This document shows positions 1 to 64,000 of a stretch of 64,000 nt of DNA, in pieces; positions within the stretch are counted from its first letter, which is position 1, and each line of letters starts with the position of its first letter. Under the pieces are notes generated by a model, which worked only from the letters and a program-made list of their open reading frames with translations, ran no database searches and was not told where the DNA came from. Source of the DNA: Leptolyngbya sp. FACHB-261. Its GTDB lineage: Bacteria; Cyanobacteriota; Cyanobacteriia; FACHB-261. Made by a program: the position numbers and the translations under genes. The DNA is taken from NCBI RefSeq assembly GCF_014696065.1, contig NZ_JACJPL010000036.1:1-64000 (forward strand), in the 5' to 3' direction.

Positions 1-140
<140 letters not shown>

Positions 141-185
141 TTGGTCAAGCTCTTAGGTTCTGCGATAGTTCCTAGGTAAATTGAG

Positions 186-222
186 AGAGTGAGGAAGCTT
201 CAAGGCTTCCTCACTCTTTTTA
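186..222 (+). terminator. Rho-independent terminator after psbA
   Basis: A 13-bp perfect stem (186-198 with 205-217, arm AGAGTGAGGAAGC) closes a 6-nt loop and is followed directly by a run of T. It lies 46 nt behind the psbA stop, so it is the expected intrinsic terminator of that transcript. Confidence 0.9.
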
Positions 223-327
223 TGCGCTGATTTTTGATGAGTTGATGCCTTATTTTTGCCAATTTTTGGCAGTTTCTGGAACCGTTGGTTAGTCTGGTTT
301 TGCTACCACTTCTCCAGGGTGAAACGC

Positions 328-1089
328 ATGAATCAACATCACAAACGCTTGCAAGCTGATCCTATGTTTCACCCTGGAGAAAAGCCTTCCGACCGTATGG
401 AACTCATCTGGCTGCTAGGTGCTGGAGTTCTCACCTTTGCTTTGTGGCAAATGCCCTACGGTAACTACATCCTTTACCCCTTTACGATTCTGGCGACCTG
501 GTTTCATGAGATGGGCCACGGTCTTATGGCTGTGCTGCTAGGCGGGGAGTTTCGACAGTTACAAATTTTTGCAAATGGTTCTGGCGTCGCTCAACACAGC
601 GGCGCGTTATTTCTAGGACCGCTTGGCCGGGCTCTGGTGGCTGCTGCTGGCCCAATGGGACCACCGGTGGCAGGGGCGGGTTTGATTGTAGCTTCGACAC
701 AATTGCGGACCGCCCGTTGGGCTCTGCTCATCTTAGGCAGTGTACTACTGCTATCAGGCTTAATTTGGGTCCGGTCGCTATTTGGCTTAGCAATGGTGGC
801 GAGTTTAGGGGCTGGCATCCTCTGGCTGGGTTTGAAGACTTCAGGCTGGCTTCAAGGCTTTGCTGTGCAGTTTTTAGGAGTGCAAGCTTGCATCAGCACT
901 TACCACCAGTTGGACTATTTATTTATGAACCAGGCTGTAATTGGTGGCCAATTGATGCGCTCAGACTCAGCTCAAATTGCCCAGCAATTGCTATTGCCCT
1001 ATTGGTTCTGGGGGTTGCTAATGGCAGCAGGGTCGTTTCTGATTCTGTTGAAAAGCTTGCGGGTTGCCTATCGTCAGCAGGGACAGTAA
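328..1089 (+). CDS. M50-like membrane protease family protein
   Basis: Protein of 253 residues from the ATG at 328; the frame is open back to 256 (TTG), but AGGGTG lies just before the ATG. It holds the zinc-protease motif HEMGH in the context WFHEMGHGLMAVLLGG, preceded by one hydrophobic segment and followed by several more, as in site-2-protease-like M50 family proteins. The second metal-ligand motif typical of S2P is not obvious, so proteolytic activity is an inference. It would sit in a membrane with the active site near the bilayer. It stands alone between the psbA terminator and the convergent moaB. Substrate unknown. Confidence 0.75.
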   Translation: MNQHHKRLQADPMFHPGEKPSDRMELIWLLGAGVLTFALWQMPYGNYILYPFTILATWFHEMGHGLMAVLLGGEFRQLQIFANGSGVAQHSGALFLGPLGRALVAAAGPMGPPVAGAGLIVASTQLRTARWALLILGSVLLLSGLIWVRSLFGLAMVASLGAGILWLGLKTSGWLQGFAVQFLGVQACISTYHQLDYLFMNQAVIGGQLMRSDSAQIAQQLLLPYWFWGLLMAAGSFLILLKSLRVAYRQQGQ

Positions 1090-1133
1090 TAGGTTCTTCA
1101 GTTAACTCTTAAGTGGATCACCCACTCTGTCTC

Positions 1134-1643
1134 TCAATGCTTGCCTTGAAGTTGACGAACCAGATGCACTAACTCAGGCAGAATTAACTGCTCAGTGGCC
1201 AGTTTGACTGCGCCTGTAGAACCGGGCAGCGAGAATAGAATTCGGCCGCGATAAACGCCAGCCACAGCGCGGGAGGCAATGGCACGAGAGCCAATCTCTT
1301 GATAGCTCAGCGCTCGAAACACCTCGCCGAATCCAGGTAGAACTTTTTCCAGTAGTGCTTCCAGTGCATCGTAGGTAGTATCTCTCGGTGCAATGCCTGT
1401 ACCACCATTGAAGATAATCGCCTCAATATTAGGCTCCTGAGCAAGCTGAGCGAGCTGTTCACAGATCTGGTCTGGCTCGTCTTGGATAATGCCGTAAGCA
1501 ACAATGCGATGGCCTGCTTCTTGCAACAAGGACTTTAGAAGCTGACCACTTTTGTCAGTTTCAACAGTGCGGGTATCACTGACCGTCACAATCGCACAGG
1601 AGACAAATGCAGGTGTGGGGTCAGAGCAAGGCAGTGAGGTCAT
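1134..1643 (-). CDS. moaB: Molybdenum cofactor biosynthesis protein MoaB/MogA family
   Basis: 169 residues, normal for the family. It carries the MoCF-binding-domain signatures: AIVTVSDTRT near the start, SGQLLKSLLQEAGH, and the glycine-rich loop FNGGTGIAPRDTTYDALE (residues about 78-95), which binds molybdopterin. Family members adenylylate molybdopterin before metal insertion (MogA type) or are of the MoaB type; the sequence alone does not separate the two. It is cytoplasmic. It lies downstream of psb28 on the same strand, but a terminator at about 1669-1701 separates them, so it probably has its own promoter. Confidence 0.88.
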   Translation of the reverse strand: MTSLPCSDPTPAFVSCAIVTVSDTRTVETDKSGQLLKSLLQEAGHRIVAYGIIQDEPDQICEQLAQLAQEPNIEAIIFNGGTGIAPRDTTYDALEALLEKVLPGFGEVFRALSYQEIGSRAIASRAVAGVYRGRILFSLPGSTGAVKLATEQLILPELVHLVRQLQGKH

Positions 1644-1668
1644 GCTGAAGGCACCACGAATTTAGACA

Positions 1669-1701
1669 CAAAAAATAGAGACGTTCTGCAAGAACGTCTC
1701 T
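1669..1701 (-). terminator. Rho-independent terminator of psb28
   Basis: Perfect 11-bp stem AGAGACGTTCT (1677-1687) paired with 1691-1701 around a 3-nt loop. Read on the minus strand it is followed by A and then six T, the arrangement of an intrinsic terminator. It lies 18 nt behind the psb28 stop. Confidence 0.88.
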
Positions 1702-1718
1702 GCTCAGCTTTAAGCCAA

Positions 1719-2057
1719 TTAGGATTGACTGAAACCCAAATCATTGGAGGCAGCATAACGCTCCATGAAGCGCATAAAGCGCTCCCACTCGTCGCTGCCA
1801 TCCATCCGATAGATTGCCTCAACACCCGCTGGCTGACCATTCACGAACTTGGCATTAACTGTGCGAGTTACTAACTCGCCTTCGTCGTCAATCATCCACA
1901 TGCCCGTGATGTCCCGATTGTCGACATCGGCATCATTCATCACACGAGGTTTCTCAAAGAAGAAGGTTGCAGTCCCTCTCAAGCCATCCTTGGACCGCGT
2001 CAGACGCACATTAGTTACTTCTTCATCAACACCGCGCGCGAATTGAATGCTTGCCAT
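1719..2057 (-). CDS. psb28: Photosystem II assembly protein Psb28
   Basis: 112 residues, the usual length of Psb28. The sequence follows the family throughout: MASIQFARGVDEEVTNVRLT at the start, the central TFFFEKPRV, and DEWERFMRFMERYAASNDLGF at the end. Psb28 is a soluble cytoplasmic factor that binds the stromal face of photosystem II assembly and repair intermediates (CP47 side) and is not part of the mature complex. The gene ends at a clear terminator and appears monocistronic. Confidence 0.93.
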   Translation of the reverse strand: MASIQFARGVDEEVTNVRLTRSKDGLRGTATFFFEKPRVMNDADVDNRDITGMWMIDDEGELVTRTVNAKFVNGQPAGVEAIYRMDGSDEWERFMRFMERYAASNDLGFSQS

Positions 2058-2200
2058 AAGCCCCAGGTTGGTATCGAGTTTTATGAACCTCTATCTTCAC
2101 ATAATTTGACACTCTGGGAAACTCGCAATTTCTTGCGCTGTTACTAGGGCTACTGTTCTACTATCCTTTGAGGGCCGGTCTACTCAATCTGGGCAGATCC

Positions 2201-3907
2201 TCAGTCTGGGTAGATGCGCAAGCGGCGATTAGGTTCCTCGCCGAAGCTGCGGGAGCGCAGGCGATAGTGTTCCACTAGCTCATGCTGGATCTTACGAACT
2301 GACGCAGATCGGGGCAACAACTCCACCTGTTGGCTCTTAGGTATCACAATCTGTTCAACCGCTAGACGAGCTTCCTCTAAAGCCTCCATCTCATCTTCAG
2401 AATCAGCCTGAGAGAACAGACTCAGTTCCGGGACTGGCATGCCTGGCTCATCGATCTGCAAGACCCGGCGCAAAGCCCGAGTGATCTGGGGAATGGTGCT
2501 GGCTTTGACCGTGTGGATCGGAATTTGGCGGGCTTGAGCGATGTGACGCAGCTTAGAGTGCCCTTTGATATGAGAGCGCAGGGCTAACACGACGTCAGCA
2601 TTGTCCATGTCCTTGGTCAGCGCAACGGGCAGGTTCAAGGCTCGAATCACCTGTTCCATTTGTTGACGGCTGACCGCATAGGGGTAGACCTGGAGGATTT
2701 CTTCCCCAGTCTCAGAGAAAACACGACTGTCTTCAGCGCCGCTGTAGAGGTCTGCCGGCTCCGGCTCCGACAATATAGGTAGGGGAAGCATTTGGCCAGA
2801 GGCTCGCCAGCCTACCACGTCAGCACTAAGGGGAGCTCGACTGAGGGAGTTATTGGTCAACGGCAGCTTCGATAGCTCACGACTAACGGTGACTTTGCCC
2901 GAGTCGCTAACCGTGCGAACTTGGGGCGTGGGCTCACGGCGGCGTAGCAGGCTATCAACCGTTTGGGCTACATCCTCATGGACAACCCAACGCTGACGCT
3001 CTTGCATCTCAATGGCGATCTCAAAGGTAGGCGGTGCTTTGCGCTCTAAGACGCTCTTTTGAGAGCCGCGTCGCCGTGCCTCTTCGTCCCCCAGCGTGAC
3101 TGACTGGATGCCACCCACTAGATCCGAGAGGGTGGGGTTCTTCATCAGGTTTTCGAGTTGATTGCCGTGGGCAGTACCCACCAGTTGAACCCCTCGTTCC
3201 GCAATCGTACGCGCTGCTTGCGCCTCCAGCTCCGTGCCGATCTCGTCGATGACAATCACCTGCGGCATGTGATTTTCAACCGCTTCAATCATTACCTGGT
3301 GTTGCAGTTCAGGCGTGGCAACCTGCATGCGGCGAGCCCGACCAATGGCTGGATGGGGAACATCGCCATCGCCAGCAATCTCATTAGAGGTGTCGATAAT
3401 GACAACACGCTTGTCTAAGTCATCCGCCAAAACCCGCGCGATCTCACGCAGAGCCGTCGTTTTACCCACGCCTGGTCGACCCAGCATCAAAATCGATTTG
3501 CCAGTTTCAACTAAGTCTCGGATCATGCCGATCGTGCCGAAGATGGCCCGACCAACGCGGCAAGTGAGGCCAATAATCGTGCCGGTCCGGTTGCGAATGG
3601 CGCTGATGCGGTGCAGGGTACGCTCAATACCAGCACGATTGTCCCCACTAAATAGGCCAACGTGCTCAACTACGTAATCCAGCTCTTCCCGGCTAATCAC
3701 CTGCTCTGTCAGGTACTCGGCCCGATCAGGGAAGCGGGCTTCCGGACGACGGCCCAGATCCATCACTACTTCAACCAGTTGGTCTCGCTGTGCATGCTGA
3801 TTGAGCAACAACCGCAGGTTCTCTGGAAGAATTGCTAAGAGCTTCTCCAAATCATCTGTAACTTGAACGTTTTGAATCTGAGCGTTCTCGATATTCTCGT
3901 GAATCAC
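2201..3907 (-). CDS. Ycf45-family AAA ATPase with C-terminal R3H-like domain
   Basis: Start chosen at the GTG at 3907, which has GGAG 7 nt upstream; the frame is open to a TTG at 3967 without a ribosome-binding site. About 568 residues. The ATPase part has Walker A GRPGVGKTTALREIARVL and Walker B VIVIDEIGTE, then GTAHGN. The C-terminus carries an R3H-like single-stranded nucleic-acid-binding end (RKIQHELVEHYRLRSRSFG, then RRLRIYPD). This architecture is that of the Ycf45 proteins of cyanobacteria and some plastids, distantly related to SpoIIIAA/secretion-type ATPases. Cellular role not established. The reading frame overlaps the end of ldpA if the TTG is used; with the GTG there is a gap of 44 nt. 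Confidence 0.85.
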   Translation of the reverse strand: MIHENIENAQIQNVQVTDDLEKLLAILPENLRLLLNQHAQRDQLVEVVMDLGRRPEARFPDRAEYLTEQVISREELDYVVEHVGLFSGDNRAGIERTLHRISAIRNRTGTIIGLTCRVGRAIFGTIGMIRDLVETGKSILMLGRPGVGKTTALREIARVLADDLDKRVVIIDTSNEIAGDGDVPHPAIGRARRMQVATPELQHQVMIEAVENHMPQVIVIDEIGTELEAQAARTIAERGVQLVGTAHGNQLENLMKNPTLSDLVGGIQSVTLGDEEARRRGSQKSVLERKAPPTFEIAIEMQERQRWVVHEDVAQTVDSLLRRREPTPQVRTVSDSGKVTVSRELSKLPLTNNSLSRAPLSADVVGWRASGQMLPLPILSEPEPADLYSGAEDSRVFSETGEEILQVYPYAVSRQQMEQVIRALNLPVALTKDMDNADVVLALRSHIKGHSKLRHIAQARQIPIHTVKASTIPQITRALRRVLQIDEPGMPVPELSLFSQADSEDEMEALEEARLAVEQIVIPKSQQVELLPRSASVRKIQHELVEHYRLRSRSFGEEPNRRLRIYPD

Positions 3908-3951
3908 AGTAGGGCTCCGGCACTCTGCCGGCAATGCAATAGGCTTGTGTA

Positions 3952-4995
3952 TCAGGAAGGTTGGCAAAAGACTGCCACAGGGCGGCCCTTGTCCAGAGGC
4001 TTGAGTTGCTGCACCAAACTCCTGGCCTGCTGGACAGCTTGCTGCAACAACTGAGGGTGTTCTTCTAAGCGGGCTCCTGCCACCTCTAGCCAGGGAGCCA
4101 CAAGCGCTCGGGCATAGCTGCCATAGGCAACACCAGCAAGAGCATCTAAACCCGCTGCCTTCGCCTTGGCAACCGTATGGGCATTAGTGCCTCCTGCGAG
4201 CTGGACGTATCCAGGCAAATCAAAACTCGAAACTTTCTGACCCAAGCGCACAGCAGCCCGAGTCGCACCATCACCAATATCACCACTCATAGGTCTACCG
4301 TCGGTCTGCCACAACAAATCACACTTCCACTGCTCTAGTTGAGGTTGCATGTGCGTCCACAAGGCTTGGAGGTACTCCCGCAGATCTTCACCATCTGGAC
4401 AGCTTACAGCTACCAGCTTTAATCGAGGGATAAGCGGGGTCAACGCCTGCCACAGACGCCGAAACTGAACCAGCTGCCCTGGCTGTGTATGAATCTCCAC
4501 TGCATCGATCGCCAACCCCAGTAAGACTTGCACAATCTGGTCTGGAGCGTACACGTAAGCCTGGGCTGTGATAAGTGCTGACGGACACACTGGTAAACAG
4601 CGCCCACAGCCATAACAGCGGGGTTCTAGGACACCAGAAAATTCTGCCTTGAAGGTAATCGCATCAGCAGGGCAGATTTGTTCACAAGGGCGGGGACAAG
4701 ATTGTGGACAGGCAACTGAGTCAAACTTAGCCTTGCGAAAGTGGGGATCCTCTGCATCATTCAGGCTAACCATGAGCCAGGGACGCCGCCCCCCTAGACG
4801 TTCTGCCACTGCCAGGCCCTCTTGGGCCGATGCCACCGTAGCTTCATCGGCAGCTACATCGATGCAGTCAGCTCCGGCTAGGGCATAGACCAGGGAGAGA
4901 CTACGAACTGAGGGTAAATGCTGGAAGCTGGCTCCACAGATCAGCTTGAACCAGCTTCCCTCTTGCAGAGCGCTCAGGGAAAGGCTTTGGAGCAT
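3952..4995 (-). CDS. ldpA: Light-dependent period protein LdpA, iron-sulfur protein
   Basis: About 347 residues; the ATG at 4995 is directly preceded by an in-frame GTG at 4998. Two ferredoxin-type cysteine clusters lie near residues 100-140: CPQSCPRPCEQICP and CYGCGRCLPVCP, which can bind two [4Fe-4S] clusters. The rest resembles a TIM-barrel-like domain (GADCIDVAADEATV near the start). LdpA of Synechococcus elongatus adjusts circadian period to light or redox state; transfer of that role is by family. It follows ndhN on the same strand, with a perfect 42-bp palindrome in the gap. Confidence 0.88.
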   Translation of the reverse strand: MLQSLSLSALQEGSWFKLICGASFQHLPSVRSLSLVYALAGADCIDVAADEATVASAQEGLAVAERLGGRRPWLMVSLNDAEDPHFRKAKFDSVACPQSCPRPCEQICPADAITFKAEFSGVLEPRCYGCGRCLPVCPSALITAQAYVYAPDQIVQVLLGLAIDAVEIHTQPGQLVQFRRLWQALTPLIPRLKLVAVSCPDGEDLREYLQALWTHMQPQLEQWKCDLLWQTDGRPMSGDIGDGATRAAVRLGQKVSSFDLPGYVQLAGGTNAHTVAKAKAAGLDALAGVAYGSYARALVAPWLEVAGARLEEHPQLLQQAVQQARSLVQQLKPLDKGRPVAVFCQPS

Positions 4996-5100
4996 CACCT
5001 CTTCATGCTAGTGTGCATGCCCTGAAAATGCTACCGGGTAGAGGATTCCCCTGGGATCTTTCCTATCTGCCCTATTTGCCCTCGACACTAGCCACTCCCA

Positions 5101-5142
5101 AACCTGAGGCAATTCTGGCAGCTGCCAGAATTGCCTCAGGTT
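5101..5142. repeat. Perfect 42-bp palindrome between ndhN and ldpA
   Basis: Arm AACCTGAGGCAATTCTGGCA plus G is followed at once by its exact reverse complement, giving 21 bp with no spacer. It begins 17 nt behind the ndhN stop and ends just over 100 nt before ldpA. No T run follows on either strand, so it is not a textbook terminator; as RNA it could form a very stable hairpin with a small forced loop. It may act as an attenuator, RNase processing site or 3'-end stabiliser. Confidence 0.9.
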
Positions 5143-5158
5143 CAAACGAAGTAGGCGC

Positions 5159-5614
5159 TCAGGCGGCAGCAACAGCCTGTCGAAGCGGCTGCCAAGATAT
5201 TTCCCGGGCACTCGCCACTTCTACAACAACCTTGACCTTAGGTTGAAGCGTGGGTAAGGTGACCAGGAATTGCAGCTCTTGGCGTGATAAAACCTTGCCC
5301 TCAATTAACCACAGCACTAGCCCTTTAGCGTTGGGTGGCAAGTTGTCGAGCTGGTATTGCAACAGCGGCGGGTAGAAGTAGGTGCGAATCTCTTTCTTGC
5401 CCAAGTGGGCTGGTCGCACGCCATGCACGCTTGTGAGATAAGCGGATAAGTCACCTAAACCTCGGGCCGTTAACGTCAGAACTCCGTAGCCTGCTCCTCG
5501 TAGGCGCCGCTGATAGCGCCCTTCAAACCCACCCTCAGGAGGAACACAGAGAGCCAGTGCTCCATTGCTTTCTAAATCTTGAATCATCTTTCTGCCCGTA
5601 ATGATCAGGCTCAT
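5159..5614 (-). CDS. ndhN: NAD(P)H-quinone oxidoreductase (NDH-1) subunit N
   Basis: 151 residues, normal for NdhN. Family signatures: GGFEGRYQRRLRGAGYGVL, LTARGLGDLSAYLTSVHGVRP, HLGKKEIRTYF, and KGLVLWLIEGKVLS. NdhN is a peripheral subunit of the photosynthetic NDH-1 complex, which runs cyclic and respiratory electron flow in the thylakoid membrane. The ndhN-ldpA pair on one strand looks like a two-gene unit, and from memory the same neighbours lie next to rplC in Nostoc-type genomes. Here about 6 kb of other genes separates them from rplC. Confidence 0.95.
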   Translation of the reverse strand: MSLIITGRKMIQDLESNGALALCVPPEGGFEGRYQRRLRGAGYGVLTLTARGLGDLSAYLTSVHGVRPAHLGKKEIRTYFYPPLLQYQLDNLPPNAKGLVLWLIEGKVLSRQELQFLVTLPTLQPKVKVVVEVASAREISWQPLRQAVAAA

Positions 5615-5801
5615 GGTGATTACTCTCTTGCCTTAATGCGTCTTGAACTCAGAGTACTCCGAAATTTGGACGCTTAAGGGGCTAATCCAAGAAGGCAGAG
5701 CATTGAAGGCTTGATTCAGGACCTTCGAGAGGTTATTGACACATTGCCACCACAATCCACCTGTCTTCCAGAGTGCGGGTACCACTAGGAGAAGGTTTGT
5801 T

Positions 5802-6490
5802 GTGGATGTTGAGACCACAACAGAAGCTCCTAGCCTTTCTCGAGGCATTCAGGAGTTGGTCGAGCGACTGAAGCAGGAGGGTTTGAAGCCGGACAGGTCA
5901 AGGCCAAGCAGGTAGAAGGAGCATCTCAGGAGAAGGCCCGTCGTCTGGTCGCCGATGCCCGGCAAGAGGCGGACTTGATTCTTGCCCAAGCTCGCGAGGA
6001 AGCAGCTACGAAAGCAGCAGGTCAGGAAGCACTACGAATCGCTGCCCGAGACACGCTGCTGACCCTGAAGAATGAAGCAGCTCAGGTATTCCGCAATGAG
6101 CTGCGCAAGCAAGTCAGTGCCCAGTCTCAGCAGGAAGCGTTTTTGCGCGATTTGCTGCTTCAAGTTTGTAAGCGACAGATACCCGAGCTTGAACCCGGCC
6201 AGGAAATGCGAGTTCTGCTCCCTGAGCGGTTGGTCAACCTAGAAGACCTGCGTCGAGTCAATGACACCCCTGAGGAAGAACTGTTAGCTCAATTTTTGCC
6301 AGTTTGTTTGGCGGTCCTCTACGCGAGGGTGTGGCCTTCGGCAGAACCAATGAGCAGTTCGAAGGAATTTAAGGTTGCGCTTGTAGATCAGCAATTGATG
6401 ATCGACTTAACTGACCACGCAATTGCGGCACTGCTTAGCCAGTATTTGTTGCCTCGCTTCCGGGCAGTGCTAGAAGGATATCTGCAATGA
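5802..6490 (+). pseudogene. atpE: V/A-type ATPase subunit E, frameshifted
   Basis: Starts at GTG 5802 behind AGGAGAAGG. The first frame reads VDVETTTEAPSLSRGIQELV and runs to about 5880; the rest continues in another frame from 5882 (FEAGQVKAKQ, then ARRLVADARQEADLILAQ) to the stop at 6490. One missing G in the run at 5879-5881 explains the shift. With it the protein would be 229 residues, with the long alanine- and glutamate-rich helix and C-terminal domain of the peripheral stalk subunit E. The stop overlaps the next start as ATGA, so it was the first gene of an operon. A base-call error could explain this lesion alone, but the downstream genes show damage that it cannot. Confidence 0.82.
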
Positions 6491-7112
6491 GCGGTAGCTA
6501 CTATGGTCTGATCGCTAGTCTGCCGTATCTGCCTAGGGACCTTAGCTTAAGGCGTCTGCCGATTAGCCGTCAGGCGTTAAAACTGCGCTTGAAGGCGTTG
6601 TCTCTGACAGATCAAGAGCAAATTAACGCGATTATTGAGTTTCACCAGCAGCTTTGGTGATGCAGCTGCTAGAAGATACAGCTCGCAAATTGCAGGACGT
6701 GAAAATCTCGGCTCTATTTCAGCAGGAGGTTAACCTCCTGCTGGTTGTTTCTGCTCTGCGTCACCGACAACAAGGCAAAACGCCTGTCTTACCAATCGGA
6801 GGTCTAGGCGTAGGTGGTCACTTACGTCGCTATTGGAATCAGCCTGACTTTAACCTGGGTGGGCGCTTCCCCTGGTTAGGTGAACTGCGTGAGTTGTTGG
6901 AGCAGGGAAGGGTTCTGGAACTGGAAAGGCAGATCGACCAAATTCGGTGGAAGTTTGCTGATTCGGCTAGTCAGATGAATCCCTTCACCTTTGAAGCCGT
7001 TGTGGCCTATGTGGGTAAATGGGACATTCTTTACCGCTGGAGCCAAACCGGTGAAGCTGCCGGACTGCAGCGATTTAATGAATTAATCGATCAAGTTCTG
7101 GAAAAAGCCTAA
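6487..7112 (+). pseudogene. DUF2764 V-type ATPase operon protein, split in two frames
   Basis: The first piece (6487-6660) encodes 57 residues beginning MSGSYYGLIASLPYLP, the N-terminal signature of DUF2764, a protein of unknown role encoded between E and A in Chlamydia-type V-ATPase operons. The second piece (about 6660-7112) encodes the C-terminal part, with QIRWKFADSASQMNPF, AYVGKWDILYRW and GLQRFNELIDQVL. The pieces meet as TGATG at 6658-6662 in different frames. Together they give about 207 residues, shorter than I expect for the family (around 260 from memory), so a small internal deletion is likely rather than one lost base. Two coupled genes are a less likely reading. Confidence 0.72.
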
Positions 7113-8250
7113 TGGTTAGTCAACTCAACGGACAGGCAGGGGCAACGGAGTCAGGGGCCAAGAGCACTGCTCGGGTCATTGGTGTGAATGGCAACATTGC
7201 GACCATTGAGCTAGAGCAAGGCTACTTAATGAAAAATGAAGTTACCTTTTACTCCTCTAGAGATGCCGTCGCTTTCAGAAGCGCAAATTCAGAATCGCTT
7301 AGAGGATGTAGAGGATACTCTAGAAAATTCCGAGACCCGCCGCATTGGTGCAACTCGCTTTATTGAGTCTCTGCGAGACTACTTGAACCAAGCGCTCAGT
7401 ACCTCCAAACTCAACCAGGCTACCCACTTAACCCACGACGAAATTGGTCTTTTTGTTATCCAGGCCTGGTGTCCTGTCAATCAGATTTCTGCTCTAGATG
7501 ATCTGGTTAAGGAGTTCTCTCTAGCTCTAACTGTGGAGGATCCAGGTCCACAGGAGCAACCACCAACGCTGGTGCAAAATTCAGATTTGCTGGCTCCTGG
7601 CGAGACTCTGATTAGCGTTTACGGCACACCGTCCTATCGCAGTTGGGGTCCGTCGGCCCTAATCTACGTCAGCTTTGTCCTGTTCTTCGGGATCATCATT
7701 GCTGATGCAGGCTACGGCTTTTTGCTACTGGGGATTGCCTGGCTGCTGCGTGGAAAACTACTGGCTAACAGTCAGCGTCGCTTGTTCTACTTATTTGCTG
7801 CCTTAGGCGTAAGTGCCAGCGCTTATGGACTTCTATCAGGTGAATACTTTGCGGTAGATCCACCAGAGGGCAGTCTCTTAGCACGCATCGCTATTTTTAA
7901 GCCTGATTTGGAGAATATTCCAGAATTGATGGCCTTTTCGGTCAGCATTGGTTGCTTGCATGTCTTAATCGCTAATGCCATTGCTGTCTCCCAATGCTGG
8001 TCAGCATTGCGTAAGGGGCAGTGCCTATCTAGCGATCACCTTCAATGATTTAGCCCATCAAGTGGCTTCTACCGGCGAGCTGGGTATTTTAGGGGCCTTC
8101 GTTCTAATCGTAGTTGGCCACACACTCAATTTCGTGCTGTGTATCATGGCTGGAACCATCCACGGTCTTCGTTTAAATTTCATCGAATTCTATCGTTGGA
8201 GCCAAGAGGGAGAAGGATATCGGTTCAATCCTTCTAAGAAACATACTTAG
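7112..8250 (+). pseudogene. V/A-type ATPase: N-terminus of subunit A joined to remains of subunit I
   Basis: 7112-7243 encodes 44 residues beginning MVSQLNGQAG and containing RVIGVNGNIATIELEQGYLM, the first beta-strand segment of catalytic subunit A. From about 7240 the similarity changes frame and becomes the cytoplasmic half of subunit I (SEAQIQNRLEDVEDTLEN, LFVIQAWCPVNQI), then its membrane part (WGPSALIYVSFVLFFG, ADAGYGFLL). The rest of A, all of B and D, and the start of I are absent. At about 8000-8030 a second join leads, in a third frame, to the I C-terminus (LAITFNDLA, IHGLRLNFIEFYRW). No functional ATPase can be made from this locus. Confidence 0.87.
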
Positions 8251-8341
8251 TTCAAGACCTTATAGGCTCAATGGCGACTCTTGATCACTTTTGGTCAGAG
8301 ATTAATCCCTGGCATTGCAACACAAATAGGAGAGACATACA

Positions 8342-8791
8342 GTGGAGGCACTAGCCTTAGGTTTAGGTTACATCGGTTTGTTTGCTGTCGTCGCACTGAG
8401 CGCCTGTGGTAGCGCGGTAGGCTGTGCTTGAGCAGGGATAGCAGCTGACGGGGCCATGTTAGAGCCTGAAACAGGCCACGGAAAATTTCTGGGTGTTGCG
8501 GCCTTGCCCTCCACGCAAGCAGTCCTGGGTATTGTGTTGATGTTTATTCTGAAACAGAACATCACAGCAACGAGCGGCTGGGGCATCTTTGCTATCGGCA
8601 CATTAGCAGGCGTTGCCCTGCTTGTTAGTGGCATTTATCAGGGCAATTGCTGCGCCATGGCCATCAATGTTTCCAAAAGTAAGCCAGAAATATTTGGTAA
8701 ATCTCTAGCCCCTGCTGGCATTGTAGAAGGATTCGCTATCTTTGTATTCGTAATGGCCCTGGTCCTGAGCCAAAGCCTACCTCGCGGCTAA
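8342..8791 (+). pseudogene. atpK: V/A-type ATPase proteolipid subunit K with internal stop
   Basis: GTG start at 8342 behind AGGAGA. The frame encodes two hairpins of the K proteolipid ring subunit, but codon 30 is TGA (VGCA-stop-AGIAADGAML, near 8429). After it the frame is open to 8791 and keeps the family features GHGKFLGVAALPSTQAVLG and AGIVEGFAIFVFVMAL, including the carboxylate of the ion-binding helix. A single C-to-T change of CGA would explain the stop. It is the last gene of the decayed V-type ATPase operon. It overlaps nothing; UPF0182 begins 5 nt later. Confidence 0.85.
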
Positions 8792-8795
8792 TGTT

Positions 8796-11626
8796 ATGTC
8801 CTTTCTACTGTCTCGATGGTCGTGGGTTCTTGGTCTTGCCCTCATTGGCTTTGGCTTTTTGGTAGACCAAGCGATCACCTTAGCAGTCGAAAGTTTTTGG
8901 TTTGCAGAAGTTGACTACCTAAGCGTTTTTGCCACCAGCCTTGGGGTCCGTCTTTTGCTCTGGCTGGCAGGGTTTGTCTTGGCGCTCCTGATTCTAGGAA
9001 GCGATCTCAGCTATGTCTGGCGCCGAACAGTTTTACCTAGAGCAAAATTCAGAGACCAAGAGCTAGGCTCCTGGCTGAAGCGATTACTCATTGTCAGCGT
9101 CCTCGGGCTGAGCGCCGTAATGGCGGAGTTTTTCTCAAAGGACTGGCTGCCGGTTCTGACTTGGCTCAACCAGGTGCGCTTTGAAACGCAAGATCCTCTC
9201 TTCCACCAGGATCTCGCGTTTTACATGTACAGCCTCCCAGTCTGGCAAGCACTGCTGTTTTGGAGCCTGCTGCTGTGGCTCCTAGTTTTAGGCAGCAGCG
9301 CTTTGCTTTATGGCTTACGGCAGAGACTGACCACACAGCCTGATAGCTCAGAGTCAGCTAAGACAATAGTCAAGGCAACAGCCCAAAGATTGCCTCTAGC
9401 AGCTTCACAGCACCTCCTTTGGTTAGTTGGAGTTCTCTGGCTGCATGTTGCCCTGACACACTGGCTTAGCCGCTATGATCTGCTCTATTCTTCTAGGGGC
9501 GTTATCTTTGGGGCAAACTATGCAGATGTTCATGCTCAGCTCCCAGCTAATTGGTTCTTAGCAGGAATTAGTTTATTAAGTGCTGTTGCTTGCTTCTGGC
9601 TAGGATGGCATAGTCTCAAAAACGCACCCACTAAAACCCTGTTGCTGCTAGTCGGTGGTTATGTTTTGAGCTTCCTTCTAATTGGCGTCCTATATCCGCA
9701 AGTCATTCAAGCCTTTGTCGTTCTGCCTAACGAACTAGAACGAGAACTTCCTTACATCGAACGCAATATTCAGTTCACTCGCCAGGGTTATAATCTAACG
9801 AATGTTGAAACTCAAGCTTTCACACTGAAAGATAACCTTACCTACAAGGATATTCAAAACAACCCTGGTACGATTAGAAACATCCGACTTTGGGACAGTC
9901 AGCCTTTACTGGAAACCTATCGGCAGTTGCAAGAGATCCGGCCCTACTACCAATTTCCCACCGTTGATGTAGATCGCTATTCAATTGATGGAGAGCTGCG
10001 TCAAGTGATGCACTCTGCGCGGGAATTAGATTATAGTCAGGTGCCGCGACGGGCTAGAACCTGGGTCAACCAGCATTTCTTTTATACCCACGGTTACGGT
10101 TTCACCCTTAGCCCGGTCAACATTGTGACCCACGAAGGCTTACCAGATTTTTTTATTAAAGATATTCCACCTCAGGCCACTAGCCCAGCGATTGAAACCG
10201 CTATTCCCGTTGATAACCCTTCTATTTATTATGGCGAGTTGACTCGCACAAATGTATTTGTCTCTACTACAGATAAGGAACTAGATTATCCTCAAGGCAA
10301 TCAAAATGTTTATGCCAGTTACACGGGTACGGGTGGAGTTCCCGTTGCGCGATTCTGGCAACGTCTGCTTTACGCTTGGCACTTCAGAGATCCACGAATG
10401 TTGCCAGCCAATGAATTTACTGACCAAAGTAGATTCATGTTTCGACGTAATATTCAGGAGCGAGTACAAACAATCGCGCCTTTCCTGCGTTACGACCGTG
10501 ATCCCTATATGGTGATCGAGGATGGTCGCCTTTATTGGTTTTTAGACGCTTACACCACGAGTACGCACTATCCCTACTCAGAACCTAGCGACGCTCCCTT
10601 CGACTTCAACTACATTCGTAACGCAGTCAAAGTTGTTATTGATGCCTATAACGTCAGTGTTGATTTTTACGTTTCTGACCCTCAAGACCCACTCATCAGA
10701 ACCTATCAACGCAGTTTTCCGGCTCTGCTTCAGCCTCTAGAAAAACTGCCTCAGAGCTTACGGCGTCATCTGCGCTATCCCGAAGACCTCTTTCAGGTTC
10801 AGGCACAGCAGTACGCTACATATCATATGGATGACTCTCAGGTTTTCTACAACAAAGAAGACCAATGGCACATTCCCCCGGAGACGCGACAGGGGATCAC
10901 ACAGCCGATGCGGCCCAACTACCTGATCCTAAAGTTGCCTAATCAGCAGAACCAGAAGGACAATAGCCTCCCCGAAGAGTTTGCGCTGTTATCTCCCTTT
11001 ACGCCATCCAACAAAGACAACCTAATTGCTTGGATGGCCGCCCGTTGCGATGCTGAGGAGTATGGCAAGCTCCTAGTCTATGAGTTCTCCAAGCAAAGTC
11101 AATTTTTGGGCCTCGCCAAGTTGAGGCTTGTATTAATCAAGCCCCAGAGATCTCAGAGCAGATTTCTCTCTGGAACCAGCATGGTTCGCGCGTGAACCGG
11201 GGTAACCTACTGGTGATTCCAGTGGAAAACTCCCTTCTATACATTGAGCCTCTCTACCTGGAAGCCGAGCAGAGCCGCTTGCCTCAGTTGACTCGTGTGA
11301 TTGCTGCTTACGAGGACCATGTAGTAGTGAACTCGACCTTAGATGAATCTCTGCGGGAGCTGTTTAGCCCACAGCAAGGTGCTGTGCTCGACCAGCCCAA
11401 CCTAGCAGAAGATTTAATGACTACTGAAGAGAATCAAGTTGCTACCCCTTCGGCTCGCTCAGTACCCCAATCTCAACAACGGCCCCTCACCCGCCGAGCC
11501 CTACAGCAGTGGCAGCAGGCCCAAGATGCTCTTCAGCGGGGAGACTGGGCCGAGTACGGTAAGCTCCAAACCCAACTCCGACAGACTTTAGAGCAGCTAG
11601 ACGTCCAGCAGTCTCAGCAGCAGTAG
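8796..11626 (+). pseudogene. UPF0182 (COG1615) large membrane protein, one-base frameshift
   Basis: The first frame (8796-11195) contains about seven hydrophobic segments in residues 1-300, then a large extracytoplasmic domain with RNIQFTRQGYNLTNVETQAF and YSRGVIFGANYADVHAQLP-like family blocks. Conserved text ends at SKQSQF near 11105 and resumes in another frame as FGPRQVEACINQAPEISEQI, SLWNQHGSRV, GNLLVIPVENSLLYIEPLYL to 11626. One T missing from the run at 11103-11107 restores a protein of about 940 residues, the usual length. Function of the family is unknown. A homopolymer sequencing error is a real alternative; if so, this is an intact gene. Confidence 0.85.
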
Positions 11627-12107
11627 GTCTGTCATACTTTTACTGGCCACATCCGGATTTTCCAGAAGTGGCGGAAGTAATTTGTTTCTTGCTAGACAGA
11701 TGAGGACTTCTCATCTATCATGATTAATTGTCGCCAAAATACGGGTAAGGTCACCCTCCAGCTTTTGCGGTACTGCTCGCTGGCCTCAAAGCCATGAGTG
11801 CACCTGCAAACTTCAGGCTCCGTGGGTGAGACTGATCGAATTAGGCCTTGAGCCCGGGAGATACTGAAAGGTAGAGTCTACCTCTTAAGTCTCAACAAGC
11901 GCGACACAGTGGGATTGAGCTTGATGCTCTGGATCCCGACTTGAGTTCTACGGTTTCGTAAGGCTCTTCCCCATTTTCTTGAGTTGGGGTGCTCTGGTCT
12001 AGAAATTCTAGAACAGAGCTTTGGAGAAGGTGAGCTGGATGCATGGGGAGGTTACCTCCTTCTATCGTCCTGGGCTCGTGGCGTGTAGCAATGGGAGATC
12101 CTGCGCT
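11627..12107. other. Gene-free leader region upstream of rplC
   Basis: No open frame with coding character was seen. The part near rplC holds two neighbouring stem-loops listed separately (11969-11989 and 11991-12019). The region must contain the promoter and untranslated leader of the ribosomal protein operon, but no convincing -35/-10 pair could be picked by eye. Confidence 0.6.
11969..12019 (+). promoter_or_regulatory. Two adjacent hairpins in the rplC leader
   Basis: The first is CCCCA (11969-11973) pairing with TGGGG (11985-11989). The second has 14-nt arms with a single mismatch, GCTCTGGTCTAGAA (11991-12004) against 12006-12019, around one central A. They end 88 nt before the rplC start. 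Ribosomal protein operons often carry leader structures bound by one of their own products; whether that applies here is inference. Confidence 0.55.
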
Positions 12108-12749
12108 GTGGCAATCGGTATTCTTGGCACCAAACTGGGCATGACCCAGATCTTCGACGAGCAAAAGCGGGCGATCCCCGTTACGGTCATCCAAGCAGGT
12201 CCCTGCACGGTGACTCAGCTCAAGACTGTTCAAACTGATGGCTATACAGCAGTGCAGCTAGGCTTTGAATCAGTTAAAGAAAAAGCGCTGACCCGGCCTG
12301 AACTAGGTCATCTCCAGAAATCTGGCGCTGCTCCTCTCCGGCATCTTCAGGAATATCGGGTAGATAGTACGGATACCTACGAACTAGGACAAACCCTAGG
12401 CCCAGACCTCTTTAGCGCGGGTCAACTGGTTGATGTTGCTGGCACCAGCATCGGGAAGGGTTTTGCTGGTTACCAGCGGCGTCACAACTTTAAGCGAGGA
12501 CCGATGGCGCACGGTTCTAAGAACCATCGTCAGCCGGGTTCAACGGGTGCTGGTACAACGCCAGGTCGCGTTTATCCAGGTAAGCGCATGGCAGGGCGTA
12601 TGGGCGCTGAGCGGGTTACGATTCGCAAGTTGACAGTGATCCGAGTGGATGCCGAGCGCAACTTGATTCTGATTCAGGGCGCTGTACCCGGTAAGCCAGG
12701 AGCCCTAGTCAGTATTGTTCCGGCCACAATCGTTGGTCGCGTCAAATAG
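12108..12749 (+). CDS. rplC: Large ribosomal subunit protein uL3
   Basis: 213 residues from the GTG at 12108, preceded by GGGAGA; an upstream TTG/ATG-open frame from 12021 lacks L3-like sequence. Signatures: [14 protein letters not shown] at the start and [20 protein letters not shown] in the extended loop that reaches the peptidyl transferase centre. It binds 23S rRNA early in assembly. First gene of the long ribosomal protein cluster. Confidence 0.97.
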
Positions 12750-12767
12750 GAGGCTGGGTTAGAAGCA

Positions 12768-13403
12768 ATGGTTAGCTGCACGATAAAAGATTGGACAGGC
12801 ACAGATACGGGTGAGGCCAGCCTTGACCTGAGAGTTGCTAACGAGCAAAACGCTCCTCATATTGTTCACCGCGCTTTGCGGCGTCAGCTGGTCAATTCCC
12901 GTCAAGGAACGGCCAGTGCTAAGACCCGCTCTGAAGTGAGTGGTGGTGGTCGTAAGCCTTGGCGGCAGAAGGGAACTGGTCGGGCTCGCGCTGGCTCCAG
13001 CCGTTCCCCGCTATGGCGGGGTGGCGGGGTGATTTTTGGACCAAAGCCACGGGACTTCGAAGTCAAGATGAATCGCAAAGAGCGTCGTCTTGCCTTACGG
13101 ACGGCCTTGCAAAGTCGGGTCCAAGATTTGATTGTGGTCGAAGATTTTAACGATCAGCTTCCCCGCCCTAAAACCAGAGACCTGGTTAGTGCCTTAACTC
13201 GATGGGGCATTGGTTTAGAGGACAAGGTCCTCCTAATCACTGCCGAGAAGCAGGAAAATACCTATTTATCGGCTCGCAACATCGGCAATCTAAAGCTGAT
13301 CCTGGCAACGAACCTCAACGTTTATGACCTGCTGGCCGCTGACCGCATCGTCATAACCGCCCCGGCCCTTGAGAAGATTCAGGAGGTTTACAGTGACAGC
13401 TGA
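12768..13403 (+). CDS. rplD: Large ribosomal subunit protein uL4
   Basis: 211 residues. The conserved loop [24 protein letters not shown] is present (residues about 62-85), which lines the nascent-peptide tunnel. A TAGGAGG sequence precedes the ATG, somewhat far from it. Its last codons contain the ribosome-binding site of rplW, and the two genes overlap by 11 nt, indicating translational coupling. In enterobacteria L4 is also the operon autoregulator; not shown here. Confidence 0.96.
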
Positions 13404-13698
13404 ATTTGATCCCCGGCGTTTAGCTGATCTAGTACGCCGTCCCCTTGTAACTGAGAAGGCAACCATTGTTTTAGGTGACAACAAGTACACCTTTGAGGTT
13501 GCCCCCAATGCGACTAAGCCTGAAATTAAGGCAGCGATCGAAGACCTATTTGACGTCAAGGTAGTAAAGGTCAACACTCAGAACCCACCCGCGAAAAAGC
13601 GACGGGTTGGCAAATTTGCCGGGGAGCGCCCTCATTACAAGCGGGCTGTTGTCACTCTGGCAGAAGGAGACAAGATTACGCTCTTCCCGGAAGTGTAA
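13393..13698 (+). CDS. rplW: Large ribosomal subunit protein uL23
   Basis: 101 residues from the GTG at 13393, chosen because a full AGGAGG at 13381-13386 lies 6 nt upstream. The frame begins inside the end of rplD. Family sequence includes [26 protein letters not shown] (as two adjoining blocks) and a basic central segment. L23 sits at the tunnel exit and docks trigger factor and SRP. Confidence 0.96.
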
Positions 13699-13723
13699 GT
13701 AAACCTGAACCGAGATTAAAGTT

Positions 13724-14587
13724 ATGGGAATTCGTGCCTACAGACCTTACACTCCAGGAACGCGTCAGCGCACCGATTCTGATTTCGCGGAAATTACGCG
13801 TTCAGAACCTGAAAAATCATTAGTTAAATTCAAACACAACCCGAAGGGCCGCAATAACCGAGGGGTAATTACCAGTCGCCGTCGCGGTGGTGGTCATAAG
13901 CGTCTCTATCGTGAGATTGATTTCCGTCGGGATAAACGTAACGTCCCTGCTCGGGTCGCAGCGATTGAATATGATCCCAATCGCAATGCTCGTATCGCAC
14001 TGCTGTTTTATACAGATGGTGAGAAACGATACATTCTGCATCCTCGGGATCTTAAAGTCGGGGCCATAGTCACGGCAGGTGAAGCCGCGCCGATTGAGAC
14101 TGGCAACGCTTTGCCGCTAAGCAATATTCCACTGGGTACCGGGGTCCATAACGTTGAGTTAGTCCCTGGCAAAGGTGGTCAGATTGTTCGCGCTGCAGGC
14201 GCTACCGCTCAAATCGTTGCTAAGGAAGGCAACTTTGTCACCTTAAAGCTTCCCTCTGGCGAAGTGCGGATGATTCGTCGCGACTGCTACGCCACTATTG
14301 GTCAGGTAGGCAACACAGAACATAGCAACCTCAGCACCGGCAAAGCTGGCCGTAACCGTTGGCGTGGACGCCGTCCTAAGGTGCGAGGCGTGGTGATGAA
14401 CCCGGTTGATCACCCCCATGGTGGTGGTGAGGGTCGTGCTCCAATTGGCCGCAGCACCCCTGTAACCCCTTGGGGTAAGCCAACCTTAGGCTACAAAACC
14501 CGTAAAAAGAACAAGCAAAGTGACTCTCTTATTGTCCGCCGTCGTCGTCGTGGTTCTCGGCGCGGTAAGGGTGGACGGAACACCTAA
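13724..14587 (+). CDS. rplB: Large ribosomal subunit protein uL2
   Basis: 287 residues with the usual L2 layout: OB-like and SH3-like RNA-binding domains and a basic C-terminal tail ([14 protein letters not shown], then [16 protein letters not shown]). The histidine of the VDHPHGGG block is the conserved residue near the peptidyl transferase centre. Follows rplW by 25 nt. Confidence 0.97.
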
Positions 14588-14641
14588 CGGTTATTCCCAT
14601 CTTGCTTTGGCTCCAGCTAAACCCATTCAGAGTCAGCACTT

Positions 14642-14923
14642 ATGCCCCGTTCACTGAAAAAAGGTCCCTTCGTTGCTGACCATCTACTGAGTAAAATCGA
14701 GGCCCTCAATGTGAAGGGTGAGAAGCAGGTCATCAAAACCTGGTCACGAGCTTCTACGATTCTGCCCCAGATGATCGGTCATACGATTGCTGTTCACAAC
14801 GGTAAGCAGCACGTTCCAGTCTATGTGAGTGAGCAGATGGTGGGCCACAAGCTAGGTGAGTTTGCCCCCACTCGCACATTCCGAGGTCACGCCAAGAGCG
14901 GTGACAAGAAGGCCCGTCGTTAA
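14642..14923 (+). CDS. rpsS: Small ribosomal subunit protein uS19
   Basis: 93 residues, standard for S19, beginning [16 protein letters not shown] and containing [16 protein letters not shown] and [20 protein letters not shown]. It forms part of the 30S head with S13. A 37-nt gap leads to rplV. Confidence 0.97.
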
Positions 14924-14960
14924 GGCCTTATCCAAACGAGATTTTGCAGGACTTGAAACT

Positions 14961-15338
14961 ATGGCCGCTGAAGCTGTAACCGAAGTAAAGGCAATTGCCC
15001 GCTACATCCGCATGTCTCCCCATAAGGTGCGTCGGGTTCTCGATCAGATTCGGGGCCGTAGCTACCGGGAAGCTCTCATCATTCTAGAGTTCATGCCCTA
15101 TCGGGCTTGTGAGCCAATTCTCAAGGTCCTGCGCAGTGCAGTCGCTAACGCAGAGCATAACAATGGCATGGACCCTGCAACTCTGGTCGTTTCGACTGCC
15201 TTCTCCGATGGAGGACCGTCGTTGAAGCGTTTTCGCCCTCGGGCTCAGGGTCGCGCTTACCAAATCCGCAAACCTACCTGCACCATCACCGTTGCTGTTC
15301 GGTCTATGACCGAGGTCGAAGCGGCTAAGGCCAGCTAA
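14961..15338 (+). CDS. rplV: Large ribosomal subunit protein uL22
   Basis: 125 residues from the ATG at 14961, with AGGA upstream. The open frame extends back into rpsS but is not L22-like there. Family blocks: [20 protein letters not shown] and the tunnel-lining loop [19 protein letters not shown] near the C-terminus. Confidence 0.96.
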
Positions 15339-15375
15339 GCCCATCTCTTGATTGCCGCACTTTTTGGACTTACCC

Positions 15376-16122
15376 ATGGGACAGAAAATCAACCCAACCG
15401 GTCTTCGTCTTGGGATCACCCAATCCCACCGTTCCCGCTGGTTCGCTGAGCCAAAGCGCTACCCGGAACTGGTGCAGGAGGATTTCAAGATCCGGAAGTA
15501 CATTAACAAAGTTCTCGATAACGCTGGTGTCTCTGAGATTTACATCGAGCGCAAAGCTGATCAAATCGCCCTGGAGATCCGGACTGCCCGACCGGGTGTT
15601 GTGGTTGGTCGAGGCGGTAAGGGGATTGAAGATCTGCGTAATGGTTTGCGCAAAGAGCTAGGCAGTGGTGAGCGTCAGATCCAGGTCAACGTTGTTGAAG
15701 TGGCCCGGGTCGATGCCGAAGCTCCTTTGATTGCAGAATACATTGCTCAACAGCTAGAGCGTCGGGTCTCATTCCGTCGCGTGGTACGCCAAGCTATTCA
15801 ACGTGCTCAGCGGGCTGGTATCCAAGGCATCAAGATTCAAGTCGGTGGGCGTCTTAACGGGGCTGAAATTGCACGCTCTGAGGCAACTCGTGAGGGTAGT
15901 GTCCCCCTACATACTCTGAGAGCAGATATTGACTACGCCTACAAGAGTGCTCGAACCATCTATGGAGTACTCGGCGTTAAGGTTTGGATTTTCAAAGGCG
16001 AGATTCTGCCCAGCCAGGAGCAGCAACCAGATACCGCCAATGCTCAGCAGCCTCGCCGTCGTCCAGGGGGACAGCGCCGTCGCCCGCAGTTTGAAGATCG
16101 CTCAGGTGCCAGCGATAGCTGA
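15376..16122 (+). CDS. rpsC: Small ribosomal subunit protein uS3
   Basis: 248 residues from the ATG at 15376 ([14 protein letters not shown]). The KH domain carries [17 protein letters not shown]; the C-terminal domain follows with [11 protein letters not shown]. The end is a glutamine-, proline- and arginine-rich tail (from about residue 215), common in cyanobacterial S3. S3 binds the mRNA entry site of the 30S head. Confidence 0.96.
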
Positions 16123-16152
16123 CCCCACGCTTGACACTCCATAGGATCAGCC

Positions 16153-16578
16153 ATGCTCAGTCCCAGACGTACTAAATTCCGCAAGCAACAGCGAGGTCGC
16201 ATGGGTGGCCTCGCAACCCGCGGCAACGACCTTAACTTTGGTGAATTTGCTCTCCAAGCCTTGGAGCCTGCCTGGATTACGTCACGCCAAATCGAGGCAG
16301 GGCGACGGGCCATGACTCGCTATATCCGTAGAGGCGGCAAGATCTGGATCCGCATTTTTCCAGATAAGCCTGTCACTATGCGTCCTGCTGAAACTCGGAT
16401 GGGCTCTGGTAAAGGGGCACCTGAGTTTTGGGTAGCTGTTGTGAAACCAGGTCGGATTTTATTTGAAATTGGCGGTGTAAGTGAAGAGATCGCACGCGAA
16501 GCGATGCGACTAGCTGCCTTTAAGATGCCGATCAAGACCAAGTTCATCATGCGACAGAAGGTCGAGGGAGAAGAGTAA
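16153..16578 (+). CDS. rplP: Large ribosomal subunit protein uL16
   Basis: 141 residues, beginning [19 protein letters not shown] and containing [17 protein letters not shown] and [19 protein letters not shown]16 organises the tRNA A-site region of the 50S subunit. Its TAA is immediately followed by the ATG of rpmC with no gap, so the two are translationally linked. Confidence 0.97.
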
Positions 16579-16791
16579 ATGGCCCTTTCCACGATTAAAG
16601 AAGCCAGAGACCTCTCCGATGGTGAACTGGCAGAGCAAATCATCGCCGTCAAAAAAGAGCTGTTTCAGCTGCGCTTCCAGAAGGCAACTCGAAAACTGGA
16701 AAAGTCTCATTTGTTTAAGCACGCGCGGCACCGGCTAGCTCAATTGATGACCGTAGAAAATGAGCGAGCGAAGGCCGCTGCTAAGGAGTAA
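16579..16791 (+). CDS. rpmC: Large ribosomal subunit protein uL29
   Basis: 70 residues, helical hairpin of L29 with the motif [18 protein letters not shown]. The ATG directly abuts the rplP stop; GGGAGAAGAG in the end of rplP serves as ribosome-binding site. L29 lies at the tunnel exit next to L23. Confidence 0.95.
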
Positions 16792-16797
16792 TCGACA

Positions 16798-17049
16798 ATG
16801 GCAGTTAAGGAAACAGTTGGCCTAGTGGTCAGCGACAAAATGGATAAAACCGTGGTGGTAGCGGTCGAGAACCGATCTTCCCATCCTAAGTACGGCAAGA
16901 TTGTCGTTTACACCAAGCGGTTCAAAGCCCACGACGAGAAGAACGAGTGCAAGGCTGGCGACCGGGTCCGCATCCGAGAAACCCGTCCTTTAAGTCGCAC
17001 CAAACGTTGGGAAGTTGCTGATATCCTCAGTCGGGCTCAAAAGGTTTAG
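16798..17049 (+). CDS. rpsQ: Small ribosomal subunit protein uS17
   Basis: 83 residues with the OB-fold signatures [36 protein letters not shown] and [19 protein letters not shown]17 is a primary 16S rRNA binder of the 30S body. It starts 6 nt after rpmC. Confidence 0.96.
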
Positions 17050-17058
17050 GAGAACGCC

Positions 17059-17427
17059 ATGATTCAGCAGGAAACCTATCTCAACGTGGCGGATAACAGC
17101 GGAGCTCGTAAGCTCATGTGTATTCGTGTGCTAGGTGGGGGTAATCGACGTTACGGTGGCGTCGGCGATGTAATCATTGCCGTTGTCAAGGATGCGACCC
17201 CCAACATGCCGGTCAAAAAATCTGATGTAGTCCGAGCGGTCATCGTCCGTACTAGAAAGGCACTGCGTCGAGACAGTGGCATGAGCATTCACTTCGACGA
17301 CAACGCAGCTGTAATCATCAACCAAGACGGCAACCCTCGAGGCACTCGCGTATTTGGCCCAGTCGCCCGCGAACTACGAGACAAGAACTTCACTAAAATC
17401 GTCTCCTTGGCTCCGGAGGTGCTTTAA
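17059..17427 (+). CDS. rplN: Large ribosomal subunit protein uL14
   Basis: 122 residues, standard length, beginning [20 protein letters not shown] and with [16 protein letters not shown] and [14 protein letters not shown]14 forms intersubunit bridges. AGGAG stands 6 nt before the start. Confidence 0.97.
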
Positions 17428-17429
17428 AG

Positions 17430-17795
17430 ATGGCTAACCGTAAACCTAAGCTTAACGACAACGGTAAAGTTATTCGTTACCAGGTACATGTCAAGAAGGG
17501 CGATACCGTACAGGTCATTGCTGGTAAGGATAAGGGCAAAGTTGGTGAAATTCTAACCGTGCTCCCCAAAATTGGCAAAGTAACTGTTAAGGGTGTCAAC
17601 GTCAAAACCAAGCATGTTAAGCCTCAGGCAGAAGGGGAATCTGGCCAGATCACCACTTTTGAGGGGCCAATTCATAGCTCTAACGTAATGCTCTACTCCA
17701 AGAAGCAAAACGTAGCTAGCCGAGTAGGTTACACCTTTACAGAAGACGGACGTAAGGTACGGATTCTTAAAAAGACTGGCGAGATTATTGACTAA
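17430..17795 (+). CDS. rplX: Large ribosomal subunit protein uL24
   Basis: 121 residues. A KOW motif is visible ([20 protein letters not shown], residues about 22-41). L24 is an assembly initiator that binds the 5' end of 23S rRNA. Start lies 2 nt after the rplN stop. Confidence 0.96.
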
Positions 17796-17838
17796 ATTCA
17801 CCCTGACCCAGCCCAGGGAACTACAGGAGTTTCAGACC

Positions 17839-18384
17839 ATGCCCGATCGGTTCAAGGCTTTGTACCAGGACAAAGTTGTCCCTAAACTCGTTGATGAGTT
17901 TAAGTACAAAAATATCATGCAAGTTCCCAAGCTTGACAAGGTTGTTGTCAACCGAGGCATGGGAGAAGCTGCTCAAAATGCTAAGTCCTTAGAGGCGTCA
18001 TTGGCAGAAATTGCAACTATTACAGGTCAAAAGCCGGTAGTTACCCGTGCAAAAAAAGCTATTGCTGGCTTCAAAATTCGCCAGGGTATGCCAGTTGGTA
18101 TTATGGTTACCCTGCGCCAAGAACGGATGTATGCATTCCTCGATCGTTTGATCAATTTAGCCCTGCCGCGTATTCGGGATTTTCGAGGCGTCAGCGCTAA
18201 AAGCTTTGATGGACGCGGTAACTACACCCTAGGCATCCGTGAACAGCTCATTTTTCCCGAAATTGAGTATGACCGCATTGATGCCATTCGGGGCATGGAC
18301 ATTTCGATCATCACTACAGCAAATACGGACGAGGAAGGCCGCGCCCTACTCAGGGAAATGGGAATGCCTTTCCGAGAGAGTTAG
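17839..18384 (+). CDS. rplE: Large ribosomal subunit protein uL5
   Basis: 181 residues from the ATG at 17839, with GGAG 9 nt upstream; the frame is open back into rplX but that part is not L5-like. Family blocks: [20 protein letters not shown] and [21 protein letters not shown]5 binds 5S rRNA and contacts the P-site tRNA. Confidence 0.96.
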
Positions 18385-18413
18385 GACTGGTCGCGGTTAA
18401 TAAGGAGAGAACT

Positions 18414-18815
18414 ATGGCGGCGAACGACACCATTTCGGATATGCTGACGCGGATCCGGAACGCGACTCTTGCGAAGCACCCGACCACTAACATCCCGGCC
18501 ACTCGCATGACTTTGAGTATTGCTCGGGTTCTGCAGGAAGAAGGCTTTATTCAGCAATTTGAGGAAGTCGGCGAAGGTGTGAACCGGAAGCTGGTGGTCT
18601 CGCTGAAATACAGAGGCAAGACTCGCAAACCGATCATCACAGCGCTCAAGCGAGTCAGCCGACCGGGACTTCGGGTTTATTCCAACCACAAAGACTTACC
18701 TCGGGTTCTAGGAGGTATTGGCATTGCCATTATCTCGACTTCTCGAGGCATTATGACAGACCGCGAAGCCAGAAAAGAAGGCATTGGCGGCGAAGTCCTC
18801 TGCTACATCTGGTAA
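18414..18815 (+). CDS. rpsH: Small ribosomal subunit protein uS8
   Basis: 133 residues: [14 protein letters not shown] at the start and the conserved C-terminal [21 protein letters not shown]8 binds the central domain of 16S rRNA. AAGGAGAGA precedes the ATG. Confidence 0.97.
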
Positions 18816-18836
18816 TCGAGCAACAGGAGAATTACC

Positions 18837-19412
18837 ATGTCCCGGATTGGCAAGCGTCCGATTCCGATTCCTAACAAAGTAACTGTGACTGTGGACGGTC
18901 AAAAAGTGACGGTCAACGGTCCCAGTGGAGAACTTAGCCAAGTTCTGCCTGATGAGGTTAGTGTAGAGCAGCAGGATGGCACACTGGTTGTCACCCGTCG
19001 AGATGACTCTCGCCCAGCCCGTGAGCGACACGGTCTTGCTCGCACTCTGGTTGCCAATATGGTTACTGGAGTGACCGAGGGCTTCAAAAAAGACATGAAG
19101 ATTGCGGGTGTTGGCTATCGCCTGCAAGTGGTAGGTAGCAAATTAACGATCACTGCTGGCTACAGTCATCCAATCGAGATTGAGTTGCCCAAGGGTGTAA
19201 CCATTGATGTTGACCAAAGAGCAACTCCAATAGGTAACACTAAGAATCAACAAGGCTTCAACTTCAGTGTCAAGGGGATTGACAAGCAGGCCGTAGGCGA
19301 TATTGCTGCTGAAATCCGTGCTGTTCGACCTCTGGAGCCTTACAAGGGCAAAGGCATCCGTTATGCCTATGAAATACTGCGCCTGAAGGCTGGTAAGGCA
19401 GGGAAGAAGTAA
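18837..19412 (+). CDS. rplF: Large ribosomal subunit protein uL6
   Basis: 191 residues, slightly long because of a lysine-rich C-terminal end (KAGKAGKK). Signatures: MSRIGKRPIPIPNKVTVTV, GVGYRLQVVGSKLTITAGYS, and EIRAVRPLEPYKGKGIRYA. L6 sits near the factor-binding site. Confidence 0.96.
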   Translation: MSRIGKRPIPIPNKVTVTVDGQKVTVNGPSGELSQVLPDEVSVEQQDGTLVVTRRDDSRPARERHGLARTLVANMVTGVTEGFKKDMKIAGVGYRLQVVGSKLTITAGYSHPIEIELPKGVTIDVDQRATPIGNTKNQQGFNFSVKGIDKQAVGDIAAEIRAVRPLEPYKGKGIRYAYEILRLKAGKAGKK

Positions 19413-19415
19413 CTT

Positions 19416-19778
19416 ATGAAAGTCAGTCGCAAACAAGCAGCTCGCAGCAGGCACGTTCGTATCCGTCGCAAGGTTTTTGGTACTGCTGAGCGTCCCCGTC
19501 TGGCAGTGTTTCGCTCAAACCAACACATTTATGCCCAGCTGATCGATGATGTTGCTCAGCGCACTTTGGCAGCGGCCTCGACTGTAGAGTCTGATTTACG
19601 CCAAGCTCTAGAGTCTACCGCAACCTGTGAAGCTTCCACCCGAATTGGCGCTCTCATTGCTGAGCGGGCGAAAGCTCAAGGGATCGAACAAGTTGTGTTT
19701 GACCGCGGCGGTAATCTCTACCATGGCCGCGTGAAAGCTCTGGCTGATGCTGCCCGTGAGGCCGGATTGAACTTCTAA
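19416..19778 (+). CDS. rplR: Large ribosomal subunit protein uL18
   Basis: 120 residues with [20 protein letters not shown] and the C-terminal [21 protein letters not shown]18 carries 5S rRNA into the 50S subunit with L5. It starts 3 nt after rplF. Confidence 0.96.
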
Positions 19779-19808
19779 CGTAGAACCGAACATCCAGGAG
19801 AAGCAGGT

Positions 19809-20438
19809 ATGGCACAACGAGATAGAGGCAATCGCGGCGGCGGTACTGGTCCTGGGGGTGGTAGCGACCGCGACAGTGATCGTAGCAATGACCGTGGTGG
19901 ACGTCGCGGTGGGCGTAACAGCGAGCGTGATCGTAACCGCAATAATGAGGAGAAGTCCGAGTGGCAGGAACGTGTAGTCCAAATTCGACGCGTTACCAAG
20001 GTTGTTAAGGGCGGTAAAAAGCTCAGCTTCCGAGCCATTGTCATTGTGGGTAACGAGAAGGGCCAAGTCGGGGTTGGGGTTGGTAAAGCCAGTGATGTAA
20101 TTGGCGCAGTTAAAAAGGGCGTTGCCGATGGCAAAAAGCATCTAATTGAGGTGCCTCTCACTCGCACCAGCTCCGTGCCTCACCCTGCTACTGGTGAAGG
20201 CGGAGGAGCTAAAGTCATGATCCGTCCAGCTGCTCCAGGGACCGGGGTAATTGCAGGTGGTGCTGTACGTACAGTGCTGGAATTGGCTGGTGTCCGCAAT
20301 ATTTTAGCCAAGCAACTAGGCTCTGATAACCCTTTAAACAACGCTAGAGCTGCTGTCACAGCTCTGTCCTCTCTGCGAACCTTGGCTGGTGTCGCTGAAG
20401 AGCGTGGTATTGCCGTTGAGCGGCTCTACAGCAAGTGA
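19809..20438 (+). CDS. rpsE: Small ribosomal subunit protein uS5 with RG-rich N-terminal extension
   Basis: 209 residues; bacterial S5 is usually 165-175. The core begins near residue 50 ([20 protein letters not shown]) and holds the S5 double-stranded-RNA-binding and C-terminal domains ([36 protein letters not shown]). Residues 1-48 are almost entirely Arg, Gly, Asp, Ser and Asn and are probably disordered. AGGAGAAGCAGGT lies just before the ATG, which supports translation from this start. Confidence 0.94.
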
Positions 20439-20471
20439 ACACAAACGACGAGCAAGATTGATTGACACGCT

Positions 20472-20918
20472 ATGAGACTATCTGACGCGGTTCCTAATCC
20501 CAAATCCAAACATCGTCGCCGTCGTGTGGCTCGTGGTATTGCTGCAGGTCAAGGTGCTAGTGCTGGTCTCGGTATGCGCGGCCAGAAAGCCCGTTCTGGT
20601 AGTGGTACCCGTCCCGGCTTTGAAGGTGGTCAAATGCCACTGTACCGCCGCTTGCCGAAGCTCAAGCATTTTACGGTTATCAACCGGCAGCAGTACACTA
20701 CGATCAACGTTAGCAAGTTGAGCGTCTTGGCCTCGGGTACAGAAGTAACGCTTCAATCATTAATCGAGGCGGGCATTGTTACCACTGATGATGGTCCGCT
20801 CAAAATTCTGGGAGACGGTGACCTAAGTGTTGCCTTAAATGTTCATGCTGCTGCTTTCACAAGCAGCGCACGAGCCAAGATTGAGGCAGCGGGTGGTAGT
20901 TACACCCTGATCAGTTAA
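20472..20918 (+). CDS. rplO: Large ribosomal subunit protein uL15
   Basis: 148 residues: the glycine-rich basic N-terminal part ([33 protein letters not shown]) threads into 23S rRNA; the C-terminal domain ends with [16 protein letters not shown]. Directly upstream of secY, as in most bacteria. Confidence 0.96.
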
Positions 20919-20964
20919 GGCTAAGTAGAAGCTTTGAGCAGTAGTTAGCGAGGAGCCAACGGTT

Positions 20965-22263
20965 ATGGTGGTCAGTCGGGGCAAAGCGCCCAGTGCTCAG
21001 GAGACTTTTGCACAAATGGCCCAAGCAGCTGGTCTGCGGGGCCGTTTGTTTCTGACAATTGGGATGCTGATCTTGGTGCGTCTAGGCATCTTTATTCCAG
21101 TACCTGGTATTGACCGGCAACGTTTTGCAGCAGAGATTGCCAGCAATCCAGTCGTTGGTTTCCTGGATATTTTCTCTGGAGGCGGCCTATCGGCTCTCGG
21201 GGTATTTGCTCTAGGAATCCTGCCCTACATCAACGCTTCAATTATTCTGCAGTTATTAACGGCAGCAGTCCCTGCTCTAGAGGATTTGCAGAAGAATGAG
21301 GGTGAGGCCGGGCGACGCAAAATCTCCCAAATCACTCGGTACGTAGCTTTAGTTTGGGCTGTAATCCAGAGCATCGGTATATGTTTCTGGGTGCAGAAAT
21401 ATGCTGAAAGCAGTGGACCTCTGTTTTTCTGGAACACAACTCTAGCTCTCACCGCTGGCTCGATGTTCGTAATGTGGGTAGGCGAGCTGATTACCGAGAG
21501 GGGGGTTGGCAACGGTGCTTCTCTGCTCATTTTTATTAGTATTGTTTCAGGCTTACCCAAGTCTCTAGGTCAGACCTTCCAGCTAGCAAAGAATGACAGC
21601 TCCTTGGTGGGGGGTGTAGTTATTCTGATGCTTGTCTTCCTAGCCATGATTGTTGGGATTGTTTTTGTTCAGGAAGGAACCCGTCGGATCCCGATTATTT
21701 CGGCCAGGCGTCAGGTTGGTCGCCGTCTTTACCGAGAGCAAACGAGCTATCTGCCTCTGCGCTTGAATTCGGGCGGTGTCATGCCTATTATCTTTGCCTC
21801 CTCTTTTCTTGTATTGCCAGCTTTTCTAGCCAATTCGACCCGTAATCCCCTGTTAGCTCGCATTGCAGAGGATTACTTACGGCCTAATAGTTGGTTCTAT
21901 GTAGGGCTGTATTTGGTGTTGATTTTGGCCTTTAGCTACTTTTACTCTTCGCTAGTAATTAACCCGGTTGACCTATCTCAAAACCTTAAGAAGATGGGAG
22001 CTAGTGTTCCTGGGATTCGCCCGGGCAAGAACACCACTGAGTATATTGAGCGGGTTCTCAATCGTCTCACTCTGTTGGGTGCAGTCTTCCTAGGGGCAGT
22101 TGCAGTCATTCCAACTGTTGTTGAACGGGCTACCAACATCACAACCTTTCAGGGAATTGGTGCAACGTCGCTACTAATCCTGGTAGGCGTTGCGATTGAC
22201 ACTGCAAAGCAGATTCAAACCTATGTGATTTCTCAGCGCTACGAAGGAATGGTGAAGCAGTAG
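20965..22263 (+). CDS. secY: Protein translocase channel subunit SecY
   Basis: 432 residues with ten predicted membrane helices. Family blocks: FIPVPGIDRQRF in the plug region, FSGGGLSALGVFALGILPYI, EGTRRIPIISARRQVGRR in the cytoplasmic loop, and GIRPGKNTTEYIERVLNR. SecY forms the SecYEG channel in plasma and thylakoid membranes for protein export and insertion. Its TAG overlaps the GTG of adk by one base, indicating coupled translation. Confidence 0.97.
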   Translation: MVVSRGKAPSAQETFAQMAQAAGLRGRLFLTIGMLILVRLGIFIPVPGIDRQRFAAEIASNPVVGFLDIFSGGGLSALGVFALGILPYINASIILQLLTAAVPALEDLQKNEGEAGRRKISQITRYVALVWAVIQSIGICFWVQKYAESSGPLFFWNTTLALTAGSMFVMWVGELITERGVGNGASLLIFISIVSGLPKSLGQTFQLAKNDSSLVGGVVILMLVFLAMIVGIVFVQEGTRRIPIISARRQVGRRLYREQTSYLPLRLNSGGVMPIIFASSFLVLPAFLANSTRNPLLARIAEDYLRPNSWFYVGLYLVLILAFSYFYSSLVINPVDLSQNLKKMGASVPGIRPGKNTTEYIERVLNRLTLLGAVFLGAVAVIPTVVERATNITTFQGIGATSLLILVGVAIDTAKQIQTYVISQRYEGMVKQ

Positions 22264-22829
22264 TGACTAGGCTGATTTTTTTGGGAGCACCTGGTGTTGG
22301 TAAGGGAACTCAAGCCAGCCGTCTTGCGCAAAAAGTTGGGGTACCTCATATCTCAACAGGTGACCTCTTGAGAACAGCTGTTAGCCAGCAAACTCCTTTA
22401 GGAAGTAAGGCAAAGGCTTACATGGATCAGGGTCAGCTCGTCCCTGACGAGCTAGTGGTATCCCTGATTGAGGAGCGCATCCAGGAACCAGGTGCCCAGA
22501 TAGGCTGGATTCTAGATGGTTTTCCCCGAAATGTCGCTCAGGCGAACGTCTTGGAGCAGCTGCTAGACCGTATGCGGCAACACGGCAAGCAGGTTATCAA
22601 TCTAGATGTGCCAGTAGATGTCATCGTTCAACGTTTGCTTGAACGAGGTCGAGCGGATGACACTGAAGAGGTTATACGCAATCGCTTGAGCGTATATCAG
22701 TCACAGACAACTCCCCTTCTTGAGTTTTACAAGACGCGGGACCAGCTTGAGACTATCAATGGCAACGCATCGGTCGAGGAGGTTGAGGCTTCGTTGTGGC
22801 AGGCTATTCAGGCACAACCTGAACCCTAG
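22263..22829 (+). CDS. adk: Adenylate kinase, short-lid type
   Basis: 188 residues from GTG. P-loop [20 protein letters not shown]-binding [28 protein letters not shown]. The lid is the short form ([18 protein letters not shown]) without the zinc-binding insertion. It converts ATP plus AMP into two ADP. The secY-adk-infA order is the usual one. Confidence 0.96.
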
Positions 22830-22906
22830 GGTCTCGATATTGTTACCCTAGATGTATAAGGAAGTTTCCTAAAAGACTTTGTGCGCGAGTAGTAAGGAGT
22901 AGATGG

Positions 22907-23131
22907 TTGGCTAAGCAAGATGTGATCGAGATGGAGGGGGTGGTTACGGAGTCCCTGCCTAATGCTATGTTCCGGGTTGATTTGGATAATGGCTTTAATG
23001 TGCTTGCGCACATTTCGGGCAAAATCCGCCGTAACTACATCAAGATTTTGCCAGGTGACAGAGTTAAGGTTGAACTGACTCCTTATGATCTCACCAAGGG
23101 ACGCATTACCTACCGTCTACGCAAAAAGTAA
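22907..23131 (+). CDS. infA: Translation initiation factor IF-1 (TTG start)
   Basis: 74 residues, an S1-type OB fold: [40 protein letters not shown], and [14 protein letters not shown]. The only start that gives the normal N-terminus is TTG at 22907, with AAGGAG about 10 nt upstream. An ATG 4 nt earlier is out of frame. IF-1 occupies the A site during initiation. The weak start codon may limit expression. Confidence 0.94.
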
Positions 23132-23141
23132 TTAGGGATTC

Positions 23142-23170
23142 TTGACTTATCCCTCGCATTTTTGTATACT
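23142..23170 (+). promoter_or_regulatory. Sigma-70-type promoter before rpmJ
   Basis: TTGACT (23142-23147) and TATACT (23165-23170) are separated by exactly 17 nt, each one base from consensus. It starts about 10 nt behind the infA stop and 30 nt before the rpmJ start, so it would give an internal transcript for rpmJ-rpsM and beyond with a leader of about 23 nt. Confidence 0.78.
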
Positions 23171-23199
23171 ATTGTTTTTGCAGTATTGCCGGGAAAGGC

Positions 23200-23313
23200 A
23201 TGAAGGTACGAGCTTCGGTCAAGAAAATCTGTGAGAAGTGCCGTGTTATCCGTCGACACGGTCGGGTTATGGTCATCTGTTCCAATCCAAAGCACAAGCA
23301 GCGGCAGGGCTAA
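23200..23313 (+). CDS. rpmJ: Large ribosomal subunit protein bL36
   Basis: 37 residues: [20 protein letters not shown], then [17 protein letters not shown]. The zinc-binding set C-X2-C-X12-C-X4-H is complete, so this is the zinc-containing form. GGGAAAGG stands before the ATG. It lies between infA and rpsM as in most bacteria. Confidence 0.97.
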
Positions 23314-23407
23314 GCGGCTGGATCGGGATGGCTCCTTCGCTGGTTGAAAACAACCATAGCGCTAGAACTAGAGAATCGACAAGGGACAAAGAGTAGGGAG
23401 AGCGGAA

Positions 23408-23791
23408 GTGGCACGGATTGCAGGGGTAGACCTCCCCAGGGACAAACGAGTAGAGATCGGGCTTACCTACATTTACGGTATTGGTTTAACCCGATCTCAG
23501 CAGATTCTAGCCGCTACGGGTGTTAGCCCGGATACGCGGGTGAAAGACCTTTCAGACACTGATGTCTCTGCTCTGCGAGCAGAACTTGAGGCGAATTACC
23601 AGGTTGAAGGTGACCTGCGGCGTCTTGAGGGCATGAACATCAAACGGTTGATGGACATTGGTACTTACCGAGGTCGGCGCCATCGGCTGGGATTGCCTGT
23701 CAGGGGACAACGCACTCGTACTAATGCTCGTACTCGACGAGGAGGTCGTCGGACCGTTGCAGGTAAGAAGAAGGCTCCAGGTAAGAAGTAG
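23408..23791 (+). CDS. rpsM: Small ribosomal subunit protein uS13
   Basis: 127 residues from the GTG at 23408, with AGGGAGAGCGGAA upstream. Signatures: [40 protein letters not shown], and a basic tail ending KKKAPGKK. S13 contacts the P-site tRNA and the 50S bridge. Confidence 0.96.
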
Positions 23792-23820
23792 TCATTTCTT
23801 CGGTCTGCTCCTCAGTACAC

Positions 23821-23846
23821 AAACCTGGAACGCCCAGGTTTTTTGG
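23821..23846 (+). terminator. Terminator-like hairpin between rpsM and rpsK
   Basis: AACCTGG (23822-23828) pairs with CCAGGTT (23834-23840) around a 5-nt loop, and the stem runs straight into T residues (six in all counting the last two of the stem). It sits inside the ribosomal protein cluster 30 nt behind rpsM, so it would act as a partial terminator or attenuator before rpsK-rpoA. Confidence 0.72.
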
Positions 23847-23887
23847 CGTGAAAGTTTCAAGTTTAGAATTGCTAGGATATTGACTTT

Positions 23888-24286
23888 ATGGCAACTCGAC
23901 AGCCTACTCGTCGTACGGGTCCCCGCAAGCCCAAGCGAAACGTGCCTAATGGGGTGGCCTATATTCAGTCCACCTTCAACAACACTATCGTAACCATTGC
24001 CGATGTGAGTGGCGATGTAATCTCTTGGGCATCAGCAGGCTCTAGTGGTTTCAAGGGCGCAAAGAAAGGTACTCCCTTTGCTGCACAAACAGCTGCTGAA
24101 GGTGCTGCTCGTCGAGCTATCGATCAGGGTATGCGCCAGGTTGAGGTTATGGTCAATGGGCCTGGCTCTGGTCGGGAAACGGCTATCCGAGCACTCCAAG
24201 CAGCTGGCTTAGAAATAACCCTGATTCGCGATGTAACTCCAATCCCTCACAATGGCTGCCGGCCTCCCAAGCGTCGTCGGGTTTAG
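23888..24286 (+). CDS. rpsK: Small ribosomal subunit protein uS11
   Basis: 132 residues: [37 protein letters not shown], and the end [18 protein letters not shown]11 forms the 30S platform near the mRNA exit. The 96-nt gap before it contains a terminator-like hairpin. Confidence 0.97.
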
Positions 24287-24298
24287 CTTTTCTCTACC

Positions 24299-24323
24299 GA
24301 GGATGGTTTTGGTATCCATCCTC
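24299..24323 (+). other. Stem-loop between rpsK and rpoA
   Basis: GAGGATGG (24299-24306) pairs perfectly with CCATCCTC (24316-24323) around 9 nt. No T run follows, so it is not a terminator; an RNA processing site or stability element is possible. It begins 12 nt behind the rpsK stop. Confidence 0.6.
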
Positions 24324-24370
24324 TAGGAGGGCTAGAGAACACTGTAAGGCACTGGAAAGAGGGAACTCAT

Positions 24371-25321
24371 ATGGCACAATTTCAGATTGAATGCGTTGAA
24401 TCTCGTACAGAGAAGAACTATAGCCAGTACAGCCAGTTCGTTCTGGGGCCATTAGATCGTGGGCAGGGGGTGACCGTCGGCAACGCACTCAGACGGGTGT
24501 TACTCTCAAACCTAGAGGGATCTTCGATCACTGCGGTTCGTCTTGCCGGAGTGAGCCACGAATTTGCTACGGTTCCAGGGGTAAGAGAGGATGTTTTAGA
24601 TATCCTGCTCAACATGAAAGAGGTTGTGCTGAAGAGCTATGCTTCAGACCCTCAGATTGGCAGATTATTAGTTCAGGGGCCAACAACAGTTACAGCTGCT
24701 CACTTTGAACTGCCGACTGGGGTCGAGGTTATTGATCCGAATCAGTACATTGCGACTGTTTCGCCCAATGCCACCCTGGAGATGGAGTTCAAGATAGAGC
24801 GTGGGAAAGGCTATCGCTCTGTCGACCGAAGCCGGGATGACGGCACAGCTGTAGATTTTCTTCAAATTGATGCGGTTTTCATGCCGGTCATCAAGGTCAG
24901 CTACACAGTGGAAGAAGCCAGAATTGGCGGCCTTACTGAAAAGGATCGGCTGATTATGGATGTTTGGACTAATGGTAGTCTGACTCCTCAAGAATCTCTG
25001 AGTCAGGCTGCTCATATTCTGGTGAACCTGTTCAGCCCACTGCAAAACATTGTTATTGAACCAACTGATCTTGATGATGGCAGCGGTTCTAGTGGTGAGC
25101 AGAATCAAATCCCCATCGAAGAGCTTCAACTGTCAGTTCGGGCTTACAACTGCCTGAAGCGTGCTCAAATCAACTCAGTGGCTGACTTATTGGATTACAC
25201 CGAAGAAGATTTACTAGAGATCAAAAACTTTGGCCAGAAATCCGCTGAAGAAGTTATTGAGGCATTACAGAAGCATCTAGGCATCACCCTGCCTCAGGAA
25301 AAGCCTTCTAAGAACGGTTAG
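24371..25321 (+). CDS. rpoA: RNA polymerase subunit alpha
   Basis: 316 residues. The N-terminal dimerisation domain has FVLGPLDRGQGVTVGNALRR and LLSNLEGSSITAVRL; the linker around 235-245 is acidic; the C-terminal domain (about 245-310) has IEELQLSVRAYNCLKRAQIN and LLEIKNFGQKSAEEVIEAL, the DNA- and activator-binding part. It nucleates polymerase assembly. Confidence 0.97.
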   Translation: MAQFQIECVESRTEKNYSQYSQFVLGPLDRGQGVTVGNALRRVLLSNLEGSSITAVRLAGVSHEFATVPGVREDVLDILLNMKEVVLKSYASDPQIGRLLVQGPTTVTAAHFELPTGVEVIDPNQYIATVSPNATLEMEFKIERGKGYRSVDRSRDDGTAVDFLQIDAVFMPVIKVSYTVEEARIGGLTEKDRLIMDVWTNGSLTPQESLSQAAHILVNLFSPLQNIVIEPTDLDDGSGSSGEQNQIPIEELQLSVRAYNCLKRAQINSVADLLDYTEEDLLEIKNFGQKSAEEVIEALQKHLGITLPQEKPSKNG

Positions 25322-25389
25322 ATGCCCAAGGCAGGCTAACCGTATTTCGTTTGCATCTGAATCTAAGAGGTTAGTGAGAAAAACCGATC

Positions 25390-25740
25390 ATGCGTCACCG
25401 TTGCCGTGTTCCGCAATTGAGCCTGCCTGCCGATCAACGTAAAGCGTTGATGCGGGCTCTTACAACTGAGTTGATCCGTAATGGTCGAATCACTACAACT
25501 AAGGCCCGTGCCAAGGCGATTCGGTCTGAAGCTGAGAAAATGATTGCCCTGGCCAAGGATGGCTCTCTTGCTGCCCGTCGTCAAGCTATCGGCTATCTGT
25601 ATGACAAACAGCTAGTTCACGCCTTGTTCGAGCAGGTGGGTGATCGGTATGGTGGTCGGCAAGGAGGCTATACCCGTATTCTGCGTACGGTTAGCCGTCG
25701 AGGGGATAACGCTCAGATGGCAATTATTGAGCTGGTCTAA
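25390..25740 (+). CDS. rplQ: Large ribosomal subunit protein bL17
   Basis: 116 residues: [38 protein letters not shown], and [21 protein letters not shown]17 lies at the tunnel exit. The first residues RHRCRVPQL differ slightly from the common RHRxxxxKL but the rest is standard. Confidence 0.96.
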
Positions 25741-25755
25741 CGATTGGATTCAGCT

Positions 25756-26580
25756 ATGACCTCAGTTGTTGCTAGTCAGCCTCAGCGCGTTGCCCTTCTC
25801 CTCCAGTACCGGGGGGAAGGCTTCCATGGCTGGCAACGGCAACCCCGCGAGCGTAGTGTCCAGCAGGATGTTGAAGATACGTTGGCAAAAGTCCTGGGGC
25901 AACCTGTGATTTTACATGGTGCTGGTAGAACAGACACAGGAGTCCATGCCGCGGGTCAGGTTGCTCACTTTACTGCTGTCACCCGGATCCCAGGCAATCG
26001 ATGGGCAAGCGTACTCAACACTCGTTTGCCGGAAGACATCTTGGTTCGGGCCTCAGCTCCAGTTGGTCTTGACTGGCACGCTCGCTTTTCAGCTAGCTGG
26101 CGTCGCTACCGCTACACCCTTTATACCGATCCGGTTCCCAACCTGTTCGTCAGTCCTTGGGTCTGGCACCACTATCACAAAACCCTGGATGTGATAGCGA
26201 TACGGGTTGCTCTAGAGGAATTGCTAGGATACCACCATCTGAGCGCTTTCCGGCGCAGTGGATCTAGTCGCCCCCACTCCTGGGTAGATATTCAAAAAGT
26301 CCACTGCCAACAAGAAGGACCATTCATCCACATTGAAGTTCAAGCCAGCGGTTTTCTATATGGCATGATGCGCCTTCTGGTTGGCTTGCTTGTAGAGCTA
26401 GGCCGTGGCAACTTGAGCTCAGAAGACTTTAGGCGCATTTGGCGAGAAGAGCGCAAGTCAGAAGTTAAGTATGCCGCTCCTGCCCGAGGTTTGTGCCTGC
26501 TCAGTGTAGGGTATCCTGAAAATCCCTTCGCGTCGGATGTGGTAGAGGGCGCGATGCCTAAGCCAACCTTTGCTGCCTAA
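25756..26580 (+). CDS. truA: tRNA pseudouridine(38-40) synthase
   Basis: 274 residues from the ATG at 25756; the frame is open 12 nt upstream to a TTG. The catalytic aspartate lies in [18 protein letters not shown]; other family blocks are [20 protein letters not shown]-like [12 protein letters not shown], and [18 protein letters not shown]. It modifies the anticodon arm of many tRNAs. Its place between rplQ and rplM is common in cyanobacteria. Confidence 0.95.
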
Positions 26581-26627
26581 ATGGCAATTTGCTGCCATTA
26601 CTGTTTCTGAACTGTAGATCCAAGATC

Positions 26628-27083
26628 ATGGAAAAAACTCACGTCCCTTCTGTTGCCTCACTCGATCGTCGTTGGTACCTCGTAGATGCCGAGGGACAAC
26701 GTTTAGGGCGCCTCGCTAGTGAGGTCGCTCAGGTGTTGCGAGGCAAAAATAAGCCGACTTTCACACCTCACATGGATACGGGTGACTTTGTTGTGATTGT
26801 CAATGCTGAGAAGATTGTTGTCACTGGGAAAAAGCGGGAGCAAAAGGTCTACCGCAGACATTCTGGGCGTCCTGGTGGTATGAAGACTGAGACTTTTAGC
26901 AAGCTTCAGGCGCGGATGCCAGAACGCATCATTGAACAGGCTGTGAAGGGTATGCTGCCGAAGAATAGCTTAGGGCGCCAGCTCTTTACTAAGCTCAAGG
27001 TTTACGCAGGCAACGACCATCCCCATCAGGCCCAGAGACCTGAACCTTTAGTGCTGAACACGATTCCTGGAAGTGAAGGCTAA
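26628..27083 (+). CDS. rplM: Large ribosomal subunit protein uL13
   Basis: 151 residues from the ATG at 26628. Signatures: [61 protein letters not shown]13 is needed early in 50S assembly. The upstream in-frame codons from 26589 are not L13-like. Confidence 0.96.
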
Positions 27084-27085
27084 CT

Positions 27086-27517
27086 ATGCAAGCAACTGAA
27101 TCTCCCGTTCGCGCCCAGCAAGATGGCAAAGCTGTGTACCTTGGTACAGGCCGTCGTAAAACTGCTGTTGCCCGGGTTCGTCTGGTACCAGGCACCGGTA
27201 CACTCCAAATTAATGGTCATCCTGGTGATCTGTATCTGCAATTTATTCCTGAGCGTCTAATCAGTGCCAAGGCTCCTTTAGAAACCTTGGGTTTAGAAGC
27301 AGAGTACGACGTGTTGGTCAACGTCCACGGTGGTGGCCTATCTGCTCAAGCAGATGCAATTCGCCTAGGTGTTGCCCGTGCGCTGTGCCAGCTTGATCCC
27401 GAGAATCGTAAGCCCCTGAAGATTGAGGGGTATCTAACCCGCGACCCACGAGCCAAAGAGCGTAAGAAATACGGTCTGCGTAAAGCTCGTAAGGCTCCTC
27501 AATACTCCAAGCGTTAA
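27086..27517 (+). CDS. rpsI: Small ribosomal subunit protein uS9
   Basis: 143 residues: [19 protein letters not shown] near residue 20, [20 protein letters not shown], and the C-terminal [14 protein letters not shown] that reaches the P-site tRNA. It starts 2 nt after rplM; the pair is co-transcribed in most bacteria. Confidence 0.97.
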
Positions 27518-27538
27518 CCCTTATCACGTTTTAAAATC

Positions 27539-27787
27539 ATGGCTAAACCAGAAATTCATCCCACTTGGTACCCTGAAGCCAAGGTTTACTGCAACGGTGA
27601 AGTAGTGATGACCGTCGGTTCTACTAAGCCGGAGCTTCACGTAGATGTCTGGTCAGGGAACCATCCCTACTTTACGGGCACCCAAAAGATCATTGACACC
27701 GAAGGTCGGGTCGAACGCTTTCTCCGCAAATACGGCATGCTGGAGGAAGGCGCCGACCAGCAAGACGGCAACCAGAAAAAGAAATAG
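27539..27787 (+). CDS. rpmE: Large ribosomal subunit protein bL31, zinc-free type
   Basis: 82 residues. PEIHPTWYPEAKVYCNGEVV and VDVWSGNHPYFTGTQKIIDT fit L31. Only one cysteine is present and the second CxxC position is changed, so this is the form without a zinc site. A lysine- and glutamine-rich tail ends the protein. It lies 21 nt behind rpsI. Confidence 0.95.
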   Translation: MAKPEIHPTWYPEAKVYCNGEVVMTVGSTKPELHVDVWSGNHPYFTGTQKIIDTEGRVERFLRKYGMLEEGADQQDGNQKKK

Positions 27788-27840
27788 TAGCCGTTGGTTG
27801 CTAGGCCGTCTGAATCTAACTTGTCTCCCTGTCTTTCTTT

Positions 27841-28947
27841 ATGGCCGCTCCCTACCTGGTTGAAAAACTGAAAACCGTTGAGCAGACCTTCAACGAACTG
27901 ACGCGTCGGATGGCCGATCCTGACGTGGCTACCGACCCGTCAGAATTTCAACGTATTGCCATGGCACGTTCCTCTTTAGAGGAAACGGTCCAGACTTTTG
28001 TGGAGTGGCGCTCAGTTCAGGATGAGTTAGAGGAAGCAAGGCTGATCCTGAAGGAGACAAGTGACCCAGAGTTGCAGGGCATGGCAACCTCAGAAGTCGA
28101 ATCTCTCTCCCAACGATTGGGGTTCTTGGAGGATCAACTCAAGCTCCTGCTGCTACCTCGCGATCCTAATGATGATAAAAACATCATGCTGGAAATTCGT
28201 GCAGGTACAGGAGGAGATGAGGCTGCCATTTGGGCAGGGGATCTATTGCGCCTTTACTCCCGCTATGCCGAGCGCAAAGGTTGGCGAGTCAAGCTAGTAA
28301 GTGAGTCCGTCGCTGATCTCGGTGGTTTCCGGGAAGTGGTGCTGGAGATTCAGGGAGATCGGGTCTACAGCCAACTCAAGTTTGAAGCAGGAGTACACCG
28401 GGTGCAGCGTGTGCCCGCGACCGAAGCTCAGGGTCGTGTTCATACATCCACCGCTACAGTTGCAGTGATGCCTGAAGTGGATGAGGTTGAAATTTACATT
28501 GACCCCAAAGACATTGAAATGACTACTGCCCGGTCTGGGGGAGCGGGTGGTCAAAATGTCAACAAGGTAGAGACTGCAGTGGATCTAATCCACAAGCCTA
28601 CTGGCATTCGCATTTTTTGTACTGAAGAACGCTCACAGCTTCAGAACAAGGAGCGAGCCATGCAAATTTTGCGTGCCAAACTCTACGAGATGGAGCTGCG
28701 TAAACAGCAGGAAGAGATTTCCTCGGCTCGTCGTGGACAAATTGGCAGCGGCTCTCGCTCAGAAAAAATTCGTACTTACAACTACAAAGATAACCGCCTA
28801 ACCGACCACCGCTTGAACCAGAACTTCCCTCTAAACTCCGTTTTGGAGGGTGGCATTGATGATGTAGTTCAAGCTTGTATTGCTCAGGACCAGAGAGAGC
28901 GTCTGCAAGAGCTAGCTGAGTCCGGCCCTGAAGCAGCAACAGTTTAA
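27841..28947 (+). CDS. prfA: Peptide chain release factor 1
   Basis: 368 residues. The GGQ motif ([20 protein letters not shown]) that triggers peptide release is near residue 235, and the codon-recognition motif PAT appears in [17 protein letters not shown], which marks RF1 (UAA/UAG) rather than RF2. It closes the ribosomal cluster. Confidence 0.96.
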
Positions 28948-28956
28948 GGACATCTA

Positions 28957-28974
28957 CTTCTAGAAATCTAGAAG
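28957..28974. terminator. Hairpin between prfA and the convergent outer-membrane-like gene
   Basis: CTTCTAGA (28957-28964) pairs with TCTAGAAG (28967-28974) around AA. It overlaps the stop codon of the minus-strand gene and lies 10 nt after prfA. No clear T run follows on either strand, so it is a possible weak bidirectional terminator. Confidence 0.4.
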
Positions 28975-29501
28975 CGAAGGCCGACGCCTGTTTGCAGGGA
29001 TATAGCTGCGCCGCCATCATTACGGTAAGCGTCTAGGGCGAAAATGGCGTTACCAAACAGGACTAGGTTGCTGTTTGGTAAGGAATAGTCAATTCCGGGT
29101 TGAATGGCAAAGCTGTTCTTGTTGCCCAGAGGGGAAGCGATGTCGCCATCAGATAAGGATGCGCCAACGCCGACATAAGCATCAGCATTCCAGCTTAAGG
29201 GGAAATCGTAGGAAACAGTCGGCACAATCGCTGTGTTACGGCCGATCAATACCTGTGTGCGTAGGGAAATGGGGATCTGGAGAAAGCGATAGCGAGCCGT
29301 AACCAAGCCGTAAGTTGCGTTGTCCTCCGCTCCGCCCTCACCACTAGTAACTCCAAAGGCAGCACCTCCACCGATGTAACTACCGTAGGCTGCCTGTGCC
29401 TGAGCAGGTTGGGAGATAGCTGTGACTCCAAGTGCTATTAAAGTGCTGCCCAAGAATACTGGACAGAGTGGCTGGTGCAAAATTCTGTGAACTTGGTGCA
29501 T
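28968..29501 (-). CDS. Secreted beta-barrel-like outer membrane protein, hypothetical
   Basis: 177 residues. The N-terminus is a signal peptide: basic start, hydrophobic core FLGSTLIALGVTAI, and a likely cut after QPAQAQA. The mature part consists of short alternating strands rich in Gly, Tyr and Ser (YGSYIGGGAAFGVTSG, NADAYVGVGASLSDG, LQTGVGLRF) and ends in phenylalanine, as outer membrane beta-barrels do. About eight strands would fit a small barrel. I do not recognise a named family. It faces prfA convergently. Confidence 0.7.
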   Translation of the reverse strand: MHQVHRILHQPLCPVFLGSTLIALGVTAISQPAQAQAAYGSYIGGGAAFGVTSGEGGAEDNATYGLVTARYRFLQIPISLRTQVLIGRNTAIVPTVSYDFPLSWNADAYVGVGASLSDGDIASPLGNKNSFAIQPGIDYSLPNSNLVLFGNAIFALDAYRNDGGAAISLQTGVGLRF

Positions 29502-29724
29502 AAACCTTACCCAAATTAGCTGACATTAGGCTTACCAGTAGTCAAAGCGCAAGCGCAAAAAACTTATCAACTTAACTTTGGATACAGTAGCGCATAAGCT
29601 CCCCCGTACGCCAGAAGTAGGGGATTTTGACTACTCTAAGCTGCCTTAGACACCAAGGATGCGGTGGTATCTTTCATTGCTCAGAGCAAGAACATTGATA
29701 GCCGACATTGGTGAGTGCGCCAGA

Positions 29725-30075
29725 TCACTGAGGGGTCTGATCGCGTCGAAAGAACAGTTGGTAGACCAGATAAAGTCCACCCAATAGTAGGGCAAGCGAA
29801 ACTGCCTGGGTTACTAGCTTCAGAAGAGCCCCTAGAACCATTAACCCAGCCACGACACCGCCCAAAGCAACGACGGTGCGAGCGCCGCCGCTTAGGCCAT
29901 TAAACCATTGCCCTAGCTTCTGAATGCTGAACTTGCTAGAAGCTGAGGATCTGCTAGAAGCTGAGGGAGATGGGGTTTGTGACTGCGCTTGCAAAGAGGA
30001 TTGAGGGGTTTGTGGCAGTTCGGCTTCAAGCTGGCGGAGGCGTTCCTGCAATTTTGGGTCGTTAAAATCACTCAT
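29725..30075 (-). CDS. Small membrane protein with N-terminal coiled segment, hypothetical
   Basis: 116 residues. Residues 1-20 form a short amphipathic helix (DPKLQERLRQLEAELPQ); residues 22-50 are Ser-, Gln- and Pro-rich with an internal repeat SSASSRSSASSK, encoded by two copies of a 15-nt stretch near 29937-29970; residues 65-108 form two closely spaced hydrophobic helices (VVALGGVVAGLMVLGALL and AVSLALLLGGLYLVYQLFF). It probably sits in a membrane. No function assigned. Its start lies about 100 nt from the divergent TPR gene. Confidence 0.6.
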   Translation of the reverse strand: MSDFNDPKLQERLRQLEAELPQTPQSSLQAQSQTPSPSASSRSSASSKFSIQKLGQWFNGLSGGARTVVALGGVVAGLMVLGALLKLVTQAVSLALLLGGLYLVYQLFFRRDQTPQ

Positions 30076-30174
30076 AATTTCTGGATGTTGGAGGGACTGG
30101 ATCCTGTGTGGCTGAAGATAGCTGAAATTTGCCTAGATCTGTAGAACTGTAATTAGCCCTGTAGCCGACTCGCA

Positions 30175-32055
30175 ATGACTGACTCCTCTATTCTGCGTGA
30201 CCAGTACGCCAACCTGGTTCAACAAATTATTCAAGACACGTTGCAGGGCAAAATTCGAGCTAAGGAACAGGTCGGTGAAACTCTCAAACAACAGGTTGCT
30301 CCTGGTACCGGCGAGATCTTCGAGCGCTGCTTGAGTGATCAACTAGCAGTCGAGAACCGCCGCAAGGAGATAGAAACCGACGAGTTAGGTTTAGCTAAGG
30401 TGATGCGCAGGCTGCGAGCCCTAAACACCATAGACAGTGAATGGAAGCGAATTCAAGAGCAGCACCAAGCCAGTGATGCAGTGAATCAACAGGTTCAGAG
30501 CTTAGCAACCGCACCTGATTCCGAACTCCTGAGCAGTTTGCTGGCTACCCTCGATCCAAGTGAGGTGAATGGCCCACAAAGCCGGAAACAGCTTCGCCAG
30601 TTGGCCAAAAACCTCAAGGCTGTTCAGACAAGCTGGCCGGAGGTACGTCAGGCAGAGTTACAAGACTTAGCAGTGGGTATTGAAAGGGGTCTGCAAACTT
30701 GGGCTCGACTAGAAGACTGCTTAGTGAGCTGGGTTTATGACCAAGACCAGGCTATTGGCTTTGAAAGTACACCTGGTAGTAAGGGACCCTGGCAACTCTG
30801 GTCTAAACAGGTCACGAGTCCGTTTGTGCAAACTTTGTTTAAAACTCTAGCTACAGGCGAGGCAGGAACAACAGTTGCTCAAGCTCGGGGGCACGAGTTG
30901 GACCTAGCCGGTTGGGCTGAGTTAGCGGTGCTGCTGGTCTATCTCGAACAGGGCTTGGTCGCCTGGTTCGATCAACTGGTCTACGACTCACGCGTCGGCT
31001 CTCGGCTCTCAGTTTCTACATTCTTGATGTTCGCTGTGCTGTGGTCCCAGCTAGCCGATGGTTTCGCGCGCGCTAACTTGCTCCCACTGAGTCGGCGCTC
31101 TCAGTTTGTGAACGGTTCTTTTCGGGCCTCACTGCAAACTTTACGCACCTTTGCTGGTCGGGATTACTTTCCGTTGTACGGAGGCTTGTTTGCTTCCTTC
31201 ACTGGAGCCGCGCTACGGGATGCTCTGACCTATCTCGATGAACCGCTGAAACAATCTGAAGGCAATCGTGAGAAGGGCCGCATCCTCAACCTATTAGGTT
31301 TCTCTGCTCGTGCTCAGGGTCAGTATGAGCGCTCCCATGACTTACACCAACAATCTCTGAGCTTGGCCACGAGTGTAGGAGATTTTGCTTGCCAGATCGC
31401 TAATCTCAACCACCTCAGCCGTCTCGCTCTGAGTCGGCAGGAGTATGGCAGCGCCATTCAATCCAGTCAACGTGCTCTAGTTCTGAGCCGCCAGTATGGC
31501 GACCGTCCTGGTGAAGCAAATGCTCTAGCAAATCTTGGCTACGCGGAAGTCCTCAACGCCCGTTTCCTAGAACGTTCAGAGCCTGAAACACTAGAGAGTG
31601 CGATTGCTTACCTGCAACAAGGGTTGAAGATCACAGAGCGCTTGGGAGACCGACAAATTCAAGCAATCTGCTTGAGTAGCCTGGGGCTTGCCCAGCTGGC
31701 TTTGGAGGACCCCCAGGCAGCACTCGCGTACCTAGAGGGAGGGATGCAGGCTGCACAGTTTGCTGGCGATCTCTACCTGTACAGTCTCAACCTTGCCAAC
31801 TTGGGAGAGGCTTACTACCGCCTTGAGCAACCTGAAAAAGCCATCCGTTACGCGAGCTTGGGCATGTACCTACTTGAGCAGGCAGGCTCTCGAGATTGGC
31901 GGCAACCAGCTGGGCTGCTTACCGTTCTGGAAGGTAAATTGGGCATGGACCAATTTCAGGCTCTCCTAGCCCAAAATCAACCCCAAATTCAAGCCGTTAT
32001 TGGCCCAGAAGGTTACGAGCATCTGAGCGTTTTGCTAGCTCAATATCAAGAGTAG
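30175..32055 (+). CDS. Tetratricopeptide-repeat protein
   Basis: 626 residues without a signal peptide. Residues 1-330 are helical and not assigned to a family. Residues about 365-600 hold at least five TPR-like units, e.g. ILNLLGFSARAQGQYERSHD, ALANLGYAEVLNARFLE, CLSSLGLAQLALEDPQAALA and NLANLGEAYYRLEQPEKAIR. Such arrays bind other proteins. The partner is not suggested by the neighbours. Cytoplasmic by lack of export signal. Confidence 0.75.
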   Translation: MTDSSILRDQYANLVQQIIQDTLQGKIRAKEQVGETLKQQVAPGTGEIFERCLSDQLAVENRRKEIETDELGLAKVMRRLRALNTIDSEWKRIQEQHQASDAVNQQVQSLATAPDSELLSSLLATLDPSEVNGPQSRKQLRQLAKNLKAVQTSWPEVRQAELQDLAVGIERGLQTWARLEDCLVSWVYDQDQAIGFESTPGSKGPWQLWSKQVTSPFVQTLFKTLATGEAGTTVAQARGHELDLAGWAELAVLLVYLEQGLVAWFDQLVYDSRVGSRLSVSTFLMFAVLWSQLADGFARANLLPLSRRSQFVNGSFRASLQTLRTFAGRDYFPLYGGLFASFTGAALRDALTYLDEPLKQSEGNREKGRILNLLGFSARAQGQYERSHDLHQQSLSLATSVGDFACQIANLNHLSRLALSRQEYGSAIQSSQRALVLSRQYGDRPGEANALANLGYAEVLNARFLERSEPETLESAIAYLQQGLKITERLGDRQIQAICLSSLGLAQLALEDPQAALAYLEGGMQAAQFAGDLYLYSLNLANLGEAYYRLEQPEKAIRYASLGMYLLEQAGSRDWRQPAGLLTVLEGKLGMDQFQALLAQNQPQIQAVIGPEGYEHLSVLLAQYQE

Positions 32056-32202
32056 CGAGACACTCTCGAAACTGTCTCTTGGAGTCCCCTAGCTCTGCTT
32101 TACCGACTCATACTGGAAACATCGGAGGTACACAACTCACAGATCTTCAAGACCTCTAGTGAGCGAGTCTGCCGAATGTCGTGACTTGAGGCAGAAAAGA
32201 AA

Positions 32203-32655
32203 ATGAACAGATTGAAAACCGGGCTGACACTAGCACGTTGGGTAGCGGCACTGCCTTTAGCTGCCGGTCTGTTGTTAACCGGCGCTGAAGTTGCACACAG
32301 TGAGGCTTTAACGCTACGTCCTGGCTTTTCAGAGGGCACTTCAGTCTCGGGGCAATCGGGCGGAGCTGTCGCCAGCAGTGACTGCGGCTTTATCAGCCGT
32401 CAACCTAATCACACCTTGAACGTCGCTCAGGGCAGCATTCCTTACATGCGGGTCTATGTTGAGAGTTCAGGAGACACAACTTTACTCATTGAAGGACCTG
32501 ACGGTCGCTACTGCTCTGATAACTACAACGGCAAGAACCCTCAGCTCACTGGCCCTTGGCCTGTGGGGACATATAGGGTGTATGTTGGTGACCATCAAGG
32601 CAATAGCTCTGGTAATCCTTATCGTCTCTACTTCACTGAGTCACGCCAGCGCTAG
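32203..32655 (+). CDS. Small secreted protein, hypothetical
   Basis: 150 residues with a signal peptide (LARWVAALPLAAGLLLTGAEVAHSEA, cut near residue 30). The mature part resembles small pre-peptidase-like beta domains of cyanobacteria: an N-terminal Ser/Gly-rich stretch, then LNVAQGSIPYMRVYVESSGD, TLLIEGPDGRYCSDNY and WPVGTYRVYVGDHQG. Two cysteines could form a disulfide. Role unknown; export to periplasm or outside is likely. Confidence 0.65.
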   Translation: MNRLKTGLTLARWVAALPLAAGLLLTGAEVAHSEALTLRPGFSEGTSVSGQSGGAVASSDCGFISRQPNHTLNVAQGSIPYMRVYVESSGDTTLLIEGPDGRYCSDNYNGKNPQLTGPWPVGTYRVYVGDHQGNSSGNPYRLYFTESRQR

Positions 32656-33011
32656 ACCTTAGTGCATTGGCTTAAATGCGCGCCAATGCAGTTGAACAAG
32701 CCTTAAAATCTAGCTTTTGAAATTGACCCAAGCCTGTATAGGGCCTGGGTCAATCTAAGTAGGATTTTTGATGTCTTTAGAAGTTTTCAGTAGGTTGATT
32801 TCAATACCAACGAGTTTGTGAAAGTGAATCTGTGAAAGGTTTCTATGTGAGCAAGTCTTTAAACGCAAGCAAATCTTGAAACAATTTAAATTGCAGTAAA
32901 AGCCTTAAGTCTGGAGTTCAGGTGACGCCCCGCTTCCCCTGCTCTTCCCCGTCTTGGAGAATCAAACAAGAGATGGAGGCCGCCCTCTGAGCTTCAGCTG
33001 GCAACTTTAGG
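32656..33011. other. Gene-free stretch with two stem-loops
   Basis: TGCATTGGC (32663-32671) pairs with 32682-32690, and TTGACCCAAGCC (32723-32734) pairs with 32742-32753 with one mismatch. Both lie behind the secreted-protein gene and may end its transcript, although neither has a long T run. The remaining bases up to the nblA stop show nothing coding. Confidence 0.5.
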
Positions 33012-33227
33012 TCAGCTGCCTAGCTCGGGTGCCCAAGGCGACTCCGACTGGCCAATCCCCCAATGTTGACGCAGGAAGTGCTGGTACAGCTTTTCCTTCA
33101 TCATCATTTGCTGGTAGAGCTTGACTAGGAACTCTTGAGCTTGCTCACGGCTCATCATCTCGACCTGAGTTTCGAAAGAGCGGAGACTGAACTGCTGTTC
33201 TAGAGACAACTCGATGGGATCGTTCAT
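33012..33227 (-). CDS. nblA: Phycobilisome degradation protein NblA
   Basis: 71 residues. The whole N-terminal part follows NblA: MNDPIELSLEQQFSLRSFET, then QVEMMSREQAQEFLVKLYQQMMMKE as a long helix, and LYQHFLRQHWGI. GGAG stands 7 nt before the ATG. NblA is a small helical adaptor that binds phycobiliproteins and brings them to Clp protease during nitrogen or sulfur starvation. The extra 10 residues at the end are not conserved. A response-regulator gene starts 420 nt upstream on the other strand. Confidence 0.93.
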   Translation of the reverse strand: MNDPIELSLEQQFSLRSFETQVEMMSREQAQEFLVKLYQQMMMKEKLYQHFLRQHWGIGQSESPWAPELGS

Positions 33228-33647
33228 GATTCACTCCGGGATGAACTGTAGGGGATTCACACTCACCGATGAATACCGGTTGGTGTAAGACTGACCTCGG
33301 TTCCAACAGCACTAGGTCTGGTGTTTAGAGGGGTCTTGTTTAGAGCCTAACCTACAAGTAGGCTTGGCCATCTACTCTACATTACAAAAGATAACAAGGA
33401 ATTGACAAATTAACCGTCCTTCCTGTGGCTAATCTCTTAGAGCTTGAAGCTGTCACCTCAGGTAGATCTTGGCAGCAGGTGCATCTCACTATCGGTAGAT
33501 CCGGACTTTGCTCAGCGCTGATGAGCTTTTGTTTGGGCTGCAATGAGACCTTCTCACCCTTGTCAAGACTTCGGGTAGTCCCAGTTACAAAACCTATGCG
33601 GGAGGGTTTGTTACATTGTCATCACTTTGACAGTGGGATGGCTCTGA
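33228..33647. other. Divergent promoter region of nblA and the response regulator
   Basis: This 420-nt gap must carry control sites for both genes. A short palindrome CCTACAAGTAGG lies near 33350. An open frame crosses the second half on the plus strand but has no family character. No NtcA site (GTA-N8-TAC with a matching -10 box) could be placed with confidence by eye. Confidence 0.45.
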
Positions 33648-34490
33648 GTGGGACCTGTTCATCTTCAGATCATCGAAGGCAATCCTCATCTGCGCTCCCT
33701 GCTTGCCTGGCACCTGCAGCAGGTCGGCTACACCGTTTACCAATCAGCTGGGATTCAGCAAGCCAAGGCTGTTTTTCAGCAACATCACCCCAGCCTAGTG
33801 ATTCTGGACTCAGAATTGCCGGATGGTAACGGTTTGGAGTTTTGTAGTTGGTTGCATCGGCAGCAAAAGACACTGATTTTTGTTCTCTCAGCTCGCAATA
33901 TGGAGGCAGATATCGTTGAGGGGCTCCGGGCTGGAGCTGACGATTATTTGACCAAGCCCTTCGGCATGCAGGAGTTTCTAGCTCGAGTTGAAGCGCTCTC
34001 TCGTCGCACTAAAAACACCTCGCCTCCAGCCTTCTTGGACTATGGCAATCTCAAGATTGATCTAGTTCAGCGTCGGGTTCGCTTCAATGGTGCTCTTATT
34101 GACTTGACTCCTCAAGAATTCAGCTTGCTCTATGTTCTGGCACAAGCAGCAGGGCAGGCTCTAAGCCGTACAGAATTGCTGCAACGGGCTTGGCCGGATG
34201 AGATCGACAACCCCCGTACTGTAGATACCCACATCCTGTCGTTACGCAAAAAGATTGAAACCAATCCACGTCAGCCCAGCTTGATTCAAACTGTGCGTAA
34301 CGTTGGTTACTGCTTCAATCTAGAAGGGTTTAAGCAGTTTCAAGCTCGTCAAGACGGTGCTGCAAACTCAGCTCAGAACCTACGGCTAACGGATCCAAGC
34401 AGCAACAGCCAGAGCAGTACCCTCAATGGTGGACTCAATCGCAATCCAACCTACTATTCTCCCCTCACTGCTCAATCACAGCACCGCTAA
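33648..34490 (+). CDS. nblR: OmpR/PhoB-family response regulator, NblR-like, atypical receiver
   Basis: 280 residues from a GTG. Receiver domain 1-120: the phospho-accepting Asp is in LVILDSELPDGNG, and TKPFGMQEF holds the conserved Lys, but the usual paired acidic residues near the start are replaced (LQIIEGNPHL). The winged helix DNA-binding domain (about 128-225) is complete: LTPQEFSLLYVLAQ, TVDTHILSLRKKIE, QTVRNVGYCFN. A Gln/Asn/Ser-rich tail follows. NblR of Synechococcus controls nblA and also has an unusual receiver; the symbol here rests on the nblA neighbour and is tentative. Confidence 0.6.
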   Translation: MGPVHLQIIEGNPHLRSLLAWHLQQVGYTVYQSAGIQQAKAVFQQHHPSLVILDSELPDGNGLEFCSWLHRQQKTLIFVLSARNMEADIVEGLRAGADDYLTKPFGMQEFLARVEALSRRTKNTSPPAFLDYGNLKIDLVQRRVRFNGALIDLTPQEFSLLYVLAQAAGQALSRTELLQRAWPDEIDNPRTVDTHILSLRKKIETNPRQPSLIQTVRNVGYCFNLEGFKQFQARQDGAANSAQNLRLTDPSSNSQSSTLNGGLNRNPTYYSPLTAQSQHR

Positions 34491-35233
34491 TCTTCAAACT
34501 CCCCCCAATCCCCTACGGCGCTAGCGTTTTCTAAACGCTCCTTTGCCCTGTTCCAGTCGATCTCAGGGGCAATAGCATTCTGAACTAACCTGCCATTTTG
34601 AAGCTCTAAAAGGTGATTACAGAACTGATGAGCCACTTCAAGCTGGTGACTCACCAAGATTACGGTCATCCCCTCATCGCAACTCAACTTCTGCAACCAA
34701 TAAAGTAGTTGTTGGATTTGCCCAGCGTCTTGAGCGGAGAAAGGTTCGTCGAGCAGTAACAGACTGGGCTGGCTAACTAATGCCCGCAGCCAACTTACTC
34801 GCTGCCGTTCTCCCAAAGAAAGTTGAACTTCGGTTCTCTCCAGCAAATCTGTTTCTAAGCTCAGTCGCTCGACCCAAGTCTGTAGTTGGTGCTCACTCTC
34901 TTTGGCTGTGAGGTTGCGTAGACGCAGGGGGTAAGTAATTGCCTCGCGCACTGTCATGCCCAACAGCCGGGTCTCCTGCTGCACCAGAATGACCTGTCGT
35001 CGAACTTGAGGGATCGGTAACTGACGTAGCTCCTGACCTCCCAAATAGATTGCTCCGCTTGAGGGATCAGCCAGCCGGTTAAGTAAGCGAAGCAGTGAAG
35101 TCTTGCCAGCCCCAGAACGACCCACCAATGCCACGCGGGCACCTACTTGAACTGAACCGGAAAGGTCCTGTAAGACTGAACCATAGCGAGTGCTGAGGCT
35201 CACTTGCTCCAGACGTAGCAGCTCAGAACTCAC
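34487..35233 (-). CDS. ABC transporter ATP-binding protein
   Basis: 248 residues from the GTG at 35233, chosen because it overlaps the TGA of the upstream membrane-protein gene as GTGA. All ABC motifs are present: Walker A GRSGAGKTSLLRLL, Q-loop VILVQQETRLLG, signature LSLGERQRV, Walker B LLLLDEPFSAQDA, H-loop VSHQ. It resembles the short ATPases of the FetA/YbbL and phosphate types. No recognised permease is adjacent. The last 4 nt overlap the convergent regulator gene. Confidence 0.82.
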   Translation of the reverse strand: MSSELLRLEQVSLSTRYGSVLQDLSGSVQVGARVALVGRSGAGKTSLLRLLNRLADPSSGAIYLGGQELRQLPIPQVRRQVILVQQETRLLGMTVREAITYPLRLRNLTAKESEHQLQTWVERLSLETDLLERTEVQLSLGERQRVSWLRALVSQPSLLLLDEPFSAQDAGQIQQLLYWLQKLSCDEGMTVILVSHQLEVAHQFCNHLLELQNGRLVQNAIAPEIDWNRAKERLENASAVGDWGEFED

Positions 35234-35826
35234 GCCAAACTCTGTAGGTTGAGAGCTGTCCACAACACCCAAGCATCGACCAAGAGCAACAGCAGCGTAC
35301 AGCCAAGCAGCACAGAATACATCCAGGGCTGTGCTAGGGGCTTGACAGCACTAGTGTCGATACCGCTACAGGCTTCAATTAGCCGTAGCATGCGAGCAAA
35401 ACCTACAACTCGCATCGGTAGCAAATAGCCCTGGTCGCCTTGTTCGCTCTGCGCCACTAAATAGTACACAAGCCCCCCCTGCCCTGTAGAGCGTGGTTTC
35501 AAAGCTGTAATCGATGACCAAGCTAAACTCCAGCCAGAGCGAAACCAAGCGGGTACCCAGCCTGCGTAGGTTACCTGGATACCCACTTGATCGAGTGTGA
35601 CCTGCTCACTTAAGGCGCCCAGTAGAGCTGATAGACCAATTGCCAGCCCCCCTAACAACAGCCACAGGGGCATTGGCTCTCCCTGCAGTACAGAGAATAC
35701 TGGTAGCGGTAGGGTTAGAGCCACAAATAGCAGCAACAGTGTGTAGCGAATCAAGGGCGAGACCCGGAAGGTTGCAGGCAGAGAGACTGCACTTGCTTCC
35801 GGGCAGCTAGCAGGAGAAGTCATCAC
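35230..35826 (-). CDS. Membrane protein with PH-like central domain, hypothetical
   Basis: 198 residues. Two hydrophobic helices near 27-70 (YTLLLLFVALTLPLPVFSVL, PLWLLLGGLAIGLSALLGAL), a soluble segment of about 85 residues in which LAWSSITALKPR and YLLPMRVVGFARML resemble bacterial PH domains, and a C-terminal helix (VLLGCTLLLLLVDAWVLW). Two ATGs open the frame. Coupled by overlap to the ABC ATPase, so the two probably work together. It is not a known permease family by eye. Confidence 0.6.
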   Translation of the reverse strand: MMTSPASCPEASAVSLPATFRVSPLIRYTLLLLFVALTLPLPVFSVLQGEPMPLWLLLGGLAIGLSALLGALSEQVTLDQVGIQVTYAGWVPAWFRSGWSLAWSSITALKPRSTGQGGLVYYLVAQSEQGDQGYLLPMRVVGFARMLRLIEACSGIDTSAVKPLAQPWMYSVLLGCTLLLLLVDAWVLWTALNLQSLA

Positions 35827-35872
35827 AGGAGAGTTGCCAGCGATATACTTCTTTACTTTAAACGCTCCAACC

Positions 35873-38800
35873 CTAGGACACTAGCCGTTCACCGTTGAGC
35901 ATCCGAGAAGCGGCATGGAGCAGTTCTTCTTCCAGGTAGGGTTTCGTGAAGTAACCACTGGCTCCCAGCTGCACTGCCATTTGCCGGTGCCGGTCGGCGC
36001 CGCGCGAGGTCAGCATGGCTATCGGGAGCTGACTCAGGGTTTCATCCTTTTGTAGGCGTGAGAGCAACTCCAGGCCATCCATGCGAGGCATCTCGATGTC
36101 GCAGAAGACTAAATTACAGGGCATACCGCCTCGTAATTTCTCCCAGGCTTCCTGACCGTCACGAGCTTGCTCCACTCGATAACCAACCTTGTTAAAGGTC
36201 ATAGACAGGAGTTCCCGTACCGTAATTGAGTCATCGACGATCAATACGGTAGGTTCGCTAACGCTCTTGGGCTCCTCAACTATCACGTTGTTGTCCCAGA
36301 GCTGACTGGTTTCGCGGCGGACCCGACCGGTCGCCAAGTCAATCAGTTCTAGAACATCGGCAATCGGCATCACCCGACCATCCCCAAGCACCGTTGCACC
36401 AGCGATACCAATGGGTTTGGGAACTGGTCCCTCCAGCTGCTTGATCACGATCTCCTGCTCACCCACTACTTGGTCAACAGCGATTGCCACGAAATTACCG
36501 GCACTGCGCAGAATCACGACCGAGATAATGTCTTCTTCCTGACCGGCCCCGTAGATGCTGCCTCGGCTGAGATAGCGGTTATAGCTTAGTAGGTCAGAGA
36601 GTGGACAGAAGGGTAGCGGGGCGTCACGCCAGATAATCGTGGGACGGCCCTCTAGATCGGTTTGTACCCGCTCTCTAGGCACATCCAACATGTCCTCAAC
36701 CCCATCCATCGGGAAAGCAATCCGGGCATGGTTGCTGACGCAGACCATTGCTTTGGAAATGCTTAGAGTCAGAGGCAGGCGGATGGTAAAGGTAGTGCCC
36801 TTGTTAAGGCTAGAGTCGGTACCAATGCTGCCCCGAATGTCATTGAGGCTAGTCCGTACCACATCCATACCAACGCCTCGGCCCTTGAGGTCATCTACCT
36901 TGTCGGCGGTGCTGAAGCCAGGGTGGAAGAGCAGGTCATACACATCTAGGTCCGTCATGCTGGCTGCTTGGGCTGAATTCAGCAGCCGCTTCTCAACGGC
37001 CTTGTCTTTGACGCGTTTAGCGTCAATGCCTGCCCCATCGTCAGAGACAGAAATCACAGTCTGGTTGCCTTGGTGGAAAGCACGCACCATAATCCGGCCC
37101 GTAGGAGACTTCCCAGCGGCCTGCCGCGTTTGCGGATCCTCAATCCCGTGGGTAAGAGCATTGTTGACCAAGTGGGTCATCGGATCGTAGAGCTGCTCCA
37201 AAATTGCTTTGTCAATTAGAGTCTCGCGTCCTTCGATCTCGATGTTGGCCTTCTTGCCTGCTTTGATTGCGATGTCTCGAACTGCACGGGGCAGCCGATC
37301 TGCAATCTGCGCAAAGGGCACCATGCGTGAACGGGTCAGCCCCTCTTGCAACTGCGTAGTGACTTGACGGAACTGCCGGGTTACCACCTCAGTTTCGTCA
37401 ACGATGAACTCAATATCGGAGGCAGACTCCCGTACCCGTACAATCAGCTCAATGATTTCCTGGGATAGGGTGTGGAAGCTGGTAAAGCGGTCCATCTCCA
37501 GGGCGTCAAAGTTAGCCCCCATTGAGTGATTGCTCTGAGGTAGCACCTCCCGGCCTAAGCGCTCACTGAAGCTTGGAACCGAAGGCTGGCCCTGACGGCT
37601 AGCCAACAGAGAACTTTCCAGCAGAGAGCGCTCATACTGATCTTGAAGGCGCTGGCCGACATCACTGAGTTGCTGAACCTGGTGCAGTAGGTTATCCAGG
37701 GACTGACGCAGGCGATCTTGGTCCTGCTCTAGGCTGTTGCGATTGACAACTAGTTCGCCGACGAGGTTGTTGAGGTTGTCAAGGTGTTTGACCTCAACTC
37801 GCATGGTTTGGTTGCCATAACCCGCAGTCTGCCGCCGGGTGGTCATCCGAGAGGCAGGGCCAGGACGGGTCCAAGCTGTGCCTGTAACGGTTGGTGGCCC
37901 ACCGATTGTTTGGTCAGCCTCCTCCAGCATCTTCTCAAGGTCTGCAAATTCACCCTCATCCTGAGCGTCAGGCTGAGGAACCGAAACTGGGGTTGAGGCA
38001 ACTGGCATTGACATCAACGGGATGGCAGCTGCGAATCTTGTTATGTCTGGCTGCTCGACTTCACCCAATAAAGCTTCTAACTCTTGGAAATCCGGCTCTG
38101 GCTCTACGAAATCTGGCAAGCTGTCTTCTGGCACGTCCTCTAGCAAGGCGTCTAACTCACCTAGATCGTCCAGAGAAACATCTAGGGAAGTGTCAACCAT
38201 GGAGCTGTTGGCGTCCATCAGTGCCAGAGCATCACTAGCTTCTTCACTGTCACCGGCCAAGAGCTCGTCCAATTCTTCTAGCGGGCTGTCTAATTCATCG
38301 GCTGAGCTTTCCTCGACAAACTCTTGTTGGTCTTGGGCTAAGTTCTCAACCAGATCGAACGGGCTGTCAGTTAATTGGAAGTCTTCTGTGCCCCCCAAGT
38401 CCAACTCAGTCTCAGCTTCAGGGAATTCTGCCTCAAATTCATCCCCTGCACCCCCGAAAAAGTCTACTAGACCAGCAATGGTCTCAACACTGTCCGAAGC
38501 TTCTTCCTCAGCTAGGTTAGTGTCTACTTCGAAGTCGGGGAATGCAGTGGACGCTTCTGTCTCGAAGGCTGACTCAAACTCTGAGGCGTCCTCTTCCTCA
38601 TCTGTTAGCAGCAAATCAGGGGAAGCGTTATCTGGCTGTTCCTGGTCAGTTGCCCCGCTGGACCAGTCTGGAGCACTTGCATCAAAACCAAAGGGGTCGG
38701 TGTCAGTGTCTAGTTCATCCGAGCCTGCAGGTTCCTCCAGTAGCAGCATCAGGTCTTGGTTGGCTGCTGATGCTTCCAACTCGCCCATGAAGTCTGCTAA

Positions 38801-41800
38801 ATCTAGCTCGGCTTCGGTGTTCTCGGCATCCGATTCTGAGGGTTGATCGTTAAATAAGTCGTCGAAGTCCAGTTCATCTGGACCGGGATCGGCCGTACTA
38901 GCTTCTGTACTAGCTTCGGTAAGTCCTGCAATCGCTGCTGCGTCTGACTCATCTGAGATTAGCAAGTCCAACCACTCAGAATCATCGCGGCTCTCCGAGC
39001 TGCTTACTGCTGAGGCACTAGTCTGCTCGCTGGTTTCAAGACCAAATAGGGGTTCCAGCTCTGGCTCTGGCACTTCCTCTAAGTTCGGCGTCGTGGCAAA
39101 CAGTAGATCAAGCCCTTCTACACCTGCCTCGCTACCCTCGGAACTCTCCTCCATAGAGGCTGTATCTTGATCGCTGGATTCGAGATCCAAGAAGGCATCA
39201 GGCTCTTGCTCTTGTTCAAAGCCTGATACGGGCTCTAACAGTAAGTCGAGTTCCTCTATGGCTGCCTCGTTACCTTCAGTGCTTTCCTCTATAGAGGCCG
39301 TGTCCTGCTCCTCAAAGGCGGTCTGTGGCGTTAGCAAGTCCAGCCATTCTGAATCATCGCTAGCTAGTGAACTGTCCTCTAGCGAGGATAGGTCCTGCTC
39401 GCTTGCTTCAAGGCCCAAGAAGGGATCGAACTCTTGCACTGAATCAACGTCTGGGGTGGCTTCAAACAGTAAGTCGAGTCCTTCTATCTCCTCGACCTCC
39501 TCGACATCACTGTCGTCCGCCAAGAACATAGCGTCATCGCTGGCCTCAGTCAGGCTATTCGCCTCAACGCCGAAGCTAGTAACCTCCGGACCTACCTCTT
39601 CGCTAAACTCAGGGGACAGAAGGCTGAGCCATTCTGAATCGTCGCCCTCGGTTAGAACTTCACCGCCTAGCTCGTCTAACCCATTTGAGGCGCCGCTCTC
39701 GTCCGTCATCTCAGTCGTCGATGCTGCCTCAAACGGATCTTCTGAGTTATCGGAGGACAGCAGATCGAGCCATGCTTCACTACTGTCGCCATCTTCTAGA
39801 AAAACCTCATCCAGTCCTTCTGAACTGCTGAACTCGTTCTCTCCGAAGGGCGATGTTTCCTCATTGAGCGGTTCAAGAACTGTATCTGCGGAGAGCAAGT
39901 CCAGCCATTCCGAATCATCGTCCCCAGAAAACTCCCCAGGGGCAACCTCGGCCAATTCGTTTTCTTCTAGGACCGTTCCCAGAGGGTTTGTCAACTCTGA
40001 GACTGCTACCTCTAGCTGGTCTATTTCAGCCTCTGGCTGGTCTATTTCAGCTTCAAGTTGGTTGGACCATAGATCGGCTTCTTCTACGTTCCAATCTTCT
40101 CGGTTCCAGTCTTCTTGAACTGTCTCTGCATCAAGTTCTGTCTCTGCGTCGAGAAAAGCACTGAAGTCAGCTTCAGGAACAGATACGGGTTCTGTTTCCT
40201 CATTGACTAGCTCATCAGCCCCTGCCTCAGCGAAAGGTTCTACGCTAGTTGCATTCGCTTCTGAGGAAAGCAAGTCAAGCCACTCAGCCTCCTCATCCGC
40301 TGGCTCATCTGCAGGCTCATCTACTGACGATTGTTCTGGCCCTTCCAATGCAGTTTCAAAACCACCTGCAGCTTCAAAATCACTAAAGTTATCGACCTCC
40401 ACCGGATCGCTTCCGGCTGTCGGCGTGAAGGCTTCAGGAGGTATCGAACTCAGGTCATTGGCGCCAGTCCAAGGATCAACTTCTTCAAGGTCCCAGCCTT
40501 CATAGATAGTCTCTGCCTCAGGCTCAGCATCAAATAGAGAATCAAACTCGGTATCAATGTCAGGCGGCAAGCTATCTGGAGCAATGTCAACCGTAGACCG
40601 GGTCGCCCCAGCAGCTTCCTGGTTCTGAGTCTCTTCGAAGAAGTCAGGGCCTGTGAACGGATCGTCGGAAGGAGCTTCAGATAGGTCCTCCAGCAAGCTG
40701 TAATCCAAATCATCGGTTGAAGAGGCACCTACAGAGCCAGTGTCCTCGAAGGCAAAAAGGCTTTCTAGATCTGGATCTGCATTCTCAAATAACGCTGAGA
40801 GAGCCTCAGCCTGAAGTGCTTCGGCATCCAGTTGCTGATCGAGAATGTTATCCCCGCTCGTCTGTCGGTCTAGGCTGGGATCAGTATCCAGTAAATCGGA
40901 CTCAAGGAGGTCGGAGAAATCGGCCAGCTCCTCGTCTGCTGCTTGGTTCTCCGTTGTACTAGCGCCACTATTGCCCCAAACATCTCCCAACTCCAGATTG
41001 TCGCTGCCAAATAGCTCAGCCAGAGAGTTCAGTTCGGTTTCCCCAACCCGGGGACCAGCCAGAAGATTCCAAGGCTCATCGTCACCTATAGCCTGTTCTG
41101 TTGAGCCACTCGCTGGCTCAACAGCATCCGATAGGTCGATTTCGAAAACCTCAGGAGTTGACGGTGGGCTGTATCGGTTCACTTCTTGCCGCTGCGGAAC
41201 CGCAACCACAATCTCATCATCGAAGGACAAGCTCTCCCACTCGGCGCGGGCGGCTGACTCGGGCACACTCTCCGCAATTTCAAATGCTGCTAGGTCATCT
41301 CCTGCCTCAACCGCGAACTCAAGCTCGTCTTGCACTACCGCAAAACCTGGCTCTAGCTCGGTCTCTGTAAATTCAGTAGCTCCTGCAATCAGCGCTTCGG
41401 CTTCACTCATAGAGAGATCCAACTCAGCCGCCAGCAGCAACTCACGGTCAAGATCGGCTAGTTCAAGTTCAGGTTCGGGTTCAACCGGCACTGGTAGGAG
41501 GGCTTGAACTTGGCTAGAGACAGTGACCTCGGTTTGTGAGCCGTTTAGGACTTGGTCTTGAGCCAGTTTGAGCTCTTTAATCACCACCATCGCCAAGTTG
41601 CGATAGGCATTGTCCGTATTGGCAACTGCTTCGGCACAAGCAGCACATAGCTCACACCAACCTGTCAAATCAAACTGTTCTCCCAAAGCCCGCAACTCTT
41701 CACAGAAGCTGTGCAACTGAGCGCGGTTCTCCTGGCTGTCGGGTTGCTTGAACAGCCCCAGCATCTCTCGCAACTTGCGGGTGATATCCGAACGGAATAC

Positions 41801-42340
41801 CAAGTGCAGTGCACTGAGTTCCTCTTGGGGCTGAGCAACAGGAGCACTAGTGGCAGCAACAACAGCGATGGGGGTGGCTACTGGCACTGGTGGGGCCAAA
41901 ACTTCAGCACTACTAGAAGCAACCAAGCGATCCAGATGCGACTGCAACTCGTTGAAGACTGGCTCAACTTCTGTTAGGGCAGCAGTGGAGGCATCTTCCG
42001 TCAAGCCGAACGGCTGCTGAAGATGTTCGAGCAACTCGTTGAGGGGATCGAAGCAGCGCAACAGCAAGGATTCCAGCTGCTGATCGACCTGGAGATTGGG
42101 GGAATCCTTGAGGACCTTGAAGAAATCCTCTAAGCGGTGAGAAATGTGTTGGATGCTGCGGATCCCCAGCATTGCTGCCCCACCCTTGACCGAGTGGGCT
42201 GCCCGAAATAGCTCGTTGATTAGCTCTTGATCGGCTAGGGTGTTCTGGAGATTCAGCAACCCCTGCTCCATCGTATTGAGATGATCCTTTGCTTCTTCAA
42301 TGAAGTAGCCAAGAATGCGCTGTTGCTGATCAGGGTTCAT
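35873..42340 (-). CDS. hmpE: Hybrid CheA histidine kinase with giant acidic repeat linker (HmpE/PilL type)
   Basis: 2155 residues. HPt domain at 1-110 with phospho-accepting H49 (RAAHSVKGGAAMLG); a second degenerate HPt-like helical domain at about 175-275; a very acidic Ser-, Leu- and Glu-rich linker at about 290-1500; dimerisation helices from 1512 (VKHLDNLNNLVGELVVNRNS); ATPase with N-box HLVNNALTHGIEDP near 1725 and G-box VSDDGAGID; CheW-like domain from 1863; receiver from 2030 (VLIVDDSITVREL, FCDIEMPRMDGLE). Cyanobacterial relatives are usually about half this size, from memory. The kinase is expected to phosphorylate its own and the separate receivers to steer type IV pili. Last gene of the hmp series. 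Confidence 0.85.
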   Translation of the reverse strand: MNPDQQQRILGYFIEEAKDHLNTMEQGLLNLQNTLADQELINELFRAAHSVKGGAAMLGIRSIQHISHRLEDFFKVLKDSPNLQVDQQLESLLLRCFDPLNELLEHLQQPFGLTEDASTAALTEVEPVFNELQSHLDRLVASSSAEVLAPPVPVATPIAVVAATSAPVAQPQEELSALHLVFRSDITRKLREMLGLFKQPDSQENRAQLHSFCEELRALGEQFDLTGWCELCAACAEAVANTDNAYRNLAMVVIKELKLAQDQVLNGSQTEVTVSSQVQALLPVPVEPEPELELADLDRELLLAAELDLSMSEAEALIAGATEFTETELEPGFAVVQDELEFAVEAGDDLAAFEIAESVPESAARAEWESLSFDDEIVVAVPQRQEVNRYSPPSTPEVFEIDLSDAVEPASGSTEQAIGDDEPWNLLAGPRVGETELNSLAELFGSDNLELGDVWGNSGASTTENQAADEELADFSDLLESDLLDTDPSLDRQTSGDNILDQQLDAEALQAEALSALFENADPDLESLFAFEDTGSVGASSTDDLDYSLLEDLSEAPSDDPFTGPDFFEETQNQEAAGATRSTVDIAPDSLPPDIDTEFDSLFDAEPEAETIYEGWDLEEVDPWTGANDLSSIPPEAFTPTAGSDPVEVDNFSDFEAAGGFETALEGPEQSSVDEPADEPADEEAEWLDLLSSEANATSVEPFAEAGADELVNEETEPVSVPEADFSAFLDAETELDAETVQEDWNREDWNVEEADLWSNQLEAEIDQPEAEIDQLEVAVSELTNPLGTVLEENELAEVAPGEFSGDDDSEWLDLLSADTVLEPLNEETSPFGENEFSSSEGLDEVFLEDGDSSEAWLDLLSSDNSEDPFEAASTTEMTDESGASNGLDELGGEVLTEGDDSEWLSLLSPEFSEEVGPEVTSFGVEANSLTEASDDAMFLADDSDVEEVEEIEGLDLLFEATPDVDSVQEFDPFLGLEASEQDLSSLEDSSLASDDSEWLDLLTPQTAFEEQDTASIEESTEGNEAAIEELDLLLEPVSGFEQEQEPDAFLDLESSDQDTASMEESSEGSEAGVEGLDLLFATTPNLEEVPEPELEPLFGLETSEQTSASAVSSSESRDDSEWLDLLISDESDAAAIAGLTEASTEASTADPGPDELDFDDLFNDQPSESDAENTEAELDLADFMGELEASAANQDLMLLLEEPAGSDELDTDTDPFGFDASAPDWSSGATDQEQPDNASPDLLLTDEEEDASEFESAFETEASTAFPDFEVDTNLAEEEASDSVETIAGLVDFFGGAGDEFEAEFPEAETELDLGGTEDFQLTDSPFDLVENLAQDQQEFVEESSADELDSPLEELDELLAGDSEEASDALALMDANSSMVDTSLDVSLDDLGELDALLEDVPEDSLPDFVEPEPDFQELEALLGEVEQPDITRFAAAIPLMSMPVASTPVSVPQPDAQDEGEFADLEKMLEEADQTIGGPPTVTGTAWTRPGPASRMTTRRQTAGYGNQTMRVEVKHLDNLNNLVGELVVNRNSLEQDQDRLRQSLDNLLHQVQQLSDVGQRLQDQYERSLLESSLLASRQGQPSVPSFSERLGREVLPQSNHSMGANFDALEMDRFTSFHTLSQEIIELIVRVRESASDIEFIVDETEVVTRQFRQVTTQLQEGLTRSRMVPFAQIADRLPRAVRDIAIKAGKKANIEIEGRETLIDKAILEQLYDPMTHLVNNALTHGIEDPQTRQAAGKSPTGRIMVRAFHQGNQTVISVSDDGAGIDAKRVKDKAVEKRLLNSAQAASMTDLDVYDLLFHPGFSTADKVDDLKGRGVGMDVVRTSLNDIRGSIGTDSSLNKGTTFTIRLPLTLSISKAMVCVSNHARIAFPMDGVEDMLDVPRERVQTDLEGRPTIIWRDAPLPFCPLSDLLSYNRYLSRGSIYGAGQEEDIISVVILRSAGNFVAIAVDQVVGEQEIVIKQLEGPVPKPIGIAGATVLGDGRVMPIADVLELIDLATGRVRRETSQLWDNNVIVEEPKSVSEPTVLIVDDSITVRELLSMTFNKVGYRVEQARDGQEAWEKLRGGMPCNLVFCDIEMPRMDGLELLSRLQKDETLSQLPIAMLTSRGADRHRQMAVQLGASGYFTKPYLEEELLHAASRMLNGERLVS

Positions 42341-42432
42341 AGCAAACGTGTCCTTCGGCTAAAACGGGCGGGGCAGCAGGGGTGACACAAGGGGGAACTC
42401 GATGTGCCAGGGGAACCATCAAGGTAAGTGAG

Positions 42433-45339
42433 TTAGGCTTTCGTCTTGTTTCCGCCTTCAACACGGAAACGTTCCACAGAGGACTGAAGGTCACGGGCCA
42501 CGGACACCAGGTTTTGTAGAGAGCCCGACACTCGCTGCGACTCTTGGGAAGTCTCTTGAGCAGTAAGCTCTACTGATTGCATAACCTGGGCAACAGCTCG
42601 GGAGGTCTCCGTTTGCTCAACGGTGGCAGCGGTGATGGAGCGGACCAGAGTATCAATGCGCTGAGACACCTGAATAATGTCGTCGAGTGAGCGCTTGGCC
42701 TGCTCAGCGAGGCGAGTGCCTTCGATGACCTGCTGGGTGCCTTCCTCCATAGCAGTCATCACCGAGCCTGTCTCACTCTGGATTTGGAGCACAATCTGCT
42801 CAATTTCCTTAGAAGATTTAGCGGCTCGGTCGGCTAGCTGGCGAACCTCGTCCGCCACAATGGCGAAGCCTCGTCCTGACTCACCAGCACGGGCGGCCTC
42901 AATACTGGCATTCAGCGCTAGCAAATTGGTCCGCGAGGCAATTTGAGAAATCAAAGCGACGATCTTGGAAATCTCCTGTGAGGACTCTGCTAACCGCTTC
43001 ACTTTGCGCGTTGTCTCCGCCACTGTCTCCCGGATGTCCAGAATACCGGCCACGGTGCGCTCTACGGCTTCACCACCTCTGAGCGCGGTTTCAGATGCAG
43101 TGCGAGCCACCTCTTCCGCTTCACGAGCGCTCTCCGCCACTCGCTGAATAGAGTCGGTCATCATCTGCACTGAGTTGAGCGTAACGGCCAGTTCCTCAGC
43201 TTGACGCAGAGCATCAGAGGAAAGGCTACGAGCAAACACCTCGTTTTCGGTCGCGCCCCGGTTGACCTGGGTTGCTGCGGCTTTCACCTGCTGCACGATC
43301 TCGCGCAGATTTTGAATGGTCAGGTTGAACGAGTCGGCAACAGCACCCAGCACGTCGGCTGTGACTTCAGCCTGAACTGTGAGGTCACCTCGCGCTGCCC
43401 CTTCCACGTCGTCAAGCAGACGAATGACTTGGCGCTGGAGATCTTCCTTGGCTTGCTCTTGCTCTTCCGCTTTGCGTTGCGCTTCGGTAGTGGCGGTGAA
43501 GATCACACGGGCCATCTGGTTGAAGCCTGCAGCCAACTGCCCCAGTTCATCTTCGGCGTAGACCGTTGCCCGGACACTGAGGTCCCCTCGCGTCACAGCA
43601 TCAAACTGAGATTTGAGGTTGTCTGTAGATTTCTTGAAGTGGTTGGTCGTCGCTTTGCCCACGGCTAGACTGCCTCCTGCCGCAGCCACCCCGGAGACCA
43701 GTGCCATGAGCAAACCCGTGTTGCGAACGGTTTTAACCGTGCCAGCATCCCCTGCTTGGTTAGCGCTCACAAAGCTGACTACACCTACTGCCAGCATCGC
43801 AGCCACACCGGTTGCCGCTGAGGTAACCAACTGCTTGTTACCAAAAGGCATGTTCTCAAACCAACCCCAGCTCCCCTGCTCAACCGAAGCAGTAGCCTCT
43901 GCTGGACTGCTATCAGTCTGAGTGAAGGCTGGGAGATTCTCCACTGCGCTAGACAGACCAAACAGTTCGTCCTCGTCATTTACTAGAGGATGAACGGCAG
44001 TGGCCGGCTCGGTGACAAAGCCACTTTCGGCAAGGGTCCCCGTTTGACCTGATGCTCCACTGGTCGTGTCGCGCTCTCGGCTACCGCCACTGTTGAGGCT
44101 GCTCCCAAAGTCTGGCATTTCACCAGAAAAGTCATCGAACTCGTCGAACTCGTCTAAAAAGCCCATCCGGTTGCCTGAACCCGCTGTGGGCGGCTCATCA
44201 AGAGCGGGAGCTTCCTCTGGAAATGTAATGTCCTGCTCACTGTAAGCCGAGGTCCTCGGCCGACGCTGATGATTGTTTGAGCCGAAGCCACTGGAGAGGT
44301 CGGCGGGAGGGTTGGGATTACCTGAGGTTGAGCCATTGGCAAAACCACTGTCCAGGGCACTGTCTAGAGCATTTAAGTCGAAGCTATCGTCTGTCGCATC
44401 TCCAAAAGCCGAATCAATCTCAGGGAAAGAGTTGTCGGCGAAGGCGGAGTCAACAAACGTAAAATCTTCACTGCTACTGTTGCTACTGCCAAAGGCACCG
44501 CCCGTGGGTGCTCCAGCTGATGTTGGGGTGCTACGCGGGTCCTGAGACCTTATTACTGCGGTCTCATCATCGAAGCTGAACTGATCTAAACCGCCGGCAA
44601 AGGCATTTTCCGTGCCAAAGTCGGCTCCGAAGGCAGCCTCAGGCCCCATCTCCTCTTCAAAGAAAGCGTTTTCCCCCGAGGTAGAACCAGCCTCAAAGGG
44701 AGATGAAAAAGCATCGAAGGCACTGTCTTCGAAGTTATCGCCCTGGAAGTTTTCACTCTGAAAAGCTTCATCTACTGGAGGTGAGTCAGAGTGCTGGCTG
44801 AGGTAGTCATCTAAGCTAAAGGGATTTTCAAAATCTTGATCCCCAAAGTTCTGATCCCCAAAATCCTTTAAACCGCTATCTAAACCGTCGTCCAGGTCAA
44901 AATGGTTGTCGACAGTCTCAGTTGAGCCAACGCCAGAACTACCTGAGGCGTAGACATCCTCTGCCTCGGAGCTACCGTTACCGTTAGAGAAACCAAAAGC
45001 GCTGTTACTGTCCTGGTAGTCTCGAGAGTTCTGTTGAGTGCTGGTCGTGTACCCTACACTACTCTCCCCTGCTGACACATCTACTAGAGCGTTGTTCACG
45101 CAGTCCACTAACTCCGGGTTGGTGCTACGGTCTAGCACCCACTCGTACTGCTCACGCGCAGCAGTGTATTGACCCAGACCGTAGCAGAAGACGTGACCCC
45201 GCAGCAGGCGAACGTGCGGATCGTCTGGATAGTCTCGCACCAGTTGATCAGTAAGGTCTGCGGCCTCCTGATAACTGGACTGCATGTAAGCCTGGAATGC
45301 CCTCTGATAATCCTGCTCGTACTGGGTACTTGATGCCAT
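42433..45339 (-). CDS. hmpD: Methyl-accepting chemotaxis protein (HmpD/PilJ type)
   Basis: 968 residues; GGAG precedes the ATG. Residues 1-80 are TPR-like ([20 protein letters not shown]). Residues 90-490 are acidic and rich in Phe, Asp, Gly and Ser (many DSAFG/DDFS-like pieces). Two membrane helices lie at about 505-560 ([37 protein letters not shown]) with only a short loop between them, so there is no large external sensor. Two HAMP units follow, then the signalling hairpin [20 protein letters not shown] with its flanking helices. It would sense inside the cell or membrane and couple to CheA through CheW. Confidence 0.85.
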
Positions 45340-45439
45340 AGGGTTGTCTCCTCTACCCGCCTGCCTCAGCTGCCGTTAGCTGAGCCTCTGCTTGCTGCTT
45401 GTTGATGTGCCAGAACCAAAATCATCGCTTACCTGCTCG

Positions 45440-45967
45440 CTAGGTGGCCCATCGGGCCGATCTCAAAATTGCAATCTGATCTAGCAGGCGTAGTGCCTTA
45501 CCTGTCTGTTCACTAAGCCACTCCCCACGCAAAAACGGCGCCATACTGTCTGGCGCTGCTGTTGAAACTCGAATCTCATCAGGGTCTAGCCAATCCATAT
45601 CGGCAATCCGGTCGACAGCCAATCCTAGGGTTAGGTTCTGGTCCTCTACAGCAATGACAGGAATTTCAGCCCGATCTGTGTTGAGCGGGGCGCTGTCCCC
45701 CAGAAACTGTCCTAAGTCGGCTACCCACACCACTTGACCGCGCAGATTTAAGGTGCCCAATAACAATGGTGAAACATTGGGCATAGGGGTAATCCGGTCG
45801 GGAGGATGAGCGATGACTTCCCGAATTCCGGTGGCGGGCAGGGCAAATTCACTGCCCGAGGCGACATAAAAGCGCAGATGGAGTTCGCCCTCGGGGGATT
45901 CGAGTTCCTGAAGCTCTGGCTCTTGACCCTGACCCGAGCGGGTCAGAAAGTCCGGGTTACCTACCAT
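45440..45967 (-). CDS. hmpC: CheW-type adaptor (HmpC)
   Basis: 175 residues from the second Met (45967), with GGAAGAG about 7 nt upstream; the first Met at 45985 has AGGAGG touching it, too close for use. CheW fold: LHLRFYVASGSEFALPATGI, ISPMP-like ITPMPNVSPLLLGTLNLRGQ, VVWVADLGQFLG. It links the MCP to the CheA. It lies between the CheY and MCP genes. Confidence 0.88.
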   Translation of the reverse strand: MVGNPDFLTRSGQGQEPELQELESPEGELHLRFYVASGSEFALPATGIREVIAHPPDRITPMPNVSPLLLGTLNLRGQVVWVADLGQFLGDSAPLNTDRAEIPVIAVEDQNLTLGLAVDRIADMDWLDPDEIRVSTAAPDSMAPFLRGEWLSEQTGKALRLLDQIAILRSARWAT

Positions 45968-46024
45968 GGATATCTCTTCCTGCATCCTCCTGAAGTGGTC
46001 ACGGGCTTCAAGTCTACCGTTAGT

Positions 46025-46390
46025 CTAGCCACGGAGCAGCTGTTTGACGGTACCAACTAGCTCCTGAGGTTCAAAGGGTTTAGCGATGTAAGCATCGGCT
46101 CCCTGCTTCATGCCCCAGTAACGGTCGAATTCCTCACCCTTAGATGAACACATCACTACCGGTACACTCTGCGTTTTAGGGTCAGCTTTAATGCGTCGAC
46201 AGACTTCATACCCATTCATACGGGGCATGACAATATCGAGGACCACTAGATCCGGTCGGTGTCCCTGGATCCGCTCAAGGGCTTCAACGCCATCGGTGGC
46301 GACGCTGACACTCAGCCCACTGTCCTTAAGCAGGTCAGTGATCATCTCGCGCTGGGTGACACTATCCTCTACCACCAAAACTTTGCTCAT
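46025..46390 (-). CDS. hmpB: CheY-type response regulator (HmpB/PilH type)
   Basis: 121 residues, a single receiver domain: acidic pair and start VLVVEDSVTQREMITDLLKD, phospho-acceptor in LVVLDIVMPRMNGYEV, conserved Ser in PVVMCSSKGEE, Lys in IAKPFEPQEL. It would take phosphate from the CheA and act on pilus motors. It starts about 480 nt from the PatA-type gene and 40 nt before the CheW gene. Confidence 0.9.
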   Translation of the reverse strand: MSKVLVVEDSVTQREMITDLLKDSGLSVSVATDGVEALERIQGHRPDLVVLDIVMPRMNGYEVCRRIKADPKTQSVPVVMCSSKGEEFDRYWGMKQGADAYIAKPFEPQELVGTVKQLLRG

Positions 46391-46873
46391 GGTTCGCCCA
46401 TCCTCATCTCGGTAGCCCTTCCATCGCTTATGGTTCCCCTACAGGTTTCTACAGTGGGCGCCAAAATCCGGGTTTTTAGGGTTACACTCGGCACACCTAA
46501 GCACTGAAGCTGCGGGTCTACCGGAGAAACCTCAAACCGTAACTTACCCACTTCTGACCCACTTCTCATCGTTGGTCAATGTGCCGGTTATCTGGATCTA
46601 GTCAGAACCTCGCTTGAAACTCCAGTTTCGAATGAGCATAGCTGTTAAAGCGGCTACTCCTCAATATTCCATGGATTACGCGTAGATTATCGATGGGCGA
46701 TTTGGTTGGGCAACCACAAGAGCCATTACGATTGACGCCTGCTATTTCTACTGCCACGCTTACTATTGATTCTATAGATCCCGGACAAAACCTGGGCGAA
46801 TCTGAGCTTGAACTCCTGAGACTTCCTGATAACCTCCCTGTCTGAAAAGCAAGAGACTTACAGCAGTCCGGTG
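46391..46873. other. Gene-free gap between the PatA-type and CheY genes
   Basis: 483 nt without a believable open frame. A small hairpin GGTTGGGCAACC lies near 46700. This gap inside an otherwise tight series suggests a separate promoter for the CheY-CheW-MCP-CheA genes. Confidence 0.5.
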
Positions 46874-48067
46874 CTATTTTCGTCCTTCAAGGTGCCCCAC
46901 GCCAACGTATTTCTCAACAACGGTTAGCAATTCGCTTTCACCAAATGGCTTGGTCAGGTATTCAGTTGCGCCTACCATACGAGCTCTCACCCGATCAATA
47001 AAACCATCTTTGCCCGTAAGCATGATGATGGGGGTTCGCTGAAAAACAGCAGAGCGGCGCAGCATTGCACAAAGCTCATAGCCATCTAACTCTGGCATAG
47101 CGATGTCGCAGAGTATGAGGTCGGGCTTAAGGGCAAATACTAAACTCAATGCCTTAAGAGGATTGGCGATTGATGTAACTTCATAACCATGACGGCTCAG
47201 GATGTACTCCACAGTGCGGCGAATGGCAGCTCCATCGTCAATACAAACCACACGAGGCGGACGCTCCGTCGCCTGAGACCAAGGGTCATGAGGGGTATGA
47301 TGCGCAGCAACTCCAGGTGGATAAATCATTTGAATCCACCCCTTCTGAACGTAGGGATAGATGGCACGGGCTACGGACAGAATATCTCGTCCTAGATAAC
47401 GGGACAGTTGCCGAATGCTTGCCTTGCCTACTGCCCACCGCTCCAAAGTTGCGGCCACTGTCTCAGGTAGCAACGCCCGCAGATGTTCTGGCTCAGTCAA
47501 CAATGGGCACTGGTCTGGTGAATGAATGAGCGGATGAAACTTCTTCCACTCTTGAACCTTGGTCATGATTTCTGCAACCAGTGGATCAATCGCTAGGGTC
47601 GTCAACTGCGGTGCCAGTGACGGTCCTAGTTCAAAAATGAATGACCCCTGATGCAGGCTAAGCAGGTCGAACAAAACTTCCTGCACCATGCCCTGAATAA
47701 TTTCTCGACCCTGGGCAGCGGTTAGAATGCGACGCTCGAGCAATGCCCACAGATAACCATATTCCGGTGCGCTAAAGGAAGCCACGTTGAGGTCAGACTC
47801 AATCTGCTCAAGCGCGTTTTCTAAGCGATAGCGGCGCAGGAAATCTTGTAGCCGGGTCACGCTGCGCTCAGTATCAGCCGCATAGACCAGTTGGCCGTTA
47901 GAAAAGAAGACGAACCAAAACTGTCCAGACCCTGCTTCCACAAACAGTTCGCCAGTGCGTTGCCCCAGCTCAATCAACTGCAGGATGCTGCGAATATCAA
48001 TCTCGTAAAGTTTTCCCTGCATGATGACCGGGCCGGTGAGCAGAATGACCGCATCCCTGACCACCAT
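46874..48067 (-). CDS. hmpA: PatA-type response regulator (HmpA)
   Basis: 397 residues; GGAG lies just before the ATG. The N-terminal PATAN/DUF4388 domain (about 15-130) reads KLYEIDIRSILQLIELGQRT, GELFVEAGSGQFWFVFFSNG; a helical middle follows; the receiver is at about 268-385 with VVCIDDGAAIRRTVEYILSR, DLILCDIAMPELDGYELC and LTKPFGESEL. PatA-type proteins in Nostoc and PixG/PilG in Synechocystis act at the output of such clusters, in pilus direction or cell patterning. Confidence 0.85.
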   Translation of the reverse strand: MVVRDAVILLTGPVIMQGKLYEIDIRSILQLIELGQRTGELFVEAGSGQFWFVFFSNGQLVYAADTERSVTRLQDFLRRYRLENALEQIESDLNVASFSAPEYGYLWALLERRILTAAQGREIIQGMVQEVLFDLLSLHQGSFIFELGPSLAPQLTTLAIDPLVAEIMTKVQEWKKFHPLIHSPDQCPLLTEPEHLRALLPETVAATLERWAVGKASIRQLSRYLGRDILSVARAIYPYVQKGWIQMIYPPGVAAHHTPHDPWSQATERPPRVVCIDDGAAIRRTVEYILSRHGYEVTSIANPLKALSLVFALKPDLILCDIAMPELDGYELCAMLRRSAVFQRTPIIMLTGKDGFIDRVRARMVGATEYLTKPFGESELLTVVEKYVGVGHLEGRK

Positions 48068-48468
48068 TTAACTCCGGAACCCGCCAGCGTCAAATAAAGA
48101 GTCCTGCCGCAGCCGAAGCTCTAAGCCCCTTGAAGATCTACCCCGAAAGCCTAGACATGGTTGAGCCGCACTGAGTAGCCTTTGGATAGCCTGGGAGTAA
48201 ACTAGGTGGGATGCATGAGTGGGGTGCAGATGCGTTGCGTCTGTGGCTGTCTAAGTACAGATCAGGGTACAGAACCGGGCTTGGGTAGGCCCAGTATATT
48301 TATCCTAAGTAGAGTTTCTAGTGTCATGATCGGCGGCTTCAGCACCAAGCTGCTGCATCAATCCTTAGATAACCCTATACAAAACAATAAAGTGTGAATT
48401 GAATGGTCATCTGGACAGACTGGTTGACCCCAGCAAGAAGTACCTAGCACCCATCAAGAGGACACAGC
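48068..48468. other. Divergent promoter region of hmpA and hmpF
   Basis: 401 nt between two divergent genes of the same pathway. No coding frame of interest. An imperfect hairpin GGGCTTGGGTAGGCCC lies near 48280. Promoters for both genes must lie here, but no element could be assigned to a particular sigma factor by eye. Confidence 0.5.
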
Positions 48469-50217
48469 GTGCTGTACCTAGCAGAAGTACAAAAGAAGGG
48501 CAGTTTCATGGGCGCCAGAACCGAGTTACGACTGCTGGCGCGCCAGCAGTCGGAGCAGAGTTGGGTGGCCATTACTGGTGAGGAGTGGCTTAGCTCCGAG
48601 GAGGCCAGTGCGTTTAACTCGGGTGCCTTGGTCCTGGTAGATATCGCGGGCAATCGACAGGTCCAGCGCGTGCAGGAAGCTTCACGTCAGCTTGTGAGCA
48701 TTCTGCAAAACTTCTCTCGGCTCCAAGAGAAGTTCCGGACTCAAGAGGAAGAAATTGAGCAGTGGAAGCAGTCCTTGACCTATCAAAGTCAGGAGCTGAA
48801 CCGCCGCGAGATGGAGATGGAGGCGCGTCGCGAACAGCTTCAGCAACTCGAAGAGGACTTTGAGCAGCTGGAGGCGCAACGTTTAGAGGTTGAGTCGAGC
48901 CGTACTGAAATCAATCAGCTACGCGAGGAAATGGAGCGCAACCGGGCCGAGCTAGAAGGGGCCTGGGCGCATCTGCGCGGCGAGCAACGTCGCTTCGCAG
49001 AGCGTCAGGAGAGCGTACAAACAACAGCGCTGGACACAGAACAAGCTCATTACCTTCAGTCTCTGATCGATCAGATTGGAGCGGCGCTGATCAACAGTCA
49101 GCCAATCCGTAGCTCAATTGATGATACTTTCGGTCTGTTAGAGCAGCGTCAGGCTGAACTTACGCAGCATTGGCAGGAATTAGAGCACCTGCGGGTTAAC
49201 GCTGAGCAGCAGCAAGGTGAGGTAGATCGAGGCGGCCAAGACCTACATCAGCGCTGGCAACAGTGGCATGAAGCGCAGGCATCACTGGAGAAAGCCCAGG
49301 CGGAACTTAAGGTACAGCAACACAGCTTGAACCTGAAGGAAGAACAAGCCCGGATGCTGACGCTGCAGATCCAGAACTATGAAGAGCTATATCAACAGAC
49401 CTACCAGCTAGCCGAATCCACTGATGGCGCCAAGGTTAGCCAGTCTATTGATAGTCAAGCCCTGGAGAAACTGTCAATCGAAGAGCTGCAAACTCTGGTC
49501 AATGATTTGGAGCGAGACTTCCGCAAGCTCTCGCACTTTGTCAATGATCAAGAAGAGGAGCTAAAGCTACAGCAAGAGGCGATTGATGAGTTGCTGCAGC
49601 AGCTAGAGAACCATGAAGGCTTCGAGCGAATCGAGCTTGAGAGCAACATGGACTTCGAGCAGCAGCGTTACCAAATGCTCGAAGAAACTTTGGTAGGCCA
49701 GCGTCGCAGCCTACGAGAGCGGGAGGAGTTGCTGACTCAGCACCAAAATATCCTGGCACGCCGTCAAGGCAAGATCTCAGGGGAGAGCCAAAAACCTCAA
49801 ATTGACCTGAGTCCTGTGCTAACTCAACTAGAAGGGCAAAAGCAGCAACAAGCTCAGGCCCTTGAAAAGCTAGAGGGTCAACTAGAACAGTTGCGCAGCA
49901 CGATTGGACAGATGCAGGGTACGCTCTCTCAGCAAGCAACCGACCAAGAGCATCGGCGCAACGAGTTGAAGGAACTGGAGAACCAACACCGCAACCAGAT
50001 GCGCTCAGTTGCTGAACTCTGGGGCAAGGTCAATACTTATCAAGAGCTGCTTCGCCCACTCCAGGATGGGGTAGATGCTTTGCGGAGTCAGCTGCAAACC
50101 ACTGCTGAGACCCTGCTTCACTTGGATCAGGCCAGTCAGAATCAGCAACAGGCCCTGGGCAATCTGCGGCAGACTGTTGAGTCCCTGCTAGCTTCGCCTG
50201 AGCTAGCCGCCTCATAA
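48469..50217 (+). CDS. hmpF: HmpF, coiled-coil pilus-motility protein
   Basis: 582 residues from the GTG at 48469, with AGAGGA upstream. The N-terminal head (MLYLAEVQKKGSFMGARTEL, then GALVLVDIAGNRQVQRVQEA) matches HmpF of Nostoc punctiforme as I remember it; the rest, from about residue 80, is nearly continuous coiled coil (EQWKQSLTYQSQELNRREME onward). In Nostoc HmpF gathers at cell junctions and is needed for type IV pilus-driven gliding of hormogonia. Divergent from hmpA-E, and followed by a strong terminator. Confidence 0.88.
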   Translation: MLYLAEVQKKGSFMGARTELRLLARQQSEQSWVAITGEEWLSSEEASAFNSGALVLVDIAGNRQVQRVQEASRQLVSILQNFSRLQEKFRTQEEEIEQWKQSLTYQSQELNRREMEMEARREQLQQLEEDFEQLEAQRLEVESSRTEINQLREEMERNRAELEGAWAHLRGEQRRFAERQESVQTTALDTEQAHYLQSLIDQIGAALINSQPIRSSIDDTFGLLEQRQAELTQHWQELEHLRVNAEQQQGEVDRGGQDLHQRWQQWHEAQASLEKAQAELKVQQHSLNLKEEQARMLTLQIQNYEELYQQTYQLAESTDGAKVSQSIDSQALEKLSIEELQTLVNDLERDFRKLSHFVNDQEEELKLQQEAIDELLQQLENHEGFERIELESNMDFEQQRYQMLEETLVGQRRSLREREELLTQHQNILARRQGKISGESQKPQIDLSPVLTQLEGQKQQQAQALEKLEGQLEQLRSTIGQMQGTLSQQATDQEHRRNELKELENQHRNQMRSVAELWGKVNTYQELLRPLQDGVDALRSQLQTTAETLLHLDQASQNQQQALGNLRQTVESLLASPELAAS

Positions 50218-50245
50218 AGGTCGACTCATAAAACCTAAGAAGCTT

Positions 50246-50275
50246 AAAAAGGGAGTCTACTCAGACTCCCTTTTT
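50246..50275. terminator. Bidirectional terminator between hmpF and hemC
   Basis: AAAAAGGGAGTC (50246-50257) pairs perfectly with 50264-50275 around 6 nt. The stem ends in A on one side and T on the other, so it gives an intrinsic terminator in both directions for the two convergent genes. Confidence 0.92.
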
Positions 50276-50312
50276 AGTACCTATCCCCATTGGTCACACA
50301 AGCTGGGTGCCC

Positions 50313-51278
50313 TTAGGCTCTGCCAACCTCTTGGAAGATGCTATTGAGAATCTCTTGAGCGCCCTGTTCACGTAGGCGTGCTGCTAGGGTGTTGCCCAAG
50401 GTTTCTGGATCTTCTGCAGGACCGCTGACTTGGTCTTTGACCACGGTTTTCCCATCTAGACTAGCGACAACGCCGGTCAGGATTAAGCTGTCTCCCTCAA
50501 GAACGGTGTTCACGCCGATGGGCACCTGACAGCCACCTTCTAAAGAGCGCAGGAAGGCTCGCTCAGCCAGACAACGGCGGGTGGTAGGTAGGTGCTCAAT
50601 AGCTCGAATCACTGACAGGACTTCGCTATCACCCGATCGGCACTCAATGCCCAAAGCACCCTGGCCGACCGCATGAAGGGAAATCTCAGAGGGCAGGACT
50701 TGATGAACACGATCGGCCATTCCCAGCCGTTCTAGACCTGCCACAGCCAGAATCAGAGCGTCATACTCCCCGGCATCTAGCTTGGCTAATCGGGTGTTGA
50801 GATTACCCCGAACATCCTTAAAGCTCAAGTGAGGAAAGTGATGGCGCAACTGAGCCAACCGTCGCAGCGAGGACGTGCCGATCACAGCCCCTTCGGGCAG
50901 CGTATCGATTTGCTTGCCAGCATGCTTTTCATGGAGCACCAGAGCATCTGCAGGGTTTTCGCGCTCTGAAACCGCCCCCAGCATCAGCCCCTCAGGTAAG
51001 CGAGTGGGCAAATCTTTGAGCGAATGCACCGCAAAATCAATCTCTTGATTCAGCATCCCCACTTCGAGTTCTTTAGTGAAGAGACCCTTATCGCCAATCT
51101 TGGCCAGAGCCACATCCAGCACCTTATCGCCGTGGGTGCTCATGGTGTGAACTTCAAAGTGAATGTCAGGGTGAGCCTTCTGGAGCTGCTCCTGAACCCA
51201 ATAGGTTTGAACTAGGGCCAGTTGGCTCTTGCGAGAACCGATGCGAATCACACGGGTAGGGCTGGAAACCGGAGACAT
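50313..51278 (-). CDS. hemC: Porphobilinogen deaminase (hydroxymethylbilane synthase)
   Basis: 321 residues from the ATG at 51278 ([20 protein letters not shown]); the open frame upstream of it is not conserved. Catalytic features: [37 protein letters not shown], and the cysteine that holds the dipyrromethane cofactor in [11 protein letters not shown]. It joins four porphobilinogens into hydroxymethylbilane for heme, chlorophyll and bilin synthesis. Cytoplasmic. Confidence 0.96.
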
Positions 51279-51760
51279 GATAAATCCAAAACTGACTGTC
51301 GAAGTCAGATCAAGTGAATGAGCAAAGGCAGAAGTTCCCATTCAGCTTACCGTAACGGTCTGCTTGTCCTGGGCAGATTGTGCTTACTCCAGCTGCTTTG
51401 TAATAATCTGCAATCACCAACGAGCCTGCGTACAGTGACTTATTTGTCAAGATTTGATGTTAAAGCTCCGCAAATTTGAGGTTGTCCCCCCTTGCGCATC
51501 CAAGGAGGCTGGTCTAACCTGTACTCATTAGGAAGGGCTATCCTAATCCCCCCGTATAGCCCAGAGTCCCCGAAAATGGCAACCTGCTCCGAAAGGACAG
51601 GGCGCAAATCAGTAGACCTAAGCCAGCGTTACAAGGGTATGGATGCTACTGACACCGAAGGGATTTTATACTGAGACAACTGAATAACTTTTGACTAATG
51701 ACCTGGAGCCTCAGAGGCTTCAGGTCATTAGTTTGAGGGAGGCTTGAGAAGCCGAACTAG
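51279..51760. other. Gene-free stretch behind the M16 peptidase gene
   Basis: A 60-codon open frame (51492-51674) has no support. Small hairpins occur at 51490-51505 (CCTTG/CAAGG) and 51527-51547 (ATTAGGA/TCCTAAT), and a large one at 51694-51732 is listed separately. The hemC promoter should lie at the left end. Confidence 0.5.
51694..51732 (-). terminator. Long hairpin behind the M16 peptidase gene
   Basis: The arms ACTAATGACCTGGAGCCTC (51694-51712) and 51714-51732 are complementary over 19 nt apart from one G-T wobble, with a single base between them. It lies 28 nt behind the minus-strand peptidase stop. Only a short A/T tract follows, so termination efficiency is uncertain. Confidence 0.6.
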
Positions 51761-53044
51761 CTAAGCCTCCGTAGGACGCATGACCACAATGCCGTAGGCT
51801 TGGGGATTCAAGAAAGCCTGAGCCGCTTGGCGCATCTGAGCCGCACTCACAGAGCGAATGCGTTCTGGATAGTCCAGGGCAGGCTCCAAATCGCCAATCA
51901 CGGTATGGTAGTAGCCATAAAGGCCCGCGCGATTACTGGGGCTTTCGTTGCTGAAGATAAAGCGATTGGCAACCTGAGTCCGTACCCGCTCTACTTCGGT
52001 TTCCGAGACTAATTCATCCTGCAAGCGCTGTAAATGCTCGGTGATCGCTGTCTCAACTGCCCCTATATTCTCGGTTGGGCATTGTGCCGCTACATAGAAG
52101 GTGCCTTGCAGCGCTTGGGTCATGTTGCTAACTGAGATCTGATCGACCAAGCCTCGCTCTTCGCGCAGGTCTCGAACCAGCCGCGACGTACGCCCAGTTG
52201 CCAGAATACTGGCGATCACATCTAGGGGATAGGTGGCATTCAGATCATCGGCTCCGGGCACCCGCCAGGTCATCATCAGCCGGGCTTGCTTCAAGCTGCT
52301 ATCTGTGACTTCCTGGCGCTCAACCGTGGTGAATGGAGTCTCAGGTGTCCAGTTTGAATGGCGCGGTCTAGGCCGACTGGGCGCTGCGGCAAATTGCGCT
52401 TCCAGGATGCCTATGAGCTTCTCAGTGGGTAGATTGCCAACGACTACCGCTGTGAGGTTGGCAGGATTGTACCAGTGCTGGTGAAAGTCTCGCATCTGCT
52501 GAGCCTGCAACTCCTCAATCACGGTCGTGGGCCCAAGCACGGGGCGACGATAGGGCAACTGAGCAAAGGTCAAGTCCATCGCCTGGTAGAACAGGCGACG
52601 GCGGGGATTATCTTCAGAGCGGCGGATTTCTTCTAGGATGACCGAGCGTTCGCGCTCAAAAGCCTCATCATCAATGCTGGCATTGAGCACAACATCCAAC
52701 TGGTGTGGGGCTAGGTCGGCAAAATCAGCTGGGGCAGTAGTGATGTAGTACTGGGTGTAGTCCTGGCTAGTGGCAGCATTGGTTGCTCCTCCGCGCTGCT
52801 CGATCAGACGCTCAAACTCGCCTAGGGCCAAGCGGTCTGTGCCTTTGAATACCATGTGCTCTAGATAGTGAGCCATACCGTTGATGTCATCACTTTCCTG
52901 GGCAGAGCCAACATTCAGCCAAAGGCTCAGGTTGACGGCGTCCACTGGCATCTGTTCAGCGATGATCGTGACACCGTTATCAAGCTGCTGCACAGTTGGC
53001 GCCGGAGCAGCAGAGCGAGGAAGTGAGAGGGTCATGCACATCAT
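51761..53044 (-). CDS. M16-family zinc peptidase (processing-protease-like)
   Basis: About 427 residues; start taken at the ATG pair near 53044, since the frame upstream opens with TTG and no ribosome-binding site fits well. The inverted zinc motif HYLEHMVFKGT (H-x-x-E-H) is at about residue 70, followed by the downstream glutamate region FERERSVILEEIRRSEDNP. The C-terminal half has the R/Y-type motif region SNRAGLYGYYHTVIGD. Such proteins are related to PqqF/mitochondrial processing peptidase beta. No signal peptide is evident. Confidence 0.85.
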   Translation of the reverse strand: MMCMTLSLPRSAAPAPTVQQLDNGVTIIAEQMPVDAVNLSLWLNVGSAQESDDINGMAHYLEHMVFKGTDRLALGEFERLIEQRGGATNAATSQDYTQYYITTAPADFADLAPHQLDVVLNASIDDEAFERERSVILEEIRRSEDNPRRRLFYQAMDLTFAQLPYRRPVLGPTTVIEELQAQQMRDFHQHWYNPANLTAVVVGNLPTEKLIGILEAQFAAAPSRPRPRHSNWTPETPFTTVERQEVTDSSLKQARLMMTWRVPGADDLNATYPLDVIASILATGRTSRLVRDLREERGLVDQISVSNMTQALQGTFYVAAQCPTENIGAVETAITEHLQRLQDELVSETEVERVRTQVANRFIFSNESPSNRAGLYGYYHTVIGDLEPALDYPERIRSVSAAQMRQAAQAFLNPQAYGIVVMRPTEA

Positions 53045-53093
53045 GGGTAATGGGCCAGTACCTCCATGATGCCTGAGACTCAAGGTTTCTGGG

Positions 53094-54083
53094 CTATGCC
53101 TGAGTCCGGCCTAGAACTAAATAACGCTGGAGAAATGGCAACCCGATCAAGGTGGGCACCCAATAGCGGGTGGAGATCAGCAGGCCAATACCGGCTAGTT
53201 GTTCGGGAGGGGCATAGGGGGCAAAGATGGCAATGAGCGCAGCATCACGGGTGCCCATGCCACCTAAAGTGACAGGTAGCAGACCAGCCAGAATGGCAAT
53301 TGGGGCCAGCCCAAACACCAGGGGCACTGGCAAGTCTAGATTCAAGGTGCGAAAGAACAAATAGATCTGGGTCAGGTGCAGAAACCACACTCCCAAGGAC
53401 GCCCCAATGATGCCCCAGAAGCGCCAGGGATTACGTTTGAGGTGTGCGATGAAGCTCTGTGCTTCCAGCAAGGAACGAGTAATCTTGCCTTTGGCTAGGC
53501 CCTGTGTGAGCTTGAGCAGGGCAGCGAACAGGCGATTGCTGGGACTATCGAGGGTTAGCAGGAGCAAGGTCACGGTGAGCACGCTAAAGGCAAAGACCAT
53601 GACCGCGCCTACCAGCGGGTCGAAGCGACCCATGAGCGTGACACCCAACAGGAAGACCACACACAGCCCTGCCATGTCCAGCAGTTTCTCAACAATGACG
53701 CTGTTGAGCCCCTGTCCTAGACCGGTGATGCCTTCCACGTTGAGGAAATAGGCTTTCACCATATCGCCTGCCTTGGTGATGATGTTGAGAGCTCCGGCGG
53801 CCAGAAAAATCTTGAGAGCGGTCCAGCGTGGCAACTCAACCAGGCCCAGTAGCATCCAGCGCCAGCGCTCAGCGCTAACTAGAGCGGTAATCACAAAGAA
53901 GGTGGAGGCCAAGCCCAAAAAGCCCCAGTTGAGCCGGGCGAAGTAAGCCTGAAACGCAGCGAAATTCAGGTTCTTAAAGATCAGGCCCAGCAAGACCAGG
54001 CTAACAACTAGCGCCAAGATTTTCTTCCAGCCCAGCCGGATGACGGGGCGGGTGGGGTTAGGGGTAGGGATGGGTTCAGTCAC
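53094..54083 (-). CDS. UPF0104 / lysylphosphatidylglycerol synthase-like membrane protein
   Basis: 329 residues from GTG with about eight hydrophobic helices. The family block LPVTLGGMGTRDAALIAIF is at about residues 268-286, and NIITKAGDMVKAYFL is at about 95. The soluble catalytic part of MprF is absent, so this is the flippase-like membrane domain alone. Substrate unknown; a lipid carrier is likely. It ends 10 nt before the frame of the M16 peptidase, so the two may form one transcript. Confidence 0.82.
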   Translation of the reverse strand: MTEPIPTPNPTRPVIRLGWKKILALVVSLVLLGLIFKNLNFAAFQAYFARLNWGFLGLASTFFVITALVSAERWRWMLLGLVELPRWTALKIFLAAGALNIITKAGDMVKAYFLNVEGITGLGQGLNSVIVEKLLDMAGLCVVFLLGVTLMGRFDPLVGAVMVFAFSVLTVTLLLLTLDSPSNRLFAALLKLTQGLAKGKITRSLLEAQSFIAHLKRNPWRFWGIIGASLGVWFLHLTQIYLFFRTLNLDLPVPLVFGLAPIAILAGLLPVTLGGMGTRDAALIAIFAPYAPPEQLAGIGLLISTRYWVPTLIGLPFLQRYLVLGRTQA

Positions 54084-54220
54084 GTTGAATATCTTGGCAG
54101 CAATCGGCAGCGCAGGCGACTGGATCAGTCTAGTGACTTCAGGTGAGACTCGACGCTGCCGTTTCTAGCTTGCCTATCCCTGGAGGCACTCAGTAGCTGA
54201 GGGAGTAGAGGCATTAGTCT

Positions 54221-54514
54221 CTAGAGCCCTCTGGCTGGCTTCACCTGTTCCCAAAGGTCTTGAATTTCTTCTTCGGAGAATGCGCCTTCCTGGGCTGCTT
54301 CTGACCAATCGAGTAATCGACGCCAAGCAAAGGTTTGAGCAACACGAATGAAATCATTTTCCGGCCAGGATGGATGGACCCAAACGGCAATTTGGCTGTT
54401 TGGAATCCCTTCGGAGATTAGTTCAAATGTGACTCTGTGATAATGCTCTGCAAAGCCGTCTCTCGCTACCAGTCTCTCAACCGCAGCAAGTTTAATTGTG
54501 CTGGAATGATACAT
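54221..54514 (-). CDS. Hypothetical small protein
   Basis: 97 residues with no export signal. It contains HYHRVTFELISEGIPNSQIA, VWVHPSWPENDFIRVAQTFA and an acidic helical end (FSEEEIQDLWEQVKPARG). I do not recognise the family. The amino acid composition is that of a real soluble protein, and the frame has an ATG start. It lies 47 nt after the GAF-domain gene on the same strand. Confidence 0.55.
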   Translation of the reverse strand: MYHSSTIKLAAVERLVARDGFAEHYHRVTFELISEGIPNSQIAVWVHPSWPENDFIRVAQTFAWRRLLDWSEAAQEGAFSEEEIQDLWEQVKPARGL

Positions 54515-54561
54515 GGAAAACTTGGCTGGGAAAGCTTAGCTAAAAATGGTGTTAGTCGAGC

Positions 54562-55179
54562 TTAGCCGACAACCTTTTGCTCAATAGATGTTGTACTCTT
54601 TCGGAGATTTCGAACCTCCCATAAGGCTTCAAGAGTTGATGAGACTAGTTCTGCAAACTTGATAAAGTGCTTCTCATCTTCCTCTGTAAAGTCACCCTCG
54701 TACTTATCGGAGAGCTGTGGTAATCCCCAGTTAGTTCCATTTCGCCCTACAAGCGGTGCGGCAAGCCAACCACGCATGGGCGGGTGCTTGCCTGCTTCAT
54801 TACCAAAGCCCTTCCACTCAGGGTGCGCTTCTAATTCCGCTTGGGTCATGCGTACTGGCTTATTGTGGCGCAATAACCAGCCATGAGTGCCATAGCCAGT
54901 AGCAGGTGTCTTATAGTCCGCCCAGGATTCATACTTTTCGGAAAGCGAAAAGAATTTGCGAATTGAATTCCAGTCCTCCTGTACCACAATCGCGATTGCC
55001 GATTGATGGGCTCCCACCAGAACCCGGATCAGCTCAACTGCGTTGCTCAGAACGCGATTTGTATTATCAATTAATTCTTCATCAATGGCATCAGGATTCT
55101 GAATGACTGGATTGGGTGTTGCGCCAGTGACCACGTTCCGATAGATGTTCTGATGCATATTCGACTTCAAATCAGACAT
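54562..55179 (-). CDS. GAF-domain protein
   Basis: 205 residues. One GAF-like domain covers most of the protein (AVELIRVLVGAHQSAIAIVV, ATGYGTHGWLLRHNKPVRMT, MRGWLAAPLVGRNGTNWGLP, FTEEDEKHFIKFAELVSSTL). No kinase or cyclase follows, so it would be a stand-alone sensor. No conserved cysteine for a bilin is evident in the expected place, so a small-molecule or redox ligand is as likely as a chromophore. Confidence 0.72.
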   Translation of the reverse strand: MSDLKSNMHQNIYRNVVTGATPNPVIQNPDAIDEELIDNTNRVLSNAVELIRVLVGAHQSAIAIVVQEDWNSIRKFFSLSEKYESWADYKTPATGYGTHGWLLRHNKPVRMTQAELEAHPEWKGFGNEAGKHPPMRGWLAAPLVGRNGTNWGLPQLSDKYEGDFTEEDEKHFIKFAELVSSTLEALWEVRNLRKSTTSIEQKVVG

Positions 55180-55259
55180 AAGATGGGCCTCTTTGAGGCT
55201 GTATAGATTACAACATCAGAATTTTTAGCAGAGCCAGTCAGTGAACGGCCTAAACCTAT

Positions 55260-56009
55260 TTACCAAGGCACTGGTTTACCTAGATGGAAGAAGCCACCGC
55301 TCGGGCCATCAGCGGCAAGGGTCGCTAGCTGAACACCTGTTTTAGCTCCCTCAGTAATGTCCATCATTGCTCCCTCCCCACCCAAGTCTGTTTTGACCCA
55401 ACCAGGATGAGCACTATTAACTTTGACAGGTGTATTGCGTAACTCATGAGCTAAATGAACGGTGAAGGAGTTAACGGCTGCTTTGGAAGCATCATAGGCG
55501 AACGGTTTCGAGTCGTAGATAAGTGAAGTCGGGTCAGCATGTAGGGTCAAGGAGCCTTCTATGCTAGCCATATTCACAATTCGGCCACTAGAGCTTTTCA
55601 GGATCAGCGGTAGTAGGGCCTGCGTGAGTTCCACTAAAGCAAAGAAATTGGTATTGAACGTCTGTCGGATGATGTCCAGCGATACAGAACTGGCATTACT
55701 GATGGACCATTCGCCATCCAACATGACCCCAGCATTGTTGATCAGGACATCGAGCTTGCCAAACTGGTTTTCAATTGTTTGAACAGCAGTTTGAATATGG
55801 CTGCTGTTTGTGATGTCAAGAGCAATAGCTTGGGCCTTAAGCCCCTCATTCTTTAGAGATGTGGTTGCTGTCTCCGCTGCTTGCAAATTGCGAGCGGCGA
55901 TCAGAACTGTCAATCCTTGTTGACTAAGCTGACGGCTCATTTCAAGGCCAAGACCTTTATTGGCTCCAGTAATCAAGGCCACCTTGTTGTTAGATTCGAT
56001 GTTGACCAC
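55260..56009 (-). CDS. Short-chain dehydrogenase/reductase
   Basis: 249 residues. Cofactor loop TGANKGLGLEMSR, NNAGVMLDG, and the active-site YDASKAAVN with Tyr and Lys in place. Start taken at GTG 56009 because AAGGAG lies about 9 nt upstream; a TTG 6 nt earlier is in frame but too close to it. The start overlaps the first of two TTGAC-N4-GTCAA elements. NAD(P)H-dependent oxidoreductase of unknown substrate. Confidence 0.85.
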   Translation of the reverse strand: MVNIESNNKVALITGANKGLGLEMSRQLSQQGLTVLIAARNLQAAETATTSLKNEGLKAQAIALDITNSSHIQTAVQTIENQFGKLDVLINNAGVMLDGEWSISNASSVSLDIIRQTFNTNFFALVELTQALLPLILKSSSGRIVNMASIEGSLTLHADPTSLIYDSKPFAYDASKAAVNSFTVHLAHELRNTPVKVNSAHPGWVKTDLGGEGAMMDITEGAKTGVQLATLAADGPSGGFFHLGKPVPW

Positions 56010-56053
56010 CGTCAATTACTCCTTCCTATGCTGGTGATATTGACCGTCGTCAA
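56002..56053. promoter_or_regulatory. Pair of operator-like inverted repeats before the SDR gene
   Basis: TTGAC-CACC-GTCAA (56002-56015) and TTGAC-CGTC-GTCAA (56040-56053) share 15 of 17 bases including the flanking TTA, with centres 38 bp apart. One lies on the start codon and the other in the promoter position. This pattern suits a dimeric repressor such as the TetR or MarR type; no cognate regulator gene is adjacent. Confidence 0.6.
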
Positions 56054-56499
56054 TTAGTTTCCTGAGTCAAAATTTGTCGAGTAAACACGGAGTGAACTGC
56101 GCTTGAATGTCTGGCAATATTCGCACGAATTTTGAGGCGAGAAAACCTAGACAAAAGGCTAGGTTGATCTAGATAACATGGCACAAGTATGCAGAGCTAC
56201 GTCTTTAATCTGGAGGGTTTCCAAGAAATGAGAAATGGCTTTCTCCATTCTTGCTCTGTATCAAAATTATTTTTTAACCCACGGTACAGAATCTAATGTT
56301 CTGAACAGCCCAATGTCTTGGGCATTCTTGCCCTTTTTATTAAAATCTTGCTAATATTGCATTGGCCATCGTGATATTAAGGTGTGTGATGACCTATCAA
56401 AGCGCTGCACACACAGTTCTCAAAGCTTGGCGTAACCAAATAACTGCACGATCCTTATCGCATTGACTGCTCTACTGGCCGGCTCTAGCGAGAAGAATA
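56016..56499. other. Gene-free stretch between SDR and the broken SnoaL-like gene
   Basis: Besides the second operator-like repeat, it holds the hairpin GCCCAATGTCTTGGGC (56308-56323) followed some bases later by a T run. No coding frame seen. It is A+T-rich relative to the neighbours. Confidence 0.5.
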
Positions 56500-56972
56500 G
56501 TGATGACAGTTCAACAAAATATCGCAGTGGCAACGCGATTTATGAATGATGGGATTGCCATTGCGGATATGTCAGTGTTCGATGAAACTCTAGATCCAGA
56601 CATCACTGTTACGACAGCACTGTTACGACAGGCTTGCATCCGACTGGTCCAATCGAGGGTAGAGAAGACTACAAGCAAATTTTCTCTGCTTTCGCAGATG
56701 CTTGGCCAGTGAAGCAGTTTCTGATTGACGAAATCTTTGGTGCTGATGACAAAGTAGTCGTGCGATTTACAGCAACCGCTGTGTTTAAGAAAGACTATTA
56801 TGGAGTGCAGGCCACCAATCAGATAGTGCCGTTGAAGGAGGTACACATTTTAACCTTCAGGGCTGGGAAAATTGTTGAAAATATTGTGAGTGGCACCAAT
56901 TTTCCGTTTGAATACATCATGTATCCGGTTTTGAGAGATGCTGTGATTGGCAATCTTGAAATCGAAGCTTGA
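56500..56972 (+). pseudogene. SnoaL/NTF2-like protein, frameshifted by a tandem duplication
   Basis: The first frame gives TVQQNIAVATRFMNDGIAIA and VFDETLDPDITVTT, then leaves the family at about 56615. A second frame resumes with GLHPTGPIEGREDYKQIFSA and runs to 56972 (VVRFTATAVFKKDYYGVQAT, PLKEVHILTFRAGKIVENI). Removing one of two adjacent 14-nt copies (56604-56617, 56618-56631) restores one frame: DITVTTGLHPTGPIEG. The intact protein would be about 152 residues, an NTF2-fold small-ligand or polyketide-cyclase-like protein. Confidence 0.85.
56604..56631 (+). repeat. 14-bp tandem duplication
   Basis: CACTGTTACGACAG occurs twice in direct succession. 14 is not a multiple of three, so the duplication shifts the frame of the SnoaL-like gene. 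Both copies are identical, so the event is recent or still reversible. Confidence 0.95.
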
Positions 56973-57023
56973 TTTTTTAGAATTCACAATCTCTACGCTA
57001 TGTTATGAATGTGCCAAAGCTTC

Positions 57024-57061
57024 AATGCGGCTGCTTGTCAAGAAGCACAAGCAGCCGCATT
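57024..57061 (+). terminator. Strong hairpin behind the SnoaL-like pseudogene
   Basis: AATGCGGCTGCTTG (57024-57037) pairs perfectly with 57048-57061 around 10 nt. It lies 52 nt after the frame and is followed by a T-containing stretch. The remaining bases to the wrbA stop show nothing else. Confidence 0.7.
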
Positions 57062-57224
57062 GGTTTAGATTTTAGCCAGTCTAGGTCACGCTCATTCTCG
57101 ACGGAAACGTCACTGAGCTACCCGTCCAACTGATGTTTCCAAGTGTGGTTTTTGACTGCCATTTGAATGCCATTTACGAATGCTGTTGAGCTGAAGGAAG
57201 TGGCGTTATCTGATGAGCTCACGT

Positions 57225-57854
57225 CTACTGCTGGGTAGCCGTCTCGCCCACTGCCTTTAGCGCACGCGCTATTTGTGCCACACGTTTGCCCTGAAAACGG
57301 GCAACTGCGAGATCATCCTCGTTGGGCGGTGTGTTGTTTTGCCCCGATACTGAGGATGCACCGTAGGGTGTGCCCGCCTTGAAAAGGGCTGGATCGGCGT
57401 AGCCTAGAGGCACAATAACCATACCCAAGTGTGCCATCGGGTGGTACATCGAGATCAGCGTGCTTTCATTGCCGCCATGTACTGTTGAGGTCGAGGTGAA
57501 GACGCTGCCAGCTTTGCCAACCAGTTTGCCCTGAAACCATAGACCGCCGAGCGAATCGATATAAGCCTTAAGTTCAGATGACACATTGCCAAAGCGGGTC
57601 GGCGTACCGAAGATAATGGCATCAGCTGATTCCGCATCCTCTGGGGTGGGGGCTTCATACTGAGCGTTCATGCGCTCCGCGTTCTCGACCCAGCCCTCCG
57701 CTTTTTGCATAACTTCGTGAGAGACAATCTCACGTGCACGACGCAACACAACTTCAGCCCCTTCTGCCTGTGCGCCTTCTGCTATCGCTTTGGCGAGAGC
57801 TTCAGTGGACCCATTTCGCGAATAAAACGCGATTAATACTTTGATTGCATCCAT
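57225..57854 (-). CDS. wrbA: NAD(P)H:quinone oxidoreductase, WrbA type
   Basis: 209 residues with a flavodoxin-like fold: the FMN phosphate loop FYSRNGSTEALAKAIAEG, DAIIFGTPTRFGNVSSELK, STVHGGNESTLISMYHPMAH and the late SGQNNTPPNEDDL. WrbA enzymes reduce quinones by two electrons and protect against redox cycling. Cytoplasmic tetramer by family. An inverted repeat GGCCTA-N7-TAGGCC lies about 25-45 nt upstream. Confidence 0.92.
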   Translation of the reverse strand: MDAIKVLIAFYSRNGSTEALAKAIAEGAQAEGAEVVLRRAREIVSHEVMQKAEGWVENAERMNAQYEAPTPEDAESADAIIFGTPTRFGNVSSELKAYIDSLGGLWFQGKLVGKAGSVFTSTSTVHGGNESTLISMYHPMAHLGMVIVPLGYADPALFKAGTPYGASSVSGQNNTPPNEDDLAVARFQGKRVAQIARALKAVGETATQQ

Positions 57855-57877
57855 ACTCTTATTCTGAACTCTTTACG

Positions 57878-57896
57878 GCCTAAAAAGTATAGGCCA
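57878..57896. promoter_or_regulatory. Inverted repeat upstream of wrbA
   Basis: GGCCTA and TAGGCC separated by 7 nt, just in front of the wrbA start; a second, weaker repeat AGAAC/GTTCT follows. Candidate operator for a redox- or quinone-responsive regulator; function inferred from position only. Confidence 0.45.
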
Positions 57897-58013
57897 GAAC
57901 CTCAAAATAGTTCTGCTATACAGAAATTGATAGGGCGTGATTTGTTTATAATTATCTGATTGACTTTTACTGGTAAGCATTGAGTTACCATCCTCAAGCA
58001 GAAGCCGAGCAAG

Positions 58014-59015
58014 CTAAGCTACCCATTGTCGGGATAGATTGGGCTCAGCAATGGCTGGGAAACTTGCAAAATTGCGCCGTACCCAATCCATGCCTACTTC
58101 ATTGTTTAACTTAATGCGCTGCTCGGTATCAGGATAGATTTTGCCCAGAACTTTTGCGTCTTGTTCTACAACTATATCTATTAACTTCAGCAAGTTACCC
58201 TTGATTAAATGAGCAATCGGAGAATGCGCCTTCATGTACATCAACACAAACACACGCGACTGATGTTCGGTTTCAGGCAGGTAGAAGTGGCATTCCTTCA
58301 GGCTCAGCAACTTATTTTCCGCATGCAGCAATCCCATGAACGGAAAGAAATTTTCTAAATGGGCTTCCAAGACTTGTGGCATTGCTAACTGACCAGGGTT
58401 TCTGAGAATGTCACGGAGAGTGGGCTGTTTTCTCGGTTGTGATAAGTAGGCGTGAGAATGCAATCCTTCATCAATGAACTGTTTTACCTGTACTTCTTCA
58501 ATTTCAAATAATTCTCGGTGGGTGCCATTTTGATGGTTGTAGTCGTGCATGTTGAGCAGCAAACTCAGGATATCGGTTGGAATGCTGCGATTGCCTGTAA
58601 CGCCGATAAACTCATACTCGCTTGCAATCTCGTTCATGATGCCTGGGATTGAAAGCTTCGGTTCATGCCCGCCGTAAGTCCAGACGAAGTCTCCCTGAAT
58701 TATCAATTCCAACGGTTGCAGCAAGGATTTGGTTGGCTTGTTCGAACTGGGCAATAGAGTACAACCGGCGCGATCAAACTCCAAGGCGTGGAATGGGCAG
58801 GCAACCGTGCTGTTGCCATCAGGCTTTTCGACGCACCAGCCCTCGGACAGCATTGCACCCATATGGGGACAGGCGTTGGACAAAGCGTTGATAGCCCCCT
58901 GGCTGTCTTGCCAGAGTACATAATCGTTGCCGAGCAGGGAGATCCTCATCGGCTGGTTGGGCTTGAGCATGGAGCGATGCGCGACAAGCCACGGGGCACC
59001 TTGTAACTGGTTCAT
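58014..59015 (-). CDS. Rieske non-heme iron oxygenase
   Basis: 333 residues. The Rieske [2Fe-2S] ligands are complete: C-x-H in ACPHMGAMLSEG and C-x2-H in ACPFHALEFD (residues about 49-78). A mononuclear iron site fits D-x2-H-x4-H in NMHDYNHQNGTHRELF (about residue 155-165). This is the terminal oxygenase layout. Substrate unknown. It is divergent from a TetR regulator, with an 18-bp palindrome 15 nt upstream of the start. No dedicated reductase is next to it. Confidence 0.85.
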   Translation of the reverse strand: MNQLQGAPWLVAHRSMLKPNQPMRISLLGNDYVLWQDSQGAINALSNACPHMGAMLSEGWCVEKPDGNSTVACPFHALEFDRAGCTLLPSSNKPTKSLLQPLELIIQGDFVWTYGGHEPKLSIPGIMNEIASEYEFIGVTGNRSIPTDILSLLLNMHDYNHQNGTHRELFEIEEVQVKQFIDEGLHSHAYLSQPRKQPTLRDILRNPGQLAMPQVLEAHLENFFPFMGLLHAENKLLSLKECHFYLPETEHQSRVFVLMYMKAHSPIAHLIKGNLLKLIDIVVEQDAKVLGKIYPDTEQRIKLNNEVGMDWVRRNFASFPAIAEPNLSRQWVA

Positions 59016-59029
59016 AACGGCCTGCGATG

Positions 59030-59047
59030 ACTGACTAATTAATCAGT
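59030..59047. promoter_or_regulatory. TetR-type operator candidate
   Basis: ACTGACTAATTAATCAGT is an 18-bp palindrome with one mismatched pair, in the middle of the short gap between the Rieske gene and the divergent TetR gene. A TetR repressor commonly binds such a site to control itself and its neighbour. Confidence 0.65.
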
Positions 59048-59133
59048 AAGCCTATCAAGCCTTAGCTATGGCGTCAATCGAGAGATTCAAAGCTTTCGGT
59101 TCAGATGTCTCTTGTAGGATGGGAGGGCAGCCG

Positions 59134-59799
59134 ATGAGTGAGGATGTCGTGGTTCGTCCAGCTAAGCGCGGTGTCAAATCTGTTCGGCTAGTGCGAGATG
59201 CAGAGGCAACTCAGCAGCAAATTTTGGATGCTGCTGAGCAGGAATTTTCGCGGCATGGCTTAAATGGTGCCCGGATGAGCGCGATTGCGAAGCGTGCCCA
59301 GGTGACTTCGGCGACAATTCACTACTATTTTGAGAACAAGGAGAGCCTTTATAAGGCGGTGTTACAACGCCCGGTTGATGAGGTACAGGCCAGCTTGGGG
59401 CAATTGAATTTTGATAATTTACCTGCTGTGGAAGCCCTCAAGCAAATCATTCGCATTGCCATTGCTAACGAAGCTAAAAATCCCCAGCGTCAAATGCTTT
59501 GGTTCCAAGAAGCTAGCCAGAATCAGGGGGCATATTTCAAGGAATGCAACGTCTTAGGCCTGCACGAACACTTACTCAGGGTGTTAGAGCGGGGTGTGGT
59601 TGAAGGCTGTTTTCGCCCACTGAAGCCGTTCTTAGCTCTCACCCACATTTTGAGTGTTTGTATGTTCTATTTCACTGTGCATGAAAACTGGAAACATTTG
59701 ACTCCAGAGGTGGATCGTCTCAGTCTAGAGATGATTGAGGAACACACAGAGGAGGCAATCGCGTTCATCCTGGCAGCTGTGAGGCGAACGCAGGGATAA
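59134..59799 (+). CDS. TetR-family transcriptional regulator
   Basis: 221 residues from the ATG at 59134, with GGGAGG 7 nt upstream; the frame is open to an ATG at 59068. Helix-turn-helix in the first 65 residues: ATQQQILDAAEQEFSRHGLN, ARMSAIAKRAQVTSATIHYY, FENKESLYKAVL. The ligand-binding C-terminal domain is helical (HILSVCMFYFTVHENW). Probably represses the divergent Rieske oxygenase gene and itself. Confidence 0.88.
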   Translation: MSEDVVVRPAKRGVKSVRLVRDAEATQQQILDAAEQEFSRHGLNGARMSAIAKRAQVTSATIHYYFENKESLYKAVLQRPVDEVQASLGQLNFDNLPAVEALKQIIRIAIANEAKNPQRQMLWFQEASQNQGAYFKECNVLGLHEHLLRVLERGVVEGCFRPLKPFLALTHILSVCMFYFTVHENWKHLTPEVDRLSLEMIEEHTEEAIAFILAAVRRTQG

Positions 59800-59917
59800 A
59801 CGAGAGATCCAACCTGAATTTTGAATCTTAATAGAGAAACTTTAGGCTATCGCAGTTGCAGGATTGGAGTTCTTTGCCCTCGTGACGCCCTCATTACTTT
59901 TAGCAATGCTCAGCAGG

Positions 59918-60208
59918 TCATTCTCTCTTGAAGTGAACTGCGACTTCATAAAGAGCTGGAATTTGCTCAAAAGATACTTGTTTAGTTAGCTCTTGAGGCT
60001 GAAGCTTATCGAAAGCTGCTTGCCAAGCATCCCGAGTTTCCCAGTGAGCAACATTGATGAATTGAAACTGTGCATTTGGATCAAGGCTTCGATGCAGTTT
60101 TGCATCAATGAAACCTGGTTCATTCTTAATGAACTCAAGCGCTTCGGTCCACATTTTGACGAATTCTTCCTCTTTACCTTGCGGTATTGAAAACGTGTTG
60201 ATTAGCAC
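59918..60208 (-). CDS. Antibiotic-biosynthesis-monooxygenase-like protein
   Basis: 96 residues with the ABM dimeric alpha/beta barrel pattern: FSIPQGKEEEFVKMWTEALE, FIKNEPGFIDAKLHRSLDPN, FQFINVAHWETRDAWQAAFD. Such proteins oxidise small aromatic substrates without cofactor or bind heme or signal molecules; which applies is not shown. It lies 42 nt behind an SDR gene on the same strand and probably shares its transcript. Confidence 0.8.
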   Translation of the reverse strand: MLINTFSIPQGKEEEFVKMWTEALEFIKNEPGFIDAKLHRSLDPNAQFQFINVAHWETRDAWQAAFDKLQPQELTKQVSFEQIPALYEVAVHFKRE

Positions 60209-60250
60209 AATTAGGATCGCTCATCTACAACCTCCAGTTAGTCATGATAA

Positions 60251-60994
60251 TTATGCCAGTCCACCCGTAGCGTGGAGCGTGTGGCCTGTGATGTAGCCAG
60301 ACTCATCACCAACCAGGAACGCAACGGCATTGGCAATATCTTCAGGCTCTGCTAGTCGCTGTAGTGGAGCTATCTGCTTTAGCTGTGCTTGCTCCTCAGA
60401 CGAAACCATGCTGGTAAAGGAATCGGATGTTGTTGGTCCAGGCATGATCGCATTAACTCGAATACCCCGCGAGCCGACTTCTTTGGCAAGTGCAAACGTA
60501 AATGCCTCAATTGCAGCTTTGCTGCCTGCAATCACAGATAAGTTGGGTTGAGGCTGTACGGTATAGGGGGTCGAAAACGTGACAATACGGCCACCATCAG
60601 CCATGTATTTAGCTGCTTCCTGCAAGGCAAAGAAGTTTCCTTTGGCATTGAATGTGAAGACAGAATCGAACTCTTCCTCTGTCGTTTCAGCAATTGGTTT
60701 GACCAGCCTGGGCGCACCACCACTGATAACAAGAATATCTAGCTTGCTGAATTGCGAGAGGGTGTTCTGAAACAAGCTCCGAATGTCATCCAATTTAGCA
60801 AGGTCTACTTGGAGCGCAACCGCGTCTGACCCGCTTGTTTTAATGACTGAAACGACCTCTTCTGCTTTGTCTCGATTGCCAGCATAGGTTACGACTACGT
60901 TCGCGCCGTCGCGTCCGAGTCGTTCAGCGATCGCTCGTCCAATGCCACGAGATGAACCTGTAACGATTGCTACTTTCCCTGAGAGAGACGCCAT
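60251..60994 (-). CDS. Short-chain dehydrogenase/reductase lacking the catalytic tyrosine
   Basis: 247 residues. The cofactor loop TGSSRGIGRAIAERLG and ALAKEVGSRGIRVNAIMPGP are normal SDR elements. The active-site position that should read Y-x3-K reads SVIAGSKAAIEAF: the lysine is kept but Ile stands where Tyr belongs, and NNAG is replaced by ISGGAP. Either another residue serves as acid or the protein has lost catalysis and binds nucleotide only. Upstream partner of the ABM gene. Confidence 0.82.
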   Translation of the reverse strand: MASLSGKVAIVTGSSRGIGRAIAERLGRDGANVVVTYAGNRDKAEEVVSVIKTSGSDAVALQVDLAKLDDIRSLFQNTLSQFSKLDILVISGGAPRLVKPIAETTEEEFDSVFTFNAKGNFFALQEAAKYMADGGRIVTFSTPYTVQPQPNLSVIAGSKAAIEAFTFALAKEVGSRGIRVNAIMPGPTTSDSFTSMVSSEEQAQLKQIAPLQRLAEPEDIANAVAFLVGDESGYITGHTLHATGGLA

Positions 60995-61313
60995 AATTCT
61001 TACTTAACTTCTAGAACATCCGCAAGACTATATCAGTATGTAGATCAAATTAACTTGGCTAATCTTGCGAAACTGTCCTAATCTTGCGAAATCTTTTGTG
61101 GCTCGAAAAACGGTTGTTTCTTTTACTGTTGGGACACGATGAGATCAAGAATTTTAACCTCTCGCTTCATTGACTGCGAGCCCTGAATCTAGAGGGAGCT
61201 AGAGTAACACTATCAACCCCCTGTGGATCTGTTTGAGTTACTTCTCTTCCCAAGTTTCGAATAAATTGAGTAGTGTCTATCATTCGCTGAATAGATGTGA
61301 ATAGATAGGCAGC
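60995..61313. other. Gene-free stretch with an AraC-regulator remnant
   Basis: Apart from a decayed copy of part of the AraC-family gene (about 61147-61270, listed separately) no coding sequence is seen. Confidence 0.6.
61147..61270 (-). pseudogene. Fragment of an AraC-family regulator gene
   Basis: On the minus strand the region matches the middle of the complete AraC-family gene at 62779-63681. The best part, 61182-61266 against 63391-63476, differs at about 12 positions plus one gap over some 86 nt. Read as protein it gives FETWEEK, a stop, LKQIHRG and then a shift. It cannot be functional. It marks an earlier duplication or rearrangement around the aldo/keto reductase gene. Confidence 0.85.
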
Positions 61314-62345
61314 CTAGACCCAATTGCGAAAGAAATTGCCCTCCTCTAACGCAATTGTTGAAGTGCGTCGCTCAATGGCTGCTAAATCCTGGGCATCGAG
61401 CGGTTGAAAGGCTCGGGCCACTTGAATGTTTTGTTCTAGTTGTGGCACTGTCTCTGCGGCAATAATGCAACAGTGAACTCCAGGCTGAGATAAAGTGTAC
61501 CCCATCGCCTGATGCATACCCTCTAGGACTCCAGGTTTGAGCAGGCGACCGTAAGCGGGTACTTTCATGGCGATCACGCCCACGTTTTTCTGCTGAGCTA
61601 TAGGCAACGCACCTGTGATAAAAGGACGCGGATGGTGTTTGTCAGCAGCATTAATCGGAATCAAAACGGTATCAAAGGGGTAGCGGCGCAATCCCTTTGC
61701 AATAGTTGCGGGCTCGCGGTGGCCTGTAATACCAATCAAGCGCACCACTCCTTGTTCTCGCGCCTCTTCAAAGGCTCGGATTGCCCCATGTCTCTCATCT
61801 AAAACTGTATTTAGTTCTCGCTCAACCGCGATGTCGTGCAATTGCCACAGGTCTAAATGATCTGTCTTCAACCGCTGAAGAGAGCGCTCCAGTTCTCGCC
61901 ACGCTCCATCGCGGTCCCGAACCCCAGTCTTGCTGGCGAGAAATAACTTGGACCGATGGGGAGGCAGCACTTTTCCTAACCGCTCTTCACTGGGCCCGTA
62001 ATTCGCCGCCGTATCAAAGTAGCGAATGCCTAGCTCTAGTGCCCGCTCGATAATCGCCACTGCTTCGCGCTCTTCACCGGAACGAGAGAGCGGTGTGCGC
62101 CCTACTCCTCCTAAGCCAAAGATCGGCACCGAGATCGCTGTACGCCCCAGCACTCGTTGTGGCATTTCTGTGGGGGTAGGAACTGTAGTAGGGGCTGTAG
62201 GCTTTCCTGCAGAGGCGACAATGCTTGAAGGTTTGGTTTCGGTTTTGGCTAGCTGCTGCTGGCAGGCAGAAGTACCCACAATCGAGCCAGCCACAGCCGC
62301 ACTATTAAGCAGAAAGTCACGCCGCGTCGTTTTTTTGCTTGCCAT
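61314..62345 (-). CDS. Exported aldo/keto reductase with Tat signal
   Basis: 343 residues from the ATG at 62345. The N-terminus has a twin-arginine signal TTRRDFLLNSAAVAGSIVGT ending in SACQ, so it may be anchored as a lipoprotein. The reductase part keeps the catalytic set: Asp and Tyr in RYFDTAANYGPSEERLG, Lys in LFLASKTG, His in WQLHDI. NADP-binding end sequences are present. Substrate unknown. A longer frame up to 62426 is open but adds a second hydrophobic stretch that would hide the Tat motif. Confidence 0.85.
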   Translation of the reverse strand: MASKKTTRRDFLLNSAAVAGSIVGTSACQQQLAKTETKPSSIVASAGKPTAPTTVPTPTEMPQRVLGRTAISVPIFGLGGVGRTPLSRSGEEREAVAIIERALELGIRYFDTAANYGPSEERLGKVLPPHRSKLFLASKTGVRDRDGAWRELERSLQRLKTDHLDLWQLHDIAVERELNTVLDERHGAIRAFEEAREQGVVRLIGITGHREPATIAKGLRRYPFDTVLIPINAADKHHPRPFITGALPIAQQKNVGVIAMKVPAYGRLLKPGVLEGMHQAMGYTLSQPGVHCCIIAAETVPQLEQNIQVARAFQPLDAQDLAAIERRTSTIALEEGNFFRNWV

Positions 62346-62778
62346 ACTTAAGACCAGGAGACAGGAAAGAAGGACATTGACCAAAAGGCAATCACTTTGC
62401 TTCATCAACTCTCGGCAGAAGCTCAAATTGCTAATGGCAGCACAAAGGCAGCGAGGGTGACCTGCTCTTAATTGAAACTTGTGAGCGAGCTTGAGGTGCG
62501 TCGGGCTTGCGCTAATCCAGTTGCCCCTAGCTCTGTTCAGCTTCTAAATCTCTCCTGGATGAGTTAGTTAATTGAGATCTTCTTTATTCGCTTGCAAATG
62601 GAAGATATCAATATCCAAGTGTAGATGTCTATCTACGCAAGGGTCTACTTTATATTGAGCAAGCCAGTATAAGGAAACACAAAAAGGTAGTGCTAAGCAA
62701 GTTAATGATGAATTGTAGCGGTGGATGAAATGCCAGATGACACTGAGGTGATTCTCCCTTAGTTCTAAAGCCTTAGAC
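62346..62778. other. Gene-free stretch between AraC regulator and aldo/keto reductase
   Basis: 433 nt, A+T-rich in its second half, presumably with the promoter of the reductase gene and possible AraC-type binding sites. No clear direct repeats could be picked out by eye. Confidence 0.45.
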
Positions 62779-63681
62779 CTAAAGCTGATTGCGATAAGTT
62801 TTAGGCGCCATCCCCGTTAGTTTTCGGAACAGTTTTGAGAAATGGCTGTGGTTTTTGCAGCCCACTCGGAAGGCAATTTCCATAATGGGTAGCTGAGTTG
62901 TTTGCAAGAGCTGCTTAGCTCTCTCTATCCGACATTGCAGAATATATTGATGAGGTGTATGCCCAACTGACTGTTTGAATAATCGCTCGAAATAGTATGG
63001 GCTCATGCCAAGCATTGCTGCAAGCACATTCAACGAAAGCTGGCTGCTGAGGTTGTCGCTAATGTATTCAATTGCATGTTTTAGTTGCTGAGGGGACAGA
63101 CTGCCTGAGTAATGTTGAATTTCTGGCTCAAAGGTTGAATATTGCTTGAGCACTCTAATCGCGATTGCATTGGTTAGAGATTCCCAGAAGTACTGACCAT
63201 TAGGATTTCCCTCTTTGAATTCGGCTTCTAGGGCTAATCCAAGATGCCAAATCTGGGGATCAGGTTTGCCAGTACAACGAACGAGTTCAGTTTGATTGGC
63301 ATCATGCAATTCGGCGGCACACCTGGCGATTACAGCCGGTTTAAGCGTCAGAACTAGAATTTCAACCTCTTGATCCCATCTACCCCGAAACCTGAATCCA
63401 GAGGGAGCTAGAGTGACACTACCAATTCCCTTGTGAATCTGTTTGAGCTGCCCCTCTTCCCAGGTTTCGAATAAATGCTGAGGGCTCAATTGCAGTGTTA
63501 GCAGATGATCTTGAACAATTACCTCGGGCATTTCCGAGGCTGGCATACGGAGGCGGTCGATGTTCAGTTCATTGAGAAGTTGAGACGAGGATTTGGCTAA
63601 TAGGGAAGTACCTGGAGTGACCGGTAATGGCACAACCTCTTTGCTCACAGCATCAACAACTTTGATCGTCCCTTGTCTCAT
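62779..63681 (-). CDS. AraC-family transcriptional regulator
   Basis: 300 residues. The N-terminal 180 residues are a cupin-like sensing part (FETWEEGQLKQIHKGIGSVT, LAPSGFRFRGRWDQEVEIL). The C-terminal 100 residues form the double helix-turn-helix: LSLNVLAAMLGMSPYYFERL, FKQSVGHTPHQYILQCRIER, and FRVGCKNHSHFSKLFRKLTG. Upstream of, and on the same strand as, the aldo/keto reductase, which it may control. A degenerate copy of its middle lies beyond that gene. Confidence 0.9.
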   Translation of the reverse strand: MRQGTIKVVDAVSKEVVPLPVTPGTSLLAKSSSQLLNELNIDRLRMPASEMPEVIVQDHLLTLQLSPQHLFETWEEGQLKQIHKGIGSVTLAPSGFRFRGRWDQEVEILVLTLKPAVIARCAAELHDANQTELVRCTGKPDPQIWHLGLALEAEFKEGNPNGQYFWESLTNAIAIRVLKQYSTFEPEIQHYSGSLSPQQLKHAIEYISDNLSSQLSLNVLAAMLGMSPYYFERLFKQSVGHTPHQYILQCRIERAKQLLQTTQLPIMEIAFRVGCKNHSHFSKLFRKLTGMAPKTYRNQL

Positions 63682-63746
63682 GTTTAGTGCTGCCTGAATT
63701 TGCCTGAGCTTAAAACTAAAAACCGGCTATACAATCGCTATCCCTG

Positions 63747-64000
63747 CTACCGTCCTTGGGTACCCAGCGTGAAAGCTTCATTTGTTGAAGTCATCAGTGA
63801 GCCACCAGTCACCGGACCACCACCTGCAATATAGATTGTGTCATCTACAAGCGATGCCCCCATGCCGTGACGTGGTGTTGGCATTGATGCGTAGCTCTGC
63901 CAAGAGTTTGTTGTTGGATCATAGGCTTCAACCTGGCCATAGACAAAGCCGTTTCCTTCGCCTCCGAAAACGAAGATGCGATTGCGATACCACACTGCCC
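63747..64000 (-). CDS. Kelch-repeat protein, C-terminal end (partial)
   Basis: The gene runs off the right edge; about 83 C-terminal residues are visible. Two kelch motifs: RIFVFGGEGNGFVYGQVEAY, DPTTNSWQSYASMPTPRHGM, then ASLVDDTIYIAGGG. Kelch repeats build beta-propellers, often in secreted or carbohydrate-binding proteins. The N-terminus, and so the location, is not visible. Confidence 0.8.
   Translation of the reverse strand, partial: AVWYRNRIFVFGGEGNGFVYGQVEAYDPTTNSWQSYASMPTPRHGMGASLVDDTIYIAGGGPVTGGSLMTSTNEAFTLGTQGR

Follow-up and report, generated by a model that had tools for sequence, protein, structure and literature searches.

The genome of Leptolyngbya sp. FACHB-261 (G000; 6.95 Mb, 97.7% complete) in all probability carries a recently decayed operon of a bacterial V-type rotary ATPase, of the order E-DUF2764-A-B-D-I-K and most likely an ATP-driven ion pump, together with a linked gene of the UPF0182 family. 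The window, by which we mean the whole stretch of 64,000 nucleotides that was analysed, comprises positions 1-64000 of contig C36 and stands at the contig start. By profile searches and frameshift-aware alignment, the remnant at 5802-8791 has the order E, DUF2764, A, I, K, with B and D missing; the first-pass annotation had read both the order and the coordinates correctly. The locus thus belongs, in pseudogene form, to a bacterial V-type ATPase operon, with E, A, I and K all represented by homologous sequence in operon order. The V-type ATPase operon of Chlamydia, which is intact there, likewise has the order E-DUF2764-A-B-D-I-K. The features of the block are as follows.

5802-6490, + strand: subunit E pseudogene (profile match, lesion alignment)
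6488-7112, + strand: pseudogene of DUF2764, a C-like subunit (profile match, lesion alignment)
7112-7249, + strand: stub of catalytic subunit A (aligned part, residues 33-59 of the Nodosilinea protein)
7239-7249, no strand: putative junction of the first deletion, where A runs directly into I (sequence comparison)
7239-8250, + strand: subunit I pseudogene (profile matches, lesion alignment)
7991-8008, no strand: short palindrome CAATGCTG-GT-CAGCATTG (read from the sequence)
8342-8791, + strand: subunit K pseudogene (profile match, lesion alignment)
8796-11626, + strand: K-linked UPF0182 gene (profile match, tree, frameshift reading)

Lesions were mapped by frameshift-aware comparison with the intact proteins of Nodosilinea nodulosa PCC 7104. 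All remaining subunit genes bear inactivating lesions, be they frameshifts, deletions or an in-frame TGA, and the earlier description of every remaining gene as broken therefore stands. Subunit E matches NCBIfam PRK01558 (8.6e-13), and the GTG at 5802 is its likely start. Aligned to Nodosilinea E, its frame changes near 5886, 6245 and 6367, and two stops interrupt the alignment between 6245 and 6367. The DUF2764 remnant matches its Pfam family (4.5e-16); its frame shifts once, near 6658, and the alignment to Nodosilinea shows a loss of about 9 residues.

Two large deletions affect the subunit genes that follow. Only 27 residues of subunit A were recovered in the frameshift-aware comparison, 17 of them identical to Nodosilinea A. 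Judged by the Nodosilinea spacing, about 4.3 kb is missing between codon ~59 of A and residue ~166 of I, and this first deletion took most of A, the beginning of I and, between them, B and D in full. Since the junction bases, 7239-7249, can plausibly be read in both the A and the I frames, the sequence suggests a single deletion event, at a short repeat, as the cause of the A-to-I loss. The surviving pieces of I match the PRK05771 family (2.3e-28 and 3.7e-17), are 52-66% identical to Nodosilinea I, and align with its residues ~166-422 and ~516-592. The second deletion removed residues ~423-515, and an 8+8 base palindrome, CAATGCTG-GT-CAGCATTG, stands at its junction. The lost segment aligns with KIFGDVLSYLRLFALGLSSTYLA of Nodosilinea, which, from what is generally understood of the family, presumably holds the essential arginine within a conserved arginine helix.

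Subunit K is the best preserved. Its match to PRK09621 (3.8e-38) alone places the operon remnant far beyond chance; it shares 76% identity with Nodosilinea K and, apart from a single in-frame TGA at 8429, reads through at full length. Such an open, conserved frame is what might be expected if the fragments still functioned, for example if the K ring and a shortened I formed a passive channel. We consider this next to negligible: the stop takes away the first helix of K, I is without its arginine segment and cytoplasmic domain, and neither a rotor nor an ATPase subunit remains.

The comparison of K with Enterococcus hirae NtpK indicates a ring protein with one carboxylate per four helices. The remnant is conserved at the positions corresponding to T64, Q65, Q110 and E139 of the Enterococcus Na+ ring, and H stands in place of Q65 in K of Nodosilinea and of G389. 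We take these four NtpK residues to be the Na+ ligands. The known ring (PDB 2bl2) is likewise a four-helix protein with one carboxylate, but its sequence similarity to the cyanobacterial K remnant is remote. It is possible, from the residues kept, that the lost ATPase pumped Na+, and H+ is also a possible pumped ion. The earlier suggestion of a sodium pump is no more than compatible with the four ligand positions kept in the remnant, one of which is H in both of its nearest sisters. That the intact operon encoded an ATP-driven ion pump is likely, because homology, complete relatives and the one-carboxylate K ring all point that way.

We next consider whether the missing subunits exist elsewhere. 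Searches with PF01992, PF00006, PF01813 and the Nodosilinea B and D proteins found V-type A, B and D nowhere else in this 97.7% complete genome. Only two proteins matched PF00006, and these were read as the F-type alpha and beta subunits; the genome search likewise returned no subunit D, no V-type B and no AC39-type subunit. An intact A-B-D set elsewhere, one of the findings that the first-pass annotation had said would overturn its reading, was thus rejected within that completeness. A separate gene set in an assembly gap keeps a small residual probability, because the genome falls short of full completeness and the genes are dispersed in a relative (G445). Catalytic A and B and the rotor shaft D are not present as genes, with 27 residues of A aligned and B and D absent genome-wide, and the locus is therefore a remnant rather than part of a working operon.

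The surroundings of the block bear on whether the contig itself might be wrong and the operon intact in the organism. To the left lie ldpA and ndhN (5159-5614), and the S10 ribosomal operon (11892-24000) follows on the right. An assembly or sequencing artefact would fit the position of the window at the contig start and a frameshift in a homopolymer run of the UPF0182 gene. However, five genes are differently damaged within 3 kb, by two large deletions, small indels and a nonsense codon; ndhN, ldpA and the ribosomal neighbours are intact, unlike the V-ATPase genes; and there is no second V-type copy as a source of a chimera. We judge an artefact very improbable.

Decay of the operon is thus evident from the sequence, and we infer its past pump function, and the direction of pumping, from the family and the intact relatives. 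In the intact state, A and B would hydrolyse ATP, D would turn the K ring, ions would cross at the K-I interface, and E and the DUF2764 protein would serve as stalk and coupling parts. Having an F-type ATP synthase as well, the lineage could do without the pump. Deletions then stripped the operon of its catalytic sector and cut the arginine segment out of I, and the remaining genes were broken by frameshifts and a nonsense codon.

The retained I and K codons were used to date this decay. Relative-rate counts of the window against its functional sisters were 45:45, 45:53, 39:41 and 44:44, and there was no acceleration of protein rate in the window lineage. Of 192 sites at which the four functional rows all agree, the window lineage had changed 22, a figure inside the range of 7 to 27 obtained when other rows are left out in turn. 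Third codon positions were the most divergent, as in working genes. The V-ATPase genes were under selection until recently, relative to divergence, and since the remnant shows no rate acceleration, the decay is recent.

A scan for K across genome contigs revealed an intact operon of the same order, E-DUF2764-A-B-D-I-K, in Nodosilinea nodulosa PCC 7104 (L021), where A, B, D and K exceed the NCBIfam cut-offs for the V-type models. This operon shares its gene order and tree clade with the remnant; unlike the remnant, it is intact, occupies another chromosomal place and has no UPF0182 gene directly after K. It is the kind of intact relative that the first-pass annotation had proposed to seek as support for loss. 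That a once working V-type ATPase was lost, as that annotation had proposed, is well supported, because an intact homologue exists in Nodosilinea, the genome has no intact A-B-D of its own, and the damage consists of several independent lesions.

V-type operons are unusual in cyanobacteria, as had been claimed. An I homologue was found in 13 of 390 genomes of the class and a K homologue in 3 of 386 genomes in an even draw from the phylum; these three are the same three that lie above the PF01496 cut-off. V-type ATPases have already been reported in Synechococcus WH5701, BO8801 and PCC7336 and in Cyanobium PCC7001, with filamentous cyanobacteria mentioned as their kin (PMC7434838). In the I+K tree, cyanobacterial sequences form two separate groups. 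Clade 1 (100/100) unites the window, Nodosilinea, G389, G445 and G595, while clade 2 contains Cyanobium, Synechococcus and others, lies beside Methylococcaceae, and has one row from a metagenome-assembled genome labelled Deltaproteobacteria. A single clade for all cyanobacterial V-ATPases was rejected (AU test, p 2.3e-6). The Cyanobium and Synechococcus WH 5701 operons (PMC7434838) have the same seven subunits and are also cyanobacterial, but unlike the remnant they fall in the separate clade nearer Methylococcaceae and have the order B-D-I-K-E-DUF2764-A, which is the clade 2 order at the loci inspected.

Two further genomes showed unusual arrangements. In G445, a complete Pseudanabaena-like genome, the clade 1 genes are intact but spread over at least four chromosomal sites, L179 (D), L167 (B), L077 (I-K) and L168 (A). 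An orphan function of its I-K pair was rejected, as B, A and D are located elsewhere in the same genome; a literature search found nothing on a V-type ATPase in Pseudanabaena. In Halomonas sp. M20, subunit B is in two parts about 5 kb apart (L028:977-1549 and 6694-7440) and looks as if interrupted by an insertion.

How the operon reached its present site is less certain. In nine other cyanobacteria examined, including Nodosilinea, ndhN and rplC lie side by side in divergent orientation, 0.3-1.1 kb apart; here the V-ATPase and UPF0182 block separates ndhN from rplC (from 12111). The junction is closed in the others, and therefore the block was put at this site secondarily. Gain of the operon from another cyanobacterium into this junction, followed by loss, rather than inheritance from an early ancestor, has in our judgement about an even chance. 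The split junction agrees with it, as do the patchy distribution and the more than one origin of cyanobacterial V-ATPases. However, an old operon moving within its genome would look alike, and distances of 0.8 changes per column or more to all other carriers mean that a transfer, if there was one, was old. For the five carriers the unrooted V-ATPase topology also agrees with the ribosomal tree, although this is a weak test, nearly forced with three lineages. A placement outside cyanobacteria, which the first-pass annotation had named as the sign of transfer, did not emerge: the copy falls in the purely cyanobacterial clade 1. In a ribosomal protein tree made by a quick method the genome, the sole one of its order among those compared, branches deeply and in isolation, close to the Pseudanabaena-like pair and the long-branched G393.

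The UPF0182 gene begins 4 bases past the K stop. Its frame is broken once, near 11105 within a T5 run, either through decay or through a sequencing error. Since this gene is K-linked and carries one frameshift, the block probably reaches downstream as far as about 11626; the first-pass extent of 5802-8791 is right for the operon remnant and probably too short for the block. In G389 a UPF0182 gene also stands right after K, with the K-UPF0182 pair inverted relative to E-I, and Nodosilinea has a related paralogue about 38 kb from its V-ATPase operon. The three (window 8796-11626; L075:402-3090; L159:2836-5565) form one clade (100/99) apart from the general copies, among which a second, uninterrupted copy in the FACHB-261 genome falls. 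The paralogue thus appears to belong to the V-ATPase block. UPF0182 was not seen beside V-ATPase genes outside clade 1 at the loci inspected, and neither of two Pseudanabaena-like carriers has it; therefore it is not essential to the clade 1 ATPase. The G389 paralogue has a frameshift in an A6 run, and E of its otherwise intact operon (L075:4229-4892) has one in a C7 run; these are early decay or assembly errors.

In conclusion, the remnant is an unusual but ordinary gene loss, a decayed member of a sparse, already known kind of cyanobacterial V-ATPase, and it leaves the understanding of how V-type ATPases work unchanged. It records a recent loss in a deep-branching cyanobacterium, and cyanobacteria have at least two separate V-ATPase lineages. 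More tentatively, and we consider it rather unlikely, clade 1 may be a distinct, old, cyanobacteria-specific lineage with its own accessory UPF0182 membrane protein that is coming apart in different ways: intact in Nodosilinea, scattered in the Pseudanabaena-like genome, and destroyed here along with UPF0182. The linkage gives a first indication of what the uncharacterised UPF0182 family may work with and, if the accessory reading is true, would connect the role of that family with a rotary ion pump.
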